From Synergistaceae bacterium (GTDB taxonomy: Bacteria > Synergistota > Synergistia > Synergistales > Aminobacteriaceae), in the NCBI GenBank assembly GCA_017405525.1, contig JAFRAH010000016.1:1-64000 (forward strand): a stretch of 64,000 nucleotides of DNA. The letters are read 5' to 3'. The translations under genes and the position numbers were made by a program. The notes beneath the pieces were generated by a model. That model ran no database searches. It was not told where the DNA came from and saw only the letters and a list, made by a program, of their open reading frames with translations. Each line of letters starts with the position of its first letter. The first letter of the stretch is position 1. Below are positions 1-64,000 of the stretch, in pieces.

Positions 1-95
1 ACACACCCGGACACATGCCGAACCCGGAAGTTAAGCCTGCGAGCGTTGATGGTACTGTATGGGGTACATATGGGAGAGTAGACCGCTGCCAGTTT
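1..95 (+). rRNA. rrf: 5S ribosomal RNA, 3' part
   Basis: The window opens inside a 5S rRNA. The conserved core ATGCCGAACCCGGAAGTTAAG and the 3' block GGGAGAGTAGACCGCTGCCAG are both readable. The 5' arm lies outside the window, so this is the end of an rRNA operon read on the plus strand. The exact 3' end is uncertain by a few bases. A terminator follows directly. Confidence 0.93.
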
Positions 96-107
96 AGATT
101 ACACAGG

Positions 108-140
108 GAGGAAGCTCATTCGTTGGGTTTCCTCTTTTTT
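108..140 (+). terminator. Terminator of the rRNA operon
   Basis: GAGGAA (108-113) pairs with TTCCTC (129-134), extended by a few weaker pairs, and six T residues follow. It lies just after the 5S rRNA, as expected for an intrinsic terminator. Confidence 0.75.
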
Positions 141-173
141 GTTGTGTAATTACCACAATACCGCACGGCATAG

Positions 174-179
174 TATAAT
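174..179 (+). promoter_or_regulatory. -10 box upstream of the DUF262 gene
   Basis: A perfect TATAAT lies 44 bases before the ATG at 224. No good -35 is visible. The gene therefore probably has its own promoter rather than relying on rRNA read-through. Confidence 0.5.
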
Positions 180-223
180 TTTAATCAATCCCAATCATAT
201 TTGTTCAGCAGGAGAAAGTGAAT

Positions 224-1945
224 ATGTCCAGAAGGCTCAGTGTAAACCAGAAAACAGTTTTTGACCTGTTCTCAGATAAAGGCTCGTTCTTCCTGATACC
301 TGACTACCAGAGACCTTATGCGTGGGAAGAAAATGAATGCGCTACCTTGTGGAATGATATTCACTCCTTTGCCTTCCCCGATAACAACTACTCAAAGTTC
401 GATGAGGAAGATGAATACTTCTTAGGCCCGATCGTAATATTCAAGAATGCTGACAGAAAACTCGAAGTCATTGACGGACAACAACGCCTGACTACATTGA
501 TGCTCCTCCTGCGCGCCTTCCATCAGGCATATGGCACTGATATGCACGACTCAAGATCACTGGCAGTAAAACGCATAATAGAACAATCACTCTGGAAGAC
601 TAACGAATTTCTTGAGCCCGACATGTCCACACTGAAAATAAAATCTGAAATCGCCACAGACACAGACAAATCCGAATTTATGCACATATTGCTGACAGGT
701 GAGGCTTCTTCCGGCTTCAAGAGCAGGTACGCGGCAAATTACAGGTTCTTTCAGGACAAAATAAGCTCGTTCAAGACAAGAACTCCTGATTACTTCTCCT
801 ACCTTCCTACGAGGATTTTAGGGAACTGTATACTCCTTCCGATTGAGGCTGAATCACAAGATACTGCGCTGCGCATATTCTCAACACTCAATGACAGGGG
901 AAAACCTTTATCCGATTCCGACATATTCAAGGCTCAACTGTACAAAGCCTTTGACAGCGAGGGCAAAAAAGACAGCTTCATTACGGAGTGGAAAAAACTC
1001 GAAAATATCTGCGGAAAAATATTCAGCCTTAGTTCAGACAACCCCACAGACGAAATTTTTGCACGCTACATGTACTTTGAGAGAGCCAAAAGAGGCATAA
1101 AGGCATCCACGCTTGAAGGTCTCAGAAAATTTTATGAGGCCGATAATTACAGGCTTCTGCAAAAAGACCATAAGCAGACTTTCTCCAACCTGATGCTACT
1201 TGCCGAGTTCTGGAATGACATCGCCAATCAGGACAGGACTAGGTTCTCTGAAAGGGTATTGCGCAGGCTATTCGTCCTGAATTACGCACCTAACCGCATG
1301 TGGGCGTATATTGCCTCAGTCTACTTCATGCAGAACAAAGACTCTTCTGGCCTCCTTGATGACGAGAAATTTTTCACGTTCCTCAACAGGATTACAGCAT
1401 TCATTTGGGCTTTCACCATTCTGCATAACGGCGTTAACCTCCTCCGCACCCCAGTGTTCGCCGAAATGCTCAACATCGTGAACGGCAGGGAGGTTTCCTT
1501 CAGTGAGTTCACCTTCAACGCTTCAGAGCTGGAAAACGCACTCAGCATTTACAGATTCTCCAACAACAGGCCAATCACAAGGTCAATGCTTGCTTGGTTT
1601 GCATTCTCTGATGATGAGCAGGAACTACTTGACATTGAGACGGTGCTTGAGATTGAGCACATTTACGCAAGGAACAGACTGCCACTTCCGGGAAATATCG
1701 AGGCTCTTGGGAACAAATCACTGCTGGAAAAGAAAATCAATATTCGCGCTTCTGACTACAGGTTTCAGGACAAAGCACGCTACTATCTTGAACGAGTTCC
1801 CGGAAAGCCAGGCACTAAGGTTCATGAGCTTCAAGTACTCGCAATAACAATGCAGGACTTCACAGAGCACGACATAGAACAGCGCACAGAGAAAATCATC
1901 AGCCGCTTCATCGACTTCATCAGAGATAACGGCCTCGCAAAATAA
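224..1945 (+). CDS. DUF262/DUF1524 (GmrSD-like) nuclease-type protein
   Basis: This 573-aa protein has the two-domain layout of GmrSD-type proteins, several of which are modification-dependent restriction enzymes. The N-terminal DUF262 domain carries the DYQRPY motif and a DGQQR motif at about residues 84-88, the ParB-like nucleotide-binding signature. The C-terminal DUF1524 domain has an HNH-like signature: IEHI with the histidine near residue 479 and LGNKSLL with the asparagine near 497. I chose ATG 224 because AGGAG at 210-214 sits 9 bases upstream; the GTG at 218 is too close. Both domains are in one chain, and no second restriction subunit is adjacent. A role in anti-phage restriction is inferred from the family. 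Confidence 0.85.
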   Translation: MSRRLSVNQKTVFDLFSDKGSFFLIPDYQRPYAWEENECATLWNDIHSFAFPDNNYSKFDEEDEYFLGPIVIFKNADRKLEVIDGQQRLTTLMLLLRAFHQAYGTDMHDSRSLAVKRIIEQSLWKTNEFLEPDMSTLKIKSEIATDTDKSEFMHILLTGEASSGFKSRYAANYRFFQDKISSFKTRTPDYFSYLPTRILGNCILLPIEAESQDTALRIFSTLNDRGKPLSDSDIFKAQLYKAFDSEGKKDSFITEWKKLENICGKIFSLSSDNPTDEIFARYMYFERAKRGIKASTLEGLRKFYEADNYRLLQKDHKQTFSNLMLLAEFWNDIANQDRTRFSERVLRRLFVLNYAPNRMWAYIASVYFMQNKDSSGLLDDEKFFTFLNRITAFIWAFTILHNGVNLLRTPVFAEMLNIVNGREVSFSEFTFNASELENALSIYRFSNNRPITRSMLAWFAFSDDEQELLDIETVLEIEHIYARNRLPLPGNIEALGNKSLLEKKINIRASDYRFQDKARYYLERVPGKPGTKVHELQVLAITMQDFTEHDIEQRTEKIISRFIDFIRDNGLAK

Positions 1946-1972
1946 ATCCCCAACCACATAAAGCAATCCTGA

Positions 1973-1978
1973 TATAAT
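1973..1978 (+). promoter_or_regulatory. Extended -10 box upstream of mgtC-like gene
   Basis: TGATATAAT lies about 40 bases before the start at 2018 and just after the previous stop. This extended -10 form recurs before several genes in the window. Confidence 0.5.
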
Positions 1979-2017
1979 TTCGCCTTAATACAAACTTTCA
2001 GGAGATGATTCTTTCAC

Positions 2018-2749
2018 ATGGCCAACCCCTTCCTTAATGACCCCATCGCCCAGGCACTAGGCACTTGGTCAACCGGCATCAATGTATATTCAGTTCTCTT
2101 CCGCATATTCCTCGTTGTCATACTCGCTTCAATCATAGGCTGTGAGCGTTCAAGCAAGAGACATTCCGCAGGTCTCCGAACGTTCATCATCGTGTCAATG
2201 GCCTCCGCTGTCTCAGCAATGATTGACGTGTGCATAATCTCCATCACTGAGCACGGTATAGCCATCCTCTCGGCGGCATCTGCTGTCTCGGTCGCAATGA
2301 TGAGCGGGAACTCAATACTCTTCAGCTCACGCAGCCAGATCAAGGGCATCACTACGTCCGCAGGTCTATGGGCTTGCGGGATTATCGGGCTCTCTGCAGG
2401 CGGCGGGCTCTACACCATCACGCTAATATCGTTCGTTGCCCTCATCATGTGCATCTCACAGCTCCCGTTAATCGAGGCCATCCTCAAGGACAGGTCAAAT
2501 CACTTCGAGGTTCACCTTGAGCTCAAGAACAGCTACAACCTTCAGGACTTCGTTACGACCATCAGGAAGCTCGGCCTCAAGATTGACGACATAGAGTCCA
2601 ACCCTGCGTACTCAAACTCAGGGTTAAGCGTCTATTCCGTCTCAATGACAATCAGCGAACGGGACTTCAAGCGTTACAAGAAACACAAGGATATTGTCGA
2701 GGCTTTGAGGTCGCTTGATTATATTCACCATATCGAGGAAATGAGCTAA
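2018..2749 (+). CDS. MgtC/SapB family membrane protein
   Basis: A 243-aa inner-membrane protein. The N-terminal half has about four hydrophobic helices with the family motif IGCERSSKRHSAGLRT (residues 44-59), matching the MgtC consensus GxERxxxxxxAGLRTH. The C-terminal 90 residues form a soluble domain like the ACT-like tail of longer MgtC proteins. MgtC proteins are linked to magnesium limitation and to modulation of the F-type ATPase in other bacteria; the role here is inferred. SD AGGAG at 2000-2004 precedes the ATG with long spacing. It is upstream of ilvE on the same strand, with a gap of about 40 bases. Confidence 0.85.
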   Translation: MANPFLNDPIAQALGTWSTGINVYSVLFRIFLVVILASIIGCERSSKRHSAGLRTFIIVSMASAVSAMIDVCIISITEHGIAILSAASAVSVAMMSGNSILFSSRSQIKGITTSAGLWACGIIGLSAGGGLYTITLISFVALIMCISQLPLIEAILKDRSNHFEVHLELKNSYNLQDFVTTIRKLGLKIDDIESNPAYSNSGLSVYSVSMTISERDFKRYKKHKDIVEALRSLDYIHHIEEMS

Positions 2750-2787
2750 AATAGCATATTCCACAACAAAGGAGAAAAGTCTTTACT

Positions 2788-3852
2788 ATGCAGATAAGCA
2801 TCACAAGGAATCCGAATCCCGGAAAAATGCCCCCGGAGAATGAACTGGGGTTCGGAAAAATCTTCAGCGACCACATGTTCATCATGGACTACACCGACTC
2901 GGAGAAATGGCACAACGCAAGAATACTCCCCTACGGCCCAATACCCCTAATGCCTTCAGGGGACGGAATACAGTACGCCAATACAGTGTTCGAGGGAATG
3001 AAGGCTTATAGGTGGGCTGACGGGTCAATACACCTCTTCAGGCCCATGGAGAACGCAAAGCGCATCAACGTATCAGCCGAACGAATTGGCCTCCCTGAAG
3101 TCCCTAATGACATGTTCCTTGAGGCAGTCCGTGAGCTCGTGAAAATCGACTCGTCATGGGTACCGTCAAGCGAGGGCACTTCACTCTACATCAGGCCGTT
3201 CATCTTCGCCACTGATGAGGAGCTTGCACTTCACGGAATACACAAGGCTATATTCATGGTCATACTTTCACCGAGCGCAAGCTACTTCGCTGAAGGTATC
3301 AAGCCCGTGAAGATCATGCTTGAGACTGAGGACGTGAGGGCAGTCAGGGGCGGAACTGGCTACACGAAATGCGGCGGGAACTATGCGGCCTCAAACAGGG
3401 CTGGAGACAGGGCACTCGCTAAAGGATACTCACAGGTTCTCTGGCTTGACGGCGTTCACAGGAAATACATCGAGGAAGTCGGCGCAATGAACGTAATGTT
3501 CAAGATTAACGGAACTGTAGTTACCCCCACGCTGGAGAACGGCTCAATTCTCGGAGGCATCACCCGCAAGTCATGCCTTGAGCTCCTGAGACACTGGGGA
3601 GTTCCGGCAGAAGAGAGGCTGCTTAGCGTTGATGAGCTCATGGGCGCGGCAGAGAACGGGCAGCTTGAGGAGGCTTTCGGGACTGGTACGGCGGCGGTAA
3701 TCTCACCGATTGGCGAGCTCTTCTACAACAACAAGAAGTACACGGTGAACGGCTTCAAGATTGGCGAGACGGCACAGAGGCTCTACGATGAGCTTACGGG
3801 GATTCAGTGGGGCAAGAAACCCGACCCGTTCGGATGGACTGAATGCGTGTAA
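2788..3852 (+). CDS. ilvE: Branched-chain amino acid aminotransferase
   Basis: A 354-aa PLP enzyme of fold type IV that interconverts Leu/Ile/Val and their 2-oxo acids in the cytoplasm. The length and motifs fit the longer type II IlvE group: EGMKAYRW in the N-terminal part, GTGYTKCGGNYAAS carrying the lysine region, and YIEEVGAMNVMF, where the glutamate follows the PLP site. The C-terminal GTGTAAVISPIG loop is also present. AAAGGAG lies 13 bases before the ATG. The 3' end overlaps ispE by 10 bases, so the two genes are probably translated in a coupled manner. Confidence 0.93.
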   Translation: MQISITRNPNPGKMPPENELGFGKIFSDHMFIMDYTDSEKWHNARILPYGPIPLMPSGDGIQYANTVFEGMKAYRWADGSIHLFRPMENAKRINVSAERIGLPEVPNDMFLEAVRELVKIDSSWVPSSEGTSLYIRPFIFATDEELALHGIHKAIFMVILSPSASYFAEGIKPVKIMLETEDVRAVRGGTGYTKCGGNYAASNRAGDRALAKGYSQVLWLDGVHRKYIEEVGAMNVMFKINGTVVTPTLENGSILGGITRKSCLELLRHWGVPAEERLLSVDELMGAAENGQLEEAFGTGTAAVISPIGELFYNNKKYTVNGFKIGETAQRLYDELTGIQWGKKPDPFGWTECV

Positions 3853-4631
3853 TCCTCCCTACTTTCGCGAAAATAAACCTCACCCTCCGCGTCATCAACA
3901 AGAGACCGGACGGCTATCATAATCTTGTCTCGACGTTCCTCAAGATACCGTCAGGGGATGTACTCTATATCTCGGAGTCAACGGCAGGAATAGACATAGT
4001 GAACGCGAATATCCCCCTCAAGGGCGAAAATATCGTGTCTAAGGCTCTCAGGGTAGCGCGCGAGGAAGGGTTCAGGATCCCCCCGCTGAACGTGAAGATA
4101 CACAAGAGCATTCCCCCCGGTTCTGGCTTGGGTGCAGGCTCAGGGAATGCCGCGGCATTGCTCCAGCTTCTTGGCGCGGAGAAAGTTGCGGCAAAAGTCG
4201 GAGCTGATGTTCCGTTCCTGTGTTCGGGGCATAATATCGCGCTGGTTTCGGGGATCGGCGACCGTATCGAGAGCGTGAAGGAGCATGAGCCTCACGGGGT
4301 TATAGCGATACCTGACTGGCAGACTGACACAAAGTCAGCATACCAAGAGCTTGATGAGCTGGGCTATCAGGTTGACACTATGCTTGCACGGACTGAGCAG
4401 AGGGATATGTACCACGCCAATGCAGGCCGCAAGGTTGGGCTTCTCCCGAATGACTTCCTGAAGGTACTACTGAAGGATTACCCGAAGTACAACGAGCTCT
4501 TTGCGATGTTCGAGAGGGCTGGAGCTGATGCTTGGGGGGTGTCGGGGTCTGGGAGTTCGGCGTTTGCGGTGCTGAACAAGCCGACAGTGTTTGAGTGGCC
4601 GGATTACATCAAGCACGTACTGTATTTCTAG
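3843..4631 (+). CDS. ispE: 4-diphosphocytidyl-2-C-methyl-D-erythritol kinase
   Basis: A 262-aa GHMP kinase of the MEP isoprenoid pathway that phosphorylates CDP-methylerythritol. The N-terminus FAKINLTLRV..RPDGYH is the IspE signature. The ATP loop PPGSGLGAGSGNAAA lies near residues 91-105, and the C-terminal GVSGSGSSAF glycine motif is present. At 262 aa it is slightly shorter than E. coli IspE (283 aa) but complete. The ATG lies within the last codons of ilvE (ATGCGTGTAA), with no SD of its own, pointing to coupling. A hairpin terminator follows. Confidence 0.95.
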   Translation: MRVILPTFAKINLTLRVINKRPDGYHNLVSTFLKIPSGDVLYISESTAGIDIVNANIPLKGENIVSKALRVAREEGFRIPPLNVKIHKSIPPGSGLGAGSGNAAALLQLLGAEKVAAKVGADVPFLCSGHNIALVSGIGDRIESVKEHEPHGVIAIPDWQTDTKSAYQELDELGYQVDTMLARTEQRDMYHANAGRKVGLLPNDFLKVLLKDYPKYNELFAMFERAGADAWGVSGSGSSAFAVLNKPTVFEWPDYIKHVLYF

Positions 4632-4633
4632 GA

Positions 4634-5596
4634 TTAAGATTGTTCCTCCTGAGGCTTCAGGGGGAATTTTTTTGTACCTTGTCCCTTCTTGAACATGCCC
4701 CGCAAAGAACGGAAACATAATATAGAGACACCGACCAATCTCCAAAAGCAACAAGAGAGCAGTCTTATAGGGAACTCTTCAAGCCTCTCTGTGATTTTCC
4801 TGTCTTCCTTGCTGTTGTCGTAAAGATACACGTTGAAGTATTCAGGCTTCAGGTTGTTTTTTGCCACGTAAACGTTAAGGAGTCTTTCGGCCATGAATGC
4901 AAACACTCTCTTCTGGTAGGGGCTGTAATTCTGGTATGGCACTTCCTTTTCCGCCTCGGACAAAACAGAGAACAACCACCCGCAATAATTCTCGAAGTCC
5001 TCATACTTCATCACGAACATGCAGTAAAGGGAAATCTTGTTGTTCAGCTCCATAATCCTGATAAAGCTGTCGTAGTAGTCCGGGAATTTCTCCTTGATGA
5101 TTCTCTTGAGGGTTCGGTAATCCTTTCCGTGATGACACCTCCAGTAATGAAGGTCAATAGGAAGGCCAAGACACACTTTCTTTGCGAGAATGATTTTCCC
5201 GGCCTCAAGTATTCTTGTTACTTTTGCGGCGTTTACCCTGTAGTCCTTGATTGCGCTGGCTGGCTTACTGATGATGTCCCTCAAAATCCTGCGCTCATCA
5301 AATGCGAAAAACCTCCTGTAGTGAGTCCAGCCTACATATTTCACGTCAGGGTATAATTTCTTGAGGTTCTTCCACGTCCAGTATAGAGCCGTCAATTCTG
5401 AGTATGAAGGATTTTTGCCGCTGATGTTGTCGCAGGGGTGGCCGTCAAGTTCGTTGTCCCCCTGAATGTGAAGGTCTGTGTCTGATACTGCCTTGCCTGC
5501 CTGAATTGGGAACATGATCCCGTCTTCTGTGTAGGGTATCCCCAAAGAGTCATAGTAACATACAAGCATCTTCAGCGGAGAATTATCCGGCATCAT
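4634..5596 (-). CDS. DUF4422 glycosyltransferase
   Basis: A 320-aa protein of the DUF4422 family, putative glycosyltransferases found in capsule and exopolysaccharide loci. Supporting motifs are the early IQAGKAVS and DNISGKNPSYSELTALYWTWKN stretches and VGWTHYRRFF, the family hallmark. The C-terminus has a hydrophobic patch (LLSCCFWRLVGVSILCF) that may contact the membrane. I place the start at the ATGATG pair at 5596, preceded by AAAGGA. A longer frame to 5644 lacks an SD. It is a lone glycosyltransferase; other glycan genes are scattered over the window. Confidence 0.85.
   Translation of the reverse strand: MMPDNSPLKMLVCYYDSLGIPYTEDGIMFPIQAGKAVSDTDLHIQGDNELDGHPCDNISGKNPSYSELTALYWTWKNLKKLYPDVKYVGWTHYRRFFAFDERRILRDIISKPASAIKDYRVNAAKVTRILEAGKIILAKKVCLGLPIDLHYWRCHHGKDYRTLKRIIKEKFPDYYDSFIRIMELNNKISLYCMFVMKYEDFENYCGWLFSVLSEAEKEVPYQNYSPYQKRVFAFMAERLLNVYVAKNNLKPEYFNVYLYDNSKEDRKITERLEEFPIRLLSCCFWRLVGVSILCFRSLRGMFKKGQGTKKFPLKPQEEQS
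4643..4673 (+). terminator. Terminator after ispE
   Basis: TTCCTCCTGA (4643-4652) pairs with the complementary stretch at 4657-4666, closing a four-base loop, followed by seven T residues. The stem lies inside the 3' coding end of the convergent DUF4422 gene, so coding sequence and terminator are shared. Confidence 0.8.
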
Positions 5597-5627
5597 CAAT
5601 ATTTCCTTTCCCGCAAGTCTTTGTGCT

Positions 5628-5633
5628 ATTATA
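5628..5633 (-). promoter_or_regulatory. -10 box for the DUF4422 gene
   Basis: Perfect TATAAT on the minus strand (plus-strand ATTATA), 32 bases before the ATG at 5596. It sits in the short divergent gap with the ABC transporter operon, so both promoters must overlap here. Confidence 0.5.
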
Positions 5634-5669
5634 CCCCAATCCAACGCATTTTTTCAGGAGGTGTCAGTC

Positions 5670-6662
5670 ATGATAAGGCTGAATAATATCTTCGTGAAGT
5701 TCGGGGATTTCGAGGCTCTTCATGATATTAACGTTCACGTAAAGGAAGGGGAGTTCTTCACGTTCCTGGGACCTTCAGGCTGCGGGAAGACCACTACCCT
5801 CCGAACTATTACCGGGTTCATTGAGCCGTCAGCAGGAAGTGTCTTCATGGCCGGGAATGACATCACACACGTACCCATCGAGAAACGAAACATCGGCATC
5901 GTGTTTCAGTCCTACGCGCTGTTCCCAACTATGACGGTCTATGACAACATAGCTTTCGGCCTCAAGATAAAGAAGCTCAGCAAGTCCGAGATTGACTCAA
6001 AGGTCAGGACTATAGCCGCAAAGGTTGACCTCTCAGATGAACAGCTCGCCAAAGCCGTAAGCCAACTCTCAGGTGGCCAGCAGCAACGTGTAGCCATTGC
6101 TCGCGCACTCGTTACCAGCCCCGCAATAATCTGCATGGATGAGCCGCTCAGCAACCTTGACGCGAAACTCAGGGTACAGCTCCGAAATGAGCTCAAGAAG
6201 ATGCAGAGGGAGTTCGGCATTACGACAATCTACGTTACTCACGACCAAGAGGAAGCATTGACGCTCTCGGACTGCATAGCCGTCTTCAACAAGGGTAGAA
6301 TTGAGCAGACCGGCAACCCCAACGACATATACAACCATTCAGCCACTGAGTTTGTCGCCAACTTCATCGGGGACATCAACAGGCTTGAAGGGCAGATCAC
6401 CTCAACGCTTGGCCTTGACGGGGGCAAAAACCACTTCATCAGGCTCGAACGTATACATGTGGAACGTGAAGGCTCTTCAGGGTTTGAGGGCATCATTGAG
6501 AGCCAGGAATATTACGGGCTCTACATCAAGTACTACATCAATGCTGGAGGCCAGACCCTCAAGGTCATCGAGAAGAACGACGGCGTGAACATCTACAGCC
6601 CCGGCGAGAACGTCAGGGTAATCATCCGTCCTGAAGACATAATGTCATACCCGAAGGAGTGA
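5670..6662 (+). CDS. ABC transporter ATPase (PotA/FbpC type)
   Basis: A 330-aa ATPase of the CUT1/PotA/FbpC group, energising import of a small solute such as ferric iron, polyamine or thiamine; the substrate is not evident. Walker A is [10 protein letters not shown] (about 34-43), the signature is LSGGQQQR, and Walker B is [12 protein letters not shown]. The switch His lies in YVTHDQEEA. After residue ~240 comes a regulatory TOBE-like domain. ATG 5670 is used because AGGAGG lies 8 bases upstream. It is followed after 5 bases by the permease gene. No periplasmic binding protein lies nearby. Confidence 0.9.
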
Positions 6663-6667
6663 GCACC

Positions 6668-8548
6668 ATGCAGAAAACTCACTCACTGGATGCCGGGCTT
6701 ATCGCTAAGGTATTTGGGCTCGTCCTCTTCCTGTATTTGTTCCTGGGGTTCATGGTTCTTCCCTGCCTCAACACACTAACCTCAATCTTCACGACAAAGA
6801 ACGCTCAAGGCAACATTGACCCCTGGGCCGTCATCAAGTTCTTCATGGCCGGGACAATGCCCCTGTTCGTGTGGAACTCCCTGAAATTGGCCGTTGCTCT
6901 CGTTATCACCGTTAATGTTGTAGGTATCAGTATCGTCCTCCTTACTGAGTATTTCGACATCAAGGGCGCGAATATCCTCCGAATGGGCTACATGACAACG
7001 CTGATATATTCGGGGGTTGCTCTGGTTACGGGGTATCAGTTCCTCTACGACACTAACGGGATGATGACTACATGGCTTGCGCAGATTTTCCCGCACATGA
7101 ACAGGCAGTGGTTCTCCGGGTTCAACGCCGTATTGTTCACTATGACCTTTGCGTGCACGTCGAATCATGCCCTCTTCCTCCGCAACGCAATTCGTGGCAT
7201 CGACTACAATACCGTTGAGGCCGCGCGCAACCTGGGGGCAAGTCCCTTCAGGGTTCTCTTCAGCGTGGTGATGCCCACACTACTGCCGACCCTGTTCTCG
7301 TTGACGGTAATGACCTTCATCACGGGCTTGTGCGCAATGTCAGCTCCGACACTCTTGGGCTACAACTCCATCAACCCCGAAATAGTCAGGCTTGCAGGCT
7401 CAAGCGGTGCTGATGAGTCATTCCCGCAGGCAAGGGCGGCATTACTCAGCGTAATTCTGGCCATGTTCACGGTTATATTGTTGAGCATCCTCAACCACTA
7501 CGAACGGAAGGGACATTATCTCTCGGTCTCAAAGACAAAGGCAAAGCTCGTAAAGCAGAAAATCACTAATCCTGCCTGGAATATAGCGGCTCATGTCTAC
7601 GCTTATGTTCTCTTCGTGATATACATGATTCCTGTGGTGATGATAGTTCTGTTCTCGTTCCAGAATTACCCGGCAATACGCTCAAAGATGCTCAACTTCA
7701 CGGACTGGACGCTCGTCAACTACTTCGGCACCCAGAACTACGAGTACATGACCTCACGCGGAAGGTTACGCACAAGAATCGGCTCAATCTCCGGCGTGTT
7801 CTCGAACTCTGACGCTGTCGGGGGTATAAGGCTGTCGTTCGTGATGTCGGCAGTTGCGGCGGCTCTTGCGTGCGTTATCGTGGTCTTGGCGGTGTCGTAT
7901 ATCTTCCGTCATCGCAACAAGATGCGCGCTGTCGTAACTGAAAGCTGCCTGTTGTTTCCTTGGCTTCTCCCGACTATACTTATCTGCTACTCCTTCCGAA
8001 TATTCTTCAACCGTGAAGTCTGGTACGTCTTCGGCCAGAATCTTTATTGGCGCGAAAATGTCAGGTTCCTTATCGTCATGGCCTACACCGTAACGAAACT
8101 GCCTTTTGCCCTGAGAATGATCAAGGCGGCGTTCTATGCTATTGATGACGAGCTGGAGGAGGCCGCGAAAAATCTCGGTGCTTCCCCTGTATACACGTTC
8201 CTGAAGGTCAAGCTCCCGATAATCCTTCCGAGTGTCCTTGCTGTCTTTGCCCTGAACTTCAACGCACTGTTCACCGAGTACGACATGGGGGCGACGTTCC
8301 AGTCATCTTATGGCAAGACCTACGCAATGGTCATCCAGAACATGACGATGGAGGAAGGCAGGGAAGGCTACAACGTCAATGCTTCAGGCCGTCGTTGTGC
8401 GTCTACGGTGTTCATCATGGTGGTGTCGGGAATAATCCTGTACCTCGTGTATGGTGTGGGAGCGCGGGACTTGGGCGAGAGGCTTGAGGCACGCAAGAGG
8501 TGGCGGCAACGATGGGCAAAACTCACTGGGAAGATTCGGAGTTCCTGA
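6668..8548 (+). CDS. ABC transporter permease with two fused transmembrane halves (FbpB type)
   Basis: A 626-aa inner-membrane permease with two BPD_transp_1 domains in one chain, about 12 helices, as in FbpB-like iron permeases. Each half has an EAA loop that docks the ATPase: EAARNLGASPFRVLFSVVMP near residues 180-200 and EAAKNLGASPVYTFLKVKLP near 498-517. AAGGAG 7 bases before ATG 6668 supports this start over the GTG at 6659. It pairs with the upstream ATPase. The absence of a binding-protein gene leaves the substrate open. The 3' end overlaps the ankyrin gene by 37 bases. Confidence 0.9.
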   Translation: MQKTHSLDAGLIAKVFGLVLFLYLFLGFMVLPCLNTLTSIFTTKNAQGNIDPWAVIKFFMAGTMPLFVWNSLKLAVALVITVNVVGISIVLLTEYFDIKGANILRMGYMTTLIYSGVALVTGYQFLYDTNGMMTTWLAQIFPHMNRQWFSGFNAVLFTMTFACTSNHALFLRNAIRGIDYNTVEAARNLGASPFRVLFSVVMPTLLPTLFSLTVMTFITGLCAMSAPTLLGYNSINPEIVRLAGSSGADESFPQARAALLSVILAMFTVILLSILNHYERKGHYLSVSKTKAKLVKQKITNPAWNIAAHVYAYVLFVIYMIPVVMIVLFSFQNYPAIRSKMLNFTDWTLVNYFGTQNYEYMTSRGRLRTRIGSISGVFSNSDAVGGIRLSFVMSAVAAALACVIVVLAVSYIFRHRNKMRAVVTESCLLFPWLLPTILICYSFRIFFNREVWYVFGQNLYWRENVRFLIVMAYTVTKLPFALRMIKAAFYAIDDELEEAAKNLGASPVYTFLKVKLPIILPSVLAVFALNFNALFTEYDMGATFQSSYGKTYAMVIQNMTMEEGREGYNVNASGRRCASTVFIMVVSGIILYLVYGVGARDLGERLEARKRWRQRWAKLTGKIRSS

Positions 8549-8985
8549 CACTCTGTGAGTCAGACGATACCGCCAAAATTGAGGAGGCCCTGAACAACGG
8601 TGCAAACGTCAACGCAAGGGATGAGGACGGCAATACGGCTCTTCACTGGGAGTACAGGGGAGATGTTGCGAGGGTTCTCCTTGAGCATGGGGCTGATGTG
8701 AACGCTAAGAACAATGACGGTTCGAGTGTCCTGCGTTGTGCGACAAGCCCTGAAGTCCTAGATCTCCTCATTGAGTACGGCGCGGATGTTGACGCTAGGG
8801 ACGACTCAGGAATGACGGCCTTGCACTGGGCAGCGATTCAGGGCTATGCTGCCTTTGTGGAGGCTCTGGCTGTGAGCTCGGACGTGAACGCTAAGGACAA
8901 TTACGGCAATACCCCTTTGGATTATGCCGCGGGCCCGGAGATTGAGGATCTTCTCGTGATACTTGGGGCCCGGCGTGAAAGGTAG
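8512..8985 (+). CDS. Ankyrin-repeat protein
   Basis: A 157-aa protein made almost wholly of ankyrin repeats: DGNTALHW, LLEHGADVNAKNNDGSS, LIEYGADVDARDDSGMTALHWAA and DVNAKDNYGNTPLDYAA mark at least four units. There is no signal peptide or membrane segment, so it is probably a cytoplasmic protein-binding module. I prefer ATG 8512 (weak AGAGG upstream); a GTG at 8500 is possible. The start lies inside the 3' end of the permease gene in another frame, so it belongs to the transporter transcript, possibly as a partner or regulator. The partner is unknown. Confidence 0.8.
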   Translation: MGKTHWEDSEFLTLCESDDTAKIEEALNNGANVNARDEDGNTALHWEYRGDVARVLLEHGADVNAKNNDGSSVLRCATSPEVLDLLIEYGADVDARDDSGMTALHWAAIQGYAAFVEALAVSSDVNAKDNYGNTPLDYAAGPEIEDLLVILGARRER

Positions 8986-8998
8986 AGTTTTCACCCTC

Positions 8999-9036
8999 AA
9001 TCCTCCCTGAGAAATGGCAGGGGGGATTTGTTTTTT
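8999..9036 (+). terminator. Terminator after the ABC transporter/ankyrin operon
   Basis: An 11-bp stem (8999-9009 with 9018-9028) is followed by a T-rich run to 9036. It closes the unit starting at 5670. Confidence 0.85.
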
Positions 9037-9084
9037 CCCCATGTGCTAAAATTTTTCCACAACAAATTTTCAGGAGGTAATGCC

Positions 9085-10137
9085 ATGAAAAGCATGTTTA
9101 TGATGGCGGCAGGGCTTCTGCTCTGCTTGATGGTTCTGTTTCTCCTTTATTCGTCGGGAACTTTCAGGGGAACAAAAATGTATAACCTTGCTTTCAGGAA
9201 AAAGGAAAACGGTGATTTCTTCCACCTCAATGATGATTACTGCTTTGAACAGTATGACGTTGACCTTGGCGGAAGATACTGGCTTGCTGATCCATTCCTG
9301 TTTGAGCACAACGGCAGGGATTATGTCTTCTATGAGGCATATGACCTTTGGAGCGGTAAAGGCAAAATAGGCTTCAGTGAAATAGACCCGCAGGCAAAGA
9401 AACTCACACCTCCCCGCATAATCCTGGACAAGCCCTATCATCTTTCATGGCCTAATGTCTTTGAGCTCGGCGGAGAAATCTACATGATGCCCGAAACTTG
9501 CGGCGATTACCGCGTAAGGCTGTTCAGGGCCGTGAACTTCCCCTACGACTGGGAAGAACACTCAATCCTCGTCAATGACATCTGGGCGTGCGACAGTATC
9601 ATCATGAATGGCAGCGACGGCCGGGCAAAATACCTTCTTGCCTCAGAGCAGTACCACAACACACCGACAGGCAGCTACCCGTCATGCTACGTCAAGAATA
9701 TTCTCTTCACCTTCAGTTCCGGGGACAGCCTGAGACTTGAGCCTGAAGGCAGCATTGACCCTCAAGGAACTGTAACGAGAAGGGGCGACTACGGCATCAG
9801 GAACGCCGGGCAGTTCTTCATGTCCGAAGGTATGCTGCTGAGACCAGGTCAGGACTGCAGGAACAAGCAGTATGGCCGCGGGGTTGTGTTTTTCCGGGTG
9901 GACAGCCTTGAACCGTACAGTGAGCATGAAGTTTTCAGCATTGACTGCGGGAATATAGGGCCTCACCTCAGACAGGACTATGTGAAGGAGCTCATAGGAC
10001 TTCACACGTACAACCAGAGCAGGAATTTCGAGGTCATAGACTTTGCCGGGATAAGGAGCACCACGCTTGAAACAAGGATTGCCAGCAAACTTTTCACGCT
10101 GTGGAAGATGATGCGCAAACTTTACCGCATGATATAA
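9085..10137 (+). CDS. Membrane-anchored GINT1-N-like (beta-propeller) protein
   Basis: A 350-aa protein with an N-terminal hydrophobic anchor (residues ~3-24) and then a soluble domain rich in aromatic repeats: YWLADPFLFEHNGRDYVFYE, GKIGFSEID, YHLSWPNVFELGGEIYMMPE. These recall the five-bladed, GH43-like domain at the N-terminus of glucosamine inositolphosphorylceramide transferase-like and formyltransferase-like sugar proteins of glycan clusters. Enzymatic activity is not established. AGGAGG 7 bases before ATG 9085 fixes the start. It is followed by the phase-variable glycosyltransferase, whose promoter lies over this gene's stop codon. A shared role in surface glycan assembly is inferred. 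Confidence 0.7.
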   Translation: MKSMFMMAAGLLLCLMVLFLLYSSGTFRGTKMYNLAFRKKENGDFFHLNDDYCFEQYDVDLGGRYWLADPFLFEHNGRDYVFYEAYDLWSGKGKIGFSEIDPQAKKLTPPRIILDKPYHLSWPNVFELGGEIYMMPETCGDYRVRLFRAVNFPYDWEEHSILVNDIWACDSIIMNGSDGRAKYLLASEQYHNTPTGSYPSCYVKNILFTFSSGDSLRLEPEGSIDPQGTVTRRGDYGIRNAGQFFMSEGMLLRPGQDCRNKQYGRGVVFFRVDSLEPYSEHEVFSIDCGNIGPHLRQDYVKELIGLHTYNQSRNFEVIDFAGIRSTTLETRIASKLFTLWKMMRKLYRMI

Positions 10138-10138
10138 T
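10133..10138 (+). promoter_or_regulatory. Extended -10 box for the phase-variable glycosyltransferase
   Basis: TGATATAAT overlaps the TAA stop of the preceding gene and lies about 35 bases before the ATG at 10170. It suggests the glycosyltransferase has its own promoter. Confidence 0.5.
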
Positions 10139-10169
10139 CCTTCACAAAAATTTTCCGGGAGGTACTTTC

Positions 10170-11442
10170 ATGAGTGAGCAGCAAAAAAATACGCAGTTAA
10201 TACATAGGGGGGGGGGGGCATAAGAAACGTAAGACCCTAAAATCCAAAGTAAAGAGCTTTCTGGACTTTATCGGGCTCAAACATAACCTGCGCACAAAAA
10301 TCAGAACCACCCTCCGCAAAATCACAGGACGCTACAAGCCATTCATCCCCAACGTCAACAAGACCAGCTACAACAAGAGGTGTCTTCTCTCCTACGTCAC
10401 AGCACCGTTCACCGCAAAGAAAATCAGCGACAGCCACCAGAACCAGCAACAGGCCGTAGAGATGGCCAGGATTATCGGGACTTTCGGCTACAATGTCGAT
10501 GCCGCAATGTTCTCGGACACTGACGCTCTCAGGAAGATAACGCAGAAATATGACCTGATTATCGACATCAGGGCACGTGAACCGGGCTTCTGGGCCAAGA
10601 ACATGAACGACGGCTGCAAGCTCGTAGTCTACTCCACAGGCAGCAGCCACAAGTTCGCGCGGGAGGGCGAGAACAGGAGGCTCTCAGACCTTGAGCAGAG
10701 GCGCGGGGTAAAGCTCCAGCCACGAAGGACAGCAAGCCTGATTCTTGAGAACGAGCTGCAACTACGGAACGCGGACGCATTCTGGCACATCGGGAACTCC
10801 TACAACGTCCACACCTACGACTACATAGGCAAGCTCCCTCCCACATCACTCATCAAGAACACGGGCTACAATTTCGGCTGGGTTAGGACGGACATCGTGA
10901 GGGACAAACATAACTTCCTGTTCTTTGCGAGTGCTGGTCAGGTTCACAAGGGGCTTGACCTACTCCTTGAGATTTTTGGGCGTGAAGGTTTCGGTCTCAA
11001 CCTCTACATATGCAGCAGCTTCATGAACGAGGAGGACTTCTGCGAGGAATACAGTCATGAACTTTTCGAGCGTCCGAATATATTTCCCGTTGGTTTTGTG
11101 GACATTAACGGCCAGGAGTTCAGGGAGATAACGGAGAAGTGTGCTTTCGTCATAATGCCGTCATGCTCTGAAGGGTGCGCTGGAAGTATACTAACTGCAA
11201 TGTCAGCCGGGCTTATCCCGATTGTCAGCAGGGTTTGCGGAATTGACGGGGAGGGGCAGATCATCCTTCCTGACTGCAGTCTTGAGACGATTGAACGCTA
11301 CATCAACGAGTACTCATCAAAGCCTGACGAATGGATACGTGAACGCTCCATGCAGTGCCTCAATGACGCAAGGACTATCTACAGTTTTGGGAGTTTCACG
11401 CAGTCAGTACATGACGCAATGGCATCTTTGACCGCAAATTAG
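10170..11442 (+). CDS. Phase-variable GT4-like glycosyltransferase (frame broken by a G12 tract)
   Basis: A good start exists at ATG 10170 (GGGAGG 7 bases upstream), but its frame ends after 17 codons at TAA 10221, just past a run of twelve G (10207-10218). The frame that resumes at 10219 is open without a stop to 11442 and encodes a glycosyltransferase: KKRCLLSYVT-like N-terminal region, then FASAGQVHKGLDLL and MPSCSEGCAGSILTAMSAGL, typical of the GT4 donor-binding half. With 11 or 14 G the two parts join into one protein (423 aa at G11). Reading only from the internal ATG 10462 would remove about 90 N-terminal residues. I read this as a slippage-controlled ON/OFF gene in the OFF state; a sequencing error in the run is the alternative. 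Confidence 0.8.
10207..10218 (+). repeat. Homopolymeric G12 tract (contingency repeat)
   Basis: Twelve consecutive G, 13 codons into the glycosyltransferase gene. G11 or G14 would restore the frame; G12 gives a 17-residue peptide. Tracts this long inside genes are rare except at phase-variable loci. Confidence 0.93.
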
Positions 11443-11447
11443 AGCAC

Positions 11448-11491
11448 AAAAAAATTCCCGGAAGCCCTGAACTCCTCAAAGCCTCCGGGAA
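11448..11491 (-). terminator. Terminator after flgBC
   Basis: TTCCCGGA (11455-11462) pairs with TCCGGGAA (11484-11491). On the minus strand the stem is followed by seven T. It lies between the convergent glycosyltransferase and flgC genes and may serve both strands. Confidence 0.75.
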
Positions 11492-11503
11492 AATCTTTAC
11501 GCC

Positions 11504-11923
11504 TTATCCCCTCATTACGTCAAGTGCACCGTTCCACATGTCGCGCCCGGTCGTTACTACGCTCAAATTCGCCTCATATGCCCGGCTCGCAACAAGCATG
11601 TCCGTCATCTCCCGCACAAGGTTCACGTTCGGGTACGCAACATAGCCTTCCTCGTTCGCGTCCGGGTGGTCGGGCTGGTAGGCCATCCTAGGAGCTCCCT
11701 GATCCTCAGAGATACCCAGAACACGAACACCCCCTATGTCGTTATAGCCCCCTATGGTGCTGTCGAGCATCTCAGCGAATACGGGAACCCTGCGCTTGTA
11801 GGGACCTCCTGCCTTCGTGCGGGTTGTGTTGATGTTCGCCAAGTTCGAGGAGATCGTGTCCATCCATAACCTGTGGGCAGTAAGTGAACTCCCGGCTACT
11901 TCGAGACTGTCAAATATCTTCAT
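11504..11923 (-). CDS. flgC: Flagellar basal-body rod protein FlgC
   Basis: A 139-aa proximal rod protein exported by the flagellar type III apparatus. The N-terminal SGSSLTAHRLWMDTISSNLANINTT-like helix with the ANxNT motif and the C-terminal VNLVREMTDMLVASRAYEAN helix are the conserved rod/hook halves that pack together. Length matches FlgC (about 135-145 aa). It lies 4 bases after flgB on the same strand. The usual following genes (fliE, fliF) are not here; a terminator follows, so the operon is only flgB-flgC. Confidence 0.95.
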   Translation of the reverse strand: MKIFDSLEVAGSSLTAHRLWMDTISSNLANINTTRTKAGGPYKRRVPVFAEMLDSTIGGYNDIGGVRVLGISEDQGAPRMAYQPDHPDANEEGYVAYPNVNLVREMTDMLVASRAYEANLSVVTTGRDMWNGALDVMRG

Positions 11924-11927
11924 GCTA

Positions 11928-12329
11928 TCACCTTCCTGCTATTACTGACTTAAGGGTCGTCAGCTTGTTGGCGGCCACACGCATAAACCCCGTGTACATC
12001 ATACGCGTCTCAGCAAGTACAGCCATTTCACGCTCAGGGTCTACGTTGTTCAGGTCAAGCCTGTATCGCTCATCCATTATCTTCGTGTCTGCAGCCTGAA
12101 CGTCCCTTATCCTCAGCGGGTGTGATGGTATGTGCCCCGCATCCGTTACTGTCATGTGAAGATGCCTCCCCTGCTCCATCACCTCGCGCATCTGGTCCTC
12201 GAATGAGACATTATGACGCGCATAGCCCGGAGTGTTCGCGTTGGCTACGTTCTTGCTCACGGCCTGGTATCTCTGCGCAAGGCACTCTGATTCCTTCTCG
12301 ATAACGTCCCATGTGTAATCGCCGAGCAT
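11928..12329 (-). CDS. flgB: Flagellar basal-body rod protein FlgB
   Basis: A 133-aa proximal rod subunit. RYQAVSKNVANANTPGYAR is the family N-terminal motif (about residues 22-40), and the C-terminal helix MAVLAETRMMYTGFMRVAANKL is the matching partner. Length is typical for FlgB. It is the first gene of a two-gene flgBC unit read leftward, with a TATAAT box about 50 bases upstream. The presence of rod genes says the organism builds flagella or has recently done so. Confidence 0.94.
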   Translation of the reverse strand: MLGDYTWDVIEKESECLAQRYQAVSKNVANANTPGYARHNVSFEDQMREVMEQGRHLHMTVTDAGHIPSHPLRIRDVQAADTKIMDERYRLDLNNVDPEREMAVLAETRMMYTGFMRVAANKLTTLKSVIAGR

Positions 12330-12377
12330 CCCTGTTACTCACTCCCTGAATTTTCATGTCTTCTTGTTGTTGCCGTA

Positions 12378-12383
12378 ATTATA
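12378..12383 (-). promoter_or_regulatory. -10 box for flgBC
   Basis: TATAAT on the minus strand (TGTATAAT context), 49 bases before the flgB start. No sigma-28 type box is evident. Confidence 0.45.
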
Positions 12384-12491
12384 CACTATGCGTGCTGACT
12401 GCCCCCCGATTTATCCCTATGGACAAGATTTTGCTTAATGTTTAGAATTTTACCGTTCCCATAAAAATTTTCAGAAAGGAGACTTCTTCAC

Positions 12492-15400
12492 ATGCAGGAT
12501 ATTCAGCAGCAAATACTCACTGAGCTGGACAAGTTCGAAGCCCTAGCGTCTGACGGAAAAAACTTGCTCATTGAGATTTCAGGAAGCCTTGAACAAGGTT
12601 ACCCACCAAATGGCTCAATGATAAGCAATGTTTCAGCCTCCCTTAACGGTCTAAGGCAGCTCTACGAGAAAATATGTTCCATGATTGCCGCAGAGTCCCC
12701 AAACTCCGAGATACTTACGCAGAACATGGCCGCCTCAGAACTCAGGAAACTGGCCGCCGGTCTGAATGAGAACGTTGAGCACGCAAAGAACGACATCAAG
12801 CGTTTCATGAGGGTACGTTCAGACATGCCCAGCTTTGACGAGTGCATAAAGCCCGTAAAGGAAAAAGCCGCAAAGCTCCTCCGAAGGCTTGAGGATACCG
12901 GGCTGTCAGGAGGCGCAAGGAAATCGGCACTCAATGAAGCGGTGAAGTACCAGAAAATTCTTGCCATGCTCGACACGGAACTTAACGATGAGACTTTCTC
13001 CGACACTTCAGAGATGATGAAGGCATTTCCCCCGATATTCGTCGGAGGAGTTATCGGGAGGTGCTACTACATTGGCCCGGAAGAGGAACAGGACGAGATG
13101 CCCCCTGAAACTTCCGGGACAACAGAACCAGAACCTAAGCCCGAGCCTGAACCTGAACCAGAGCCCGAAACTATCAGCGGGAAAGATACCGGCGGAACTG
13201 GAGAGATGCTCTCAGCAAGAACCCCCGTAAAGTACAAGAAGCCCGGCGCAAGCGTCTTCACCGATGACATCATAAAGCCATCAGCACGCGTTGGGGTTGA
13301 CTGGGCTATGGAGGTCCGGGAAATCATCAACACCTTCACTCACTTCGGCATCATGACCATTGAGCAGGCGTTCAAGTTCAGAACGTACTTCAAGGCATGG
13401 CACCTAAAGAGCAGCTCAGAACGAAAAATGTACCTTCACGACATACTTGGCGGCGACACTGACGGCGAAATCTCCCTAATCCGCAACGTCATAGAGTGGC
13501 TCGAACGCAGAAAGGCAGCCTCAGTCTACCAGCTCACGAAAGGGGAATACGTCTACTGCCTCACTGTATGGACTAACGAATGCCTCAGCAAGAAGGACAT
13601 ACGAAAGAAATTCTCAAGCGTTGCGCTCGGAAACGTGAAGTTCTCAGGAAGCGACGAAATAGAGAAGTCCCGTGTGGAGAAATTCCTTCACACCAACGAG
13701 CTCATATTGCGGTATCTTGAGGTCTCGGCAGGCTCGGTCATCACTGACAGGGATAAATACATGTCCCTCCTCAGCGGCTTAAACGGCGGAAGAGGTGATA
13801 TATTCGTTCCGGTTTTCTGGGAGGGGACGGAGTACAAGTGCAGGCTCCTGGACTCAGTACGTGAGGCTGAAAGCTACGTCTCGGACGGAAAATACAAGGG
13901 CTGTGTCCTCGCAGTGCCCGATGAATCACCCGACGAGGTCAGGGAGATACTTTCACGCCTTGATGACGACTCAAGGGACAAGATATTTGTTGTCGGCAGG
14001 AAGCTCTACAGGGGGCTGTCAGAACTCCCGGAAGACAGCTCAGACGATGACGGAGAACCCGAAGACGAAGAGCCCGGAACACCCGGAACGACTTCCCCGG
14101 AAGACACAGGCGGCCATGAACCCATAACCCCCGGATTCCCCCCTGAACCCGACCAGCTCGGCTTTGACTTTGACGCATGGGCAGAAGCTGACACTCCCAC
14201 AGCCCCGGTGATTGAGGCAGCCCCTGAACCCGAAACACTCCATGCACCTGATACCCTCCTCGATGACGGCGATGCTGTGAACGACATCCGGGCCCTCCTC
14301 ATGGCCACAGACAGGAAGGACAGCGAAATACCATACGCCCAGACAGTAACGGCACTGCTCACGGCAAAAGCAGCCTCACTCGAACCTAATCACGAAATTT
14401 GCGCGGAACTCTATGGCAGGCTCAGCATGGCCGTCCCCATAATGCCCGACACTCCCGGTTTCAACGGTGCGAACCTTGCGGGGGCATTCCACGACAGCCC
14501 TGCACCTGACGTTGTAGGTGAGGGGCTCATGATTGCGGCATACCTCAACGCGATGATCTCACCTGAGATGCCTTACTCTGACTTTGAGCTCAAGACAAGG
14601 GCAGGGGAGCTCTCTTCAGGGTTTGATGAGTTCTTCCCGTCATACCGCGAAATGAGGAAGCTATTTTCGAGGGTGGCGGATTTCTACAGGAAGTTCGGGA
14701 CTTTCCCGGAAGGTTTCCTTGAGAGCCTCAACAACCCGGAGGCAGGCACTGACACAATAGAGCAGATTAAGACCGATGCACTGGCAATGCTCAACCTCCC
14801 GGCGTTCAACAAGGAAATGAAGATGCTCCCTCCCTTCACGCTTGAGTACTTCGGGCAGTCAAAAACTGGCTGGCTATATCCCTGTCTCAAGGACGTATCA
14901 GATGACAACTCCGCCAACCTTGAGAGAGTCAGGGAATACGTGGAGAAGTTCTATGACCCCTCCGAACGCATAACCGGCGAGAAGCTCAGGGACGACATAG
15001 ACACAATATGGGCCAAAACATGGCGCGAAAGGACAGCAGTACCCTCAAGGGTCAGGCCGCTGATCTCGAACCTCAGAACCAGCGTGATACGTGCGGCGTT
15101 CAACAGGCTGAAGGTCATGCATCGGTGGATAACCCTCACTGACGGGAACACAGGGGGCTACGACAAGGATTTTTACGCCGGAGCAAGGAACGCCATACTG
15201 TCAGCCATAGACGACGTAATGCCCAGGCTCGCGGACGTTCCCGGAAAATCCGTAACACTCTACGCACTCGAACGTATGCGCCGGAAACTTGACGCTCAGG
15301 AAGAACCCGAACCCTTCGCAGTCCTCCTCACGAACGGGATAATTCCCATTGACGGGGACGGTTACCCCATACTTGGCAGTCCCGGAACAAAGTACTATGA

Positions 15401-17819
15401 ACCGTGGCGTAACGTCTCAAAGTTCAGGAATACCCCATGCCTGCCGCTGAGTGAGGCCGAAAGGTGCATACTTTACGAGTACAATTCCCCGATGTTCGAG
15501 AACCTGCACCAGTTGGAGCTAATCAGGAAGTTACGCGGTGAAGAGTCAGACCTTGGCGAGGACGAGGAACGCGCAAGGGAGGCCGCAAAGAAATACACCG
15601 ATGATTTCAGGCTCCAGCTCATGACTGACTACGCTTTCGGGAGGATCTCCGAAGAGGACACCGAGACATTCAGCGCAATCATCAGCGGGAACATTCGCAT
15701 CATGGACACGGGAGATTTCGGGTGCTGGAGGCAGTTCCTCAACGCCGTGAGACTTCAGGCAGATGACATTTCCGCCGCAAGCAGGGCAAGAATTACCGGG
15801 GAGATACGGGCCTGCATAGACACTAACGGTGAAAGCCCCGAACTCAGGGAGGCAATGGCACTTGCGGAAGCCGGAAGCCTCAATGCCGCCGAAGCCTGCA
15901 TGAACAGGTACGAGTCGGCAAAATCAGCCGGTCAGTCCGTCTCAGAGATACACACCGAACAAAAGGAGATTGACGGTTTCAGGCGTTTCATGGCCATGTT
16001 CGGGAAACTCTACGATGAGTGCGACAAGTCCCGGAACAGTGGGAAGGCACTAAAGGCATTCGGACGCTCATACCTTGAGGACAACCCCCCGGAAGAATGG
16101 CTCAACTTGTCCCGCAAGCTCAAAGATGAACGCTCGGCAATACTCGACAACTGGCCCAACGGCATGGGCTGCACAACCCCCGAACAGATACGCAGCGTAA
16201 TCAACGGCTTGGGATTCAGCGTTGACCCCGGAGATGACGCAGTAAGGCGCGACAATACCCACACGGGAATCAGCAACATGGAGATTTTCACCGTCAGAAT
16301 GAAGCACAATGACGGGAGAACCTGCACCCACCCGATCGCAAAATTCGGGACAAGGCTTGATGTTCTCAGCGTGTTCGTGATTTACGGCTCAATAGTTCCC
16401 GGAAAAATCACCGACACGATAATGAACCTTGACCCCGGCGCGTCAGTCCTCCTTGTTGACTACCACGTGAACATTCCCTCAAGAAACCAGTTCGTCAAAG
16501 CCTTCAGGAACCACTACATGCAGGACAAGTATTTCCTGATGGTTGACCGTGTCCTTGCCCTCTTCATGGCACTTCAGGACATGGCCGGGAGGCTGCCCGT
16601 ATTGCTCCAGTGCACACTGCCCTACACGTCAAGCTGCCCGTTCACGAAAGGGAGCGGATTTGTTGCCCCCGAAATGTTCTACGGGAGGGAGCGCGAACTT
16701 GCCGACATACGTAGCCCGAACGGCTCATCAATCGTATACGGCGGAAGACAGCTCGGAAAAACCAGCCTCCTCAAGCGTGCCGAAACCCTCGAACACCAGC
16801 CATCAAGGAAACGCTATGCCGTCTACAATGACCTTATAGCTGGCGGCCTGAAGAAATCCTTTGAGAATGGCTACGATGAGGCTGAACTGGTCAGATTCCT
16901 CACAGCCAACGTGAACGCCAAAGTACCCGGACTCCTCAGCACTGAAAGCCGGACACTTCAGGATATGTGCGGGAACATTGAGGCGTTGATCTCGTCGGGT
17001 GAAATTGACCGGATGATGTTGCTGCTCGATGAGGCTGATGCGTTCCTTGAGGCAATACGTGATGAGAGCTACGAGCCCTTGAGGCCGCTGGTGAATCTCA
17101 GGAACTCGACGGAAAACAAGTTCAGGTTTGTCCTTGCCGGGCTGCACAACGTAATGCGCGCCAAAAACTCAGCTTCCGACAACAACCCGCTAGGACAGCT
17201 CGGCTCTGCACTGTGCATCAGGCCGCTATCACCCTATGAGGCACGGAGGCTTCTGCTTGAGCCGCTGAACTACCTGGGATTCAGCATAGACCACAGCCGG
17301 CACCTTGAGACAATCCTGACGGCAACGAACTACTACCCGGGCGTTATACAGTACTTCGGCTATACATTGCTGGAGAAATTCACTGAGAGGTGCGACAACG
17401 CAGGGGCTGAAGAGTTATCGCCACCCTTTGACGTTGACGACTCACTTCTTGGCGGGGTAATCGGCTCACAGGAGCTCACAGGCGCGGCAACTCATACCCT
17501 CAAATTATCGCTTGGGCTGGACAAGTACTTCATGCTTGGGCAGTGCATCGCCTATCTCTACTACACGGGGGGCGGTGATGATGCCGGGGCGTTCAGGGGG
17601 TATTCAGTGAATGACATTGCGGAGGCTGACGCTGAATTGACGCAGTGCATGACCGGCGAGCCATACGAGTCCTATGATGCCATGCTCCGGGAAATGTCCG
17701 ACATGGGAATACTGAGCAGGCTCCAGAACGGAAACTACAGGTTCAGGAGGCACTCATTCATCCGCTCGGTCTGGCCTGACGAGGACGCAGTGCTGAGGAC
17801 CGGGGGAATGGAGCAGTAA
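12492..17819 (+). CDS. Giant (1775-aa) STAND-like P-loop ATPase, candidate defence protein
   Basis: The protein has a helical N-terminus (1-180), a Pro/Glu-rich linker (~205-225, PEPEPEPE), a mixed domain (~265-520), a second acidic linker (~525-580), a long helical stretch (~590-1270), a small domain (~1280-1390), then an ATPase. The ATPase starts with PEMFYGREREL, has Walker A GGRQLGKT at about 1417-1424 and Walker B MMLLLDEADAF at about 1508-1518, followed by a winged-helix-like C-terminus. The xFxGRxxEL..GGRQLGKTSLL pattern is that of STAND/AAA_16-type signalling ATPases. AAAGGAG precedes the ATG. The next gene starts 1 base after its stop, so the two are translated together. I do not recognise a named system; a sensor/switch role in a conflict system is inferred. 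Confidence 0.75.
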   Translation: MQDIQQQILTELDKFEALASDGKNLLIEISGSLEQGYPPNGSMISNVSASLNGLRQLYEKICSMIAAESPNSEILTQNMAASELRKLAAGLNENVEHAKNDIKRFMRVRSDMPSFDECIKPVKEKAAKLLRRLEDTGLSGGARKSALNEAVKYQKILAMLDTELNDETFSDTSEMMKAFPPIFVGGVIGRCYYIGPEEEQDEMPPETSGTTEPEPKPEPEPEPEPETISGKDTGGTGEMLSARTPVKYKKPGASVFTDDIIKPSARVGVDWAMEVREIINTFTHFGIMTIEQAFKFRTYFKAWHLKSSSERKMYLHDILGGDTDGEISLIRNVIEWLERRKAASVYQLTKGEYVYCLTVWTNECLSKKDIRKKFSSVALGNVKFSGSDEIEKSRVEKFLHTNELILRYLEVSAGSVITDRDKYMSLLSGLNGGRGDIFVPVFWEGTEYKCRLLDSVREAESYVSDGKYKGCVLAVPDESPDEVREILSRLDDDSRDKIFVVGRKLYRGLSELPEDSSDDDGEPEDEEPGTPGTTSPEDTGGHEPITPGFPPEPDQLGFDFDAWAEADTPTAPVIEAAPEPETLHAPDTLLDDGDAVNDIRALLMATDRKDSEIPYAQTVTALLTAKAASLEPNHEICAELYGRLSMAVPIMPDTPGFNGANLAGAFHDSPAPDVVGEGLMIAAYLNAMISPEMPYSDFELKTRAGELSSGFDEFFPSYREMRKLFSRVADFYRKFGTFPEGFLESLNNPEAGTDTIEQIKTDALAMLNLPAFNKEMKMLPPFTLEYFGQSKTGWLYPCLKDVSDDNSANLERVREYVEKFYDPSERITGEKLRDDIDTIWAKTWRERTAVPSRVRPLISNLRTSVIRAAFNRLKVMHRWITLTDGNTGGYDKDFYAGARNAILSAIDDVMPRLADVPGKSVTLYALERMRRKLDAQEEPEPFAVLLTNGIIPIDGDGYPILGSPGTKYYEPWRNVSKFRNTPCLPLSEAERCILYEYNSPMFENLHQLELIRKLRGEESDLGEDEERAREAAKKYTDDFRLQLMTDYAFGRISEEDTETFSAIISGNIRIMDTGDFGCWRQFLNAVRLQADDISAASRARITGEIRACIDTNGESPELREAMALAEAGSLNAAEACMNRYESAKSAGQSVSEIHTEQKEIDGFRRFMAMFGKLYDECDKSRNSGKALKAFGRSYLEDNPPEEWLNLSRKLKDERSAILDNWPNGMGCTTPEQIRSVINGLGFSVDPGDDAVRRDNTHTGISNMEIFTVRMKHNDGRTCTHPIAKFGTRLDVLSVFVIYGSIVPGKITDTIMNLDPGASVLLVDYHVNIPSRNQFVKAFRNHYMQDKYFLMVDRVLALFMALQDMAGRLPVLLQCTLPYTSSCPFTKGSGFVAPEMFYGRERELADIRSPNGSSIVYGGRQLGKTSLLKRAETLEHQPSRKRYAVYNDLIAGGLKKSFENGYDEAELVRFLTANVNAKVPGLLSTESRTLQDMCGNIEALISSGEIDRMMLLLDEADAFLEAIRDESYEPLRPLVNLRNSTENKFRFVLAGLHNVMRAKNSASDNNPLGQLGSALCIRPLSPYEARRLLLEPLNYLGFSIDHSRHLETILTATNYYPGVIQYFGYTLLEKFTERCDNAGAEELSPPFDVDDSLLGGVIGSQELTGAATHTLKLSLGLDKYFMLGQCIAYLYYTGGGDDAGAFRGYSVNDIAEADAELTQCMTGEPYESYDAMLREMSDMGILSRLQNGNYRFRRHSFIRSVWPDEDAVLRTGGMEQ

Positions 17820-17820
17820 C

Positions 17821-18975
17821 ATGGCCGGATCCATCCCTGAAAATTTCTGGTGGAAGAACATTACCGGGCCTTCTGCCATGATTTCGGCCGCCTCAAACGC
17901 ACTCTCAGAAGGTTACAGCATAATTCTGGGAGTGCCGGGCTTCACCTCTTGGCCGGAAAAAATGCGGGAGTTCCTGCGCGAGGAAATTTCCGCCGGAGGA
18001 GCGTACATTACCATCATTGACGCAGGGCTTGAGTGCCCCGAAAAAGCAGGGGATTATCTCATCAGGCGTTTCGACACGGAACGGAGGTACAGGAGCAGGC
18101 TTTCGAGCGTCCAGGAATACTTCATGAGCACCGGGCTTTTGGGCGGCCATGTATTCTGGCTTCACAGCTTCAGGGACAAGGAGCAGGCTTCAGACTGGGT
18201 TGATTTCTGCTCAAAATACCCGTCAGACTCACTCAGCACCGGGCTCTTCATCATTGATACTGAAAGCGCGGGGCTCCAACCTTCCAGCCGGGTTAGGTCC
18301 GTGAACTACAGCGATTACGTCGAACGCTACGACACCCAGATATTCGCCTCGTTCCTCCTTGACGTTGAGGGCTACGGGAGACCTCACTACACGAGGGACT
18401 GGAAGGAATATGTCTCCGTACTTTCGGCCATGCTCTGCGGAAGTGATGCCGAGACCGCCGGGGCTCTCATAGGCTCAACTGACTTCATGCTTGATGACCC
18501 CTACGATGCCCTGAGAACTCTTGCGCAGGATCTCCCATACCGGGGGAAAGAGACGGGGCATATTCTCAGGCTTGTCCGTGATTATGATGACGCGGCTGTG
18601 AAAAACAGAATATGGACGGCACAGGTTCAGGTGTTCTTCCCGATGATAGAGCTTGAGAGGGTGAGGATAATACGCGGGACTGAAGGGCTCTCCGAAAAAC
18701 TGAACACTGCCTTGATGTACAAGAACGCGAACGGCTCACCGATGAGACAGAGCGACGGGACTATAGTGCTGAGCTCCGAGGAACTCGACACGGGCGGGCT
18801 GTGCTACCTTCTTTGCGGAAACATGATACACCCGGCCGATAATGAGCTGAACGAGTATGTATCACTTCTGCGGAAGTTCAGGAACTCACTGGCTCACATG
18901 AAACCGTGCAATGTTGACGATGTCCGGGAATTTCTACGTTATAGGAGCTACTACAGCGACAAACTCAGGATTTGA
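17821..18975 (+). CDS. HEPN-motif partner of the giant ATPase
   Basis: A 384-aa protein of unknown family, starting 1 base after the ATPase gene. The N-terminus (FWWKNITGPSAM..SIILGVPGFTSW) looks like a degenerate nucleotide-binding or Rossmann-like half without a canonical Walker A. The C-terminal ~120 residues are helical and end in LRKFRNSLAHMKP: RNSLAH at residues ~354-359 fits the RNxxxH (R-x4-H) catalytic motif of HEPN ribonucleases. No signal peptide or membrane helix is seen. In other conflict systems HEPN proteins act as RNA-cutting effectors, so an ATPase-sensor/HEPN-effector pair is a reasonable inference, not shown. The tRNA genes begin 17 bases downstream on the opposite strand. 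Confidence 0.7.
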   Translation: MAGSIPENFWWKNITGPSAMISAASNALSEGYSIILGVPGFTSWPEKMREFLREEISAGGAYITIIDAGLECPEKAGDYLIRRFDTERRYRSRLSSVQEYFMSTGLLGGHVFWLHSFRDKEQASDWVDFCSKYPSDSLSTGLFIIDTESAGLQPSSRVRSVNYSDYVERYDTQIFASFLLDVEGYGRPHYTRDWKEYVSVLSAMLCGSDAETAGALIGSTDFMLDDPYDALRTLAQDLPYRGKETGHILRLVRDYDDAAVKNRIWTAQVQVFFPMIELERVRIIRGTEGLSEKLNTALMYKNANGSPMRQSDGTIVLSSEELDTGGLCYLLCGNMIHPADNELNEYVSLLRKFRNSLAHMKPCNVDDVREFLRYRSYYSDKLRI

Positions 18976-18992
18976 TGGGAGGGGGGAAATTT

Positions 18993-19069
18993 TGGTGGCG
19001 GCACCTGGAATCGAACCGGGGACACTGCGGGTATGAACCGCATGCTCTAGCCATCTGAGCTATGCCGCC
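18993..19069 (-). tRNA. tRNA-Met (CAU), elongator type
   Basis: A 77-base cloverleaf read on the minus strand: acceptor GGCGGCA, D arm GCTCAGATGGCTAGAGC, anticodon stem TGCGG/CCGCA with loop TTCATAC (anticodon CAU), T arm with GGTTCGATTCC, and an encoded CCA. The acceptor starts with a paired G1, unlike an initiator. A CAU anticodon could also be tRNA-Ile2 after lysidine modification; I favour elongator Met. Confidence 0.88.
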
Positions 19070-19074
19070 TTGAT

Positions 19075-19151
19075 TGGTGGCGGGGAAAGGATTTGAACCT
19101 TTGACCTTCGGGTTATGAGCCCGACGAGCTTCCAAACTGCTCCACCCCGCG
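19075..19151 (-). tRNA. tRNA-fMet (CAU), initiator
   Basis: It begins CGCGGGGTGGAGCAG and has three consecutive G:C pairs in the anticodon stem (CGGGCTCATAACCCG), both initiator hallmarks. Position 1 is C and position 72 reads as C, giving the unpaired acceptor end needed by the formyltransferase (E. coli has C1/A72). CCA is encoded. Confidence 0.92.
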
Positions 19152-19165
19152 ATGTTGTGCCTTAA

Positions 19166-19252
19166 TGGTGCCGGACGAGAGACTCGAACTCTCACGGACT
19201 TTACGCCCTCGGGATTTTAAGTCCCGTGTGTCTACCATTCCACCAGCCCGGC
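19166..19252 (-). tRNA. tRNA-Leu (UAA)
   Basis: An 87-base class II tRNA: acceptor GCCGGGC, anticodon stem CGGGA/TCCCG with loop CTTAAAA (anticodon UAA), long variable arm, T arm GAGAGTTCGAGTCTCTC, encoded CCA. It is the promoter-proximal member of the three-tRNA cluster. Confidence 0.93.
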
Positions 19253-19282
19253 GATTGCACTGGTGATTTTAGCACGGGGGAT

Positions 19283-19311
19283 ATTTTACCTTTCATGTTA
19301 TCCCGCGTCAA
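19283..19311 (-). promoter_or_regulatory. Promoter of the tRNA cluster
   Basis: On the minus strand TTGACG (-35, 19306-19311), a 17-base spacer and TAAAAT (-10, 19283-19288) stand 31 bases before tRNA-Leu. This would drive Leu-fMet-Met as one transcript. Confidence 0.7.
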
Positions 19312-19331
19312 GGCTGAAAAATTCATGATGG

Positions 19332-19337
19332 TATAAT
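19332..19337 (+). promoter_or_regulatory. -10 box upstream of the Stealth gene
   Basis: Perfect TATAAT on the plus strand, 33-39 bases before the possible starts of the Stealth-type gene. Confidence 0.5.
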
Positions 19338-19375
19338 TCCCGCATAATCTCACGAAAGGATTTAGTGAATTGGCC

Positions 19376-20395
19376 ATGACTTCAGACATTGATTTTGTGA
19401 TGCCCTGGGTTGACGGCTCAGACCCCGAATGGCAGAAGAGGAAGAGCGAGCATCTCGGCGAACACCCCGGCGGCGGCACTGACAACGGAGCTGAACACTT
19501 CCGCGAATGGGGCACCCTCCCCTACTGGTTCAGGGCTGTCGAGAAATATGCCCCCTGGGTCAGGAAGATACACTTCATCACGTGCGGGCAGGTCCCAGGA
19601 TGGCTCAACCTCAATCACCCGAAACTTCACTTCGTCAGGCACGAGGACTACATACCCGGCGAATGGCTTCCTGTCTTCAGCTCACGACCCATTGAGCTCA
19701 ACATACACAGGATTAACGGGCTCTCTGAACAGTTCGTATACTTCAATGATGACATGTTCATTAACGCCCCGGTAAAGCCTGAAGATTTCTTTGTTGGTGG
19801 TCTTCCTTGCTCAACCGTTGGACTTCACCCCGGCCCTGCAGAAATGGGAAAAAGGGCAGCTACGTGTGTCGTCCTTAATGACGTTCTTGTTGCGGCAGAA
19901 AATTTTGACTTCAGGGAAGAGTTCAGGAAGTGCCCAATGAAATGGCTGAGCCCCCGCTACGGTATGAAGGTCCTCGTGAAAACATTGCTGCTCCTCCCGT
20001 TCATGAGGTTCACCGGTTTTCATGAGTGCCACAGCGCAAACTCATATCTCAAGTCAACATTCATTGAGGTCTGGGAAAAGGAACATGAACAGCTTGAACG
20101 GACATGTGCTCGTCGTTTCCGTGATTTCTCGGACGTTAACCAATGGGTCATGGAGTATTGGCAGATGGCTTCAGGGAAATTTTACCCGCGCAGCCCTAAA
20201 TTCTCGGCAGGCTATGGCGGCGGCAAGGGGACTCCTACCAGTTTTGTCCTTGACGACATAAGACACCACAGGCATAAAGTGATATGCATAAACGACTCTT
20301 CCGAGTTCAGCCATGAAGAGTTCGAGGAGATGTCCCGGAAAGTAAGGGAGGCATTCAGTGAGGTTCTCCCGGAAAAATCAGCCTTCGAACTGTAA
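19376..20395 (+). CDS. Stealth-family sugar phosphotransferase
   Basis: A 339-aa protein of the Stealth family, which transfers hexose-1-phosphate units in capsule-type glycans. The conserved regions are in order: CR1 IDFVMPWVDGSDPEW near the N-terminus; CR2 with WFRAVEKYAPWVRKIHFIT, LPVFSSRPIELNIHRI and YFNDDMF (the DDM acidic centre); CR3 with HPGPA and later segments; CR4 with VICINDSS near the C-terminus. ATG 19376 is given; an in-frame TTG at 19370 sits at better distance (9 bases) from AAAGGA and may be the true start. It is a lone gene between the tRNA cluster and gdh. Confidence 0.88.
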   Translation: MTSDIDFVMPWVDGSDPEWQKRKSEHLGEHPGGGTDNGAEHFREWGTLPYWFRAVEKYAPWVRKIHFITCGQVPGWLNLNHPKLHFVRHEDYIPGEWLPVFSSRPIELNIHRINGLSEQFVYFNDDMFINAPVKPEDFFVGGLPCSTVGLHPGPAEMGKRAATCVVLNDVLVAAENFDFREEFRKCPMKWLSPRYGMKVLVKTLLLLPFMRFTGFHECHSANSYLKSTFIEVWEKEHEQLERTCARRFRDFSDVNQWVMEYWQMASGKFYPRSPKFSAGYGGGKGTPTSFVLDDIRHHRHKVICINDSSEFSHEEFEEMSRKVREAFSEVLPEKSAFEL

Positions 20396-20400
20396 AGCAG

Positions 20401-20428
20401 CTCCCCCGCCCGTCAATGAGCAGGGGAG
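20401..20428 (+). terminator. Terminator between the Stealth gene and gdhA
   Basis: CTCCCC (20401-20406) pairs with GGGGAG (20423-20428), followed by a T-rich stretch. It sits between convergent genes and may act on both. Confidence 0.65.
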
Positions 20429-20466
20429 TTATTCTTACACGCAACTAATATTTTCCCGGCCATGTC

Positions 20467-21738
20467 CTAAAGGAAGAGCCCCCTCATTTCCGAAACGTCA
20501 GCAACGCGCTGTATTGCCGCCATTGTTGCCGCCCGCCGCATCTTGATGTTCTTGGCCTCCGAATAGTCCCACACCCTGCGGAAGTTCCCCTTCATGATGT
20601 GCACCAGCTTGTTGTTGTACTCCTCCTCAGTCCAGAATGCACCCTGCAAGTTCTGAGCCCACTCGAAATATGAGCCTATAACCCCTCCCGAATTGGCCAG
20701 GAAGTCAGGCACAACCATAACGCCCGCATCGTCAAGTACAGCCTCGCCCTCCGGGGTAGTCGGGCCGTTAGCTCCCTCGACAATGTAGCGTGCCCTGATT
20801 TTCCCGGCAGTCTCTGAGTTAATGACACCGTCCCTAGCGCACGGGAAGAGAAAATCACATTCAGCGAAAAGGACATCATCAATCTTCTCACAGTTCCCGG
20901 TTTTCTCGAAACCTTCAAGCAGTTTCTTGGGATTAGCCCTCACTGTGTCGAACGCCCGGTGAATGTCAATCCCCCCAGCCGAATAGTACGAGCCCGTTAT
21001 GTCGCTTATGGCAACTATACGGACTCCGGCATCGTTTAGCGTCTTTGCGGTGAAGCTCCCGACGTTGCCGAAACCCTGAACTGCCGCAGTCATTGAGCCC
21101 GGATTCTTGTCGAGCACCCTCATCAGCTCAAGCCCGCAGGTAGCTACTCCTCTACCTGTGGCCTCGTTCCTTCCCATGCTGCCCCAGTAAGATACCGGCT
21201 TGCCCGTGAGTATCGCAGGTTCGAGTTTCCCGCGCATCTTGCTGACAGTGTCGAGTATCCAGACCATCTCCTGACCGCCCGTGTTCATGTCGGGGGCAGG
21301 TACGTCGCTCCAGCGTCCGAGTATGGGCTCAATCCTCGCCGCATATGTCCGTGTGAGACGCTCCTTCTCGCGCCGGGACATAGTGAGGGGGTCGCAGCAG
21401 ATGCCTCCCTTTCCGCCGCCGTAAGGGATTCCCGCAAGTGAGCACTTCCACGTCATGAGCATTGCCAGAGCCTCGCATTCGTCCATGTCTACGCCGGGGT
21501 CATAGCGTATTCCTCCCTTTGAGGGGCCGAGTGCTGTCGAGTGCTGTACCCTGTAGCCGTCAAAGACCTCAACGCTACCGTCGTCCATCTCAACAGGGAT
21601 TGATACCTGCATCATTCGTTCCGAGTGGCTCAGTATTGAGATAAGGCGTTCATTGAGCCCCATTTCGTCAGCCGCACCGTAAAATTCCTGAAGTGCTGTG
21701 TTGAGCAATACATTTGATGATTTTCGACGTGTCTGCAT
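20467..21738 (-). CDS. gdhA: Glutamate dehydrogenase (Glu/Leu/Phe/Val family)
   Basis: A 423-aa cytoplasmic oxidoreductase catalysing glutamate to 2-oxoglutarate plus ammonia with NAD(P). Substrate-binding and catalytic residues sit in GPSKGGIRY, TWKCSLAGIPYGGGKGGI (catalytic Lys region) and APDMNTGGQEM (Asp). The Rossmann loop is VQGFGNVGS, and GANGPTTPEG follows. Length fits the ~420-aa hexameric GDH group. GGAGGT lies 9 bases before the ATG. A hairpin separates it from pth upstream, so it is probably its own unit. In amino-acid-fermenting anaerobes this enzyme is central to glutamate catabolism; direction here is inferred. Confidence 0.94.
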   Translation of the reverse strand: MQTRRKSSNVLLNTALQEFYGAADEMGLNERLISILSHSERMMQVSIPVEMDDGSVEVFDGYRVQHSTALGPSKGGIRYDPGVDMDECEALAMLMTWKCSLAGIPYGGGKGGICCDPLTMSRREKERLTRTYAARIEPILGRWSDVPAPDMNTGGQEMVWILDTVSKMRGKLEPAILTGKPVSYWGSMGRNEATGRGVATCGLELMRVLDKNPGSMTAAVQGFGNVGSFTAKTLNDAGVRIVAISDITGSYYSAGGIDIHRAFDTVRANPKKLLEGFEKTGNCEKIDDVLFAECDFLFPCARDGVINSETAGKIRARYIVEGANGPTTPEGEAVLDDAGVMVVPDFLANSGGVIGSYFEWAQNLQGAFWTEEEYNNKLVHIMKGNFRRVWDYSEAKNIKMRRAATMAAIQRVADVSEMRGLFL

Positions 21739-21765
21739 AACCTTTACACCTCCAGATAAAATTAA

Positions 21766-21793
21766 TCCCCCCTGCTTTCACACAGGAGGGGTT
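21766..21793 (-). terminator. Probable terminator between pth and gdhA
   Basis: CCCTCCTG/CAGGGGGG stem on the minus strand with a short loop, followed by an AT-rich rather than a pure T tract. The upper arm overlaps the last codons and stop of pth. Confidence 0.5.
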
Positions 21794-22368
21794 TCTTCAT
21801 TTTCCGTTTCAGCTTCAGCCTTATGTTCGGCATTAATGACTGTCATTGCTTTCTGAATGTCCTTGCTGAGCCACGCCTCTATTGCCGCCTCAGAACGTTT
21901 CAGAATGTCAGGGAGCTTTTCCCGTTCTTCACCGTCGAAATGTCCGAGAACGTAATTTATCATGCTTCCCGGAGCTTTGCCGATACCTACTCTCAGACGT
22001 GGGACGTGGAGGCTTCCCAGTGCTCCGAGTATCGAGCTCAGGCCGTTATGTCCTCCAGCTGAGCCCTGAGCCCTGAGCCTGAGCTTCCCGAACGGTAAGG
22101 CCATGTCGTCATACACTATCAGGACATCATCAAGTTCAACCTTGTAGAAGTTCACAGCCTCACTCACAGAAATACCGCTTGAGTTCATAAACGTAAGGGG
22201 CTTCAGGAGGACTACATCATTCCACTTCCAGAACTCACCGTGAAATTTCTCCTGCGGCCTGCCCAAGTCATGATTGACCGCGAAAAAGTCAGCACATAGC
22301 CAGCCCATGTTATGGCGGGTGAAAGCGTATTCAGTTCCCGGATTCCCTAGGCCAGCTATGAGCCTCAT
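21778..22368 (-). CDS. pth: Peptidyl-tRNA hydrolase
   Basis: A 196-aa cytoplasmic enzyme that recycles peptidyl-tRNA dropped from ribosomes. It shows GLGNPGTEYAFTRHNMG (catalytic His in RHN), LLKPLTFMNSSG (Asn), VYDDMALPFGKLRLR (catalytic Asp) and GSAGGHNGL. The C-terminal tail is acidic (ETENEETPP) and longer than in E. coli. It follows rplY by 6 bases, a pairing common in bacteria. A local run of TGAGCCC units at ~22060-22080 encodes the conserved LRLRAQGS segment and is not treated as a repeat. Confidence 0.96.
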   Translation of the reverse strand: MRLIAGLGNPGTEYAFTRHNMGWLCADFFAVNHDLGRPQEKFHGEFWKWNDVVLLKPLTFMNSSGISVSEAVNFYKVELDDVLIVYDDMALPFGKLRLRAQGSAGGHNGLSSILGALGSLHVPRLRVGIGKAPGSMINYVLGHFDGEEREKLPDILKRSEAAIEAWLSKDIQKAMTVINAEHKAEAETENEETPPV

Positions 22369-22374
22369 GGTGTC

Positions 22375-23040
22375 CTACTTCTCCTCTGAGTCGTCTTCCT
22401 TTGCGGCCTTGCCCTTCGCCACTACCTCGACATCTGCGGCGGCAGGTGCTTCCTCTTCGGGTGCAGCGTCCTCAACTCCGCGTGAGGTTACGACGATTGC
22501 CACGACCTCATCAGGGTCTGCAAGTGCCGTAACGTTCTCAGGCAACGCAAGGTCCTTCACGTGTATAGCATCGCCAATGTTCAGCCCTGAGACATCTACC
22601 GTGATGACATCGGGAATGCTCATCGGCAGGGTCTCGACTTCGAGCTCGTGGACTGCCTCAAGCACTCCGCCGTCCTTGATGCCCTGTGATTCCTCGCGGC
22701 CTGCAACCTCAACAGGTATCTTGACGTTGATCTTGCGTCCCTTCACGAGGTGCAGGAAGTCTATATGCAGGGGGGTATCATTGAGGGGGTGCCTCTGTGC
22801 CTCGCGGATGATGCAGAGTTCCTCGCGGCCATCGGGGAGCTTGACGTTGAGCCTCGTTGACTCCCACCTGCCTGCAAGTATCCTCTCGATCTCGCGCATG
22901 TTCACCTTGCCCATAATGTTCTCGCTGATTTCCGGGCCGTAGATGATGCAGGGTACATACCCCGAACGCCTGAGCCTTCTGTTGTCGCACTTGCCCGTCT
23001 TCTCACGGGACTCCATCACTAACGTTACTATGTCTGCCAT
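22375..23040 (-). CDS. rplY: Ribosomal protein L25 (TL5/Ctc type)
   Basis: A 221-aa 5S-rRNA-binding protein. The N-terminal L25 domain (1-~95, RRLRRSGYVPCIIYG) is followed by the beta-rich TL5/Ctc C-terminal domain (~100-190) and an acidic Ala/Glu tail. AAAGGAG precedes the ATG. The tail (EEEAPAAADVEVV, then KEDDSEEK) is typical of the long bacterial form. It is co-transcribed with pth. Confidence 0.95.
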   Translation of the reverse strand: MADIVTLVMESREKTGKCDNRRLRRSGYVPCIIYGPEISENIMGKVNMREIERILAGRWESTRLNVKLPDGREELCIIREAQRHPLNDTPLHIDFLHLVKGRKINVKIPVEVAGREESQGIKDGGVLEAVHELEVETLPMSIPDVITVDVSGLNIGDAIHVKDLALPENVTALADPDEVVAIVVTSRGVEDAAPEEEAPAAADVEVVAKGKAAKEDDSEEK

Positions 23041-23090
23041 GAGTATAAATCTCTCCTTTGGTTGTTATGGATATGAGGCAATTATAGCAC

Positions 23091-24020
23091 TCATTTGCGC
23101 CCGAACAGCTTAATCACAAGAGGCCACACCACCATGATGAAGACTATCTGCCCTGACTTGGCCATGAACTTGCCCACATGTGCCCCGAAAATCCCGGACA
23201 TTAACCCGCCAAGATACCAGATCATCCACCAGAGAGGCAGCAACCCAATCACACAGATGATTATTCCCTTGACGTTCCAGCCTGTGGGCTCAAACCTGAT
23301 ATAGCGGCTCTCAATGTACCAGCAGAGCGCGAACGTAGCCATTGCCCCGGCATCTCCCCATGCGTCTATCTGCATCTTCACCGGGTCAACGAGCAATTTC
23401 CCGTCAACGTAGTCCATTGGGTAGGGCTTGTTCACGACATAGACGAGCGTCAATATCCCCACTAATGCCGAGACGAGCATAACTAGGCCGTCCTTCTCCG
23501 GGTGAGCTTCGAGGTAGTCGAGAACCTTCGCGGCAATCCACAGCGACAGTACACCAAGCACACAGCCTACAACGACATCTTGAGGGGTATGAACTCCGAG
23601 ATAGTTACGGGAGAACATGAGGAGAAGTATCATCACGACCCAGAAGAGACGAACGAGCTTGTTCCGTGTGCACGTGGCAAGCCCCCCGTAAATCGGTACT
23701 GCCATCATTGTATGGCCGCTTGGGAACGAGTAGCCCCCTGCCGTCCTTATCGCATCACCTGCCGGGATTATCCGGGCATCACGTACCCAAGGACGATATA
23801 CGCACGCCGTCAGCTTCACCATTGCGTTAATCGTCTGGCTTATCTTCCACGCATAGAGGATGAAGAGACCCTTGCGCTTGTTCAGGCACCAGTAAACGAA
23901 CACAGGAAGAAGTAATATCTCCCTTATGCCGAAAAGCGAAATCCACTCCATGAACGGATCAAGCACGCCGTTGATGCTGTTGCGCAAATCCTGAAGCCAA
24001 AGCAAATATGTTATGTCCAT
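23091..24020 (-). CDS. PAP2-family membrane phosphatase
   Basis: A 309-aa polytopic membrane protein with the three PAP2 signature blocks: KLTACVYRPWVRD (KxxxxxxRP), GYSFPSGHT (PSGH) and SRNYLGVHTPQDV (SRxxxxxHxxxD). About seven or eight hydrophobic helices follow from the N-terminal segment onward. Such enzymes dephosphorylate lipid phosphates such as undecaprenyl pyrophosphate or phosphatidyl phosphates; the substrate is not evident. The gene stands alone, and the short gap before rplY has no clear terminator. Confidence 0.9.
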   Translation of the reverse strand: MDITYLLWLQDLRNSINGVLDPFMEWISLFGIREILLLPVFVYWCLNKRKGLFILYAWKISQTINAMVKLTACVYRPWVRDARIIPAGDAIRTAGGYSFPSGHTMMAVPIYGGLATCTRNKLVRLFWVVMILLLMFSRNYLGVHTPQDVVVGCVLGVLSLWIAAKVLDYLEAHPEKDGLVMLVSALVGILTLVYVVNKPYPMDYVDGKLLVDPVKMQIDAWGDAGAMATFALCWYIESRYIRFEPTGWNVKGIIICVIGLLPLWWMIWYLGGLMSGIFGAHVGKFMAKSGQIVFIMVVWPLVIKLFGRK

Positions 24021-24185
24021 CGTTGAACGTTACCTCCTTTACAGTCATTCTACATTCTAGCAGACCAGAAGGTCATCATAAATCCCCCCGCCACTGAATG
24101 ACGAGGGGACTGTGTATGTTCCTTCCTGCCTTGTTGCGATTACGCCGCCCGTGAGGTGAACGCTAATATCCTCCGGCCTGATGTC

Positions 24186-24527
24186 TTAGCCGGCCCACTG
24201 CTCACCGTCATGCGAGCCATAACCCAGCATCTGGCACTGGCAATAGATGTAGCCATCTGAACCTTTGCCATAACCAAGCCATGAGCACGAGCAACTGAGG
24301 CTGCCTCCCGCAACGGCTTCAAGTTCGTCGAGATCGAGCTCCTTCATACCGGCTTCTCTCTTGAAGTCTTCCGCAGTGAGAGTGAATCCGTGAGAGGCCG
24401 CAAATTTGACCAGGCCATCAAATGCTCCATCCGTGCTGTTGACTCCTTCAACGAGAGAGTCAAGCTCTTTGCGGAGAGCCTCATCCTTTGACGCGAACGC
24501 CATAAATTCTTTTGCGTTGTCTGTCAT
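24186..24527 (-). CDS. Nif11-type RiPP precursor peptide with duplicated CxC core
   Basis: A 113-aa peptide. Residues ~1-75 match the Nif11-like leader of NHLP/TOMM-type precursors (EFMAFASKDEALRKEL..FAASHGFTLTAEDF) and end in DLDELEAVAGG, a double-glycine cleavage site. The ~38-residue core holds two imperfect copies of a unit: CSCSWLGYGKGSDG and CQCQMLGYGSHDG. The four cysteines and Gly-rich loops suggest thioether, disulfide or azole modification. GGAGG precedes the ATG, and a promoter lies upstream. No LanM, YcaO, radical-SAM or peptidase/ABC exporter gene is in the window, so the modifying enzymes must be elsewhere. Product and function are unknown. Confidence 0.85.
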   Translation of the reverse strand: MTDNAKEFMAFASKDEALRKELDSLVEGVNSTDGAFDGLVKFAASHGFTLTAEDFKREAGMKELDLDELEAVAGGSLSCSCSWLGYGKGSDGYIYCQCQMLGYGSHDGEQWAG

Positions 24528-24571
24528 GAAAACCTGCCTCCTTTAACGTAAAAGTTTTGTTACAGTTGGGT

Positions 24572-24599
24572 ATCATATCACATAAATTACATAAGGCAA
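24572..24599 (-). promoter_or_regulatory. Promoter of the RiPP precursor gene
   Basis: On the minus strand TTGCCT (24594-24599), a 16-base spacer and TATGAT (24572-24577) lie about 45 bases before the start, giving the precursor gene a promoter of its own. Confidence 0.5.
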
Positions 24600-24606
24600 G
24601 CAAAAT

Positions 24607-27243
24607 TTACTGAGCTTGTCCCTGAATGCTGCTCCGTATAAATTCTGTCTCCTCATCACGGTTTTTTATTGCCCCGTCAATTATCGCCAGCTTTATGGAC
24701 GCAAGGGCATCACCTATAGCCTTGCCCCTCAAGCCCATAGCCTGAAGGTCTTTCCCGGTCAATTCCCCCTTGTAGGACATCCACAGCTCCATGTGTTCGA
24801 CGATGAGCCGCCTTGCCTGCCGTGAGTTCAGGCACGAGAGCCAGTAAACCAGTGGAACAGGCCCGTAGTCCTTGAAGAATAGATAGGCCTCCGAGTTCTT
24901 GATGGTCTTCCAGCCTGCGCAGAACTTCTCGACATTTGGCCACTGCATAAAGCATCGTGTGAGCTGTTCGCGCTCGTTGGGGTTGAGGTTCATCCTGTCC
25001 ATCGCCGAAAACCGGGCTTCAGGCTTCGACTCCGTGAATATCACCGCTATGGTTATGAGCCACTCCATGCCCTTGAAGTCGATACCATGACGACGAGTCT
25101 GCTTCATGAAGTGCTCCATCACCAGGAGCCTCCTGCCTGCATGTTCCGTTACCTTTACGCCGGGGAATAGGGACTCCCACACCCCAAGCTCCTGCATCCT
25201 CATCACTATTTTGCGTGAACATGACTCCTTGATGTTGAGTTCGAGCTCTGCACGTATCCTTGTCGTCGAGAGGAGCTCAAGGAGGCCGCCACGTACAGCA
25301 CTCTTCAGGAGCCTCATTGTGTTGTCCTCAAAGCGCATGTTAAGACGCTGCTCTAACCTTATCCCCCTGAGAACTCGTGAAGGGTCCTCAACAAAGCTCA
25401 GGTTGTGGAGGATCTTAAGGAGCTTGTCCTTGAGGTCAGCACGTCCGCCGAAATTGTCAGTGAGAGTCCCCCAGTCGTCCTCGCTGAGTGAGATAGACAT
25501 AGCATTAACGGTGAAGTCCCGCCGTCCCAAGTCCTGGCGCAATGAGCTGTTCTGAACGGTTGGAGTCGCCGCCGCATACTCGTAGAACTCCCTGCGTGCT
25601 GTGGCAACGTCTACCTTCTCGCCGTCAGGGAATGTTATTGTCCCTGTCTTGTAGCGTCCGTGAAGTGTTGCACGGCAGCCCGGTTCGTCCCATGAGGTTA
25701 CGAGTTTCTCTGCATCACCCTCGACCGAAATATCTATGTCCGTGTTCGTTACTCCCATCAATATATCCCTGACAGTCCCGCCGACAAGATAGGCCCTCAT
25801 TCCGAGCTCATGAGCCTTAGCCCCAAGCCTCCGCAATAATGACAGCGTCTTGAGGCTGAATGACTCCTCCATTAGGTGGGCTACGTTCTCGACCCAAAGG
25901 AAGCCGTCAGAGTCGTGTGATGTGTCCTCACCTGCGAACTGCCCCGAATGGTATAACGCCTTCAGGAGGTCAGCACGTGAGAGTGTCCCGGCTAATTTCC
26001 CGTTCTCGTCAAGGACTGGCATTTTCTCGAACCCATAAGTTGCCATCATCCTGTGAGCCTCGTCTATTGATGCCTCAGTTGAGAGGCTGATTATCCCCTG
26101 CGTCATGAAGTCCGAGATTTTCGCGCGGTCAAGGCCGTGAAGGTGTGCCTTGTCGAGATCCTTGCGTGTCATCATCCCTGCAACTTCACCGTCATCACTG
26201 ATCACAGGGAGGGACTTAACCCCGAAGCGCAGCATAGTCCTGTAGCCCTCATCAACGCGTGCGTCAATACCAACGGCGATAACCGGCGAGGTCATTATGT
26301 CCGAGACCTTCATCATGGGAGTGATTGCCCCGGATAATCTCTGCTCTATCTCGTCGAGTAATTCCTTTGCGTCCCGGTCAGTGAGGGTTGCACTTCCTGC
26401 CTGATAGTGGCCGCTCCCTCCGTAGGGTGAAAGGAACTCCTTGACGTTGAGGATGCCTTCAACGCTACGGGCTATGATGTTGACCTTCTTGCCTCCGTTG
26501 TTGACGACAGCAATCGTTACGTGTGAGTCGCAATATTCCTTGAGCTTGTTCACGAAGACAGAAAGACCGTTAAAGTATTCCTCTGTTTCAGCCCATGTGA
26601 GACAAACTTTAGCACCGTTAATGTATTTCTCCCGGATGTTTTCGGCGAGGCTGTCTAGTAGTCTCTTGTCCTCTGATGACATGTCGGACTCAACCTGTGA
26701 GAGAATCCCGGACAAGTCAGCCCCAAGTTCACGCAGGTAACTCACGGCGGCAATGTCGCGCTCGGTTGTGGTCTCGTAGGTGAACGCCCCGGTGTCGTCG
26801 TATATCCCCAGCGCAAAGAGTGTAGCCTCATCGGGAGTAATCTCCTTGCGGTTGAGGAGTAGCTGCTCCAGTATCATCGTAGTGGCTGCACCTATGGGCT
26901 CATAGACGAACTTTGAGGCCGGGATGTCGTCAGGCGTGGGGGGGTGATGGTCGTAAACGTGAACGTCAACATCCTGACGGCCTGCGAGTGCCGCGAACGG
27001 TCCGATTCTTGCGCGTGAACGTGTATCGGCTACAACCATCAGCGTAACCTCATCGAGGGGGATCTTCTTGGGCTTGAGGAGCTTCTGAGTCCACTGCCTG
27101 CCCTGGCGTGAAGTGAAGTCGCGGACTTTCCGGGACATTGAGCCGGGAGGACAGATTACAGCATCGGGATAGAGCTTCTGGATGGCTATCATGCTTGCCA
27201 GTGAGTCAAAGTCTGTGTTGAGATGGCTTGTGATTAGTTGCAT
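24607..27243 (-). CDS. DHH-CBS-polyA polymerase fusion (tRNA nucleotidyltransferase)
   Basis: An 878-aa multidomain protein. Residues ~1-170 are a DHH phosphoesterase (VADTRSRARIG, VYDHHPP); ~220-310 a DHHA1 domain ending GGSGHYQAGSATL; ~315-430 two CBS domains; and ~470-870 a class II polyA polymerase/CCA enzyme with AYLVGGTVRDILMG, the DIDISVEG acidic pair, RRDFTVNAMSISL and RVLRGIRLEQRL. This long form is known from Aquifex, deltaproteobacteria and Synergistota, where it completes tRNA 3' ends (CCA or A addition). The CBS pair suggests nucleotide sensing. Some tRNAs here encode CCA, so the enzyme would mainly repair ends. No HD domain is seen at the C-terminus. Confidence 0.9.
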   Translation of the reverse strand: MQLITSHLNTDFDSLASMIAIQKLYPDAVICPPGSMSRKVRDFTSRQGRQWTQKLLKPKKIPLDEVTLMVVADTRSRARIGPFAALAGRQDVDVHVYDHHPPTPDDIPASKFVYEPIGAATTMILEQLLLNRKEITPDEATLFALGIYDDTGAFTYETTTERDIAAVSYLRELGADLSGILSQVESDMSSEDKRLLDSLAENIREKYINGAKVCLTWAETEEYFNGLSVFVNKLKEYCDSHVTIAVVNNGGKKVNIIARSVEGILNVKEFLSPYGGSGHYQAGSATLTDRDAKELLDEIEQRLSGAITPMMKVSDIMTSPVIAVGIDARVDEGYRTMLRFGVKSLPVISDDGEVAGMMTRKDLDKAHLHGLDRAKISDFMTQGIISLSTEASIDEAHRMMATYGFEKMPVLDENGKLAGTLSRADLLKALYHSGQFAGEDTSHDSDGFLWVENVAHLMEESFSLKTLSLLRRLGAKAHELGMRAYLVGGTVRDILMGVTNTDIDISVEGDAEKLVTSWDEPGCRATLHGRYKTGTITFPDGEKVDVATARREFYEYAAATPTVQNSSLRQDLGRRDFTVNAMSISLSEDDWGTLTDNFGGRADLKDKLLKILHNLSFVEDPSRVLRGIRLEQRLNMRFEDNTMRLLKSAVRGGLLELLSTTRIRAELELNIKESCSRKIVMRMQELGVWESLFPGVKVTEHAGRRLLVMEHFMKQTRRHGIDFKGMEWLITIAVIFTESKPEARFSAMDRMNLNPNEREQLTRCFMQWPNVEKFCAGWKTIKNSEAYLFFKDYGPVPLVYWLSCLNSRQARRLIVEHMELWMSYKGELTGKDLQAMGLRGKAIGDALASIKLAIIDGAIKNRDEETEFIRSSIQGQAQ

Positions 27244-27326
27244 GGCTAATATTCTCTCTTTATGATGGGATGGAGAAAATCATAACGCAAAAAATGTTCC
27301 AGTCAACAAATTACGTCAGTCCTAAC

Positions 27327-27953
27327 CTATTCATGGCCGTAGTTTGTTCGGCCTTCCTCCTTAACGTCAGCTGATACATAGAAACAATTTCCGAGTTTCA
27401 CGCCTGCCTTGTGGTACAGGTCATCAAATCCCCAGTAAGGCACATAATCCTCGTCATAGTTCATCATTCCGTTGTCAGCGAGATTTTTCTTCCAGCCAGA
27501 AAGCTCATCGCCTATACTTGAAGGGTCAAACCTCACAACTACCCTCCTGTCAGCCTCGTCTATGTCCACGAAGAAGCCCCTTACCGTAGGGTTCAGATAG
27601 CTCAATGTCTGCCTGAAACTTCTCTCATCGTCCGGGTATCTTGTCCCTGCGTTCTTGTGCCTCCAGCCGTAATGAGACAGGAGATACTCCGCAATGTGCA
27701 AGGCTCTGGGTGAAGGCTCAAGGTGAAACAGGGTGAGCAGTGCTGTAGTATTCCTCCGCTGTGTCTTAAGTTCCCATTCGGCGGCATTAGGGAGCGGCAG
27801 ATTGTTTTCCTCAATTCCGAGCAAGTCCTCAAGAGTGTTGCCTATAGCCCCGTCATTGTGGACGTTCCGGCGGTTCCTTATCCACCCTAAAGAGCGTATA
27901 TCTCTCAGAGCAGCAATAATTGCTGGCTTTGTGAATCTTGTGGTGTCTGGCAT
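27327..27953 (-). CDS. MvaI/BcnI-family type II restriction endonuclease, C-terminally short
   Basis: A 208-aa protein with the MvaI/BcnI family block GNTLEDLLGIEENNLPLPN followed by WELKTQR, which holds the catalytic acidic residues and the lysine (about residues 41-66). The family cuts CCWGG (MvaI) or CCSGG (BcnI) as a monomer. The protein stops at GRTNYGHE, about 40 residues earlier than MvaI (~246 aa), losing the region that normally follows the FYVxAxVK strand. It may be a weakened or decayed enzyme, or a short variant. Its first 49 bases overlap the methylase gene in another frame, which favours methylase synthesis first. Confidence 0.8.
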   Translation of the reverse strand: MPDTTRFTKPAIIAALRDIRSLGWIRNRRNVHNDGAIGNTLEDLLGIEENNLPLPNAAEWELKTQRRNTTALLTLFHLEPSPRALHIAEYLLSHYGWRHKNAGTRYPDDERSFRQTLSYLNPTVRGFFVDIDEADRRVVVRFDPSSIGDELSGWKKNLADNGMMNYDEDYVPYWGFDDLYHKAGVKLGNCFYVSADVKEEGRTNYGHE

Positions 27954-28672
27954 CCTGATAACCTTTCTCTTGACATCTCGCAGTACTCCCGGGAAATGTC
28001 AATTCCGATAAAATCCCTTCCGAGATTTTTCGCCGCAACTGCTGTAGTGCCGCTCCCCATGAACGGATCAAGGATTATCCCTGCGAATGTGCTGGATATT
28101 ATGCGCTCGACAAGGGCAACAGGGAACGGTGCCGGGTGCTTGTTCTTCATCTCCTGCGGGAACTCCCAGACATCTCCGTATGAATTTGCGTGTGGTGTTA
28201 GCCTGAAGCCCGGCTTTGCTATGAGGTATATGACTTCATAGGTTGGGAGGAAATACCCCGGGTTGAAGTTTATTCCGCCCTTTCTCTTCCAGATTATGAT
28301 TTGCCTGACAGGGAAGCCCTCAACTATTTCGTGCCTGTCCTGAATGAGTCCGTCCTGAACCCTCCACTTGTGATTGTAGAAGACAGCACCGTCATTATTG
28401 GTTACGCGCATCATTTCCTGGAGGCAACCACGCTGCCATTGAACATATTCATCATAGGGCATATTGTCATCATAATCTGAGTAGCCATTTATCAGGGCAG
28501 CACCAGACCATTTACCGCCAGAACCGTTTTTCATTCCGTTCCCTGTTGAGTTCTTGAGGTTGTAGGGAGGCGAGGTAACTACCAAGTCAATGCTCTCACT
28601 GGGAATTTTCTTCATCTCATTGACAGCATCACCGCAGATAAATGAATTTCTTATCTCATCGATAACATACAA
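27905..28672 (-). CDS. DNA (cytosine-N4 type) methyltransferase of the R-M pair
   Basis: A 255-aa amino-methyltransferase. Catalytic motif IV is TSPPYNL (SPPY near residues 34-37), the form used by N4-cytosine and some N6-adenine enzymes. The AdoMet motif I DPFMGSGTTAVAA lies near residue 200, so the order is IV-then-I (beta type). M.MvaI and M.BcnI partners are N4-cytosine methylases, fitting the restriction gene next to it. I accept the TTG start at 28672 because GAGGT lies 8 bases upstream and no ATG is in frame nearby. Methylation would protect host CCNGG-type sites; the exact site is not readable from sequence alone. Confidence 0.88.
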   Translation of the reverse strand: MYVIDEIRNSFICGDAVNEMKKIPSESIDLVVTSPPYNLKNSTGNGMKNGSGGKWSGAALINGYSDYDDNMPYDEYVQWQRGCLQEMMRVTNNDGAVFYNHKWRVQDGLIQDRHEIVEGFPVRQIIIWKRKGGINFNPGYFLPTYEVIYLIAKPGFRLTPHANSYGDVWEFPQEMKNKHPAPFPVALVERIISSTFAGIILDPFMGSGTTAVAAKNLGRDFIGIDISREYCEMSRERLSGCQTPQDSQSQQLLLL

Positions 28673-28708
28673 TTGACCGACCTCATAATGAAAATTGTGG
28701 GATGATTT

Positions 28709-28714
28709 ATTATA
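28709..28714 (-). promoter_or_regulatory. -10 box for the R-M genes
   Basis: TATAAT on the minus strand, 37 bases before the TTG start of the methylase. It lies in the divergent gap with hisC. Confidence 0.5.
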
Positions 28715-28737
28715 GCATTCTAATCACAGCGCAAAAA

Positions 28738-28760
28738 CTTAACGGGGGTTAAGCTATAAT
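28738..28760 (+). promoter_or_regulatory. Palindromic operator and -10 box of the hisC operon
   Basis: CTTAAC-GGGG-GTTAAG (28738-28753) is a perfect 6-bp inverted repeat, one base before a TATAAT (28755-28760). It covers most of the spacer region of the promoter, so a dimeric repressor binding here would block RNA polymerase. The regulator is unknown. Confidence 0.5.
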
Positions 28761-28800
28761 TACAGCCGAAAAATTCTCAGGACATAAGGAAGGTTTCACA

Positions 28801-29868
28801 ATGAGCAAATTCCTTCACACAAAGTATTCATCACTCACACCCTACGACACAACCGAAGAGACCGAAAGCCTCAAAGGATACATACGCCTCAACACTAACG
28901 AGCTACCTTTTCCCCCGTCGCCGCTCTCACTGGTCTATGCACACAAAGCCTCCGAGAGCATGAACTACTACCCTGATCCTGAATGCAGCCAGCTCGCCGG
29001 GAAAATTGCAGAGATGATGAGCGTCAAACCGTCAGAAATAGTTTTCGGGAACGGCTCAGATGAGATACTCAACTTCCTGTTTATGGCATTCTGTGAGAAG
29101 GGGGCAGCATTCCCCAACATCACCTACTCGTTCTACAAGATACTCGCAAAATTCCATGGCGTTGACTATATCCTGGTGCCGTTAAAGAATTTCAGGGTTG
29201 AGCCGTCATACTACAAGGACGTTAAAGGGAGAACTATATTCATTGCCAACCCAAACGCTCCAACAGGGCTGGCCTTGAGCCTGAAGGAGCTTGAGGAAAT
29301 CATCAACTCAAACCCTGAGAGCCTCGTAGTGATTGATGAAGCCTATGTAGATTTTGGGGCTGAAAGTGCAGTGAGCCTCATCCACGAACACGACAACGTC
29401 ATAATCACCCGGACGTTCTCGAAGTCGCGCTCAATGGCCGGGGCAAGGCTGGGCTGGTGCATGACCAACGAGGCACTTGCTCAGGACATCAGGAACATCA
29501 AGAACACACTGACCCCCTACAACATCAACGCAATGACTCAAGCGGCGGCACTGGGAGCACTTAAGGACGACGAATATACCCGGAGGAACATCAACATGAT
29601 CTGCCGGACAAGGGACAACATGAAGACGAGGCTTCAGGAGATGGGATTTGAGGTTACGGACTCGTGCACGAACTTTCTTTTTGCCCGGCATGAGACAGTG
29701 AGCGGGGAAAAGATTTTCACGGCCCTCAAGAAATACAGGATAATGATACGGCACTTCACCAACCCCCCGGCAATCTCTGACTATAACCGAATCACAATAG
29801 GGACTCCCGAACAGATGCAGATAATGCTAGAAGTCCTGAAGGGGATAATCAAGAATGCGTCAGAGTAA
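28801..29868 (+). CDS. hisC: Histidinol-phosphate aminotransferase
   Basis: A 355-aa fold type I PLP enzyme of histidine biosynthesis. It shows [13 protein letters not shown] at the N-terminus, [18 protein letters not shown] (PLP phosphate region), [16 protein letters not shown] and the Schiff-base lysine in [14 protein letters not shown]. Length is typical for HisC. It overlaps hisB by 14 bases. Only hisC and hisB of the pathway are here; the rest of the pathway is not in the window. Confidence 0.94.
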
Positions 29869-30442
29869 GATAACCCGGACAACAAAGGAGACAGATATAA
29901 CCCTGGCACTCAACCTTGACGGTACAGGGAAGAATGACATCAACACAGGCTGCGGATTTCTGGATCACATGCTTGTGCTCTTTGCGTCTCATGGCCGGTT
30001 TGACCTTGAGGTGAAGTGCAAGGGGGACTATCACGTTGACTTCCACCACACGGCTGAAGACGTGGGAATATGCTTAGGTCTTGCGTTCCGTGAGGCACTC
30101 GGCGAAAAGAAGGGCATAACTCGCTACGGGAATATGCTCCTGCCGATGGATGAGGCATTGATTTTGTCGGCAGTGGACTTTTCGGGGCGGGCATATCTGG
30201 TCTGGGACGTTGAGATTACGGCGCAGAAGGTCGGGGATTTCGACACCGAACTTGCGGAGGAGTTCTGGCGGGCTTTCGCTGGGAACTCACTGTGTACCCT
30301 CCACTTCAGGCAACTATCAGGGAAGAATGCCCACCACATAATAGAATGTGCGTTCAAGTCTGCGGCGCGGGCAATCTCTCAGGCCGTGAGGATTAACCCG
30401 GAATATGCTGACGAGGTGCCGTCAACTAAGGGGGTGATATGA
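29855..30442 (+). CDS. hisB: Imidazoleglycerol-phosphate dehydratase
   Basis: A 195-aa manganese enzyme converting IGP to imidazole acetol phosphate. Metal-binding motifs are [27 protein letters not shown] and, near the C-terminus, [15 protein letters not shown]. It is the monofunctional form (no histidinol phosphatase domain). It overlaps hisC upstream and shares ATGA with the MNT gene downstream, so translation is coupled along the operon. Confidence 0.95.
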
Positions 30443-30801
30443 GCATGGACTACCCGGCCAGGAAGAGCAGGGACGACAAGGAAATGTTCAGCGAGGTGGT
30501 CAGGGCGATACTGTCGGTTGTGGGTGATGATGCCGTGAGGATAATACTTTATGGCTCGGTTGCGAGGGGCGACAATACTTGGGAGTCTGATGTTGATATT
30601 GCTGTGCTGATTGATGGAAAGTACAACGCCCAATGCAGAAGGAAACTTTTCGAGGCAGTATACCCGCTTGATGTTAAGTATGATACCTTGTTTTCAGTGA
30701 TACCGATTGAGGCATATCATTATTTTATCTGTAAGTATGAGATTCCGTTCTACATGAACATTGAGAAAGAGGGAATAACTCTGTGGAAGAAGTGCGCGTA
30801 G
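30439..30801 (+). CDS. MNT-type minimal nucleotidyltransferase
   Basis: A 120-aa protein with the minimal nucleotidyltransferase signature [19 protein letters not shown] (GS-x10-DxD, about residues 34-52). Such MNT proteins pair with HEPN proteins as toxin-antitoxin modules in which the MNT partner adds AMP to the HEPN toxin. Here the next gene starts 19 bases before this one ends and encodes a HEPN domain, matching that pairing. The start overlaps the hisB stop as ATGA, placing the module inside a histidine biosynthesis operon. Confidence 0.88.
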
Positions 30802-31700
30802 ATTACTCAAAGTATCGTCTTGAGAGGGCAGAAGATTGCTTGAGTGATGCAGTGTTTATGCTTGATAAAGGGAAACTGCTTTCCTCGCTGAACAGGTCGT
30901 ATTATGCCATATTCAATGCGATAAGGGCTGTAACTCTTCTTGACAATTTCGACTCAAAGAAGCATAAGGGAGTGATAGCCCACTTCAATCAATATTACGT
31001 GAAGACTAAGATATTCCCGCCCGATACATACAAGCTGATAGAGTCCGCCTTCAAACTGAGAGGGTATGCCGACTACAAGGACATGTACATAGCCGACCGT
31101 CAGGAAACGCAGGAGCAAATCAGCAATGCCGAATACTTGATCAGCATCATCAAGCCCTACCTTCTCGAACGCTGGGCAGAAATAGAACAGGAGGAAACAC
31201 TAAAAATGAACGCAATATTCACCCGCACAAGCACCCGCCAGTTCACCCCCGAAAAGGTCGAGAGCAAGTACATCATCAAGATTATCCGTGCCGCAATGGC
31301 CGCACCAAGTGCCTGCAACCAGCAGCCCTGGGAGTTCTGGATCACCGATGACCCGGAGATTATCGCCCGGCTCTCTCAGTCGACACCATACGCAACCCCC
31401 GCGAAGAATGCTCCCGTTGTTATTGTCCCCTGTTACCGCACGAATGACCTTCCCGCCGCACCGATGGCAATAATCGATATGGCCATGTCAGCAGAGAATA
31501 TCCTTCTTGAGGCCGAAGAGTTAGGGCTTGGAGCGGTGATTATCGGAATTGCTCCACTTGAGGAACGTATGAAGGCAGTCGGTGAAATCCTCAAGCTCCC
31601 GGAAAACTTCAAGGCATTCGCGATTATCCCCGTAGGTCATCCAGCCAGCAAGCACCCGCAGGAAGACAGATATGAACCCTCAAAAGTCCACACTCTATAG
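30783..31700 (+). CDS. HEPN domain fused in frame to a nitroreductase
   Basis: One uninterrupted 305-aa frame holds two unrelated domains. Residues 1-~135 are a HEPN domain (NRSYYAIFNAIRAV; HKGVIAHFNQYYV; LRGYADYKDMY) of the PF05168 type paired with MNT proteins; no RxxxxH RNase motif is visible. Residues ~142-305 are a complete small FMN nitroreductase (TRTSTRQF at its start, AMAAPSACNQQPWEFW, LGAVIIG). At the joint there is AGGAGG (31189-31194) and an ATG at 31206, so the nitroreductase may also be made alone (164 aa). The 3' end overlaps rsmG by 29 bases. It may be a true fusion or loss of the HEPN stop codon. Confidence 0.82.
   Translation: MEEVRVDYSKYRLERAEDCLSDAVFMLDKGKLLSSLNRSYYAIFNAIRAVTLLDNFDSKKHKGVIAHFNQYYVKTKIFPPDTYKLIESAFKLRGYADYKDMYIADRQETQEQISNAEYLISIIKPYLLERWAEIEQEETLKMNAIFTRTSTRQFTPEKVESKYIIKIIRAAMAAPSACNQQPWEFWITDDPEIIARLSQSTPYATPAKNAPVVIVPCYRTNDLPAAPMAIIDMAMSAENILLEAEELGLGAVIIGIAPLEERMKAVGEILKLPENFKAFAIIPVGHPASKHPQEDRYEPSKVHTL
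31189..31208 (+). promoter_or_regulatory. Internal ribosome binding site and start for the nitroreductase part
   Basis: AGGAGG at 31189-31194 and ATG at 31206 lie inside the HEPN/nitroreductase frame exactly at the domain boundary. The SD is as strong as those of independent genes in the window. Confidence 0.6.
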
Positions 31701-32319
31701 GTACGCTGAACTTCTCGCCTCATGCACAAGGGCACGCCTCACAGGTACGCGCGGGGCTGACGAGATATTCACCCTCCAGGTCATGGACTGCCTCCCGTCG
31801 GTTGAGTTCCTGCCGTCATCCGGGAACGTTGTAGACGTTGGGAGCGGTGGAGGACTTCCGGGGATAGTCTGGGCGGTTGAACGTCCTGACCTGAGCATCA
31901 CACTTCTCGACAGCGTGGGCAAGAAGTGCATTGCCGTCAACGAGATAATTTCTGCCCTCAATCTCCCGAACGTCAAGGTAGTATGCTCACGTAGCGAGGA
32001 TTACGCTAAAACTCAACGTGAGACCTTCAGCCTTGCAGGGGCCAGGGCTCTCTCATCTGCCGGAGTTACTGCCGAACTACTAGCACCCCTCGTGAAAGTC
32101 GGGGGTCGTGTGCTCACCTTCAAGGGCGAAAAGGTCAGTGATGAGCTCTCGGAAGTCAATAACCAGTGGCACAAGCTGGGACTGTCTGAACCGTCATTGC
32201 GTCATTACGGTGATGATGACTCCTCAAGGTGTATAGTCTTATGGGAGAAAGTATCACGTTGCCCGGCCATGTACCCAAGAAGAACCGGGCTTGCTGGGAC
32301 AAAATTTTTCTGGGAGTGA
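31672..32319 (+). CDS. rsmG: 16S rRNA m7G527 methyltransferase RsmG
   Basis: A 215-aa AdoMet enzyme (GidB) that methylates G527 of 16S rRNA. The AdoMet loop is VVDVGSGGGLPGIVWA (about residues 52-67); LLDSVGKKCIAV and AGARALSS, the family motif after the core, follow. Length matches RsmG (~205-240). The start lies inside the nitroreductase end, so it is part of the his/MNT/HEPN transcript. Confidence 0.93.
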   Translation: MNPQKSTLYRYAELLASCTRARLTGTRGADEIFTLQVMDCLPSVEFLPSSGNVVDVGSGGGLPGIVWAVERPDLSITLLDSVGKKCIAVNEIISALNLPNVKVVCSRSEDYAKTQRETFSLAGARALSSAGVTAELLAPLVKVGGRVLTFKGEKVSDELSEVNNQWHKLGLSEPSLRHYGDDDSSRCIVLWEKVSRCPAMYPRRTGLAGTKFFWE

Positions 32320-32325
32320 TGACGT

Positions 32326-32586
32326 ATGAAGCTGAGTAACCTTCGCGATGCCTTCATGTTCATGCGGGTATTGTCGGCGGGTCTTGTAGTTGCGGGCTAT
32401 GCATTCTTGGGTGTGTGGCTCTCAAACTGGCTCGCAAAAAACGGATGGCCCTTGCTGCTCTCACTATGTGCCGTCCCTGTTGTTGCTGCCTTCGGAATGT
32501 GGCAGGGCTGGCTCTTCCTCACTAAGGGCAGGGGCAAAAGAAATCCCCCCGGCCATAAAGACCAGAGGGACAAATCACAATCCTAA
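32326..32586 (+). CDS. Small two-helix membrane protein, AtpZ/AtpI-like
   Basis: An 86-aa protein with two hydrophobic helices (about 14-38 and 42-66) and a basic tail (GRGKRNPPGHKDQRDK). Helix spacing and the GYAFLGVWLSNWL segment resemble the small AtpZ/AtpI proteins of ATP synthase operons, but no atp genes are adjacent and the match is weak. It follows rsmG by 6 bases and overlaps the convergent alcohol dehydrogenase by 4 bases. Confidence 0.55.
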   Translation: MKLSNLRDAFMFMRVLSAGLVVAGYAFLGVWLSNWLAKNGWPLLLSLCAVPVVAAFGMWQGWLFLTKGRGKRNPPGHKDQRDKSQS

Positions 32587-33749
32587 TACGCTAACTTGTA
32601 GATCTCCAGAATATCCTCCGGCTCAAGTTCCTTCAGGACTCCATAGGGCAGGAGTTTGGCCGCATTCTCCGCAAGACGTTCAAGGTCATCTTCCTTCACT
32701 CCGAGTTCACGCAGGGTAGTGGGGGCGTTGATATCCCTGAAGAAGTCCTCAAGTGCCTCGATGGCCTCAAGAGCTTTCTCCTCGTCCGAGCCGTCAAAGA
32801 TGTCGAACACTTCCTCCCCAAGCCTCGCGAAAGGTACAGGGTTATCCTCATAGAGATAGCGCGCCCATGCAGGCATAATCACCGACAGAGTAGCACCATG
32901 AGCCGCACCGAATAACAGGCTGATTGAGTGCCCCATCTTATGGGAGGAGAAATCACCCCTAGGCTCCCGTCCGACCGACAGGAAGCCACAATGAGCCATT
33001 GCCCCCGCAAGTGCATAGTCAGCCCGTGCGTCATAGTCCTTCGGGTTCTCGATGAGCTCAGGGATCACACGCATCATTGTTCGGATTAGCGCGTAACTCT
33101 GGCCGTCAATCAGCTCGCATTCTTCGTTGCCGTCAAGTACACGCTCCAGAATGTGGGCGATGATGTCAACCCCTCCGTAAATCGTCTGCTTTTCCGGGAG
33201 CGTTACCTGAAACGATGGGTCTATCACCGACACTTTCGGGTAAAGGCAGGGATTACTCATTGAGATTTTGTCCTCAGTCTCAGGGTTGCTGATTACGGAT
33301 ATGCAGTTGACCTCGCTTGATGATGCTGAAGCCGTGAGAACGCCATAAATTGGGAGTGCCTTAGTGATTTTTGCCTTGCCTGCGTAGAAGTCCCACACGT
33401 CGCCGGAATAGCACGAACCCGCAGCAATTGCCTTTGCCGTGTCGAACGCACTTCCCCCGCCTATGGGCATTATTGCGTCAATTCCTCCCGCACGAACACG
33501 AGCCACACCGTCGCGGACTTTTCCCACCAATGGGTTGGGCTTAACGTCGTTCACCTCAGAGAAAGCTATACCCTCCTTGCTGAGCATCTCCGTAACCTGA
33601 GAATATGCCCCGCTCTTGAACGTCCCCTTTCCGCCGAAAACAAGAAGTACCCCCTTCACTCCGTCAGCCTTGAGACGGGGTGCAAGTTCCTTCACTGTAT
33701 CCTTGCCGAATATCAGGGCTGTAGGATTGTGCCACGTAAAATTCTGCAT
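32583..33749 (-). CDS. Iron-dependent alcohol dehydrogenase (BdhA/YqhD type)
   Basis: A 388-aa group III alcohol dehydrogenase using NAD(P)H. The nucleotide loop is MPIGGGSAFDTAKAIA (about residues 94-109) and the metal-binding His are in AHILERVLD, SSHKMGHSISLLFGAAHGA. The N-terminus MQNFTWHNPTALIFGK is typical of butanol dehydrogenase-like members. It is the last gene of the uxaA-sel1-uxaC unit, 11 bases after uxaC. It could serve as the oxidoreductase of the hexuronate route, which lacks a visible UxaB/UxuB, or reduce aldehydes in general. Confidence 0.88.
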   Translation of the reverse strand: MQNFTWHNPTALIFGKDTVKELAPRLKADGVKGVLLVFGGKGTFKSGAYSQVTEMLSKEGIAFSEVNDVKPNPLVGKVRDGVARVRAGGIDAIMPIGGGSAFDTAKAIAAGSCYSGDVWDFYAGKAKITKALPIYGVLTASASSSEVNCISVISNPETEDKISMSNPCLYPKVSVIDPSFQVTLPEKQTIYGGVDIIAHILERVLDGNEECELIDGQSYALIRTMMRVIPELIENPKDYDARADYALAGAMAHCGFLSVGREPRGDFSSHKMGHSISLLFGAAHGATLSVIMPAWARYLYEDNPVPFARLGEEVFDIFDGSDEEKALEAIEALEDFFRDINAPTTLRELGVKEDDLERLAENAAKLLPYGVLKELEPEDILEIYKLAY

Positions 33750-33760
33750 GTTGTCATCAC

Positions 33761-35164
33761 CTAGAAGTCAAAATATTTCTTTGCGTTATGATAGCTTATG
33801 TTGCTGACAATTTCACTCAGCGTTTCGATGTCGTCAGGGAAGAAGCCCTCCTTAACCCATTCGCCGAAAAGCCTGCAGACTATGCGCCTGAAGTATTCGT
33901 GTCTTGGGTAGCTCAGGAAGCTCCGGCTGTCTGTGAGCATCCCAATAAATCCGGGAAGGTAGCCCAAGCTCGCAAGTGATTTCAGCTGTGAGTTCATGCC
34001 GTCAAAATGATCCTCGAACCACCAGGCCGAGCCGTGCTGTATCTTCGAGACCCCGAAAATTTCGTCGCCCTGGAAGCACCCGCAGACCGTATCGATCGCT
34101 GAGTTGTCGTTCCCGTCGAGGCTGTAGAGTATCGTCTTCGGGAGGGCATCAACACGCTGGAGTTCGCCGAGAAATTCTGCCGTCTCTGCACTTGAGGCCG
34201 TATTGTTCACGCAGTCATACCCTGTGTCAGGACCAAGACGCTCGAACATGGGTATATTGTTGTCCCTCCTGCAGCCGTAATGTATCTGCATGACCCAACC
34301 CCTTTTGTGGTACTCATGGGCAACGAAAATCATGAACGCCGTCTTGAACTTGTCCTGTGCTGACTCGTCGGGAATGTTGCCGTTGAGCCTTGACGTGAAT
34401 ATCGCCTCAATCTCTGCCTCAGACGCAAGGGCACACTTTACGGTGTTCAATGCGTGGTCGCTGAGCTTGCACCCGTGAGACGCAAAGAAGTCCATTCGTT
34501 TTTTGAGGGCAGCCTTGAGGTCAGCGAACGTTGAGATTTTCACCCCTGAGACCTCCGAGAGCTTGGCGAGATATTCCGGCCATGTCGGTTTCTCGATGTT
34601 CATTGCCTTGTCGGGCCGCCATGCAGGAAGTACGCGCGTCTTGAAGCTCGTATCTGCCGCTATTTTCCCGTGCCATTCGAGAGAGTCCACCGGGTCATCA
34701 GTCGTGCATATTGTCTCAACGTTGCTCATCCCGATGAGATCCCTCACGCCGAAATCAGGACGGTGTAACTTCTCGTTGCAGAGTGTCCAGACTTCCTCGG
34801 CTGTCTTTGCGTTGAGGACACCTTCATAGCCGAAGAACCTGCGCAGTTCAAGATGGCTCCAGTGGTATAACGGGTTGCCGATTGCCCGGCCGAGAACTTC
34901 AGCCCACTTCATGAACTTGTCGTGAGGATCAGAATCTCCCGTGATGTATTTCTCGCTCACTCCCGCACAGCGCATAAGCCTCCACTTGTAGTGGTCACCT
35001 CCAAGCCATACCTGAGTGATGCTGTCGTAGTGAAGGTTCTCGTAGATCTCTTTCGGGCTTATGTGGCAGTGGTAGTCGATGATGGGGCATTTAGCCGCCG
35101 TTCCGTGAAAGAGCACCTTTGCCGTTTCAGTGCTGAGAAGAAAATCTTTGTCCATGAATGACAT
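33761..35164 (-). CDS. uxaC: Uronate (glucuronate) isomerase
   Basis: A 467-aa metal-dependent isomerase converting D-glucuronate to D-fructuronate and D-galacturonate to D-tagaturonate. It shows IDYHCHISPKEIYEN near residue 30 (metal-binding HxH), TTDDPVDSLEWH, QIHYGCRRDNN and MLTDSRSFLSYPRHEYFRR near the C-terminus, all UxaC hallmarks. AAAGGAGG precedes the ATG. It is in one unit with altronate dehydratase, consistent with plant or host uronate use. Confidence 0.95.
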   Translation of the reverse strand: MSFMDKDFLLSTETAKVLFHGTAAKCPIIDYHCHISPKEIYENLHYDSITQVWLGGDHYKWRLMRCAGVSEKYITGDSDPHDKFMKWAEVLGRAIGNPLYHWSHLELRRFFGYEGVLNAKTAEEVWTLCNEKLHRPDFGVRDLIGMSNVETICTTDDPVDSLEWHGKIAADTSFKTRVLPAWRPDKAMNIEKPTWPEYLAKLSEVSGVKISTFADLKAALKKRMDFFASHGCKLSDHALNTVKCALASEAEIEAIFTSRLNGNIPDESAQDKFKTAFMIFVAHEYHKRGWVMQIHYGCRRDNNIPMFERLGPDTGYDCVNNTASSAETAEFLGELQRVDALPKTILYSLDGNDNSAIDTVCGCFQGDEIFGVSKIQHGSAWWFEDHFDGMNSQLKSLASLGYLPGFIGMLTDSRSFLSYPRHEYFRRIVCRLFGEWVKEGFFPDDIETLSEIVSNISYHNAKKYFDF

Positions 35165-35192
35165 TGCTATATGTTCCTCCTTTTGAGTTTGT

Positions 35193-35825
35193 TCACCAAG
35201 TTCTTCCGAGTTTTGTCAGGATTTCCTGAGACCTTTCATGTCCTCCCTGTGCGGCACTGGTGAAGAGCCTCAATGCCTCGTTGAAATCCTGAGCTACTCC
35301 CCTGCCCATGACGTAGAAACGCGCAAGGTTGTACTGTGATGTTACGTGTCCTCTGTTTGCGGCGTTCCTGTACCATTTTGCGGCCTCCTCGTAGTTCCCG
35401 GAGATCTCAGCCTTCCAGCCAACCGCGAACTGTGCCTCGACCTGTCCCATCTCTGCGGCTCTGTGGTATAGCATCAAGGCCAGCGCGTCATTAGGGGGGA
35501 CACCCAAGCCCTCATCATAGAGAGTAGCGAGGCTGAGCATTGAGTTAGCATCATTGAGGTCTGCACCCATCTTCCACCATTTGGCGGCCTCTGAGTAGCT
35601 TTGTTCTGTGGCAGCCCCAAAGTAGCACGCACCGCCCAAAATGTACATTGCTTCCGTGTCGCCACTGAGAGCCTTAGCCGTGAGTGCCTGAAGTCCTCCA
35701 CCTTCCTCGACCTGCCAGCGTATAACGTCCGACGCATCGCCTATCATGGCCGGATATGCCGGGAGTGCCGCAAGAACTGACAGGAACAGCGCAAGAAGAA
35801 GTGCCGGGATTTTCGCGCCTCTCAT
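35193..35825 (-). CDS. Secreted Sel1-repeat protein
   Basis: A 210-aa protein with a signal peptide (residues 1-~26, LLLALFLSVLAALPAYPA) and about four Sel1 (TPR-like) repeats: AMYILGGACYFGAATEQSYSE, SMLSLATLYDEGLGVPPNDA, AQFAVGWKAEISGNYEEA, SQYNLARFYVMGRGVAQDF. Such solenoids bind other proteins in the periplasm or at the surface. It starts 2 bases after uxaA stops and precedes uxaC, an odd place for a periplasmic scaffold. Its link to uronate use is unknown. Confidence 0.85.
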   Translation of the reverse strand: MRGAKIPALLLALFLSVLAALPAYPAMIGDASDVIRWQVEEGGGLQALTAKALSGDTEAMYILGGACYFGAATEQSYSEAAKWWKMGADLNDANSMLSLATLYDEGLGVPPNDALALMLYHRAAEMGQVEAQFAVGWKAEISGNYEEAAKWYRNAANRGHVTSQYNLARFYVMGRGVAQDFNEALRLFTSAAQGGHERSQEILTKLGRTW

Positions 35826-35827
35826 TC

Positions 35828-37315
35828 CTACAACGTCGCCCCCGTCTTGAATATTGCCATCCCCTGAAAACCATTGAGCTCGTTGCGGGTTTTTGCCCCG
35901 TTCGCCACACTAAGGACAAACTCGAAAAGTTCACGGCCTTTTTCCGGGATTGTCCCGCCGTCTACGAGTGTCCCGGCGTTGAAGTCTATCCAGTTCGATT
36001 TTCGCGAGGCTAAATCCGAGTTGCTGGAGATCTTCACCGTTGGCACAGGGCAACCGAACGGTGTACCCCTTCCCGTCGAGAAAAGGACAATCTGAGCTCC
36101 CGCCGCCGCAAGTGCAGTAGATGCTATGAGGTCATTACCCGGAGCAGATAGCAGGTTCAGCCCCTGAACGCTCACCTTCTCAGAATAGGCCAGAACGTCA
36201 TTAACGGGAGCAGTCCCGCTCTTTTGGGTGCAGCCGAGTGCTTTGTCCTCAAGTGTAGTAATTCCTCCTGCCTTGTTCCCCGGTGAAGGGTTCTCGAAAA
36301 CTGGAAGACCAAACGACGCATAATAGTTCTTGAAACCATTGATGAGGTTTACGGTTTTCTTGTAGGTTGCCTCATCCTTGCACCTGTTCATCAGGATAGT
36401 CTCAGCCCCAAACATTTCCGGGACTTCGGTCAAAATCGTACTGCCTCCCTGAGATATGAGTATGTCCGAGAAGCTCCCTATTGTCGGATTAGCCGTTATT
36501 CCTGAGAGGCCGTCGCTCCCTCCGCACTTGAGGCCAACAATCAGCTTTGACGTTGGGCAGGGGACGCGCTCATCACCCTTCATGATTCCGGCAAGCTCAC
36601 GAAGTATCTTCATGCCTTCCTCGTGTTCGTCCCCGAAATCCTGAGAGACCAAGAACCTTATGCGTTCACTGTCGAAATCCCCCATGTAGGGCTTTATGGT
36701 GTCTATCCCGCTGTTCTCGCACCCAAGCCCAAGAATGAGAACCCCCCCGGCGTTCGGGTGAGTGGCAATGTCAGCAAGTATCTTCCGGGTATTCTCCTGG
36801 TCATCTGCCATCTGTGAGCAGCCGTAAGGATGAGTGAATGCCCTGACGTTCTCGATATTGCCCCCGATGAACTGCCTTGCCTCGTGCTCAAGTGATAGTG
36901 CTATGTCGTTCACACAGCCGACAGTCGGGATGATCCAGAGCTCATTGCGGACACCAGCCCTGCCGTCCTTTCGGAGGTAGCCGCTGAAAGTTCCGGGAGC
37001 ACTTGACGGGATGACTGGGTGCGTTGGGTGGTACTCGTATTCATGCGCGCCTTCAAGGAGCGTGTGGGTGTTCTGGGTGTGGACGTGATGGCCTGCCGGG
37101 ATTTCCGAGACCGCCGAACCAATCGGGAAACCGTACTTGATGATGGGATCGCCTTTATGGATGTCATGGAGTGCGACCTTGTGGCCCATTGGGATATTTT
37201 CGCGAACCTCAAGGCTGAACCCTGCCCCTGTAACCGGGACACTTGAGCCCTCACTGAGAGCATGAAGGGCAACAGCAACAGAATCAGACTCGTTAATTCG
37301 AATCAGCTCGTTCAT
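35828..37315 (-). CDS. uxaA: Altronate dehydratase (UxaA, fused form)
   Basis: A 495-aa enzyme that dehydrates D-altronate to 2-keto-3-deoxygluconate. It has the small N-terminal SAF domain (1-~95) and the large C-terminal catalytic domain (~110-495) with TVGCVNDIA, THPYGCSQ, GLGCENSGIDT, GLKCGGSDGLSGI and TGRGTPFGCPVPTVK. Start ATG 37315 has GGGGGT upstream; the longer frame to 37396 lacks an SD. First gene of the operon uxaA-sel1-uxaC-adh; divergent from the chromate transporter genes. Confidence 0.94.
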   Translation of the reverse strand: MNELIRINESDSVAVALHALSEGSSVPVTGAGFSLEVRENIPMGHKVALHDIHKGDPIIKYGFPIGSAVSEIPAGHHVHTQNTHTLLEGAHEYEYHPTHPVIPSSAPGTFSGYLRKDGRAGVRNELWIIPTVGCVNDIALSLEHEARQFIGGNIENVRAFTHPYGCSQMADDQENTRKILADIATHPNAGGVLILGLGCENSGIDTIKPYMGDFDSERIRFLVSQDFGDEHEEGMKILRELAGIMKGDERVPCPTSKLIVGLKCGGSDGLSGITANPTIGSFSDILISQGGSTILTEVPEMFGAETILMNRCKDEATYKKTVNLINGFKNYYASFGLPVFENPSPGNKAGGITTLEDKALGCTQKSGTAPVNDVLAYSEKVSVQGLNLLSAPGNDLIASTALAAAGAQIVLFSTGRGTPFGCPVPTVKISSNSDLASRKSNWIDFNAGTLVDGGTIPEKGRELFEFVLSVANGAKTRNELNGFQGMAIFKTGATL

Positions 37316-37394
37316 TATTTTGTACCCCCATGAAAATTTTTTGGTGATTTGATTTATTATACAGTCATGAAAGATTAAAGGGGGAATTAAATTC

Positions 37395-37952
37395 ATGATT
37401 GCGAAACTCTATATGCAGTTCCTGAAATTCGGGGCGTTCACGTTTGGGGGAGGCTGGAGCATTGTGGCACAGATGAAGGAACTCTATGTTGACCGCGAAA
37501 AATCACTCACTGATGAGGAGCTCCTCGACATAACCAGCATAGGCCGTTCACTTCCCGGAACAATGATCGGGAATATAGCCATGTTCTACGGCCACAGAGT
37601 CGCCGGGTTCTTGGGAGGGGTTGCGTGCATGTTCGGGATGATTACAGTTCCGATGATTGTGCTGATTGCTATAACGACATTCTACACGGCCTTCCAGTCT
37701 AACATCTGGGTAGCCTCAGCAATGAGAGGGGTAAGGACTGCAGTAGCTCCAGTGATATTGAGTGCATTGATGGGAATGATTAAGAGTGCGTTCAAGTTCC
37801 CGCCATGTTACGCGGTTGCTCTGGGAATGTTCGGGCTTTACTTCTTCCTGAGAGTGAGCCCTGTAGGTCTCGTGATTATCGGTGCAGTTCTCGGCGTGGC
37901 AGTCTGCGAATACTACGAGAGGAGGAGCGGCAATGATGATGCTGTGGCTTGA
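37395..37952 (+). CDS. chrA: Chromate transporter, first half-size subunit
   Basis: A 185-aa membrane protein of the short ChrA family: KFGAFTFGGGWSIVAQM at the N-terminus, then SLPGTMIGNIAMFYGH, with about five or six hydrophobic segments. Short-chain ChrA proteins occur as tandem pairs that make one transporter for chromate or a related oxyanion. The second half follows with overlap. The natural substrate is not established. Confidence 0.88.
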   Translation: MIAKLYMQFLKFGAFTFGGGWSIVAQMKELYVDREKSLTDEELLDITSIGRSLPGTMIGNIAMFYGHRVAGFLGGVACMFGMITVPMIVLIAITTFYTAFQSNIWVASAMRGVRTAVAPVILSALMGMIKSAFKFPPCYAVALGMFGLYFFLRVSPVGLVIIGAVLGVAVCEYYERRSGNDDAVA

Positions 37953-38484
37953 GTTGTTCTGGAGCTTCGTCAAGATAGGGTTCACGAGTTTTGGGGGGCT
38001 CTCAATGATACCGTTGATTTCCGGCGAGATGATCTCTCACGGCTGGATGACTGCCTCGGAAGTCTCTGACATTGTGGCGATTGCTGAGATGACACCGGGA
38101 CCGCTGGGTCTGAACTGCGCGACATTTGCCGGGATGAGGGCGGCAGGATTGCCTGGGGCATTCATCGCGAACATGGGGGCACTAAGTCCGACGTTCACGC
38201 TGTGCTTCGTGGCGGCGGTATTCTTCGAGCACTTCAGGAAGAACAGGAGGCTCGGACAAATCATGACTGGTGTACGTCCTGCATGTGTCGGGATGGTTGC
38301 CGGGGTTGTGATTGACCTCGTACTCGTGAACTATGCTGACATGGCCGGGAAAATTCATGTGCCTTCTGCGATTCTTGGAGTGATTGACCTTGTACTGCTC
38401 CTGAAGTTCAAGGTGTCAATCCCGAAAGTGCTATTATTCAGCGCGGTAGTAGGAATAATATTGTACGGGGTGATGGGAATATGA
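37933..38484 (+). CDS. chrA: Chromate transporter, second half-size subunit
   Basis: A 183-aa paralogue of the preceding gene, overlapping it by 20 bases. KIGFTSFGGLSMIPLIS and TPGPLGLNCATFAGMRAAG match the family motifs. Start is at the first of three ATG codons (37933), with GGAGG about 5-8 bases upstream. Together the two subunits should form a complete ChrA-type transporter. The stop overlaps the next gene as ATGA. Confidence 0.88.
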   Translation: MMMLWLELFWSFVKIGFTSFGGLSMIPLISGEMISHGWMTASEVSDIVAIAEMTPGPLGLNCATFAGMRAAGLPGAFIANMGALSPTFTLCFVAAVFFEHFRKNRRLGQIMTGVRPACVGMVAGVVIDLVLVNYADMAGKIHVPSAILGVIDLVLLLKFKVSIPKVLLFSAVVGIILYGVMGI

Positions 38485-39584
38485 ACAGTGAAAACTTGCG
38501 GAAGGTTACAGAGTTGCGCCATGAACTCCACGAAAACCCGGAGCTCTCAGGCCATGAGACCGGGACAAAACGCAGGTTGATGGACTTCCTCGAGGCCAAT
38601 ACCCGGCTTGCGGTTGTCGACTGCGGGAGCTGGTTCTACGCTTCACGCTACGTTGAGGGGACAAAGGCAATCGCATTCCGTGCAGACATGGACGCTCTCC
38701 CAATGGACGAGGGCATAAACATTCCTCATGCCTCACGCAATCCGTGTATCTCCCACAAGTGCGGGCATGACGGACACAGTGCGGCACTCTGCGGTTTTGG
38801 GCTTGAGCTTGCCGGGCTTGACGTGAAACGCTCGGTATACCTCATCTTCCAGCACTCAGAGGAAAACGGGCAGGGGGCTCGTGAATGTTCGGGACTCTTG
38901 CGTGAAAGAAGTATCAGCGAGATTTACGCGTTCCACAACTGGAGCGGATGGCCTGAAGGGAGCATTGTAGTTCGTGAGGGAGTCTGTCAGTACGCTTCAG
39001 CCGGGATTACCCTGACGTTCGGAGGCATGGCATCACACGCAAGCGAGCCGGAAAAAAGCAGCAACCCCGCCTATGTCATCGCGCGCTTGGTCTCGGAGAT
39101 TGAGGGCATGAAGGGCGCATTGTGCACGATCGTAAACGTGAACGTAGGAGGCCGCAACTTCGGGATTTCCCCCGGCGAGGGCTCAATATCCCTCACTGTC
39201 AGGGCAGAACGTGAGGCAGACATGAGAAGGTCCTACAACGCAATAATCTCACGGGCTGAAGAGCTGGCAGAGTCGGCATCAATGACTCTCGGCAAGAAGG
39301 GCAGCGACTATTTCCCTGAGACATCGAGCGACAAGGTTTGCGTTGAACGTGTCAGGAGAGCCGCAAAGTCCCTAGGGCTTGAGGTTGTCGACATGGCCGG
39401 ACCGATAAGAGCCTCTGAGGATTTCGGGATATACACCAAGAGCATACACGGTGCGATATTCTACATTGGGAACGGGACTAATTACCCGGCAATTCACACG
39501 CAGGGCTACGACTTCAACGACAACATTCTAGGAAGTGCTGTAGACATGTTCACGGGGATTTACACAGACAGCGTGATACAATAG
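38481..39584 (+). CDS. M20-family amidohydrolase
   Basis: A 367-aa metal-dependent hydrolase of the M20D group (hippuricase, N-acyl-amino acid amidohydrolase, AbgA/B-like). Motifs: RHELHENPELSGHE, FRADMDALPMDE, HKCGHDGHSAALCG (metal His/Asp) and HSEENGQGARE (catalytic Glu), followed by a dimerisation domain beginning at ITLTFGGMASHASEP. It is shorter than many members but complete. It overlaps the chrA gene start-to-stop, so it is read in the same operon. Substrate unknown. Confidence 0.88.
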   Translation: MNSENLRKVTELRHELHENPELSGHETGTKRRLMDFLEANTRLAVVDCGSWFYASRYVEGTKAIAFRADMDALPMDEGINIPHASRNPCISHKCGHDGHSAALCGFGLELAGLDVKRSVYLIFQHSEENGQGARECSGLLRERSISEIYAFHNWSGWPEGSIVVREGVCQYASAGITLTFGGMASHASEPEKSSNPAYVIARLVSEIEGMKGALCTIVNVNVGGRNFGISPGEGSISLTVRAEREADMRRSYNAIISRAEELAESASMTLGKKGSDYFPETSSDKVCVERVRRAAKSLGLEVVDMAGPIRASEDFGIYTKSIHGAIFYIGNGTNYPAIHTQGYDFNDNILGSAVDMFTGIYTDSVIQ

Positions 39585-39589
39585 CACTC

Positions 39590-39930
39590 ACGGGCAGTTC
39601 AGACGGCCGCCGATAATTGTCGGAGGAAAGTCCGGGCTTCACAGGGCAGGATGCCGGATAACTTCCGGCCGGAGCAATTCGAGGGACAGCGCAACAGAAA
39701 ATACACAGCCGGTAAATTCAAGGCAACGGTGAAACGGTGAGGGTAAGAGCCCACCAGTCATGGAGCAATCCGTGAGCTATGCAAGCCCCATCCGAAGCAA
39801 GATCGAATAGCGGGATACAAAGCGGCCCGTTTTTCCCCGGGTACGATCGCTTGAGGCATTCCGCGAGGAGTGTCCCAGATAAATGGCCGTCTCTTTAACG
39901 AGCACAGAACCCGGCTTATGAGCTGCCCCC
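39590..39930 (+). ncRNA. rnpB: RNase P RNA (class A)
   Basis: The catalytic RNA of tRNA 5' processing. Conserved blocks are all present: GGAGGAAAGTCCGGGCTTC (CR I), ACAGAAAATACAC, GGCAACGGTGAAACGGTGAGGG..AGAGCCCACCAG, AGCAAGATCGAATAG and AGATAAATGGCCGTC..ACAGAACCCGGCTTAT (CR V and 3' part). GGGCAGTT (39592-39599) pairs with AGCTGCCC (39921-39928) to form helix P1. The ends are set by that pairing and are approximate to a few bases. It lies between the M20 gene and the helicase. Confidence 0.93.
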
Positions 39931-39959
39931 TATTTCATGAAGGGATTATATTTCACACG

Positions 39960-41540
39960 TTGGAAGGCATAAAATTTTACGACTGGCAGATACGGGCATT
40001 CAACCACATAAAGGACAACAGCGCAGTACTCTCAGCACCCACAGGCTCAGGAAAGACACTAGTAGCTTACCTTTGGGCTGGTCTCCTCACTCTTGACGGG
40101 AGCATTAACCCATTCCCTGACGCATCACGTATAATCTTCACCGCACCCATCAAGGCACTCAGCAACGAACGATATTTAGACCTCCGGCGAATGGGGCTTG
40201 ATGTCGGCATTGAGACGGGGGACTTCAAGCGAAACGAGGGGGCTAACATAATCTGCTGTACTCAGGAGATCTACACGATGAAGTACGCACGAGTTCCGGG
40301 GCAGAAATTGATTGTTGACGAGTTCCACTACATATTCACTGACGAGAGCAGGGCAAGGACATACATAGACGGCATAAAGAACACTGACCCTGACACTCAA
40401 ATTTTGGTCATGTCTGCAACGTTGGGAGGCATAAAGAACGTGGGTAGGTACTTGTCCTCGATATGCCAGCGTGAATTTGTGATACATGCAGGGAGGAAGC
40501 GGATAACCGAGCTCATCTTCCAGCCCGACAACCCGGTGATGTTGCACAACGTACATGATGCCCTGGTGTTCCTGTTCTCACAGAGGGGAGTTGTTGAGCT
40601 TGCAGACCAGATAGCAAGGACACGCAGGAAGATACCCCCTGAGAGCGTCAAACGTCTCAACGAGCTTGCGGCAATCCTTGAGGTCAAGAAGACGTTGCCC
40701 GGAATCTACAAGGGAGTAGGCATCTATCACGGCAGTATGCTCCCGAAGGAGAAGCTCTTAGTGGAGGCGGCATTCCGTGAGAGGCTGCTTGATGTCGTCT
40801 GCGGAACCAACGCGCTCGCATTGGGTGTGAACCTTCCTGCACAGTACGTGATATTTGCCCAGCTCGTGAACTACTACAACTACACTCCGATAACGCATAA
40901 TGAGTTCCTGCAGATGGCGGGGCGTGCGGGACGCAAGGGCTTGTTTGACCCCGGCTATGTTACGTGGCTCAAGGACTCGGAATATGAATGCGGCTCGTTC
41001 AAGACGGGAAAAATCTTCAAGGCACTCATGGGCAAGTCATCAGAACCGGCAGTGATACGACTGAGGCCGTCATACGGGAGGTTATTGCGTCGTCAGGTGC
41101 TCATTGAGGACGAGGCAGAATATATTGCTGAATACTCGCTGCCAATGCAGGGGGCTGACTCGGCGTTGAGGGACTTGAAGGCGGGAATGCGGAAGATTGA
41201 CATTCTGGCGAAGAGGATTGTCCGGCGGGGAAACAGGACACGATTCATGAAGATACTTGCTGAGATCTGGTATGACGAGATGGAGATAGAGGAGAACCTT
41301 GAGATGGCTCGAATGTTCCTTGACGAGGGCAACCCCAGCGCGTTAATGGCCGCAAAGATGATAATACAGTATGAGCGCAACTACCTTCAGGCACTCCTGA
41401 AGATAAAGCGATTTGCCAACCAGCTACCCAGTAACAGACGCTTCAGGCTGATGGACGAACTGAACAGGACGGTAGAGAGCATTGACCCGACGATTTACGG
41501 CTTTGAGGAAAAACTAGGGGAGATTGAGGCGGGCAGATAA
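39960..41540 (+). CDS. Ski2-like DEAD/DEAH-box helicase
   Basis: A superfamily II helicase of about 526 aa. Motifs: DWQIRAF (Q motif-like), SAPTGSGKT (Walker A), TAPIKALSNERY, VDEFHYIF (DEFH box), MSATLGG, GIYHGSMLPKEK, GTNALALGVNLPA and QMAGRAGRKG (motif VI), the form found in Ski2/Mtr4-type RNA helicases. A longer frame to 39870 would run through rnpB, so I place the start at TTG 39960 (near the GAAGGG run); ATG 39918 lies inside the rnpB 3' end. A C-terminal helical region (~350-526) of unclear type follows. Role in RNA turnover is inferred. Confidence 0.8.
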   Translation: MEGIKFYDWQIRAFNHIKDNSAVLSAPTGSGKTLVAYLWAGLLTLDGSINPFPDASRIIFTAPIKALSNERYLDLRRMGLDVGIETGDFKRNEGANIICCTQEIYTMKYARVPGQKLIVDEFHYIFTDESRARTYIDGIKNTDPDTQILVMSATLGGIKNVGRYLSSICQREFVIHAGRKRITELIFQPDNPVMLHNVHDALVFLFSQRGVVELADQIARTRRKIPPESVKRLNELAAILEVKKTLPGIYKGVGIYHGSMLPKEKLLVEAAFRERLLDVVCGTNALALGVNLPAQYVIFAQLVNYYNYTPITHNEFLQMAGRAGRKGLFDPGYVTWLKDSEYECGSFKTGKIFKALMGKSSEPAVIRLRPSYGRLLRRQVLIEDEAEYIAEYSLPMQGADSALRDLKAGMRKIDILAKRIVRRGNRTRFMKILAEIWYDEMEIEENLEMARMFLDEGNPSALMAAKMIIQYERNYLQALLKIKRFANQLPSNRRFRLMDELNRTVESIDPTIYGFEEKLGEIEAGR

Positions 41541-41545
41541 TGTGA

Positions 41546-41656
41546 TATAATGCGAAAAATCTTCAGGAAGGGTGTAGACACGAGTGCTTGAAGTCGTTAC
41601 GATAACCCATCATGCTAGTACGTCCCGGAGGAAGGATATTCTTTCGGGGCGTTTTT
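41546..41656 (+). promoter_or_regulatory. Promoter and possible attenuator ahead of the TupA-like gene
   Basis: An extended -10 (TGATATAAT, box at 41546-41551) lies just after the helicase stop. An AGGAAGG site then precedes a GTG-started 36-codon frame (41584-41694) with adjacent His-His and Cys-Cys codons. Inside that frame, 41621-41631 pairs with 41641-41651, followed by TTTTT (41652-41656). This is a terminator in the leader of the downstream gene. The frame ends 7 bases into the next gene. The arrangement fits attenuation, but the signal is unknown. Confidence 0.5.
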
Positions 41657-41687
41657 GTTGTGCAGGTCTCACTGGAGGGACTCGACC

Positions 41688-42671
41688 ATGTTGAAGGGCA
41701 TCAAGAAGTTTATCAAGTCCAAGCTGAGGCCAAAGAAAAGCCCTTTTGCTAGGTGGCTTTACAGGTGGCTTTACATGAAGTACGATGACATAAAATGCTT
41801 CCGACACCGACACATGACCTATACTCAGATTGAGGCTGAAATAGGCCGGAGGTATCAGTCAGTTTTCGGAAGGCCTCTCGACTGGGACAACCCCAAGACC
41901 TACACCGAGAAGCTCAATGTCGCGAAAATCTACATGCCCACGCCGCTCAAGACCAAACTTGCCGACAAGGTGGCCGCCCGTGAATGGATTGCGGAGAATA
42001 TTGGCAGTGAGTACCTCGTTCCGTTGCTGGGGGTGTATGGCTCGTTCGACGAGATAGACTTTGACGCATTGCCTGAACAGTTCGTCATAAAGTGCAACCA
42101 TGATTGCGGGAGTGTTACCCTCGTGAAGGACAAGGGCAAGATTGACCGGGACGCTTTGAGGAAGAAGTATGCCCGTTGCATGAGGCGTAATTGGGCGTGG
42201 ATGAACCTAGAGATGCACTACCGGGAAATTACCCCGAAAATCATGGTTGAGCAGTTCATAGGGGACTCCATTAACGAGTACAAGTTTTACTGCTTCAACG
42301 GCAAACCCTGCTACTGCTTCACTACTTTCGGACAGAGACATGTTAACCTTACAATAAACTTTTACGATATGAACTGGCAGGTGGCGGCATTCACGCGCCC
42401 AGACCATAAAGCACACATAAACTTGGTAGAACGTCCGGCCAAATATAACGAAATGAAAGCAATAGCCTCTAAGCTATGTGAAGGCTTTGAACACGTCAGA
42501 GTAGATTTGTACGTTGCCGGAGGGAATATCTACAACGGTGAAATGACGTTCACTACTGCAGGAGGTTTCGGCAGGCTCTCCCCTGACGAGTGGGACTACA
42601 GGCTCGGTGACCTCTGGCCATTTGACACAAGCATACGCCGCAAAGTCCTCGCTGAACACTCAAGGCCGTAA
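41688..42671 (+). CDS. TupA-like ATP-grasp protein
   Basis: A 327-aa protein of the TupA-like ATP-grasp family (teichuronopeptide/surface polymer synthesis). Motifs: DWDNPKTYTEKLNV, VIKCNHDCGSV (ATP-grasp nucleotide region), IMVEQFIGDSINEYKFYCFNG, HVRVDLYVAGGNIYNGEMTFTTAGGF (metal/ATP). N-terminal ~30 residues are basic and may contact the membrane. GGAGGG precedes ATG 41688. It likely joins an amino acid or peptide to a surface polymer; donor and acceptor unknown. Its leader carries a possible attenuator. Confidence 0.86.
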   Translation: MLKGIKKFIKSKLRPKKSPFARWLYRWLYMKYDDIKCFRHRHMTYTQIEAEIGRRYQSVFGRPLDWDNPKTYTEKLNVAKIYMPTPLKTKLADKVAAREWIAENIGSEYLVPLLGVYGSFDEIDFDALPEQFVIKCNHDCGSVTLVKDKGKIDRDALRKKYARCMRRNWAWMNLEMHYREITPKIMVEQFIGDSINEYKFYCFNGKPCYCFTTFGQRHVNLTINFYDMNWQVAAFTRPDHKAHINLVERPAKYNEMKAIASKLCEGFEHVRVDLYVAGGNIYNGEMTFTTAGGFGRLSPDEWDYRLGDLWPFDTSIRRKVLAEHSRP

Positions 42672-42694
42672 ATCGTCATCCCCCTGCCTGCTGG

Positions 42695-42700
42695 TATAAT
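42695..42700 (+). promoter_or_regulatory. -10 box upstream of the NUDIX gene
   Basis: Perfect TATAAT 22 bases before the ATG at 42722. This leaves a very short leader. Confidence 0.45.
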
Positions 42701-42721
42701 TTCCGTCAAGGTGATGCAACA

Positions 42722-43339
42722 ATGACGGACAAGATTACCCAGTGGGCAGGAGAACTCCAGAGCCTCGCACAGGCCGGGCTGTATTACGGGCATGATGACT
42801 TTGACCGCGAACGTTACGCACGAATCCGGGACATTGCCGCCGAAATGGTCGCTGAACGTTCGGGTCTCCCAGTCGAGAAAGTCAGGGATCTCTTCTGCGG
42901 TGAAGTGGGCTACCAGACCCCCAAAGTCGACACGAGGGCAGCAATTTTCCGGGACGGAAGGATACTTCTTGTGCGTGAACGTTCAGGAAGGTGGTCGATT
43001 CCCGGAGGGTGGTGCGACTACAACATTTCCCCGGTCGAGAACACCATCAAGGAGGCACGTGAAGAGGCCGGGCTCAACGTCTCGGTGAAGAGCCTCATTG
43101 CCGTACAGGACAGGGCAAAACACAATGACCCTCAATACATTTACGGTGTCGTCAAGATATTCTACTTGTGTGAGGACGAGGGCGGGGAGTTCTCCCGGAA
43201 CATTGAGACGAGTGAACGCCGCTGGTTCTCTGAGGACGAGATACCCTGTGAGCTTGCTGAAGAGAGATGCACGCTCGAACAGATCATGATGTGCTTTGAG
43301 GCTTCAAGGTCTGAGAACTGGACGGCAAGGTTCGACTAG
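42722..43339 (+). CDS. NUDIX hydrolase with N-terminal NUDIX_N_2 domain
   Basis: A 205-aa protein. Residues 1-~65 form a helical domain (AGELQSLAQAGLYYGHDDFDRERY) typical of NUDIX hydrolases with an N-terminal accessory domain. Residues ~68-200 form the NUDIX fold with box GGWCDYNISPVE..KEAREEAGL, close to the consensus with Lys for the first Arg. Such proteins hydrolyse ADP-ribose or other nucleoside diphosphate-linked compounds. It overlaps the convergent pyruvyl transferase gene end by 4 bases. Confidence 0.88.
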   Translation: MTDKITQWAGELQSLAQAGLYYGHDDFDRERYARIRDIAAEMVAERSGLPVEKVRDLFCGEVGYQTPKVDTRAAIFRDGRILLVRERSGRWSIPGGWCDYNISPVENTIKEAREEAGLNVSVKSLIAVQDRAKHNDPQYIYGVVKIFYLCEDEGGEFSRNIETSERRWFSEDEIPCELAEERCTLEQIMMCFEASRSENWTARFD

Positions 43340-44367
43340 TCTAGGTACTTGTCGCAGAAGACAACCTCATATGCTGTTGCTGATTTTTCGGCGGGGGGGA
43401 AGAATTTATGCCATTCCTTGACCACAAAAGCCTTCAGGAGATTTCTGCACCCTGAAGTGAACAATGCCCTCTTTCCTCCCTCGTGGTTGAGGCCGAGCAT
43501 TCCAAGCATAGCCACAACGTCAGGCCTGTAGCTATCCCCAAGCGTCGGAGTTCCTGCATCATATCCCGTGAAGTCCCGGCATGTCTCTATGAGCTTGCCC
43601 CTCAAGCCAGCGAAGCCCTTCGGATTTTCGGGAGGGTTGCTCACGTCATAACATCCCCGCATAAATTCATTCCTCGTGCAGTGGTTTACCAGCTCCGAAA
43701 GTCCGTCAAATCTTCCGTCTTCTTTCTCTTGGGTTATCAGGCAAACAGGGGTATTCAGTCCGAGACATGGCATAGCTGTATGGAGGTTCGAAGTTATTAC
43801 CGTCGCGGCGTTGTGGTAAACGTAAAGGTATATTTCGGCCAGCTTAAGCTTGTCCGTGCAGCTGACGTATGGGCTTACCGTTTTCGTGAGCCTTATTGCA
43901 GTTTTCCCGGCCATCTCTGAGGCGGCATCGTACACATCATCAGGAACATCAACGCAAAGTATATAGTCCCTTCCGCATGAGGTCTTGAGGTTCTTGTTCT
44001 CTTGGAGCGTCAGTGTAAGGCAGCCGGAAAAATATGCAGGAACGTCATTGCTGAGGAGAAACCTCATTGTGTCCTTGTCCCGGCATCCTACAGGGCCATT
44101 ATTCCTGAGCCATTCCATGCTTGCCCTGCTCTTGGTGATGGAGCTCCGTATCTCACGGCTGAAGTGCATTGAGACAAGGAGAGGAGCTATGTATCTTGAA
44201 GGGGGGAAATTCTTGGGGCTGTGGGTGTACCATCCGTTGAGTATCATCGTGAAGGTGTCTCCTGAAGGTGGTATGAAGCTGTCGAGGCGTTCACGGTCTA
44301 TGTATTCGTCAACATGGGGGATAAATCTTCTTGCGGCTATGCTCTGGATCTCATCGCATATGTTCAT
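43336..44367 (-). CDS. Polysaccharide pyruvyl transferase-like protein, possibly phase-variable
   Basis: A 343-aa protein with the pyruvyl transferase layout: CDEIQSIAARRFIPHVDEYIDRE near the start, GPVGCRDKDTMRFL, SGCLTLTL, VSCTDKLKLAEIYLY and TSNLHTAMPCLGLNTPVCLI. The ATG at 44367 is poor: it has no SD. The frame stays open another 36 bases upstream (through NYALLKYST, which resembles the usual start of the family) before entering the 7-bp repeats. An ATG at 44441 would be in frame with five repeats but is out of frame with the four present. So the gene may be in an OFF state or use a weak start. Confidence 0.78.
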   Translation of the reverse strand: MNICDEIQSIAARRFIPHVDEYIDRERLDSFIPPSGDTFTMILNGWYTHSPKNFPPSRYIAPLLVSMHFSREIRSSITKSRASMEWLRNNGPVGCRDKDTMRFLLSNDVPAYFSGCLTLTLQENKNLKTSCGRDYILCVDVPDDVYDAASEMAGKTAIRLTKTVSPYVSCTDKLKLAEIYLYVYHNAATVITSNLHTAMPCLGLNTPVCLITQEKEDGRFDGLSELVNHCTRNEFMRGCYDVSNPPENPKGFAGLRGKLIETCRDFTGYDAGTPTLGDSYRPDVVAMLGMLGLNHEGGKRALFTSGCRNLLKAFVVKEWHKFFPPAEKSATAYEVVFCDKYLD

Positions 44368-44397
44368 TGTGGAATATTTCAGGAGGGCATAGTTCGT

Positions 44398-44425
44398 CCT
44401 GAGTCCTGAGTCCTGAGTCCTGAGT
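44398..44425 (-). repeat. Four tandem copies of a 7-bp unit (ACTCAGG on the minus strand)
   Basis: Four exact copies of CCTGAGT (plus strand) at 44398-44404, 44405-44411, 44412-44418 and 44419-44425. Seven is not a multiple of three, so each gain or loss shifts the frame. The array sits 30 bases before the ATG at 44367. Confidence 0.93.
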
Positions 44426-44427
44426 CA

Positions 44428-44455
44428 ATTATGGTGCTCATTCTGGATTTGTCAA
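44428..44455 (-). promoter_or_regulatory. Sigma-70-like promoter next to the 7-bp repeats
   Basis: On the minus strand TTGACA (44450-44455), a 16-base spacer and CATAAT (44428-44433). Transcription from here would begin inside the repeat array. A second, extended -10 (TGATATAAT, 44480-44485) lies further upstream and could give a transcript that includes ATG 44441. Confidence 0.6.
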
Positions 44456-44515
44456 CCGCCTTTCTGTGGGATGAAGTGAATTATATCATGATGCTTTGTG
44501 ATTTCCGGCCTGTTG

Positions 44516-44521
44516 TATAAT
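44516..44521 (+). promoter_or_regulatory. -10 box of leuS
   Basis: Perfect TATAAT 43 bases before the leuS ATG. I see no T-box leader in the short 5' region. Confidence 0.5.
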
Positions 44522-44563
44522 TTCGCAAAACAAAAAATCTCAACTGGAGGTAAAAACTCATTC

Positions 44564-47059
44564 ATGCCCTACGATTTTTCTAGCATAGAATCAAAATGGC
44601 AGGAACGCTGGAACTCTTCACACTGCTTTGAATCCCACACTGACCCCTCACGCGAAAAGTTCTTCTGCCTCGAAATGTTCCCCTATCCTTCAGGTGCCCT
44701 CCACATGGGACATATACGCAACTACTCAATAGGCGACGTAATAGCCCGCTTCCTCCGCAAGAATGGCCGCAACGTACTCTACACTATAGGATTTGACTCC
44801 TTCGGTATGCCCGCAGAGAACGCCGCCATAAAGTTCAAGACCAAGCCACATGACTGGACGCTCTCGAACATTGCCTACATGACTGAACAGCTCAAGCGAA
44901 TGGGTTACAGCTACGACTGGAGGCGCGAGGCCATTACCTGCCTTCCTGAATATTACAGGTGGAATCAGTGGATATTCCTCCAGATGTACAAGCGCGGGAT
45001 TGTCTACCAGAAAGAGGCTCCCGTGAACTGGTGCGAGACCTGCGGGACTGTCCTGGCGAATGAACAGGTTGTTGACGGCGGATGCTGGAGGTGCGGCCAC
45101 CCTGTCCACAAGAAAAATCTCAAGCAGTGGTTTATCAAGATCACCGATTACGCCCAGGAGTTGCTTGACGACATCGAGAAAGACCTAAATCCTGGCTGGC
45201 CTCGTCGTGTCCGTATCATGCAGACCAACTGGATAGGACGTTCAGAGGGTGCAAGGCTCTCGTTCAGGATTCCCAAGCTCGACTATGACCTTGAGGCGTT
45301 CACGACACGTTTCGATACGGTCTACGGTATTACGTTCATTGCCCTTGCCCCTGAGCACGAGCTCGTCAAGAAAATGAAGGCCGCAATGTCCCCGGAAGAT
45401 GCAGGGAAACTTGACGCTTTCGTGAAACAGGTTGCCTCTCAATCCTCAATAGAGAGATCTGACGCTGGGGCAGAGAAACTCGGCTTCAAGACCCCGTTCT
45501 ATGGCATTCACCCGGTAACAGGCAAGGAGATTCCCATCTGGATAGCGAACTACATACTCATAGACTACGGCACCGGCGCAATAATGGGAGTTCCTGCACA
45601 TGACCAGCGGGATTTTGACTTCTGCCGGAAATATGGCATCCCAATAATCCCCGTAATCAACCCCTCAGACGGAACGATACTTGACGGCGACACAATGACC
45701 CATGCCTTCGAGGAGGACGGAATAGCCTGCAACTCCGGGAAGTTCAACGGCCTCAAGACCAGCGAGGCAATCCCGGCCATGATCGACTGGGGCGAAAAGG
45801 AAGGCATCTGCAAGCGTGAGGTCAACTTCAAGCTCCGCGACTGGCTCATCTCACGTCAAAGATACTGGGGAACACCGATACCTTTCGTTTACTGCGACAA
45901 GTGCGGGGTTGTTCCTGTACCTGAAGACCAGCTCCCGGTGAAGCTCCCTGAAGATGTCGAGGTGAAGGAAGTAGGACATTCACCGCTCCTTGACCTGCCG
46001 GACTTCCTGAACACAACATGCCCTGTCTGCGGAGGCCCGGCTCGTCGTGAGGCTGACACTATGGATACGTTCTTCTGCTCGTCGTGGTACTTTGACCGCT
46101 ACTGTTCGCCCGGCTGTGAGGATTCACCGTTCCACAAGGAGGACGTAGATTACTGGATGCCCGTTGACCAGTACATAGGCGGAATCGAACATGCCTGCCT
46201 CCACCTGATTTATGCCCGCTTCTTCGCCAAGTTCCTCACTGATATAGGACTCACTGATTACCGCGAGCCCTTCAAGAACTTGCTCACTCAGGGAATGGTC
46301 ATCAAGGACGGCGCGAAAATGTCGAAGTCCCTCGGAAACACCGTAGACCCCACCGAAATGGTCAGGAAGTACGGAGCTGACACAATAAGGCTCTTCATCC
46401 TCTTTGCCGCCCCGCCCAATAATGACCTTGAGTGGTCTGACAGAAACGTTGAGGGAGCTCACAGGTTCCTCAATAGGGTGTGGCGTTACGTTGAGGAGAA
46501 CGCGGAGAACCTCAGGAAGTACGGGACTAAGATTATCCCGATGAATGAGGTCAAGGGTTCGGCGTTGAGGGAGTTCAAGCGGAGGATACACACGACGATT
46601 GACAGCGTTACGCACGACATCATAGACGAGAAACAGTTCAACACAGCAATAGCCCGCCTCATGGAGCTCACGAACTCGATATACTCACTGGGTGATGACA
46701 GCCCCGAAGCATGGGAGCTCAAGCGTGAGGCCGTTGACGTGCTCCTGAACTGTTTATCCCCCTTCTGCCCCCACATCACCGAGGAGCTCTGGGAGATTCT
46801 CGGACATGACGGGATGCTCTGCCTCGAAGCATGGCCGGTTGCCGACACGTCCGCAATGGTTCAGGACAGCGTTACGGTGGTCGTCCAGATTAACGGGAAG
46901 GTGAGGGGGAAGTTCGAGCGTCCCGCAGGAATGCCCAAAGATGAGCTCACCAAAAGCATAATGTCCGAAGAGTTCATAGCCGGGAGAATTTCAGGGAAGG
47001 AAATCGTGAAGGTTATTGCCGTCCCTGATAAGCTCGTTAATATTGTGGTTAAGGGTTAA
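44564..47059 (+). CDS. leuS: Leucyl-tRNA synthetase
   Basis: An 831-aa class Ia synthetase charging tRNA-Leu. HIGH-type motif [17 protein letters not shown] is near residue 47; KMSKS is in [11 protein letters not shown] near residue 585. The editing domain has [10 protein letters not shown]-associated segments and the [12 protein letters not shown] and [12 protein letters not shown] blocks. Zn-type Cys pairs are in [13 protein letters not shown]. The anticodon-binding domain covers ~640-780. ATG 44564 is preceded by TGGAGG; upstream in-frame starts to 44498 lack an SD. A terminator follows. Confidence 0.97.
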
Positions 47060-47072
47060 GTTTTCGTGAAAG

Positions 47073-47106
47073 TCTCCTGCTCATTACGGGCGGGAGATTT
47101 TTTTTT
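47073..47106 (+). terminator. Terminator after leuS
   Basis: TCTCC..GC (from 47073) pairs with GC..GGAGA (to 47097), followed by nine T. The -10 box of the next gene (TATAAT, 47113-47118) lies directly after it. Confidence 0.85.
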
Positions 47107-47172
47107 GCAGTGTATAATTCTCTTATCCTAATTATCCCAGAACAAAAGCATAAAGAAAGAAGGATGACCGTG

Positions 47173-47763
47173 ATGCGCAGGGTAAGGAATGGTTTTACTC
47201 TTGTTGAGCTGCTTATAGTGATCGTAGTAATCGGTGTTCTGGCCTCAATGCTAATTGTCGAGGCCGCCGAAATGGAATCAACGTCAAAGGCAACGCAAAT
47301 AGTCAACAACCTGAAACAGCTTCAGACCGCGGCAATGTCTTGGTATTGGGATCATGAGGGGCTTCTTGTGCTGAGTGATACTGACGGCTATACAGTAGGC
47401 GGGGTTAAAGGGCAGTCTTTGCATGAGCGGGTCAAAAAGGATGACATGGAGATAAAGAGATACCTAGCTAACCGGAACTTTTCCCTTAACAGGGGTGCTT
47501 CAGGCTATGGCGACGTAACAAAGCAGGGTCTTTATGCCGCAGTTGACGGGTATTCTGTGTATGTAGGCAAAAGCAACAGTGAGTATTATGTGTTCTACAG
47601 GATCTCATCCGATCCGAAGAAGAGCGACAAATCAAGGCTCAGGGAAAAGCTCAAGGGTCGCGCAAAATCCGCCCGCCTCATCACATACGCCAATCAGAAA
47701 ACTTCACCATACAACGGTGAAAATATTGTAGGAATGGTTGTAATGACGTTCAGGCAGCAATAG
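47173..47763 (+). CDS. Type IV pilin/type II secretion pseudopilin-like protein
   Basis: A 196-aa protein starting MRRVRNGFTLVELLIVIVV: a short basic leader, Gly-Phe cleavage site for prepilin peptidase, Glu at +5, and a hydrophobic helix (residues 7-~30). The rest is a globular domain with few landmarks (DHEGLLVLSD..GYGDVTKQGLYAAVDGYS). SD AGAAGG sits 9 bases before ATG 47173. No other pilus or secretion genes are adjacent, so it may be a minor pilin or an orphan. It is read together with holA. Confidence 0.85.
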   Translation: MRRVRNGFTLVELLIVIVVIGVLASMLIVEAAEMESTSKATQIVNNLKQLQTAAMSWYWDHEGLLVLSDTDGYTVGGVKGQSLHERVKKDDMEIKRYLANRNFSLNRGASGYGDVTKQGLYAAVDGYSVYVGKSNSEYYVFYRISSDPKKSDKSRLREKLKGRAKSARLITYANQKTSPYNGENIVGMVVMTFRQQ

Positions 47764-47783
47764 CTCAGGAGGGAGGCCACAAA

Positions 47784-48713
47784 ATGCCTCACATAATCGC
47801 GATAGAATACTCAGACTCACAGAGAAGGCAGCTCAAGGCAAAACTTGACGAGCTCGCAAAAAAAGGCTGGCCGTTATCCGGCAAGTATGAGGCTCAATCA
47901 TTCGGGACATGGGAAAAACTTTTCGAGAACGCAATATCACCGGGCCTTTTCGCACAGCGTGAAGTTATCGTGATTGAGGAGGCCGGAGAACTCGGAGACT
48001 TCCCCGAAAGTTTAGCTCCCCTCATTGAGGACGAGGAAGCCAACACAATAATGATACTCATCTTCAGCGGGGACATGAAGACCCTCAAGCCCATCATCAA
48101 GCAAATCACCGTCATAAAGCCTGAAGCCCAAGTGCCGCCCTGGAAGCGTCAGGCATGGTTAGCCTCGCTCGCAAAAGATGAAGGCTGCAGGATTGCCCCC
48201 GAAGCCGCCCAGATGCTCGCCGAAAATATCGAGTCCCAGGAGGAATTGCGTTCGGAGCTCCTCAAGCTGGCCATGTATGCGGACGGACGGGAGATTACCG
48301 CCGGTGATGTCTCTGCTCTCTCGTTCGATGAGGGAGGCCGGGCAATAATGACGTTCCTTGACGGAGTGTGTGCGAACAACCCCCAAGACGTAGCCCGTTC
48401 ATTGGGACACCTGAGAGGTGAGCCGGTCCTTCCAGTACTTGCGGCAATCACGAACAGGTTACGGCCTGCACTGGTCATGTCTTCATTTCAGGGGAAATAC
48501 ACGGATGAAGCGTTGAAGGCAATCGGACTTGACCCGGCAAAGAAGAGTTACGCCATCAACAAGGCAAAATCTGCACTGAAACTTTACGGTGCTGAACGAA
48601 TAAATATATTCATGGCCAAGTCTTCAAGGCTCTCATTCCTAGAGAAGACCTCAAGGGCTGAAGGCTGGCAGGGTTTCGAGCTTGCTTTGTGGGAGCTCAT
48701 GGCCAAAGTATAG
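47784..48713 (+). CDS. holA: DNA polymerase III delta subunit-like protein
   Basis: A 309-aa clamp-loader subunit that opens the sliding clamp. N-terminal fold with FGTWEKLFENAISPGLFAQREVIVIEEAG and SLAPLIEDEEANTIMILIFSG follows the delta pattern; the helical middle (MLAENIESQEELRSELLKLAMY) and C-terminal collar domain with RGEPVLPVLAAITNRLRPAL are also present. It lacks the canonical Walker motifs, as expected for delta. GGAGGG lies 12 bases before the ATG. Confidence 0.85.
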   Translation: MPHIIAIEYSDSQRRQLKAKLDELAKKGWPLSGKYEAQSFGTWEKLFENAISPGLFAQREVIVIEEAGELGDFPESLAPLIEDEEANTIMILIFSGDMKTLKPIIKQITVIKPEAQVPPWKRQAWLASLAKDEGCRIAPEAAQMLAENIESQEELRSELLKLAMYADGREITAGDVSALSFDEGGRAIMTFLDGVCANNPQDVARSLGHLRGEPVLPVLAAITNRLRPALVMSSFQGKYTDEALKAIGLDPAKKSYAINKAKSALKLYGAERINIFMAKSSRLSFLEKTSRAEGWQGFELALWELMAKV

Positions 48714-48731
48714 ACAGGAGGAGTGTCATTC

Positions 48732-49754
48732 ATGAGGAAGTTATGTTTTGCGTTTATGTTGGTGATGCTGATGTGTCAGGTGTCTCACGCCGGGGAAGCT
48801 ATGAGATTGCGGGGATATGCCCTGAAGTCCGGGGACTGCATAGGAGTCCTGGCACCGGCAAGCTACGCATCAAGTGATGACCTGGGGGCTGTGGAGCTGC
48901 TCAGGTCTCAGGGCTACAGGGTCAGGCTGGCACCTTCAGCGACGGCACTCTATGAGCATTTCGCCGGGACTGACAGGAAACGCGCGGAGGACATCAACGA
49001 GTTCTTCAGGGACGACAGCATCAAGGCCATCTTGTGCGTGAGGGGAGGCTACGGTTCGGCAAGGGTACTCGACAGGCTGGACTACGAGATGATAGCCCGG
49101 CACCCCAAGCCGCTAATCGGGTTCAGCGACGTTACTGCACTCCATGTTGCCATTGGGGACAAGTGCGGAATGTCGACAATTCACGGCCCCATGATGGTAT
49201 CGTTCACGACACCAAGATTTGACTCGGAGTATACGCGCTCGAATTTCTTTGCCGGCCTAGCCAGCACTGAGGCAGTTGGCGAAATCCCAATGCCCGAAGG
49301 CCGCAATCTGGAGGCAGTGATTCCCGGCCATGCTGAGGGGATAATCACAGGGGGTAATCTCACGGTCTTAACGTCCCTCGTAGGCACACCGTGGGAACTT
49401 GACGGTAGAGGCTCGCTGTTACTGCTTGAGGAAGTCGGGGAGAAGCCCTACAGGATTGACAGGATGCTTAACCAGTTATGGCAGAGCGGACTTTTGCGGA
49501 GGGTGAACGGAATAATTCTCGGTGATTTTGTGGGCTGTGAGAATGATGACGCTGATGGTGTGAATGACTTTACCCTTGATGACGTACTGAAGCACTATGC
49601 CCGAATTTCACGCAAGCCCGTAATTCGGGGGATGCCTTCAGGACACGGGGAATATAATTTCTTCCTGCCGCTCGGAATACATGCCTCGATGAATGCCAGT
49701 GAGGACGGATCAGCAAGCCTTGCTATTGACATTCCGGCCTTAATGGAGCAATAA
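48732..49754 (+). CDS. Exported S66 LD-carboxypeptidase
   Basis: A 340-aa protein of the S66 (LdcA/MccF) family that trims peptidoglycan stem peptides. A signal peptide (residues 1-~20, LCFAFMLVMLMCQVSHA) is unusual, since E. coli LdcA is cytoplasmic. Motifs: GVLAPAS, VRGGYGSARVLDRLDY (nucleophile Ser), GFSDVTALH, HGPMM, LLLEEVGEKPYRIDRML (catalytic Glu) and MPSGHGEYNF (catalytic His). AGGAGG precedes ATG 48732. A periplasmic role in cell-wall recycling is inferred. Confidence 0.9.
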   Translation: MRKLCFAFMLVMLMCQVSHAGEAMRLRGYALKSGDCIGVLAPASYASSDDLGAVELLRSQGYRVRLAPSATALYEHFAGTDRKRAEDINEFFRDDSIKAILCVRGGYGSARVLDRLDYEMIARHPKPLIGFSDVTALHVAIGDKCGMSTIHGPMMVSFTTPRFDSEYTRSNFFAGLASTEAVGEIPMPEGRNLEAVIPGHAEGIITGGNLTVLTSLVGTPWELDGRGSLLLLEEVGEKPYRIDRMLNQLWQSGLLRRVNGIILGDFVGCENDDADGVNDFTLDDVLKHYARISRKPVIRGMPSGHGEYNFFLPLGIHASMNASEDGSASLAIDIPALMEQ

Positions 49755-49760
49755 ATCTAG

Positions 49761-49766
49761 TATAAT
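49761..49766 (+). promoter_or_regulatory. -10 box upstream of the metalloprotease-like gene
   Basis: TATAAT 33 bases before the ATG at 49799, right after the carboxypeptidase stop. Confidence 0.5.
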
Positions 49767-49798
49767 ATTCATATCCAGTACAAGGAGGTGCAACAATC

Positions 49799-50722
49799 AT
49801 GCAGGTAACATCATTGCTTTCGGCAGGATACCTTGAGCCAATGCAGAACGTTCCGCGCGTCCAAAAGCTGACTGAGAACGAGAAGGAGATAGACCAGTCC
49901 AAACAGCAAAAGGAACAGGAGATACTCGCCGAAGAACAGGCACTAAAGGCCAAGCTCGGAAGCAGTACGCAAGTTCACACGGTATACCGCTACAGCATGG
50001 GGACTGACGGGAGACGCTACATTACCGGCGCATCAGTAACCATGAAGGGCAGTGAGGAGGACCTTAACCGTGTCAGTGGCGGCCCGGCAACCGAAGACTT
50101 GCAGAGCCAGAGGCAGGAAGCCCAAGAAGCCCGCAAGAGTGAAGACCGCGAGAACGAGCACAGCCAGAACATCATCAAGTCCGAAGCAGAGAAGCGTGAA
50201 GCCGAAGAGAAGAAGGACAAGGCCGAAGACAAGAAAGATGCCCAAATCCGGGAGCTCAAGCAGATACAGAACGAGGTCATAGCCCACGAGGCAGCTCATC
50301 AGGCGGCGGCAGGAGACTTAGGCGGCGGGGTAAGCTACACCTACACCCAGGGCCCGGACGGTCAGAACTATATCACCGGCGGCGAGGTCCCCATACGGTT
50401 CAAGGAGGGCGCGACACCTGAAGAGACTCTCAGGAACATGCAGAGAGTCCAGAACGCGGCAAGTGCCCCGGCTGATCCTTCAGGGCAGGACAGGCAGGTT
50501 GCGGCGAAGGCGGCGGCCTTGGCATCACGTGCAAGAAGTGAACTCTCACAGGAACACACCGAGTACATCGGCGAACATACAGAGACAGTCGCGAAAGGAA
50601 CACCAATAATCGAGGCAGTAAGCAGGGAGGACGAACAGCAGGACGCAGAGAAGAACGGCGTTATGTCAGTTCTTGCGTCAGTGAAGGAACTGCAGCTTCA
50701 GAGCTTGTTGCCGGCAGCATGA
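49799..50722 (+). CDS. Putative metalloprotease, SprA-related/CJM1_0395 type
   Basis: A 307-aa protein. Residues ~20-170 are highly charged and coiled-coil-like (KQQKEQEILAEEQALKAK; KSEAEKREAEEKKDKAEDKK). A short domain (~160-235) holds NEVIAHEAAHQAAAG (HExxH-like HEAAH) and SYTYTQGPDGQNYITGGEVPI, a pattern of the SprA-related putative metalloprotease family seen in Campylobacter and others. The HEAAH motif fits zinc binding; activity is not shown. No signal peptide is present. AGGAGG precedes the ATG. The next gene overlaps it by 4 bases. Confidence 0.8.
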   Translation: MQVTSLLSAGYLEPMQNVPRVQKLTENEKEIDQSKQQKEQEILAEEQALKAKLGSSTQVHTVYRYSMGTDGRRYITGASVTMKGSEEDLNRVSGGPATEDLQSQRQEAQEARKSEDRENEHSQNIIKSEAEKREAEEKKDKAEDKKDAQIRELKQIQNEVIAHEAAHQAAAGDLGGGVSYTYTQGPDGQNYITGGEVPIRFKEGATPEETLRNMQRVQNAASAPADPSGQDRQVAAKAAALASRARSELSQEHTEYIGEHTETVAKGTPIIEAVSREDEQQDAEKNGVMSVLASVKELQLQSLLPAA

Positions 50723-51630
50723 CAGTATTTGACCGTATGCTCAGCACGCAGGCGTTAATGTTCGTCTACGTGGTTACGGGCATAATCATGGCTAAATGCA
50801 ACATACTAAGGCACGAAGGACGTTCCAGCTTCATTAACCTGTTGCTTGATATAACGCTCCCCTGCATGATACTGAACTCGTTTAACGTTGAGATTGGCAT
50901 TGACGAGCTCATATCTGCGGGGGAGATTATGATTATTTCGGTCGTCTGTGTCTTCATTGCTTGGTTGACGGGTAAAGTCTTTTGGCGAAACCAGCCCCAC
51001 GAACGCAAGGCAGTCCTTGAGTTCTCTACCCTCTTCTCGAACGCAGGGAATGCAGGGATGCCTATTGTTGCATCAGTTTTCGGGACTGAAGGAGTGTTTT
51101 ATGCCTCGTTCTACCTTCTTCCTGTCAGAATACTCATCTGGACGTTAGGGCTCTCACTTTTTGTTGACGAGAGAGACACAAAGAAACGCATCATGACGCT
51201 CCTCAAGACACCAAGCCTCGTAGTTGTCTTTATCGGGATTGCGTTAATGTTCATGCCCTTCAAGCTGCCTTCAGTTCTTTCGGTGGCAGTCAAGAACATC
51301 GGCGACATGACCGGGCCGCTCTCAATGATGATAATCGGTGCGGCATTGGGTGAGTCAAATCTCCGTGAGGCTCTCGACATTGACGCGTTCAAGCTGACAT
51401 TTGTACGTTTAGCCGTTCAGCCCCTGATATTCCTGTTCTTGTTCCGGGCACTTGGGGTTCAGGCTATCTTGTGGCAGGTTGCGGTAACGTTGACGGCCAT
51501 GCCCGCGGCGGCCAACACCGAGATAATCGCCGAGATGTACGGGAAGGACTATGCATTTGCGGCGCGCTGTGTAGTCGTCTCGACCGTCGCATCACTGTTC
51601 AGCGTCCCACTACTCACTCTTCTTTTCTGA
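50719..51630 (+). CDS. AEC-family (auxin efflux carrier-like) transporter
   Basis: A 303-aa inner-membrane protein with about ten helices in two groups around a charged loop (DERDTKKRIMT). Motifs: GIIMAKCNIL, NAGNAGMPIVASVFG (first half) and GAALGESNLREAL and AMPAAANTEIIAEMYG (second half), typical of AEC carriers for malate, malonate or other carboxylates. ATGA overlap with the preceding gene. Its 3' end runs into convergent kptA. Confidence 0.87.
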   Translation: MTVFDRMLSTQALMFVYVVTGIIMAKCNILRHEGRSSFINLLLDITLPCMILNSFNVEIGIDELISAGEIMIISVVCVFIAWLTGKVFWRNQPHERKAVLEFSTLFSNAGNAGMPIVASVFGTEGVFYASFYLLPVRILIWTLGLSLFVDERDTKKRIMTLLKTPSLVVVFIGIALMFMPFKLPSVLSVAVKNIGDMTGPLSMMIIGAALGESNLREALDIDAFKLTFVRLAVQPLIFLFLFRALGVQAILWQVAVTLTAMPAAANTEIIAEMYGKDYAFAARCVVVSTVASLFSVPLLTLLF

Positions 51631-52173
51631 GCGTTCGAGATACTGAGGGGGTACTTCCTTCGTGAGCCATACGCCATTCACTGACCTGAAGAACTTATGC
51701 CCCTCCCTGTGCATCAAGCCGGCCTTCACGGTGTAGACTATGGGTTTTCCGTGCCGCCTTCCTGTCTTCATGGCCGTGTCGTAATCCCCCGACAAGTGAA
51801 CGTAGAGCCTCGTCATTGGCCTTAACCCTTCAGCCTCGATACTGCGGGTAAATCTCTCACCTGTTCCGTGCCAGAGAATTTCGGGGGGCTCCCTCTCCTC
51901 AAGCTCAACGTCAACCTTCACTGAATGCCCCTGATTTGCTCGTATCTTTGTGCCGTCCTCACTGAATGAGTACCTTCCCTTGCTGTCAGTCGCTACGATA
52001 TTGGCGAGGGTCTCAGCGTCAATCTGCCGTGTCCTGTTGATGCCCTCGATGAGTTCGTGAACGTCTGCCCAGCCGTGAGAGTCAAGAGTTACCCCGGCAA
52101 TTTCGGGGTGATGACGCAATATGAGTGATATGTACCTGCTGAGTGATGAGTTCCTGTCTTTCTCCCTGCTCAT
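51610..52173 (-). CDS. kptA: tRNA 2'-phosphotransferase family protein KptA
   Basis: A 187-aa NAD-dependent enzyme of the Tpt1/KptA family. It shows LSRYISLILRHHPE, LDSHGWADVHELI, LWHGTGERFTRSIEAEGLRP, RLYVHLSGDYDTAMKTGRRHG, AGLMHREGHKFF and VNGVWLTKEVPPQYL. The family removes an internal 2'-phosphate from RNA; the bacterial role is unclear because most bacteria do not ligate tRNAs this way. Its SD (GGAGGG) lies in the 3' arm of the upstream terminator hairpin. It overlaps the AEC gene end by 21 bases. Confidence 0.93.
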   Translation of the reverse strand: MSREKDRNSSLSRYISLILRHHPEIAGVTLDSHGWADVHELIEGINRTRQIDAETLANIVATDSKGRYSFSEDGTKIRANQGHSVKVDVELEEREPPEILWHGTGERFTRSIEAEGLRPMTRLYVHLSGDYDTAMKTGRRHGKPIVYTVKAGLMHREGHKFFRSVNGVWLTKEVPPQYLERSEKKSE

Positions 52174-52176
52174 GGC

Positions 52177-52212
52177 AAAAAAAATCCCTCCTGCTTGAAT
52201 TATACAGGAGGG
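52177..52212 (-). terminator. Terminator of the symporter gene, overlapping the kptA translation start region
   Basis: On the minus strand CCCTCCTG (52205-52212) pairs with CAGGAGGG (52186-52193), then a run of T. The loop contains TATAAT (52199-52204) and the 3' arm is the SD of kptA. The element therefore could act both as terminator and as cover for the kptA ribosome binding site. Confidence 0.85.
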
Positions 52213-52227
52213 CGTGAATTTCTCTCT

Positions 52228-53472
52228 CTATGCTGCGGCTATTCGTGCCTTCTTCAGCCAGTCCTTGCCGTCAACAAAACGCGACACAATGAACGAAACG
52301 ACATAATCCCCTGCGGCATTGATCATTGTTGCGGGAGGGTCTACGAGGTTTCCGATTGCCACGAGGATCGGGAACGCAAGCTCCATGTGGTTCGGGAAGA
52401 ACAAGGCGCAAATGATGTACTCGCCAATATATCCGCCTCCAGGTACTCCGCTCATTCCTACAGCCGAGAAGACAGCCACAAGAACAATCATCGGGAGGTC
52501 CGAGACAGTGAGGGGCTGACCCAGTACACCCATAACGAACGCAATCTTAAGGACACACGAGAAGCATGAGCCGTCCATGTGCATAGTAGCTCCGAGTGGA
52601 AGGACTATATCCGAAACGTCGCGGGAAATCCCAGTGTCAGCGGCGGCCTCCATGTTCGTGGGTATCGTTGCGATTGATGAGCATGTTCCGAGCGAGACCA
52701 CTGCAGGCTTGGTGATGTGCCTGAACATTTCGCGGACACCGTCAGACCCTGCACCTATCCATGCCATAACAGGGAACGCCGTAAAAATGTAGATGAAGCA
52801 CACAGGGTAATACACTGCCAGAGCCCTGACGTAATCCTCCGAGATTTGGGGGCCGTAAGTTGCAACGAGGTCAGCGAAAATCGCGAAGAATGCAACAGGC
52901 GCATAGTACGTAACTATGTTCACGAACTTGAGCATTACTGCGGTGAGGCTCTCTAGGAATTTCCTCACTGGTTCGCCTGCAGTGCCGCTCAGATTTGCCG
53001 CAAACCCGAAAAGCAGCGAGAACACGATTAACGGGAGCATTGCCCGGCGTGAGAGGAGAGCAACGAAATCCTCAACCGTGAAGAAGTTGACGATCATCTG
53101 CGTCATTGTGGCGTGATTGCCGATTTCCTCGTGGGCTATGTTCGTCCATGCTGAGATTACCGGCGGGAAGATGAGTACCAGCCCGAAATATATCACTGCG
53201 GCAATTGCTCCGGTGATGACGAACGTGATGACCGTTACCCACATTATGCGGCCTGAACGCGCAAGGTCCCGTGTGTTTGCGACGGCCCCGGCAATCGAGG
53301 CGAAGACCATCGGGACGACAATGCAGAACATGAGGCGGATGAAGATAGTTCCGAGGAACGCAATGCTTGAAGAGAACTCAGGATAGATATAGCCGGTCAG
53401 TGCGCCAAGTATCATGGCAACAACAAGAACCGTGAGGAAAAGGTAATTCCTCGCTACAGAATTGGCTTTCAT
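52228..53472 (-). CDS. Dicarboxylate/amino acid:cation symporter (DctA/GltP family)
   Basis: A 414-aa transporter with about eight helices and two re-entrant hairpins. Motifs: FIRLMFCIVVPMVFASI, LGTCSSIATIPTNMEAA (serine-rich HP1), LPLGATMHMDGSC (NMDGT-like, here HMDG), and GVPGGGYIGEYII (HP2). It takes up glutamate, aspartate or C4-dicarboxylates with H+ or Na+; substrate not fixed. GGAGGC lies before the ATG and a TATAAT at 53509-53514 (minus) 37 bases upstream. Confidence 0.9.
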   Translation of the reverse strand: MKANSVARNYLFLTVLVVAMILGALTGYIYPEFSSSIAFLGTIFIRLMFCIVVPMVFASIAGAVANTRDLARSGRIMWVTVITFVITGAIAAVIYFGLVLIFPPVISAWTNIAHEEIGNHATMTQMIVNFFTVEDFVALLSRRAMLPLIVFSLLFGFAANLSGTAGEPVRKFLESLTAVMLKFVNIVTYYAPVAFFAIFADLVATYGPQISEDYVRALAVYYPVCFIYIFTAFPVMAWIGAGSDGVREMFRHITKPAVVSLGTCSSIATIPTNMEAAADTGISRDVSDIVLPLGATMHMDGSCFSCVLKIAFVMGVLGQPLTVSDLPMIVLVAVFSAVGMSGVPGGGYIGEYIICALFFPNHMELAFPILVAIGNLVDPPATMINAAGDYVVSFIVSRFVDGKDWLKKARIAAA

Positions 53473-53508
53473 TGATTGTGCCTCCTGTGAAAATTTTTTG
53501 ACGGGGAT

Positions 53509-53514
53509 ATTATA
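53509..53514 (-). promoter_or_regulatory. -10 box of the symporter gene
   Basis: TATAAT on the minus strand, 37 bases upstream of the ATG at 53472. Confidence 0.45.
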
Positions 53515-53536
53515 GACCAGTTAGGGGGGAAAAAAG

Positions 53537-53939
53537 CTATATTGTCCAGTCGTTGAGCTTGAGACCGTCTATCCGGGAAAATTCTTGTGTATTGTTCGTG
53601 ATGAGTGTTGCGTTGTGGGTGAGGGCTGTTGCGGCTATGAGCATGTCGAGGTAACCTATCACTTGGCCTTTGCGTTCGAGTGAGGCGCGTATCTGGCCGT
53701 ATGCTTTTGCCTCAAGAAAACCAAACGGGATAACCTCTTGATATGAAACTCTTTGTCTCCTTGAGAGTGTCGGCGGCTCTCTTGCTCTTGTATGCCCCGT
53801 GCATAAGCTCCCCCATGACAATACTGGGAATCTTTATGTTGCGCGGGCCGTACTCCAAGAATCTGGCATCAATGACTTCTGCAACTTTCCCTTTGCGCAT
53901 GTATTGAATGCAGATGTTCGAGTCGAGGAAGTACAGCAT
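53537..53939 (-). pseudogene. vapC: vapC toxin gene with a frameshift
   Basis: Two frames together make one PIN-domain toxin. The first (from 53939) has MLYFLDSNICIQYMRKGK with the first catalytic Asp and VMGELMHGA; it ends in a stop after SFISRGYPVWFS. The second resumes with EVIPFGFLEAKAYG and carries GYLDMLIAATAL (catalytic Asp) and LITNNTQEFSRIDGL, the normal C-terminus. One extra base near 53720-53735 explains the break; the site is not a long repeat. The toxin as sequenced is not full length. Confidence 0.85.
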
Positions 53940-53941
53940 CC

Positions 53942-54109
53942 CTAGAACCCCTCCAGAACAGGCGGCACAGCGTCAGGGTGAATTATGAATGTCTCATCAT
54001 CAATCTTGCCGCAGAAAGAGTGAATCCTCTCCCAATGAGCTTTCTTCTCCTCATCAGTCATGAGGTCTTCATCCCAGAGCTTGCGAGCCTTAAATTCTTC
54101 TTCTGTCAT
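53942..54109 (-). CDS. VapB-like antitoxin of the broken vapC
   Basis: A 55-aa protein (TEEEFKARKLWDEDLMTDEEKKAHWERIHSF), acidic and helical, with a C-terminal tail that usually wraps the toxin. ATG 54109 has AAAGGAG upstream; a longer frame to 54202 runs into the promoter region. It ends 2 bases before vapC. It has no clear AbrB or RHH DNA-binding domain, so it may be one of the unassigned VapB types. A TATAAT box at 54140-54145 (minus) precedes it. Confidence 0.7.
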   Translation of the reverse strand: MTEEEFKARKLWDEDLMTDEEKKAHWERIHSFCGKIDDETFIIHPDAVPPVLEGF

Positions 54110-54154
54110 TTTGTCTTTCTCCTTTCGTGGAATAGGCTCATTATAACACGTGCA

Positions 54155-54190
54155 CAAAAAATCCCCCTCAGTCCTGAGACCAAGGGGGAC
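54155..54190 (-). terminator. Terminator after rhaM
   Basis: GGGGG/CCCCC stem (54184-54188 with 54163-54167) extended by weaker pairs, followed on the minus strand by six T. It closes the rhamnose operon. Confidence 0.8.
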
Positions 54191-54206
54191 TCTCAAATTC
54201 ATTCAC

Positions 54207-54524
54207 CTATTCGAGGAAGAACACCTGCTCAAGTTTCGGCTGTGCTCCCGTAACAGGATCCATCTCCATCGTCATAACGTCCTTCATGTACTCGTTCCAG
54301 CGGTCGACTACCTCACTCTGTGCCTGAGTACGTGCCGCAAACTCTATGCCCTTCTCGCACTCGTAGTAGCCGAAGAGCTCGTCGCCTACGTTCCAGATTG
54401 TGTAGTTGCTTATTCCCGCGGACTTCAGCAGGTCCTTGAGTTCAGGCCAGATATTGTCGTGCCTTCTGCGATATTCCGCAAGCATTCCGGGCTTTAGCCT
54501 TGCCTTCCACGCGTAACGTTCCAT
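54207..54524 (-). CDS. rhaM: L-rhamnose mutarotase
   Basis: A 105-aa enzyme interconverting alpha- and beta-L-rhamnose. KARLKPGMLAEYRRRHDNIWPEL, ISNYTIWNVGDELFGYYEC and the C-terminal WNEYMKDVM block are the family signature; length is typical (~104 aa). It is the last gene of the rhamnose unit and lies after the acyltransferase. Catalytic His is in RRRHDNIWPE. Confidence 0.95.
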   Translation of the reverse strand: MERYAWKARLKPGMLAEYRRRHDNIWPELKDLLKSAGISNYTIWNVGDELFGYYECEKGIEFAARTQAQSEVVDRWNEYMKDVMTMEMDPVTGAQPKLEQVFFLE

Positions 54525-54571
54525 GTGTGTAGCTCCTTCCTTCAGTTTTCAGCATGATAGCACATATAGGG

Positions 54572-57010
54572 TTATTCCGCGAAAATTCTTCGGAGCATGT
54601 ACGATTTCATCAGGTTGTGCATCGCGTAGGTTTCCCCCGACACAAAATTATTCTCGCCCTCAGTGAAGAACTGCCCTGTGTCATTCCTGGAGACCATCCC
54701 GGAGATTACGCCCAAGTGTTCGCCCGCCCAGTCAGAAGCCTTGAGGCCGTAGGGACATTCACCGTCAAGCCCGAAAACTTCAGCTATCGTGTCAGTCAGG
54801 TAGAAGCCTGCGTACCATTTCCCGCCCCAGTCGTTCACGCCGGGCATGTTCACTTCAGGGGAGGGTCTGCCGTCATCAGTGCGCTCGTAGAAGTGATGTC
54901 CTGCCTTTGAGCTGTCGTAAGTGCCTAAGTCGACGCTGACCAGTGCGGTAAAAATCTTGTCGGCGTTGAAGGTTGATGCCCCCGGAAATTCCCTGCCAGC
55001 AAGTCCGTAGATTATCGCCGTGTCAATCATCCCCTCAAGTATCACGTTCATGTAGTCGATGTGAACTAGCCCATGATTTATGACCGTACCGTCAGAGTTC
55101 AGGTTTGACCCGTGAAGAACGTCAAAGGCCGTAACGTCTTCGGGGCGTGCAGTCGAGGACATGAGGAGCTCCGTCAGTTTGTCCTGCCACTTGTGATTGT
55201 TCGGGTGCTCAGGAAGCATACACACAGCAAGCGAAAGTATCCTGGAGTTCCAGGCGTTCTCCTCGCCTTTTGTGTCGTTGTCGTGAACTAGCCTGCCGTT
55301 CTCGTCCCTGAAGTAGGGCACTCTGTAGTCATTGAAGCGGTCTGACTCACTCACGAGCATGTTGACCACATAAGAACGGTCAATGTCCTCCAGTTCGTCC
55401 CACAAGAGCCAAGCCGCGAACGCAATATTCTCTGCCCACAATGCACTCTGCCACTGACTGCCCCAGCCTGAAGCCATGTTCGAGCAGTGAGACCTTGCCA
55501 GTGAAGCAACCAGTTTCACCGTCATGGCCTGAGCGTCCTCCTGACTTATGCCGGTTATGTCCGGGTCATAGAGGCCGAACTTGAGGGCTGAGGCCACAGT
55601 GAAGCACAGATGCCCCCAAGGACGCAATGAGTTTTCCTGCTGTGTGCTGTCTATGACGTTGGGCAGGTAAAGGTAGCGTTCATTCCGCCAGTTCGTGAAT
55701 GAGGCTGAAGACTTCCTGATTTCGTTTTCCTCGAACGCCGATAATTCCCCGCTACTGTATACGAAGCTCGAAGACTTCAGGAAAGCCTGACGTTGCCCGC
55801 TGTTCCACTGAGTATTCAGAAGGTACTTGAGGTTTTTGGCGATGATGTCCGAAAGAGTGCCGGGCATTCTCTGAGTGTTTATCCTGCTCCATTCAGGGAG
55901 GCGGACAACTGAGGGAGTGATCTTGTGCCTTGCATGTGCAACCCCTAAGCCAGCTCCTGCAGCAATCACAGCAAGAAGGACAAAGGCCACGTTCAGGCGG
56001 AAGTCTGAGCTCCTTCCTGCGGCGGCCTTCAGCTTTGTGCGTGAAAATATTTCGTTGAGGAGGTAAAGCAATGCCATAGTGAGAAGGAAAATGATTAACC
56101 CTGAGAACTTGGCGTGAAGCTCAATGTGAAAGCTCCGTGCCAAAAAAGACACAAGCCTTGTCGCTGCGTGGATGACAATCTGGTTCATGCAAACATAAAT
56201 GATTGAGTTTCTGCCGATGTACTGAAGGTGTGAGTCTAGTTTTGAGGTCTTAAAGTATGAGTGTATCAACTTGGAGAGGTTGAGGCCAACGATTGAAGAA
56301 ACCAGCGCATTAACGAACGAAAATATCATGCCCCCCCCCCCATTGCCATAAATACCTAGTCGCATGTTCACGTAGCCATTCATGAAGATCATTGCTGTAG
56401 CTACAACCCCGGCAATAAGCGTCTGAGGCAGTGATAGCGTGAAGAGTTTTCCGTGAGTGGTGAGCAAATATCCCGCGTGGTAGAGACCAAGCCCAACACA
56501 TGAAGCACCAAAAGCCCAATACAGACGGAAAGGCCAGACATGATAGGCAGTGAGCCCGAACATGGTCAACAGGATGATGATGACGTTGCGGGTGAACTTA
56601 TTGCGGACAAAGATGGAGAGCGCGTAATACATGCATTGTGTGAGGAACAAGGCAGTGAGAAACCATAAAGCCCCCGCCAATCCTAGACCTTCGGTGTTCA
56701 CCAAGAGAAGATGCCTCAGCATGGAGAGGTAATCTAGTCCCCTGCGATTCATGTAGAGCCACACGAGATAGTGAAATGCCCCGAAACATACATAAGGGAT
56801 TAAGAGAGTACGAGCCTTCTTCCTGACAACCGACAAATAATTACGCTCTTCAGGGTTGAAGAACATTCCCGACACGAAAAAGAACATTGGCATGTGGAAG
56901 GCATGAATGAAGTAGTCAAACCTTCCACCAAAGCCTATATGCCCCATGACCATGAAGATTATTCCGAAAGCCCTGAAGATGTCTACATAGTCAACCCTTC
57001 TGACACTCAT
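54572..57010 (-). CDS. Acyltransferase-3 fused to an alpha/alpha-barrel domain, phase-variable
   Basis: An 812-aa protein. Residues 1-~340 are a ten-helix acyltransferase 3 domain (YVDIFRAFGIIFMVMGHIG; FHMPMFFFVSGMFF) that typically O-acetylates surface sugars. After a further helix (~345-370), residues ~390-812 form a helical domain resembling polysaccharide lyase/hydrolase (alpha/alpha) barrels (LRPWGHLCFTVASALKFGLY; GWGSQWQSALWAENIAFAAW; HGSNLNSDGTVINHGLVHIDYM). A G11 run (minus strand) at residues ~224-227 (GNGGGGM) is inside the membrane part; the frame is intact at G11 and breaks with G10 or G12. GGAGGC precedes the ATG. It lies between the sugar-binding protein gene and rhaM. Confidence 0.8.
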   Translation of the reverse strand: MSVRRVDYVDIFRAFGIIFMVMGHIGFGGRFDYFIHAFHMPMFFFVSGMFFNPEERNYLSVVRKKARTLLIPYVCFGAFHYLVWLYMNRRGLDYLSMLRHLLLVNTEGLGLAGALWFLTALFLTQCMYYALSIFVRNKFTRNVIIILLTMFGLTAYHVWPFRLYWAFGASCVGLGLYHAGYLLTTHGKLFTLSLPQTLIAGVVATAMIFMNGYVNMRLGIYGNGGGGMIFSFVNALVSSIVGLNLSKLIHSYFKTSKLDSHLQYIGRNSIIYVCMNQIVIHAATRLVSFLARSFHIELHAKFSGLIIFLLTMALLYLLNEIFSRTKLKAAAGRSSDFRLNVAFVLLAVIAAGAGLGVAHARHKITPSVVRLPEWSRINTQRMPGTLSDIIAKNLKYLLNTQWNSGQRQAFLKSSSFVYSSGELSAFEENEIRKSSASFTNWRNERYLYLPNVIDSTQQENSLRPWGHLCFTVASALKFGLYDPDITGISQEDAQAMTVKLVASLARSHCSNMASGWGSQWQSALWAENIAFAAWLLWDELEDIDRSYVVNMLVSESDRFNDYRVPYFRDENGRLVHDNDTKGEENAWNSRILSLAVCMLPEHPNNHKWQDKLTELLMSSTARPEDVTAFDVLHGSNLNSDGTVINHGLVHIDYMNVILEGMIDTAIIYGLAGREFPGASTFNADKIFTALVSVDLGTYDSSKAGHHFYERTDDGRPSPEVNMPGVNDWGGKWYAGFYLTDTIAEVFGLDGECPYGLKASDWAGEHLGVISGMVSRNDTGQFFTEGENNFVSGETYAMHNLMKSYMLRRIFAE
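56331..56341 (-). repeat. Homopolymeric G11 tract (C11 on plus strand)
   Basis: Eleven consecutive C on the plus strand, reading as G11 in the acyltransferase frame. Like the G12 tract at 10207 it lies inside a surface-modifying gene and would shift the frame on any single-base slip. Confidence 0.95.
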
Positions 57011-57031
57011 AGAAACCGCCTCCTTAACGGC

Positions 57032-57066
57032 AAAAAAAAATGACCCGGCAATCTTTCAGCCAGGCC
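57032..57066 (-). terminator. Terminator between the sugar-binding protein and acyltransferase genes
   Basis: On the minus strand GGCCTGGC (57059-57066) pairs with GCCGGGTC (57042-57049) with two wobbles, followed by nine T. It could reduce transcription of the acyltransferase and rhaM relative to the transporter genes. Confidence 0.75.
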
Positions 57067-57082
57067 ATCAATATATCACAAC

Positions 57083-58096
57083 CTAAAGAATGTTAATCCA
57101 CGCGTCCACTGTCTCGTTGTTGAACGTGTTGAGCTTGTTGAGGAAGCTGATAGTCCCGCCGTCAGCAGCCCTCTCAATCGTGAGCGTCCCTACCTCGCCA
57201 GCCTCGAACGTCTCGCCTTCCTTGCCGGTAATCTGACCCTTCACGAACGCAACCGCCGCATATGATGCCGCATAACCGAGCTGTGTGGGATTCCACAGGA
57301 ACGTCTCGTCAGCTATTCCCTTGTTGATGAACTCCTTCATGTCTGACGCAAGAGTGAGGCCGGTTACCTTCACGTTACGTTTTGCGTCCATGATGCACTT
57401 GCTCACTGCCGGGGCTCCTACTGTCGTGGGAACGATTATTCCCTTGAGGTTCGGGTATTTCTCAAGGAGTGCCTGTGTCTCGTTGAACGACTTGGTATAT
57501 TCGTCATCGCCATAAACTACGCCGACAAACTCAATCTTCGCATATTTCGGGTCGCCGCTCTTGAGTGCCTCCTCCATGAAGGAGATCCATAAATTCTGGT
57601 TGGGAGCTGTGGCCATTGCCGAGAGGATTGCTATCTGTCCTTCGCCGCCGATTGAGTTCACCATCGAGTCAAGCTGTGTCAGAGCGATAACCTTTGCGCT
57701 TGCGGGCTCAACGTCCAAGTCCCTGCCTTCGGGGTCAACGGGAGCGTCCCACGTTACGACCTTGATGCCAGCCTCGCGTGCCTCGTTGCAGACATCGACC
57801 AGTGAGGCCGGGTCATTCGCCGAGATGCAGAGGACATCAACACCCTGTGCTATGTAGTTCTCGATGATACGGATCTGACCGTCTGAGCTGCCATCATCCG
57901 GGCCGTCGTGCATGAACGTGAAGCCGAGCTCGTCAGCCGCCTTCTGGAAGCCAGCTACTCCCGCCTGGAAGTAGGGGTTGCCTGACTGCTTGTAGACCAC
58001 GCCGATTGTGATACCCTTTCCCGGTTTGTCCTCAGCAAATGCCGAGACCGTGAACACAAACGACAAAACCAACACTAACGCTAAAACTTTCTTCAT
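57083..58096 (-). CDS. Rhamnose-type periplasmic sugar-binding protein
   Basis: A 337-aa periplasmic protein with signal peptide (1-~21, VLALVLVLSFVFTVSAFA) and a Peripla_BP_4 fold: GVVYKQSGNPYFQAGVAGFQKAA, VDVLCISANDPASLVDVC, VVTWDAPVD and a long C-terminal lobe. It resembles RhaS of Rhizobium and LsrB-type binding proteins. Its place after the two permeases and ATPase, in an operon with rhaA, rhaD and fucO, makes L-rhamnose the likely ligand. GGAGG precedes the ATG. Confidence 0.88.
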   Translation of the reverse strand: MKKVLALVLVLSFVFTVSAFAEDKPGKGITIGVVYKQSGNPYFQAGVAGFQKAADELGFTFMHDGPDDGSSDGQIRIIENYIAQGVDVLCISANDPASLVDVCNEAREAGIKVVTWDAPVDPEGRDLDVEPASAKVIALTQLDSMVNSIGGEGQIAILSAMATAPNQNLWISFMEEALKSGDPKYAKIEFVGVVYGDDEYTKSFNETQALLEKYPNLKGIIVPTTVGAPAVSKCIMDAKRNVKVTGLTLASDMKEFINKGIADETFLWNPTQLGYAASYAAVAFVKGQITGKEGETFEAGEVGTLTIERAADGGTISFLNKLNTFNNETVDAWINIL

Positions 58097-58113
58097 GATG
58101 ATACCTCCTGAAA

Positions 58114-59193
58114 TTATGAGTTATGAGCCGCCGCAGTTTCTGCCCTTCTGCGCGCTACCCTTCTTGCGTTCTGCCAGTCCTCCACCAAGTTGGGGACTAA
58201 GACGCTCAATATGAGGATTACGCCGACCGAGAGATTTACCGCGCTGTCAGCGAACCCGAATAATGTACCCAGTCCGAACTTCACGACCCCGAAAATCACG
58301 AGCGATATTGCCGCACCTATGACGCTGCCCTTGCCGCCGTCCGTCGAGAAGCCCCCCAGTACTGCCGCAGCGATTGCATACATGTGGTAGCCGTCCATGA
58401 TGTCCGCTTTGACGCTTGATGACGAGTTCCCCACGAAGAATATTCCCGTTACTGCGCTCATCAGCCCGGCAATCACGAAGCACCAGAACTTTATGCGGTC
58501 GGTCTGGACTCCTGAGTAGTACGTGGCTGACCTGTTCGTGCCTATCGCGAAAATCTTGCGACCGTTGCCCGTCATGTGAAGCCACACGAAGAACACCACC
58601 GCGAACACAAGAAACACCGGCAATGACACAGGGACTTTCACGCCCGCAATGTCTATCAGCTTGTTGAGTGCCGAGAGCGAGCGGAACGTAGGATCCTTGA
58701 AGGTCAATGTTTCGCCGCCAATGATGAGGTAGCTGAAGCCCCGGAAGAACAACTGAGTAGCCAGCGTGATGATCATCGAGAAGAGCTCCTTGAACCTCGT
58801 GCACAAGAACCCGTTCAACGCCCCGCAAATGCACCCAACAGCAAGGCAGGCCATGAGTGAGAGAGTGAGAGCGACAGGCCCGGACATTCCTCCGAGAACT
58901 GCAAGGTTGTTGTAGGTTACTCCGAGAGTTACGACGCTGAGAGTCCCTATTGCCCCGACCGAAATATCTATATCACCCATCGCGAGGATAAGCATCATTC
59001 CGAGAGTCATGAAGCTGTAGAGGAAATACGGTCTCATTGAACGGACGACATTCGCGAAGTAGAACACGGGACGGCGTGAGATACCTGCAGCGACTCTTCC
59101 CGCGTCAACGTACCAGAACACAACGCATACTACCGCAAGGAGTACCAGCAGGAAAAATTCCCAGCTCGTAAAGAAATCACGTATCTTCTTCAT
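58114..59193 (-). CDS. Rhamnose ABC transporter permease (second)
   Basis: A 359-aa membrane permease of the BPD_transp_2 (RbsC/RhaQ) family with about eight to ten helices. LAMGDIDISVGAIGTLSVV, GCICGALNGFLCTRF (EAA-like loop region) and AIGTNRSATYYSGVQTDRIK are conserved blocks. It begins 2 bases before the stop of the upstream permease on the minus strand, so the two are coupled. It likely forms a heterodimeric channel with the other permease. Confidence 0.88.
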   Translation of the reverse strand: MKKIRDFFTSWEFFLLVLLAVVCVVFWYVDAGRVAAGISRRPVFYFANVVRSMRPYFLYSFMTLGMMLILAMGDIDISVGAIGTLSVVTLGVTYNNLAVLGGMSGPVALTLSLMACLAVGCICGALNGFLCTRFKELFSMIITLATQLFFRGFSYLIIGGETLTFKDPTFRSLSALNKLIDIAGVKVPVSLPVFLVFAVVFFVWLHMTGNGRKIFAIGTNRSATYYSGVQTDRIKFWCFVIAGLMSAVTGIFFVGNSSSSVKADIMDGYHMYAIAAAVLGGFSTDGGKGSVIGAAISLVIFGVVKFGLGTLFGFADSAVNLSVGVILILSVLVPNLVEDWQNARRVARRRAETAAAHNS

Positions 59194-59195
59194 GG

Positions 59196-60200
59196 TTATA
59201 TGTTCCTCCCTGCTAAGTCCTGTTTTGCTGAGATCCTCTGAAGTATCACGTTCAGGAGGATAGCGAACAGTAACAAGATGCCCTTGATGAACTCCGTAAT
59301 CATTGAGTTGCCGATTCCCATCTGTGGAATTGCGCTGTCAATGAACGCAACCATCAATGCGCCGATTACGACTCCTGTGATTTTCCCGTAGCCTCCCGTA
59401 ACGCTGACACCTCCGAGAACGCAAGCCGCAATCGTGAACATCTCATCACCTGTAGCAGATCCCTTCTCGATTGCCGCATAGAACGCCAGCCACATTATCC
59501 CCGCAAGACCTGCCGATGCCCCGCAGATTGTGTGAGCAAGTACGCGTATCTTGTTGAGGTGAACCCCGCGCATCTGTGCTGCCTCAGCGTTTGAGCCCAC
59601 TGCGTAGAGGTTGCGGCCTGTCCTCGTGTAGTTCAGGAACAACGCCGTAGCTATCACCACGAGAACCGCAAGCCATACTAGGAACGGAAGACCGAAAAGC
59701 TCATGATTGATGAGGCTGTCCTTGAAGGCTTGAGTGAGCTGTGTGGGGTTGACCTTGTTCATGCCTAAGAGCCACTGCATGGGGATTAACGCCCTCACTA
59801 TGTAGCTTGTGCCTAACGTAACGATTAACGCTATAACCCGTCCGTAGCTCATCAACACGCCGTTAATTGCCCCGATTGCCGCACCGATGGCTATTCCGAG
59901 TACGAACATGAGCAACGTGTTCTGTATCACTCCGAGTCCCATGAGCTTCCCCGCAACTGCACCAGCAAACGCAAGCACTGCCGTCGTGGATATGTCGATA
60001 GAGCCGACGAGGAGGACACAGAGCATTCCGCAGCACATGACCATGTTTATTGAGCCGTTCTTGAGGACGTTAAGCCACGAGTTGGACAGGTAGCCCGGAA
60101 CCCTGACGTTCACGACCGCTAGCAGCAACGCAAGGACACCTAGCAGTGGAAGTTCCCTGTGCTCAATGAGGAATGAGTATATTGATTTGTGTTTTGCCAT
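59196..60200 (-). CDS. Rhamnose ABC transporter permease (first)
   Basis: A 334-aa permease of the same family as the following gene. LLVGSIDISTTAVLAFAGAV, AAIGAINGVLMSYGR and AVGSNAEAAQMRGVHLNKIR are the matching blocks. ATG 60200 has GGAGGT upstream; a longer frame to 60251 runs into the ATPase gene end. It corresponds to RhaP of the rhizobial rhamnose system. Confidence 0.88.
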   Translation of the reverse strand: MAKHKSIYSFLIEHRELPLLGVLALLLAVVNVRVPGYLSNSWLNVLKNGSINMVMCCGMLCVLLVGSIDISTTAVLAFAGAVAGKLMGLGVIQNTLLMFVLGIAIGAAIGAINGVLMSYGRVIALIVTLGTSYIVRALIPMQWLLGMNKVNPTQLTQAFKDSLINHELFGLPFLVWLAVLVVIATALFLNYTRTGRNLYAVGSNAEAAQMRGVHLNKIRVLAHTICGASAGLAGIMWLAFYAAIEKGSATGDEMFTIAACVLGGVSVTGGYGKITGVVIGALMVAFIDSAIPQMGIGNSMITEFIKGILLLFAILLNVILQRISAKQDLAGRNI

Positions 60201-60216
60201 TTTCCCGGTTACCTCC

Positions 60217-61728
60217 CTATGATGCCGCTTTGCTCTGGGGCATGGCCGCATTGAGTATGATTTCCTGAGTGAGGCTCTTTGTGTCGGTGAACTCTGCCGT
60301 AACTTTTCCCTCGCTCATGACATATATACGGTCAGACATGTTGATGACCTCCGGGAGCTCTGAACTAATCATGAGGATACCCAAGCCCTGAGAGGCAAGG
60401 TCGCTCATTATCTCGTAGATTGCCGCCTTGCTCCCAACGTCAACGCCCTTTGTCGGTTCGTCAAGGATAATCATCTTCGGATTTGCCGCCAACTGTTTCG
60501 CCACAACTACCTTCTGCTGATTGCCGCCCGATAATGCCCCCGTGAGTGTGTCGGTGTCGGGTGCCTTAATCGCAAGCAAGTCCTTCATGCCGTCAGAGAG
60601 CTCATACTCCTTCTTGCGGCTGATGAATATACCGTTCTGGCATTCTTTGGCCATGACTGGGAGGGAGATGTTGTGATTGATTGACCACTGGAGCAACAAG
60701 CCGTCCTTCTGCCTGTCTTCTGGGAGATAGCCGAGTCCTTTGGCCATCATCTGGGTAGGTGTATGTCCGTGAATCTCCTCGCCCCTGAAGATGATTTTGC
60801 CGCTGTCAGGCTGGTGAACCCCGAACACTGCCTCCATGACCTCAGTACGTCCTGCACCGACAAGCCCGGTCAAGCCCACGATTTCCCCGGCCTTCACGTT
60901 GATGTTCACGTCCCGGAAGAATCCCGTCCTGCTCAAGTTCTCAAGCCTCAACAGCTCTTCTCCCACCTGAGCCTCTTTCTTGGGGTAGAGCTGGTTGATG
61001 TCCCTCCCAACCATCTGGTGAATGAGGAATGACTGTTCAACCTCGTGCAAGTTCCACGTCCCTATGTATTGGGCATCCCTGAAGACCGTAACGCGTTCAG
61101 CAAGCCCGTACATGTCCTCGAAACGGTGGGAGATTAGGATTATCCCGGTGCCCTGATCCCTGAGTCGCAACGCAATCTTGTAGAGTGCTTCTGCCTCACG
61201 CTGGGACAATGCCGCAGTAGGCTCGTCCATGATGAGGATTTTTGCGTTCATGGAGAGTGCTTTTGCGATCTCGACTAGCTGTTGCTGAGCCACCGACAAT
61301 GACCCGACCGACACCGTAGGGCTGAAGTCAGCATCAACAGCCTCAAGTAGCTTCTTGGCTTCGCGGTTCATTCTTGCCCAGTCGATGAAGGGGCCTATCT
61401 TGAACTCATGGCCTGCAAAAATATTCTCTGCCACGCTCAAATCAGGGTAGCTTGCGGCGTGCTGATAGATTGCGGCAATCCCACGTTCCTGAGCAATCAC
61501 AGGGTCAGACATCACCACGCGTTCACCGTTGAGGATAATCTCGCCACCGTCAGGCTGATGCGCTCCAGTGATGACCTTGATGAACGTCGACTTCCCTGCA
61601 CCGTTCTCACCTGCAAGGGCGTGGATTTCCCCGGCCTTCAGGTTGAAGTGGACATTGTCGAGAGCCTTAACGCCGGGAAAAATCTTCGTGATGCCGTTCA
61701 ACTCTAATATGTATTCAGATTTCGGCAT
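60217..61728 (-). CDS. Rhamnose ABC transporter ATPase (two nucleotide-binding domains)
   Basis: A 503-aa ATPase with two NBDs as in RbsA/RhaT. The first: Walker A AGENGAGKST (about 37-46), LSVAQQQLVEIAKAL, Walker B ILIMDEPTAAL. The second: Walker A-like GLVGAGRTE, signature LSGGNQQKVVVAKQL, Walker B MIILDEPTKGVD. It drives sugar import with the two permeases. It precedes them by 16 bases. Confidence 0.92.
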   Translation of the reverse strand: MPKSEYILELNGITKIFPGVKALDNVHFNLKAGEIHALAGENGAGKSTFIKVITGAHQPDGGEIILNGERVVMSDPVIAQERGIAAIYQHAASYPDLSVAENIFAGHEFKIGPFIDWARMNREAKKLLEAVDADFSPTVSVGSLSVAQQQLVEIAKALSMNAKILIMDEPTAALSQREAEALYKIALRLRDQGTGIILISHRFEDMYGLAERVTVFRDAQYIGTWNLHEVEQSFLIHQMVGRDINQLYPKKEAQVGEELLRLENLSRTGFFRDVNINVKAGEIVGLTGLVGAGRTEVMEAVFGVHQPDSGKIIFRGEEIHGHTPTQMMAKGLGYLPEDRQKDGLLLQWSINHNISLPVMAKECQNGIFISRKKEYELSDGMKDLLAIKAPDTDTLTGALSGGNQQKVVVAKQLAANPKMIILDEPTKGVDVGSKAAIYEIMSDLASQGLGILMISSELPEVINMSDRIYVMSEGKVTAEFTDTKSLTQEIILNAAMPQSKAAS

Positions 61729-61740
61729 GTCCTCACCCCG

Positions 61741-62889
61741 CTACATCATGCTTCTGTAGAGAGCCTTTATCTCCTCGACGTTCGTATCTCTTGGGTTGCC
61801 GGGGCAGCAAGCATCAGCAAATGCCGAATCACTCAGGAACTGTACATCTTCCTCCTTGAGTATTCCCTTGAGGTCTGCAGGAATCCCAACGTCAGCAGAG
61901 AGCTTCTTTACTGCCGCAATTGTCGCCTCGCAAGCCTCATCGTCCGTCATGTCGCCGATACCCTCAACGCCCATAGCCTTGCCGATTGCCCTGTAGCGTT
62001 TTCCTGCCGCCGGAGCGTTGTATTCGAGGCCATAGGGGAGGATTATTGCGCAGGCCACACCGTGGGGAGTGTCATAGAGTGCTGAGAGTCCGTGAGCCAT
62101 GCTGTGGACGATTCCGAGTCCTACATTCGAGAAACCCATACCTGCCACATACTGGCCGAGTGCCATACCCTCGCGGCCTTCAGGTGTCCCGGCAACCGCA
62201 CCCCTCAGGCTGTGGGAGATGAGCTCAATAGCCTTCAGGTGGAACATGTCCGAGATCTCGCAATGTCCCTTCGTGATGTAGCCCTCGATTGCGTGGGTTA
62301 ATGCGTCCATTCCTGTTGAGGCGGTGAGTCCTTTGGGCATTGAGGCCATCATGTCGGGGTCAACTACTGCGATTTCGGGAATGTCATTCGTGTCGACACA
62401 TACGAACTTGCGCTTCTTCTCCACGTCCGTAATCACGTAGTTGATGGTAACCTCTGCGGCTGTTCCTGCTGTCGTTGGTACTGCTATCGTGAAGACAGCG
62501 TGCTTCTTCGTGGGAGCGACACCCTCAAGGCTCCTAACGTCAGCAAACTCCGGGTTGTTGATGATGATTCCGACTGCCTTAGCTGTGTCCATTGCCGAGC
62601 CCCCGCCGATTGCCACGATTGAGTCAGCCCCGGCCTTCTTGAACGCCGCTACACCGTCCTGAACGTTCTTGATTGTAGGGTTGGGCTTTATGTCGCTGTA
62701 GATCTCGTAGGCTATTCCTGCCTTGTCGAGGAGCTCAGTAACCTTCTGTGCAACCCCGAACTTCAGCAGGCTTGCATCCGTGCAGACGAGGACTTTCGTT
62801 TTCCCGCGTGCCTTGAGGTCATTGGGGATATTCTCGATTGCTCCCTTGCCATGATACGATATGTTGTTGAGTACTATACGGCTTGACAT
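61741..62889 (-). CDS. fucO: Lactaldehyde reductase (iron-dependent alcohol dehydrogenase)
   Basis: A 382-aa group III iron alcohol dehydrogenase. Nucleotide loop IVAIGGGSAMDTAKAVGI, then VPTTAGTAAEVT, MDALTHAIEGYI (metal His), GMGFSNVGLGIVHSMAHGLSALYDTPHGVACAI (metal-binding His residues). These match FucO. L-lactaldehyde is a product of rhamnulose-1-phosphate aldolase, and the gene lies next to rhaD, so reduction to 1,2-propanediol is the likely job. A general iron ADH at 32583 is distinct. Confidence 0.9.
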   Translation of the reverse strand: MSSRIVLNNISYHGKGAIENIPNDLKARGKTKVLVCTDASLLKFGVAQKVTELLDKAGIAYEIYSDIKPNPTIKNVQDGVAAFKKAGADSIVAIGGGSAMDTAKAVGIIINNPEFADVRSLEGVAPTKKHAVFTIAVPTTAGTAAEVTINYVITDVEKKRKFVCVDTNDIPEIAVVDPDMMASMPKGLTASTGMDALTHAIEGYITKGHCEISDMFHLKAIELISHSLRGAVAGTPEGREGMALGQYVAGMGFSNVGLGIVHSMAHGLSALYDTPHGVACAIILPYGLEYNAPAAGKRYRAIGKAMGVEGIGDMTDDEACEATIAAVKKLSADVGIPADLKGILKEEDVQFLSDSAFADACCPGNPRDTNVEEIKALYRSMM

Positions 62890-62909
62890 TGTGATTATTC
62901 CTCCTGTCT

Positions 62910-63722
62910 CTAAGATAAGTAGCCTTCCCTTGCCTTGACACCGAACCTGCCTTCAAGCAAGTGCATCTGCTCATCCGTTATTGTGTTCACCAGCGGGAGG
63001 TGAGCTATCTTCATGTAGATTTCCGCTGCCTTTTCCGCCGTCTCAATGAGCCCGAAAGCCTCGTCAATGTCAACGCCTGCCCCGTAAAGTCCGTGCTGAG
63101 CCCAAACAACGAGCCTAGCAGTCCTCATCTTCTGTGCTGTAGCCTCGCCTATCTCGTTAGTCCCGCAGAGCATCCACGGAAGGACATTAACGCCGTCCGG
63201 GAAAACTACGATGCATTCAGTGCACATCTGCCAGAGCGTCCGGGTAAATGCCTTCTCGTCGAGTGAGTGTACGTAGGTCATGGCCAGCAGGTTAGTGGGG
63301 TGGCAGTGCATCACTACCCTGTTCGAGGGGTTGACGCTGAGCCTTGCGGCGTGGCTCATCATGTGCGCGGGGAACTCGCTCGTGAACTTCCCCCCGTCAG
63401 TGAAGCCCCATAAGAGCCGGGCATTCTCTCCTCCGTCAACAATCTTCACGAGGCCGAGATTCACGCCGGGGTCATACTGTACGTTCTTGAAGTATTTTCC
63501 CGTCCCGGTAACGAGGAAGTATTTTCCCTCAAGTTCGGGAGCCTTGAAGCCTGTCGGTATTGTCCTGATTACGCGGTTGATGTCGCCATATTCCGAGACT
63601 TCTTCCTCACTGAGCATCAGGGAGATATTCCCGCCGTTTCGTTCGTCCCAGCCGTGAGCGTACATGTTCGTTGTCGTCCTGACCATCTCGACAAGGAACG
63701 GGGCTGTGAGTATGTCCTTCAT
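62910..63722 (-). CDS. rhaD: Rhamnulose-1-phosphate aldolase
   Basis: A 270-aa class II zinc aldolase splitting L-rhamnulose-1-phosphate to DHAP and L-lactaldehyde. GWDERNGGNISLML at the N-terminus, FLVTGTGKYFKNV, the metal-site VVMHCHPTNLLAMTY (HxH) and VWAQHGLYGAGVDIDEAFGLIETAEKAA (third His) are all present. Length matches E. coli RhaD (274 aa). It starts 6 bases after the rhaA stop. Confidence 0.95.
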   Translation of the reverse strand: MKDILTAPFLVEMVRTTTNMYAHGWDERNGGNISLMLSEEEVSEYGDINRVIRTIPTGFKAPELEGKYFLVTGTGKYFKNVQYDPGVNLGLVKIVDGGENARLLWGFTDGGKFTSEFPAHMMSHAARLSVNPSNRVVMHCHPTNLLAMTYVHSLDEKAFTRTLWQMCTECIVVFPDGVNVLPWMLCGTNEIGEATAQKMRTARLVVWAQHGLYGAGVDIDEAFGLIETAEKAAEIYMKIAHLPLVNTITDEQMHLLEGRFGVKAREGYLS

Positions 63723-63728
63723 GGCCGT

Positions 63729-64000
63729 TTACCCCCTCTTGCTGAGTACGTCGCGCTCGTACTGTTCGACCTTCGGGAACCATTCGCCGTCAAGTGGTTT
63801 CCCGCAGACCCTGCAATACTCCTCCCAGACATCACCGAACGGCATAGTCTTGAGCTCTTCCTGTGCAACCATGAGCTTGCTGAACTCGCCCTTGTCCTGC
63901 ATGGCCTTCAAGTCATCGTTGGGCTGAAGGAGTGCATAGAGCAGTGCCTTCTGAGCGTTCCTGTAGCCGGTTGTCCAGGCAGATATACGGTTTATTGACG
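63729..64000 (-). CDS. rhaA: L-rhamnose isomerase, C-terminal part (runs off the window)
   Basis: The minus strand from the window edge encodes about 89 residues without a start: AWTTGYRNAQKALLYALLQP, TMPFGDVWEEYCRVCGKPL and YERDVLSKRG at the C-terminus. This matches the end of RhaA, which interconverts L-rhamnose and L-rhamnulose. The rest lies beyond position 64000. Its position upstream of rhaD sets the operon order rhaA-rhaD-fucO-transporter. No rhamnulokinase (rhaB) lies in the visible part. Confidence 0.9.
   Translation of the reverse strand, partial: SINRISAWTTGYRNAQKALLYALLQPNDDLKAMQDKGEFSKLMVAQEELKTMPFGDVWEEYCRVCGKPLDGEWFPKVEQYERDVLSKRG

Follow-up and report, generated by a model that had tools for sequence, protein, structure and literature searches.

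A G12 tract at the start of a glycosyltransferase gene in a Synergistaceae genome: a probable contingency locus within a genus-wide set of G-tracts

The window, which is the whole stretch of 64,000 nucleotides that was analysed, carries one long G-tract at the start of a glycosyltransferase gene and another within an acyltransferase gene. The features at these two sites are as follows.

9085-10137, forward strand: upstream neighbour with a GINT1_N domain (PF24793, E = 2e-30; Pfam)
10156-10162, forward strand: Shine-Dalgarno sequence CGGGAGG (read directly)
10170-10223, forward strand: N-terminal frame from ATG 10170, MSEQQKNTQLIHRGGGA followed by a stop (translation)
10187-10202, forward strand: weak copy of the flanking motif, AAATACGCAGTTAATA, 4 nt 5' of the G12 tract (position-weight score 5.0)
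10207-10218, forward strand: G12 tract, the proposed switch (sequence and frame analysis)
10219-11442, forward strand: remainder of a GT4-type glycosyltransferase, open if the tract has 11 or 14 G (frames, Pfam and a homologue)
54572-57010, reverse strand: acyltransferase-3 gene, 812 amino acids, in frame (ON) as assembled (frames and Pfam)
56331-56341, reverse strand: G11 tract within the acyltransferase gene, with GGTATTTATGGCAAT 5' of the tract (motif score 6.4)

As assembled, the frame that opens at ATG 10170 is closed by a stop at 10221-10223, the eighteenth codon, one codon 3' of the G12 tract. The original prediction had described the Shine-Dalgarno sequence, the start codon and the twelve G correctly, and had put this stop 13 codons past the tract, where it does not lie. 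From 10219 to 11442, 407 codons are open in a frame other than that of the ATG. The two frames are joined only at one G fewer (G11) or two more (G14), as had been proposed, and the product at G11 is predicted to be 423 amino acids long. The downstream part matched PF13692 (E = 9e-9) and PF00534 (E = 3e-7), both above the curated cut-off, and judged by this match to GT group-1 domains the open frame is a GT4-type glycosyltransferase, in agreement with the prediction.

One homologue, 31% identical and from a different family of the order, could be aligned with the extended frame from residue 43 onwards; residues 1-42 have no counterpart in the homologue. The internal ATG at 10462 corresponds to residue 82. 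Because the alignment begins 5' of this methionine, a start at 10462 is unlikely and 10170 is the better candidate; the earlier preference for 10170 is borne out, and the converse case, that homologues begin at the 10462 methionine, does not hold for this one homologue. Searches with the glycosyltransferase gave no homologue in 36 genus relatives, no match among named genomes and, by sequence, no match among solved structures. The gene at 9085-10137 possibly lies in the same operon as the glycosyltransferase. Its GINT1_N domain takes its family name from a glucosamine inositolphosphorylceramide transferase.

Markov models of order 1-5 gave an expectation of 0.01-0.02 G12 tracts in the window and 0.3-0.7 in the genome, and the homopolymer at this reading-frame start is beyond chance. 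The runs of G or C in the window are no longer than 7, apart from those of 11 and 12. The genome (2.17 Mb in 43 contigs) contains 23 such runs of at least 9, eight of them of at least 12; these 23 tracts are mostly intragenic and lie largely in surface-glycan genes. Places with G10 were found in 35 of 36 genus relatives, often tens and up to 242 per genome, and the other nine families of the order have none or a few (overlapping places counted in both cases), the exceptions being about ten places each in three genomes of family f4 and one of family f5. By these counts, G-tract enrichment is genus-wide in rumen Synergistaceae and weak or absent in the other families of the order. Within the genus, G017, G022, G024, G027, G032, G061 and G062 are rich in tracts and G015, G020 and G066 poor in them. 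Where a genus relative has a name, it is a metagenome assembly of rumen Synergistaceae or 'Fretibacterium'.

The surroundings of 95 tracts from four species were analysed, of which 68 interrupt a sense frame of at least 150 amino acids at some tract length, the longest-frame criterion being approximate near gene ends. As assembled, 25 of these 68 genes are in frame, near one third, which is about the expectation for random lengths modulo 3. In six pairs of homologues the tract occupies the same region of both genes, and the frame is joined across it in one species but interrupted in the other: L012/L137 (53% identical over 335 amino acids), L013/L103, L021/L093, L023/L099, L134/L127 and L092/L109. 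G007 and G020, a near-identical pair, have G7 and G9, respectively, at one shared position in a histidine kinase gene. The claim that the glycosyltransferase gene is a phase-variable contingency locus gains support from this comparison, and a one-base change in length joins or breaks the frame at the G12 tract as well. Tract lengths in relatives, which had been put forward as a check, do differ at other loci of the set; for the glycosyltransferase itself the 36 genus relatives offered no homologue to compare.

By Pfam, the tract genes belong mostly to glycan families, and their families include GT2, GT4, GT10, TOD1/MUCI70-like, LicD, pyruvyl transferase, sulfatase, acyltransferase and hexapeptide transferase. 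An amino-acid permease and a hybrid histidine kinase are among the exceptions to this glycan and surface set. In some further genes the tract lies near the N-terminus and reads as C on the sense strand. At L022, L107, L138 and L147, an intergenic C-tract separates a -35-like from a -10-like box ahead of a gene. The tract of the hybrid histidine kinase is found at the extreme C-terminus in several species (L104, L122, L149-L178), where only the last residues would be switched. A lipoprotein-like protein of 901 amino acids with a weak MACPF match (L027:5735-8437, reverse strand) has G10 near its N-terminus, and its homologue in G032 (L140) has G12. Two loci of G032, L130 and L145, have near-identical tract flanks upstream of two different genes, with a TATATAAT-like sequence 3'. 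A few tracts overall occupy apparent promoter spacers (TTGACA-N19/20-TATAAT), and both translational and transcriptional switches are therefore likely.

Among 43 genus genomes, mutS was present in all and mutL in 39, indicating that slippage would proceed without help from mismatch-repair loss. In G062, mutS is seemingly split by a frameshift at about codon 244 (L239, G062:C138), which is an assembly error or a real lesion. A phase-variable mutS was considered and rejected, as the split gene has no G-tract there.

Long tracts tend to have a motif, approximately GYAAWWTTAC, on their 5' side at a distance characteristic of the species. Expectation-maximisation on 140 flanks from eight species returned approximately T-R-M-G-Y-A-A-W-W-T-T-A-C, with a likelihood gain of 302 as against 54-70.5 in shuffles. 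When species were taken singly, G017, G062 and G032 showed a clear gain and G000 a weak one, and the motif is weaker overall in the genome of the window. A simple pattern (GTAA, 2-4 nt, TA, 0-9 nt, a non-G, then G9) gave 132 matches in 34 genus genomes compared to 10 for the reversed pattern, and outside the genus 10 compared to 5 in 127 genomes of the order. Before G4-G8 runs in the same loci the motif was almost never present. The 3' flank of the tracts favours YAYTAA (26 matches compared to 1 reversed), with A at +2 in 74-82%. In the window, the motif at the G12 tract is marginal, its score of 5.0 being exceeded by about 2% of random positions in the genome, and that at the acyltransferase G11 tract (6.4) is modest; the claim for the motif thus rests on the genus and not on this locus.

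Several readings of the motif were rejected. A general genomic repeat or uptake-type sequence does not agree with tract-free sites, which are mostly at background, or with intermediate G-runs, which are not enriched. A general companion of poly-G would not give so few matches in the 127 other genomes of the order, nor the lack of an excess in virus contigs. Dispersed repeats were also set aside, since flanks match past the motif mainly between homologous genes.

The G of the motif fell in all three codon positions, with 26, 19 and 6 strong cases; the third phase is depleted, and would often put TAA in frame. The motif is strong at 17 of 27 tracts outside sense genes, and it stays on the G strand where the gene runs the opposite way (L116, L133, L135). 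Its occurrence in all codon phases, between genes and at genes on the opposite strand indicates that it acts at the DNA level. The median distance from GTAA to the tract is 12 nt in G027, 13 in G017 and G062, 14 in G022, 15 in G024 and 16-17 in G012, G010, G031 and G032. This spacing differs among species (Kruskal-Wallis p = 3e-11, with sites treated as independent), and the few homologous sites shared between species should blur the difference and not sharpen it. A negative correlation between spacing and tract length, seen in G000 and G017, was lost when species were pooled (r = -0.20, p = 0.11) and was discarded. In the histidine kinase, the gene of tract-free species ends in CCG GAG AAA ATC ACA CAG (EKITQ), and that of long-tract species in CCC AGT AAA ATT ACG CA-Gn (SKITQ), where the change from Glu to Ser creates GTAA. 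Species with G5-G9 mostly retain Glu. Since the species with Ser group together in the tree of the histidine kinase gene, they need not represent many independent events.

We consider it very probable that the glycosyltransferase gene is a simple-sequence contingency locus and one of a genus-wide set of motif-linked tracts. Long tracts, frames that differ between species in being joined or broken, restriction to the genus and a shared motif all emerge from comparison of the genomes. G-tract slippage is an established switch mechanism in other genera, and slippage in the tract is sufficient for the switch. We infer that slipped-strand mispairing is the cause here, that it switches the gene within populations and that the sequenced copy is OFF. 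Mispairing would change the tract by single bases; at 11 or 14 G the GT4 enzyme would be made, and at the assembled 12 G only its first 17 residues. The addition of one sugar to a surface glycan, a role suggested by the enzyme family, would be toggled among cells.

The part played by the motif is more tentative. A DNA-binding or DNA-processing factor dedicated to the genus may read GYAAWWTTAC and, at a distance fixed for each species, initiate, lengthen or stabilise G-tracts, a proposal that we regard as possible, with the balance against it. Such a putative factor, bound to the motif, could create, keep or tune the tract, and the spacing would then reflect its action over a set distance. Homopolymer contingency loci are not known to require anything beyond the repeat. 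If the proposal is true, hypermutable switches would be placed by a sequence-specific system and not by unaided slippage. The presence of the motif in unrelated genes, in all phases, on both strands and at a spacing set by species suggests sequence-specific control of tract formation or stability.

Long G-runs are known to permit slippage in transcripts, and slippage of RNA polymerase or the ribosome might yield some full-length product from an out-of-frame copy, the tract being a device for dosage and not an on/off switch. This would fit all the sequence data here, but it does not predict that the lengths in homologues spread across three frames, and we hold it to be rather unlikely. About equally unlikely is that the motif is the -10 box of a promoter that points away from the G-tract and contains the tract in its spacer, transcription varying with tract length. 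The arrangement can be read at L022 (TTGACA-N20-TATAAT), L107 (TTGACA-N19-TATAAT) and L138 (TTGACG-N20-TATAAT), where the gene starts 46-91 nt beyond the boxes. However, the -35 side of the 68 genic tracts was no better than shuffled flanks (z = -1.1), a result on which an antisense promoter at genic tracts was rejected, and the most conserved position of the motif is a G outside the -10 hexamer in either direction. A promoter therefore fits a few intergenic sites only.

A true tract of 11 G, miscounted in the assembly or consensus, would leave the gene simply on, with no biological switching. Homopolymers are error-prone, the named relatives are metagenome assemblies, a single base restores the frame, and the consensus length may reflect a choice made in assembly. 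One-base errors, though, cannot produce the long tracts themselves; about two thirds of tract genes are out of frame in four separately assembled species, and genes free of tracts, such as mutS, are mostly intact. We judge such an error improbable. The motif and tract together could also be a mobile-element scar or a micro-insertion, as a unit of about 35 nt is common to unrelated sites. We found no convincing target-site duplications or inverted repeats around the tracts; in the histidine kinase the tract lies at a gene end that is already G-rich in tract-free homologues, the same gene has G5, G7-G9 or G9-G14 in different species, and virus contigs are not enriched (6 matches compared to 12 for the reversed pattern), which together make either origin very improbable. 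That the out-of-frame glycosyltransferase is a decaying pseudogene is the least credible account: no homologue was found in the 36 genus relatives searched and constraint may be weak, but 407 codons are open 3' of the tract with the GT4 domain intact and no other lesion, and many tract genes have the same pattern with joined homologues elsewhere.

With the contingency reading preferred, and on the sequence evidence above, the G12 locus belongs with the poly-G contingency loci and lies in a phylum for which we found no report of phase-variable repertoires in the open-access literature, the only kind searched. Large phase-variable repertoires would thereby be extended to uncultured rumen bacteria. 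A flanking motif for G-tract switches was likewise not found described in open-access literature, which is weak evidence of its absence.

Poly-G contingency loci have been described in Helicobacter canadensis (PMC2823697), an example alongside Campylobacter, Helicobacter and Neisseria. The words flanking, motif or conserved sequence do not occur in that paper (PMC2823697), and it is from this wording that the contrast with the Synergistaceae tracts, which tend to follow a conserved DNA motif at a distance set by species, is drawn. Like the poly-G loci of Campylobacter, Helicobacter and Neisseria, the tracts described here are long, lie in glycan and surface genes, would switch frames, in some cases at the C-terminus, and form a genome-wide set of 20-30 loci. 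Unlike them, they occur in the phylum Synergistota, with mutS and mutL present. In Neisseria, porA and fetA have tracts in the promoter spacer. A few intergenic tracts here resemble these, being flanked by TTGACA- and TATAAT-like boxes ahead of genes, whereas most are without a -35 box and lie within the genes themselves.
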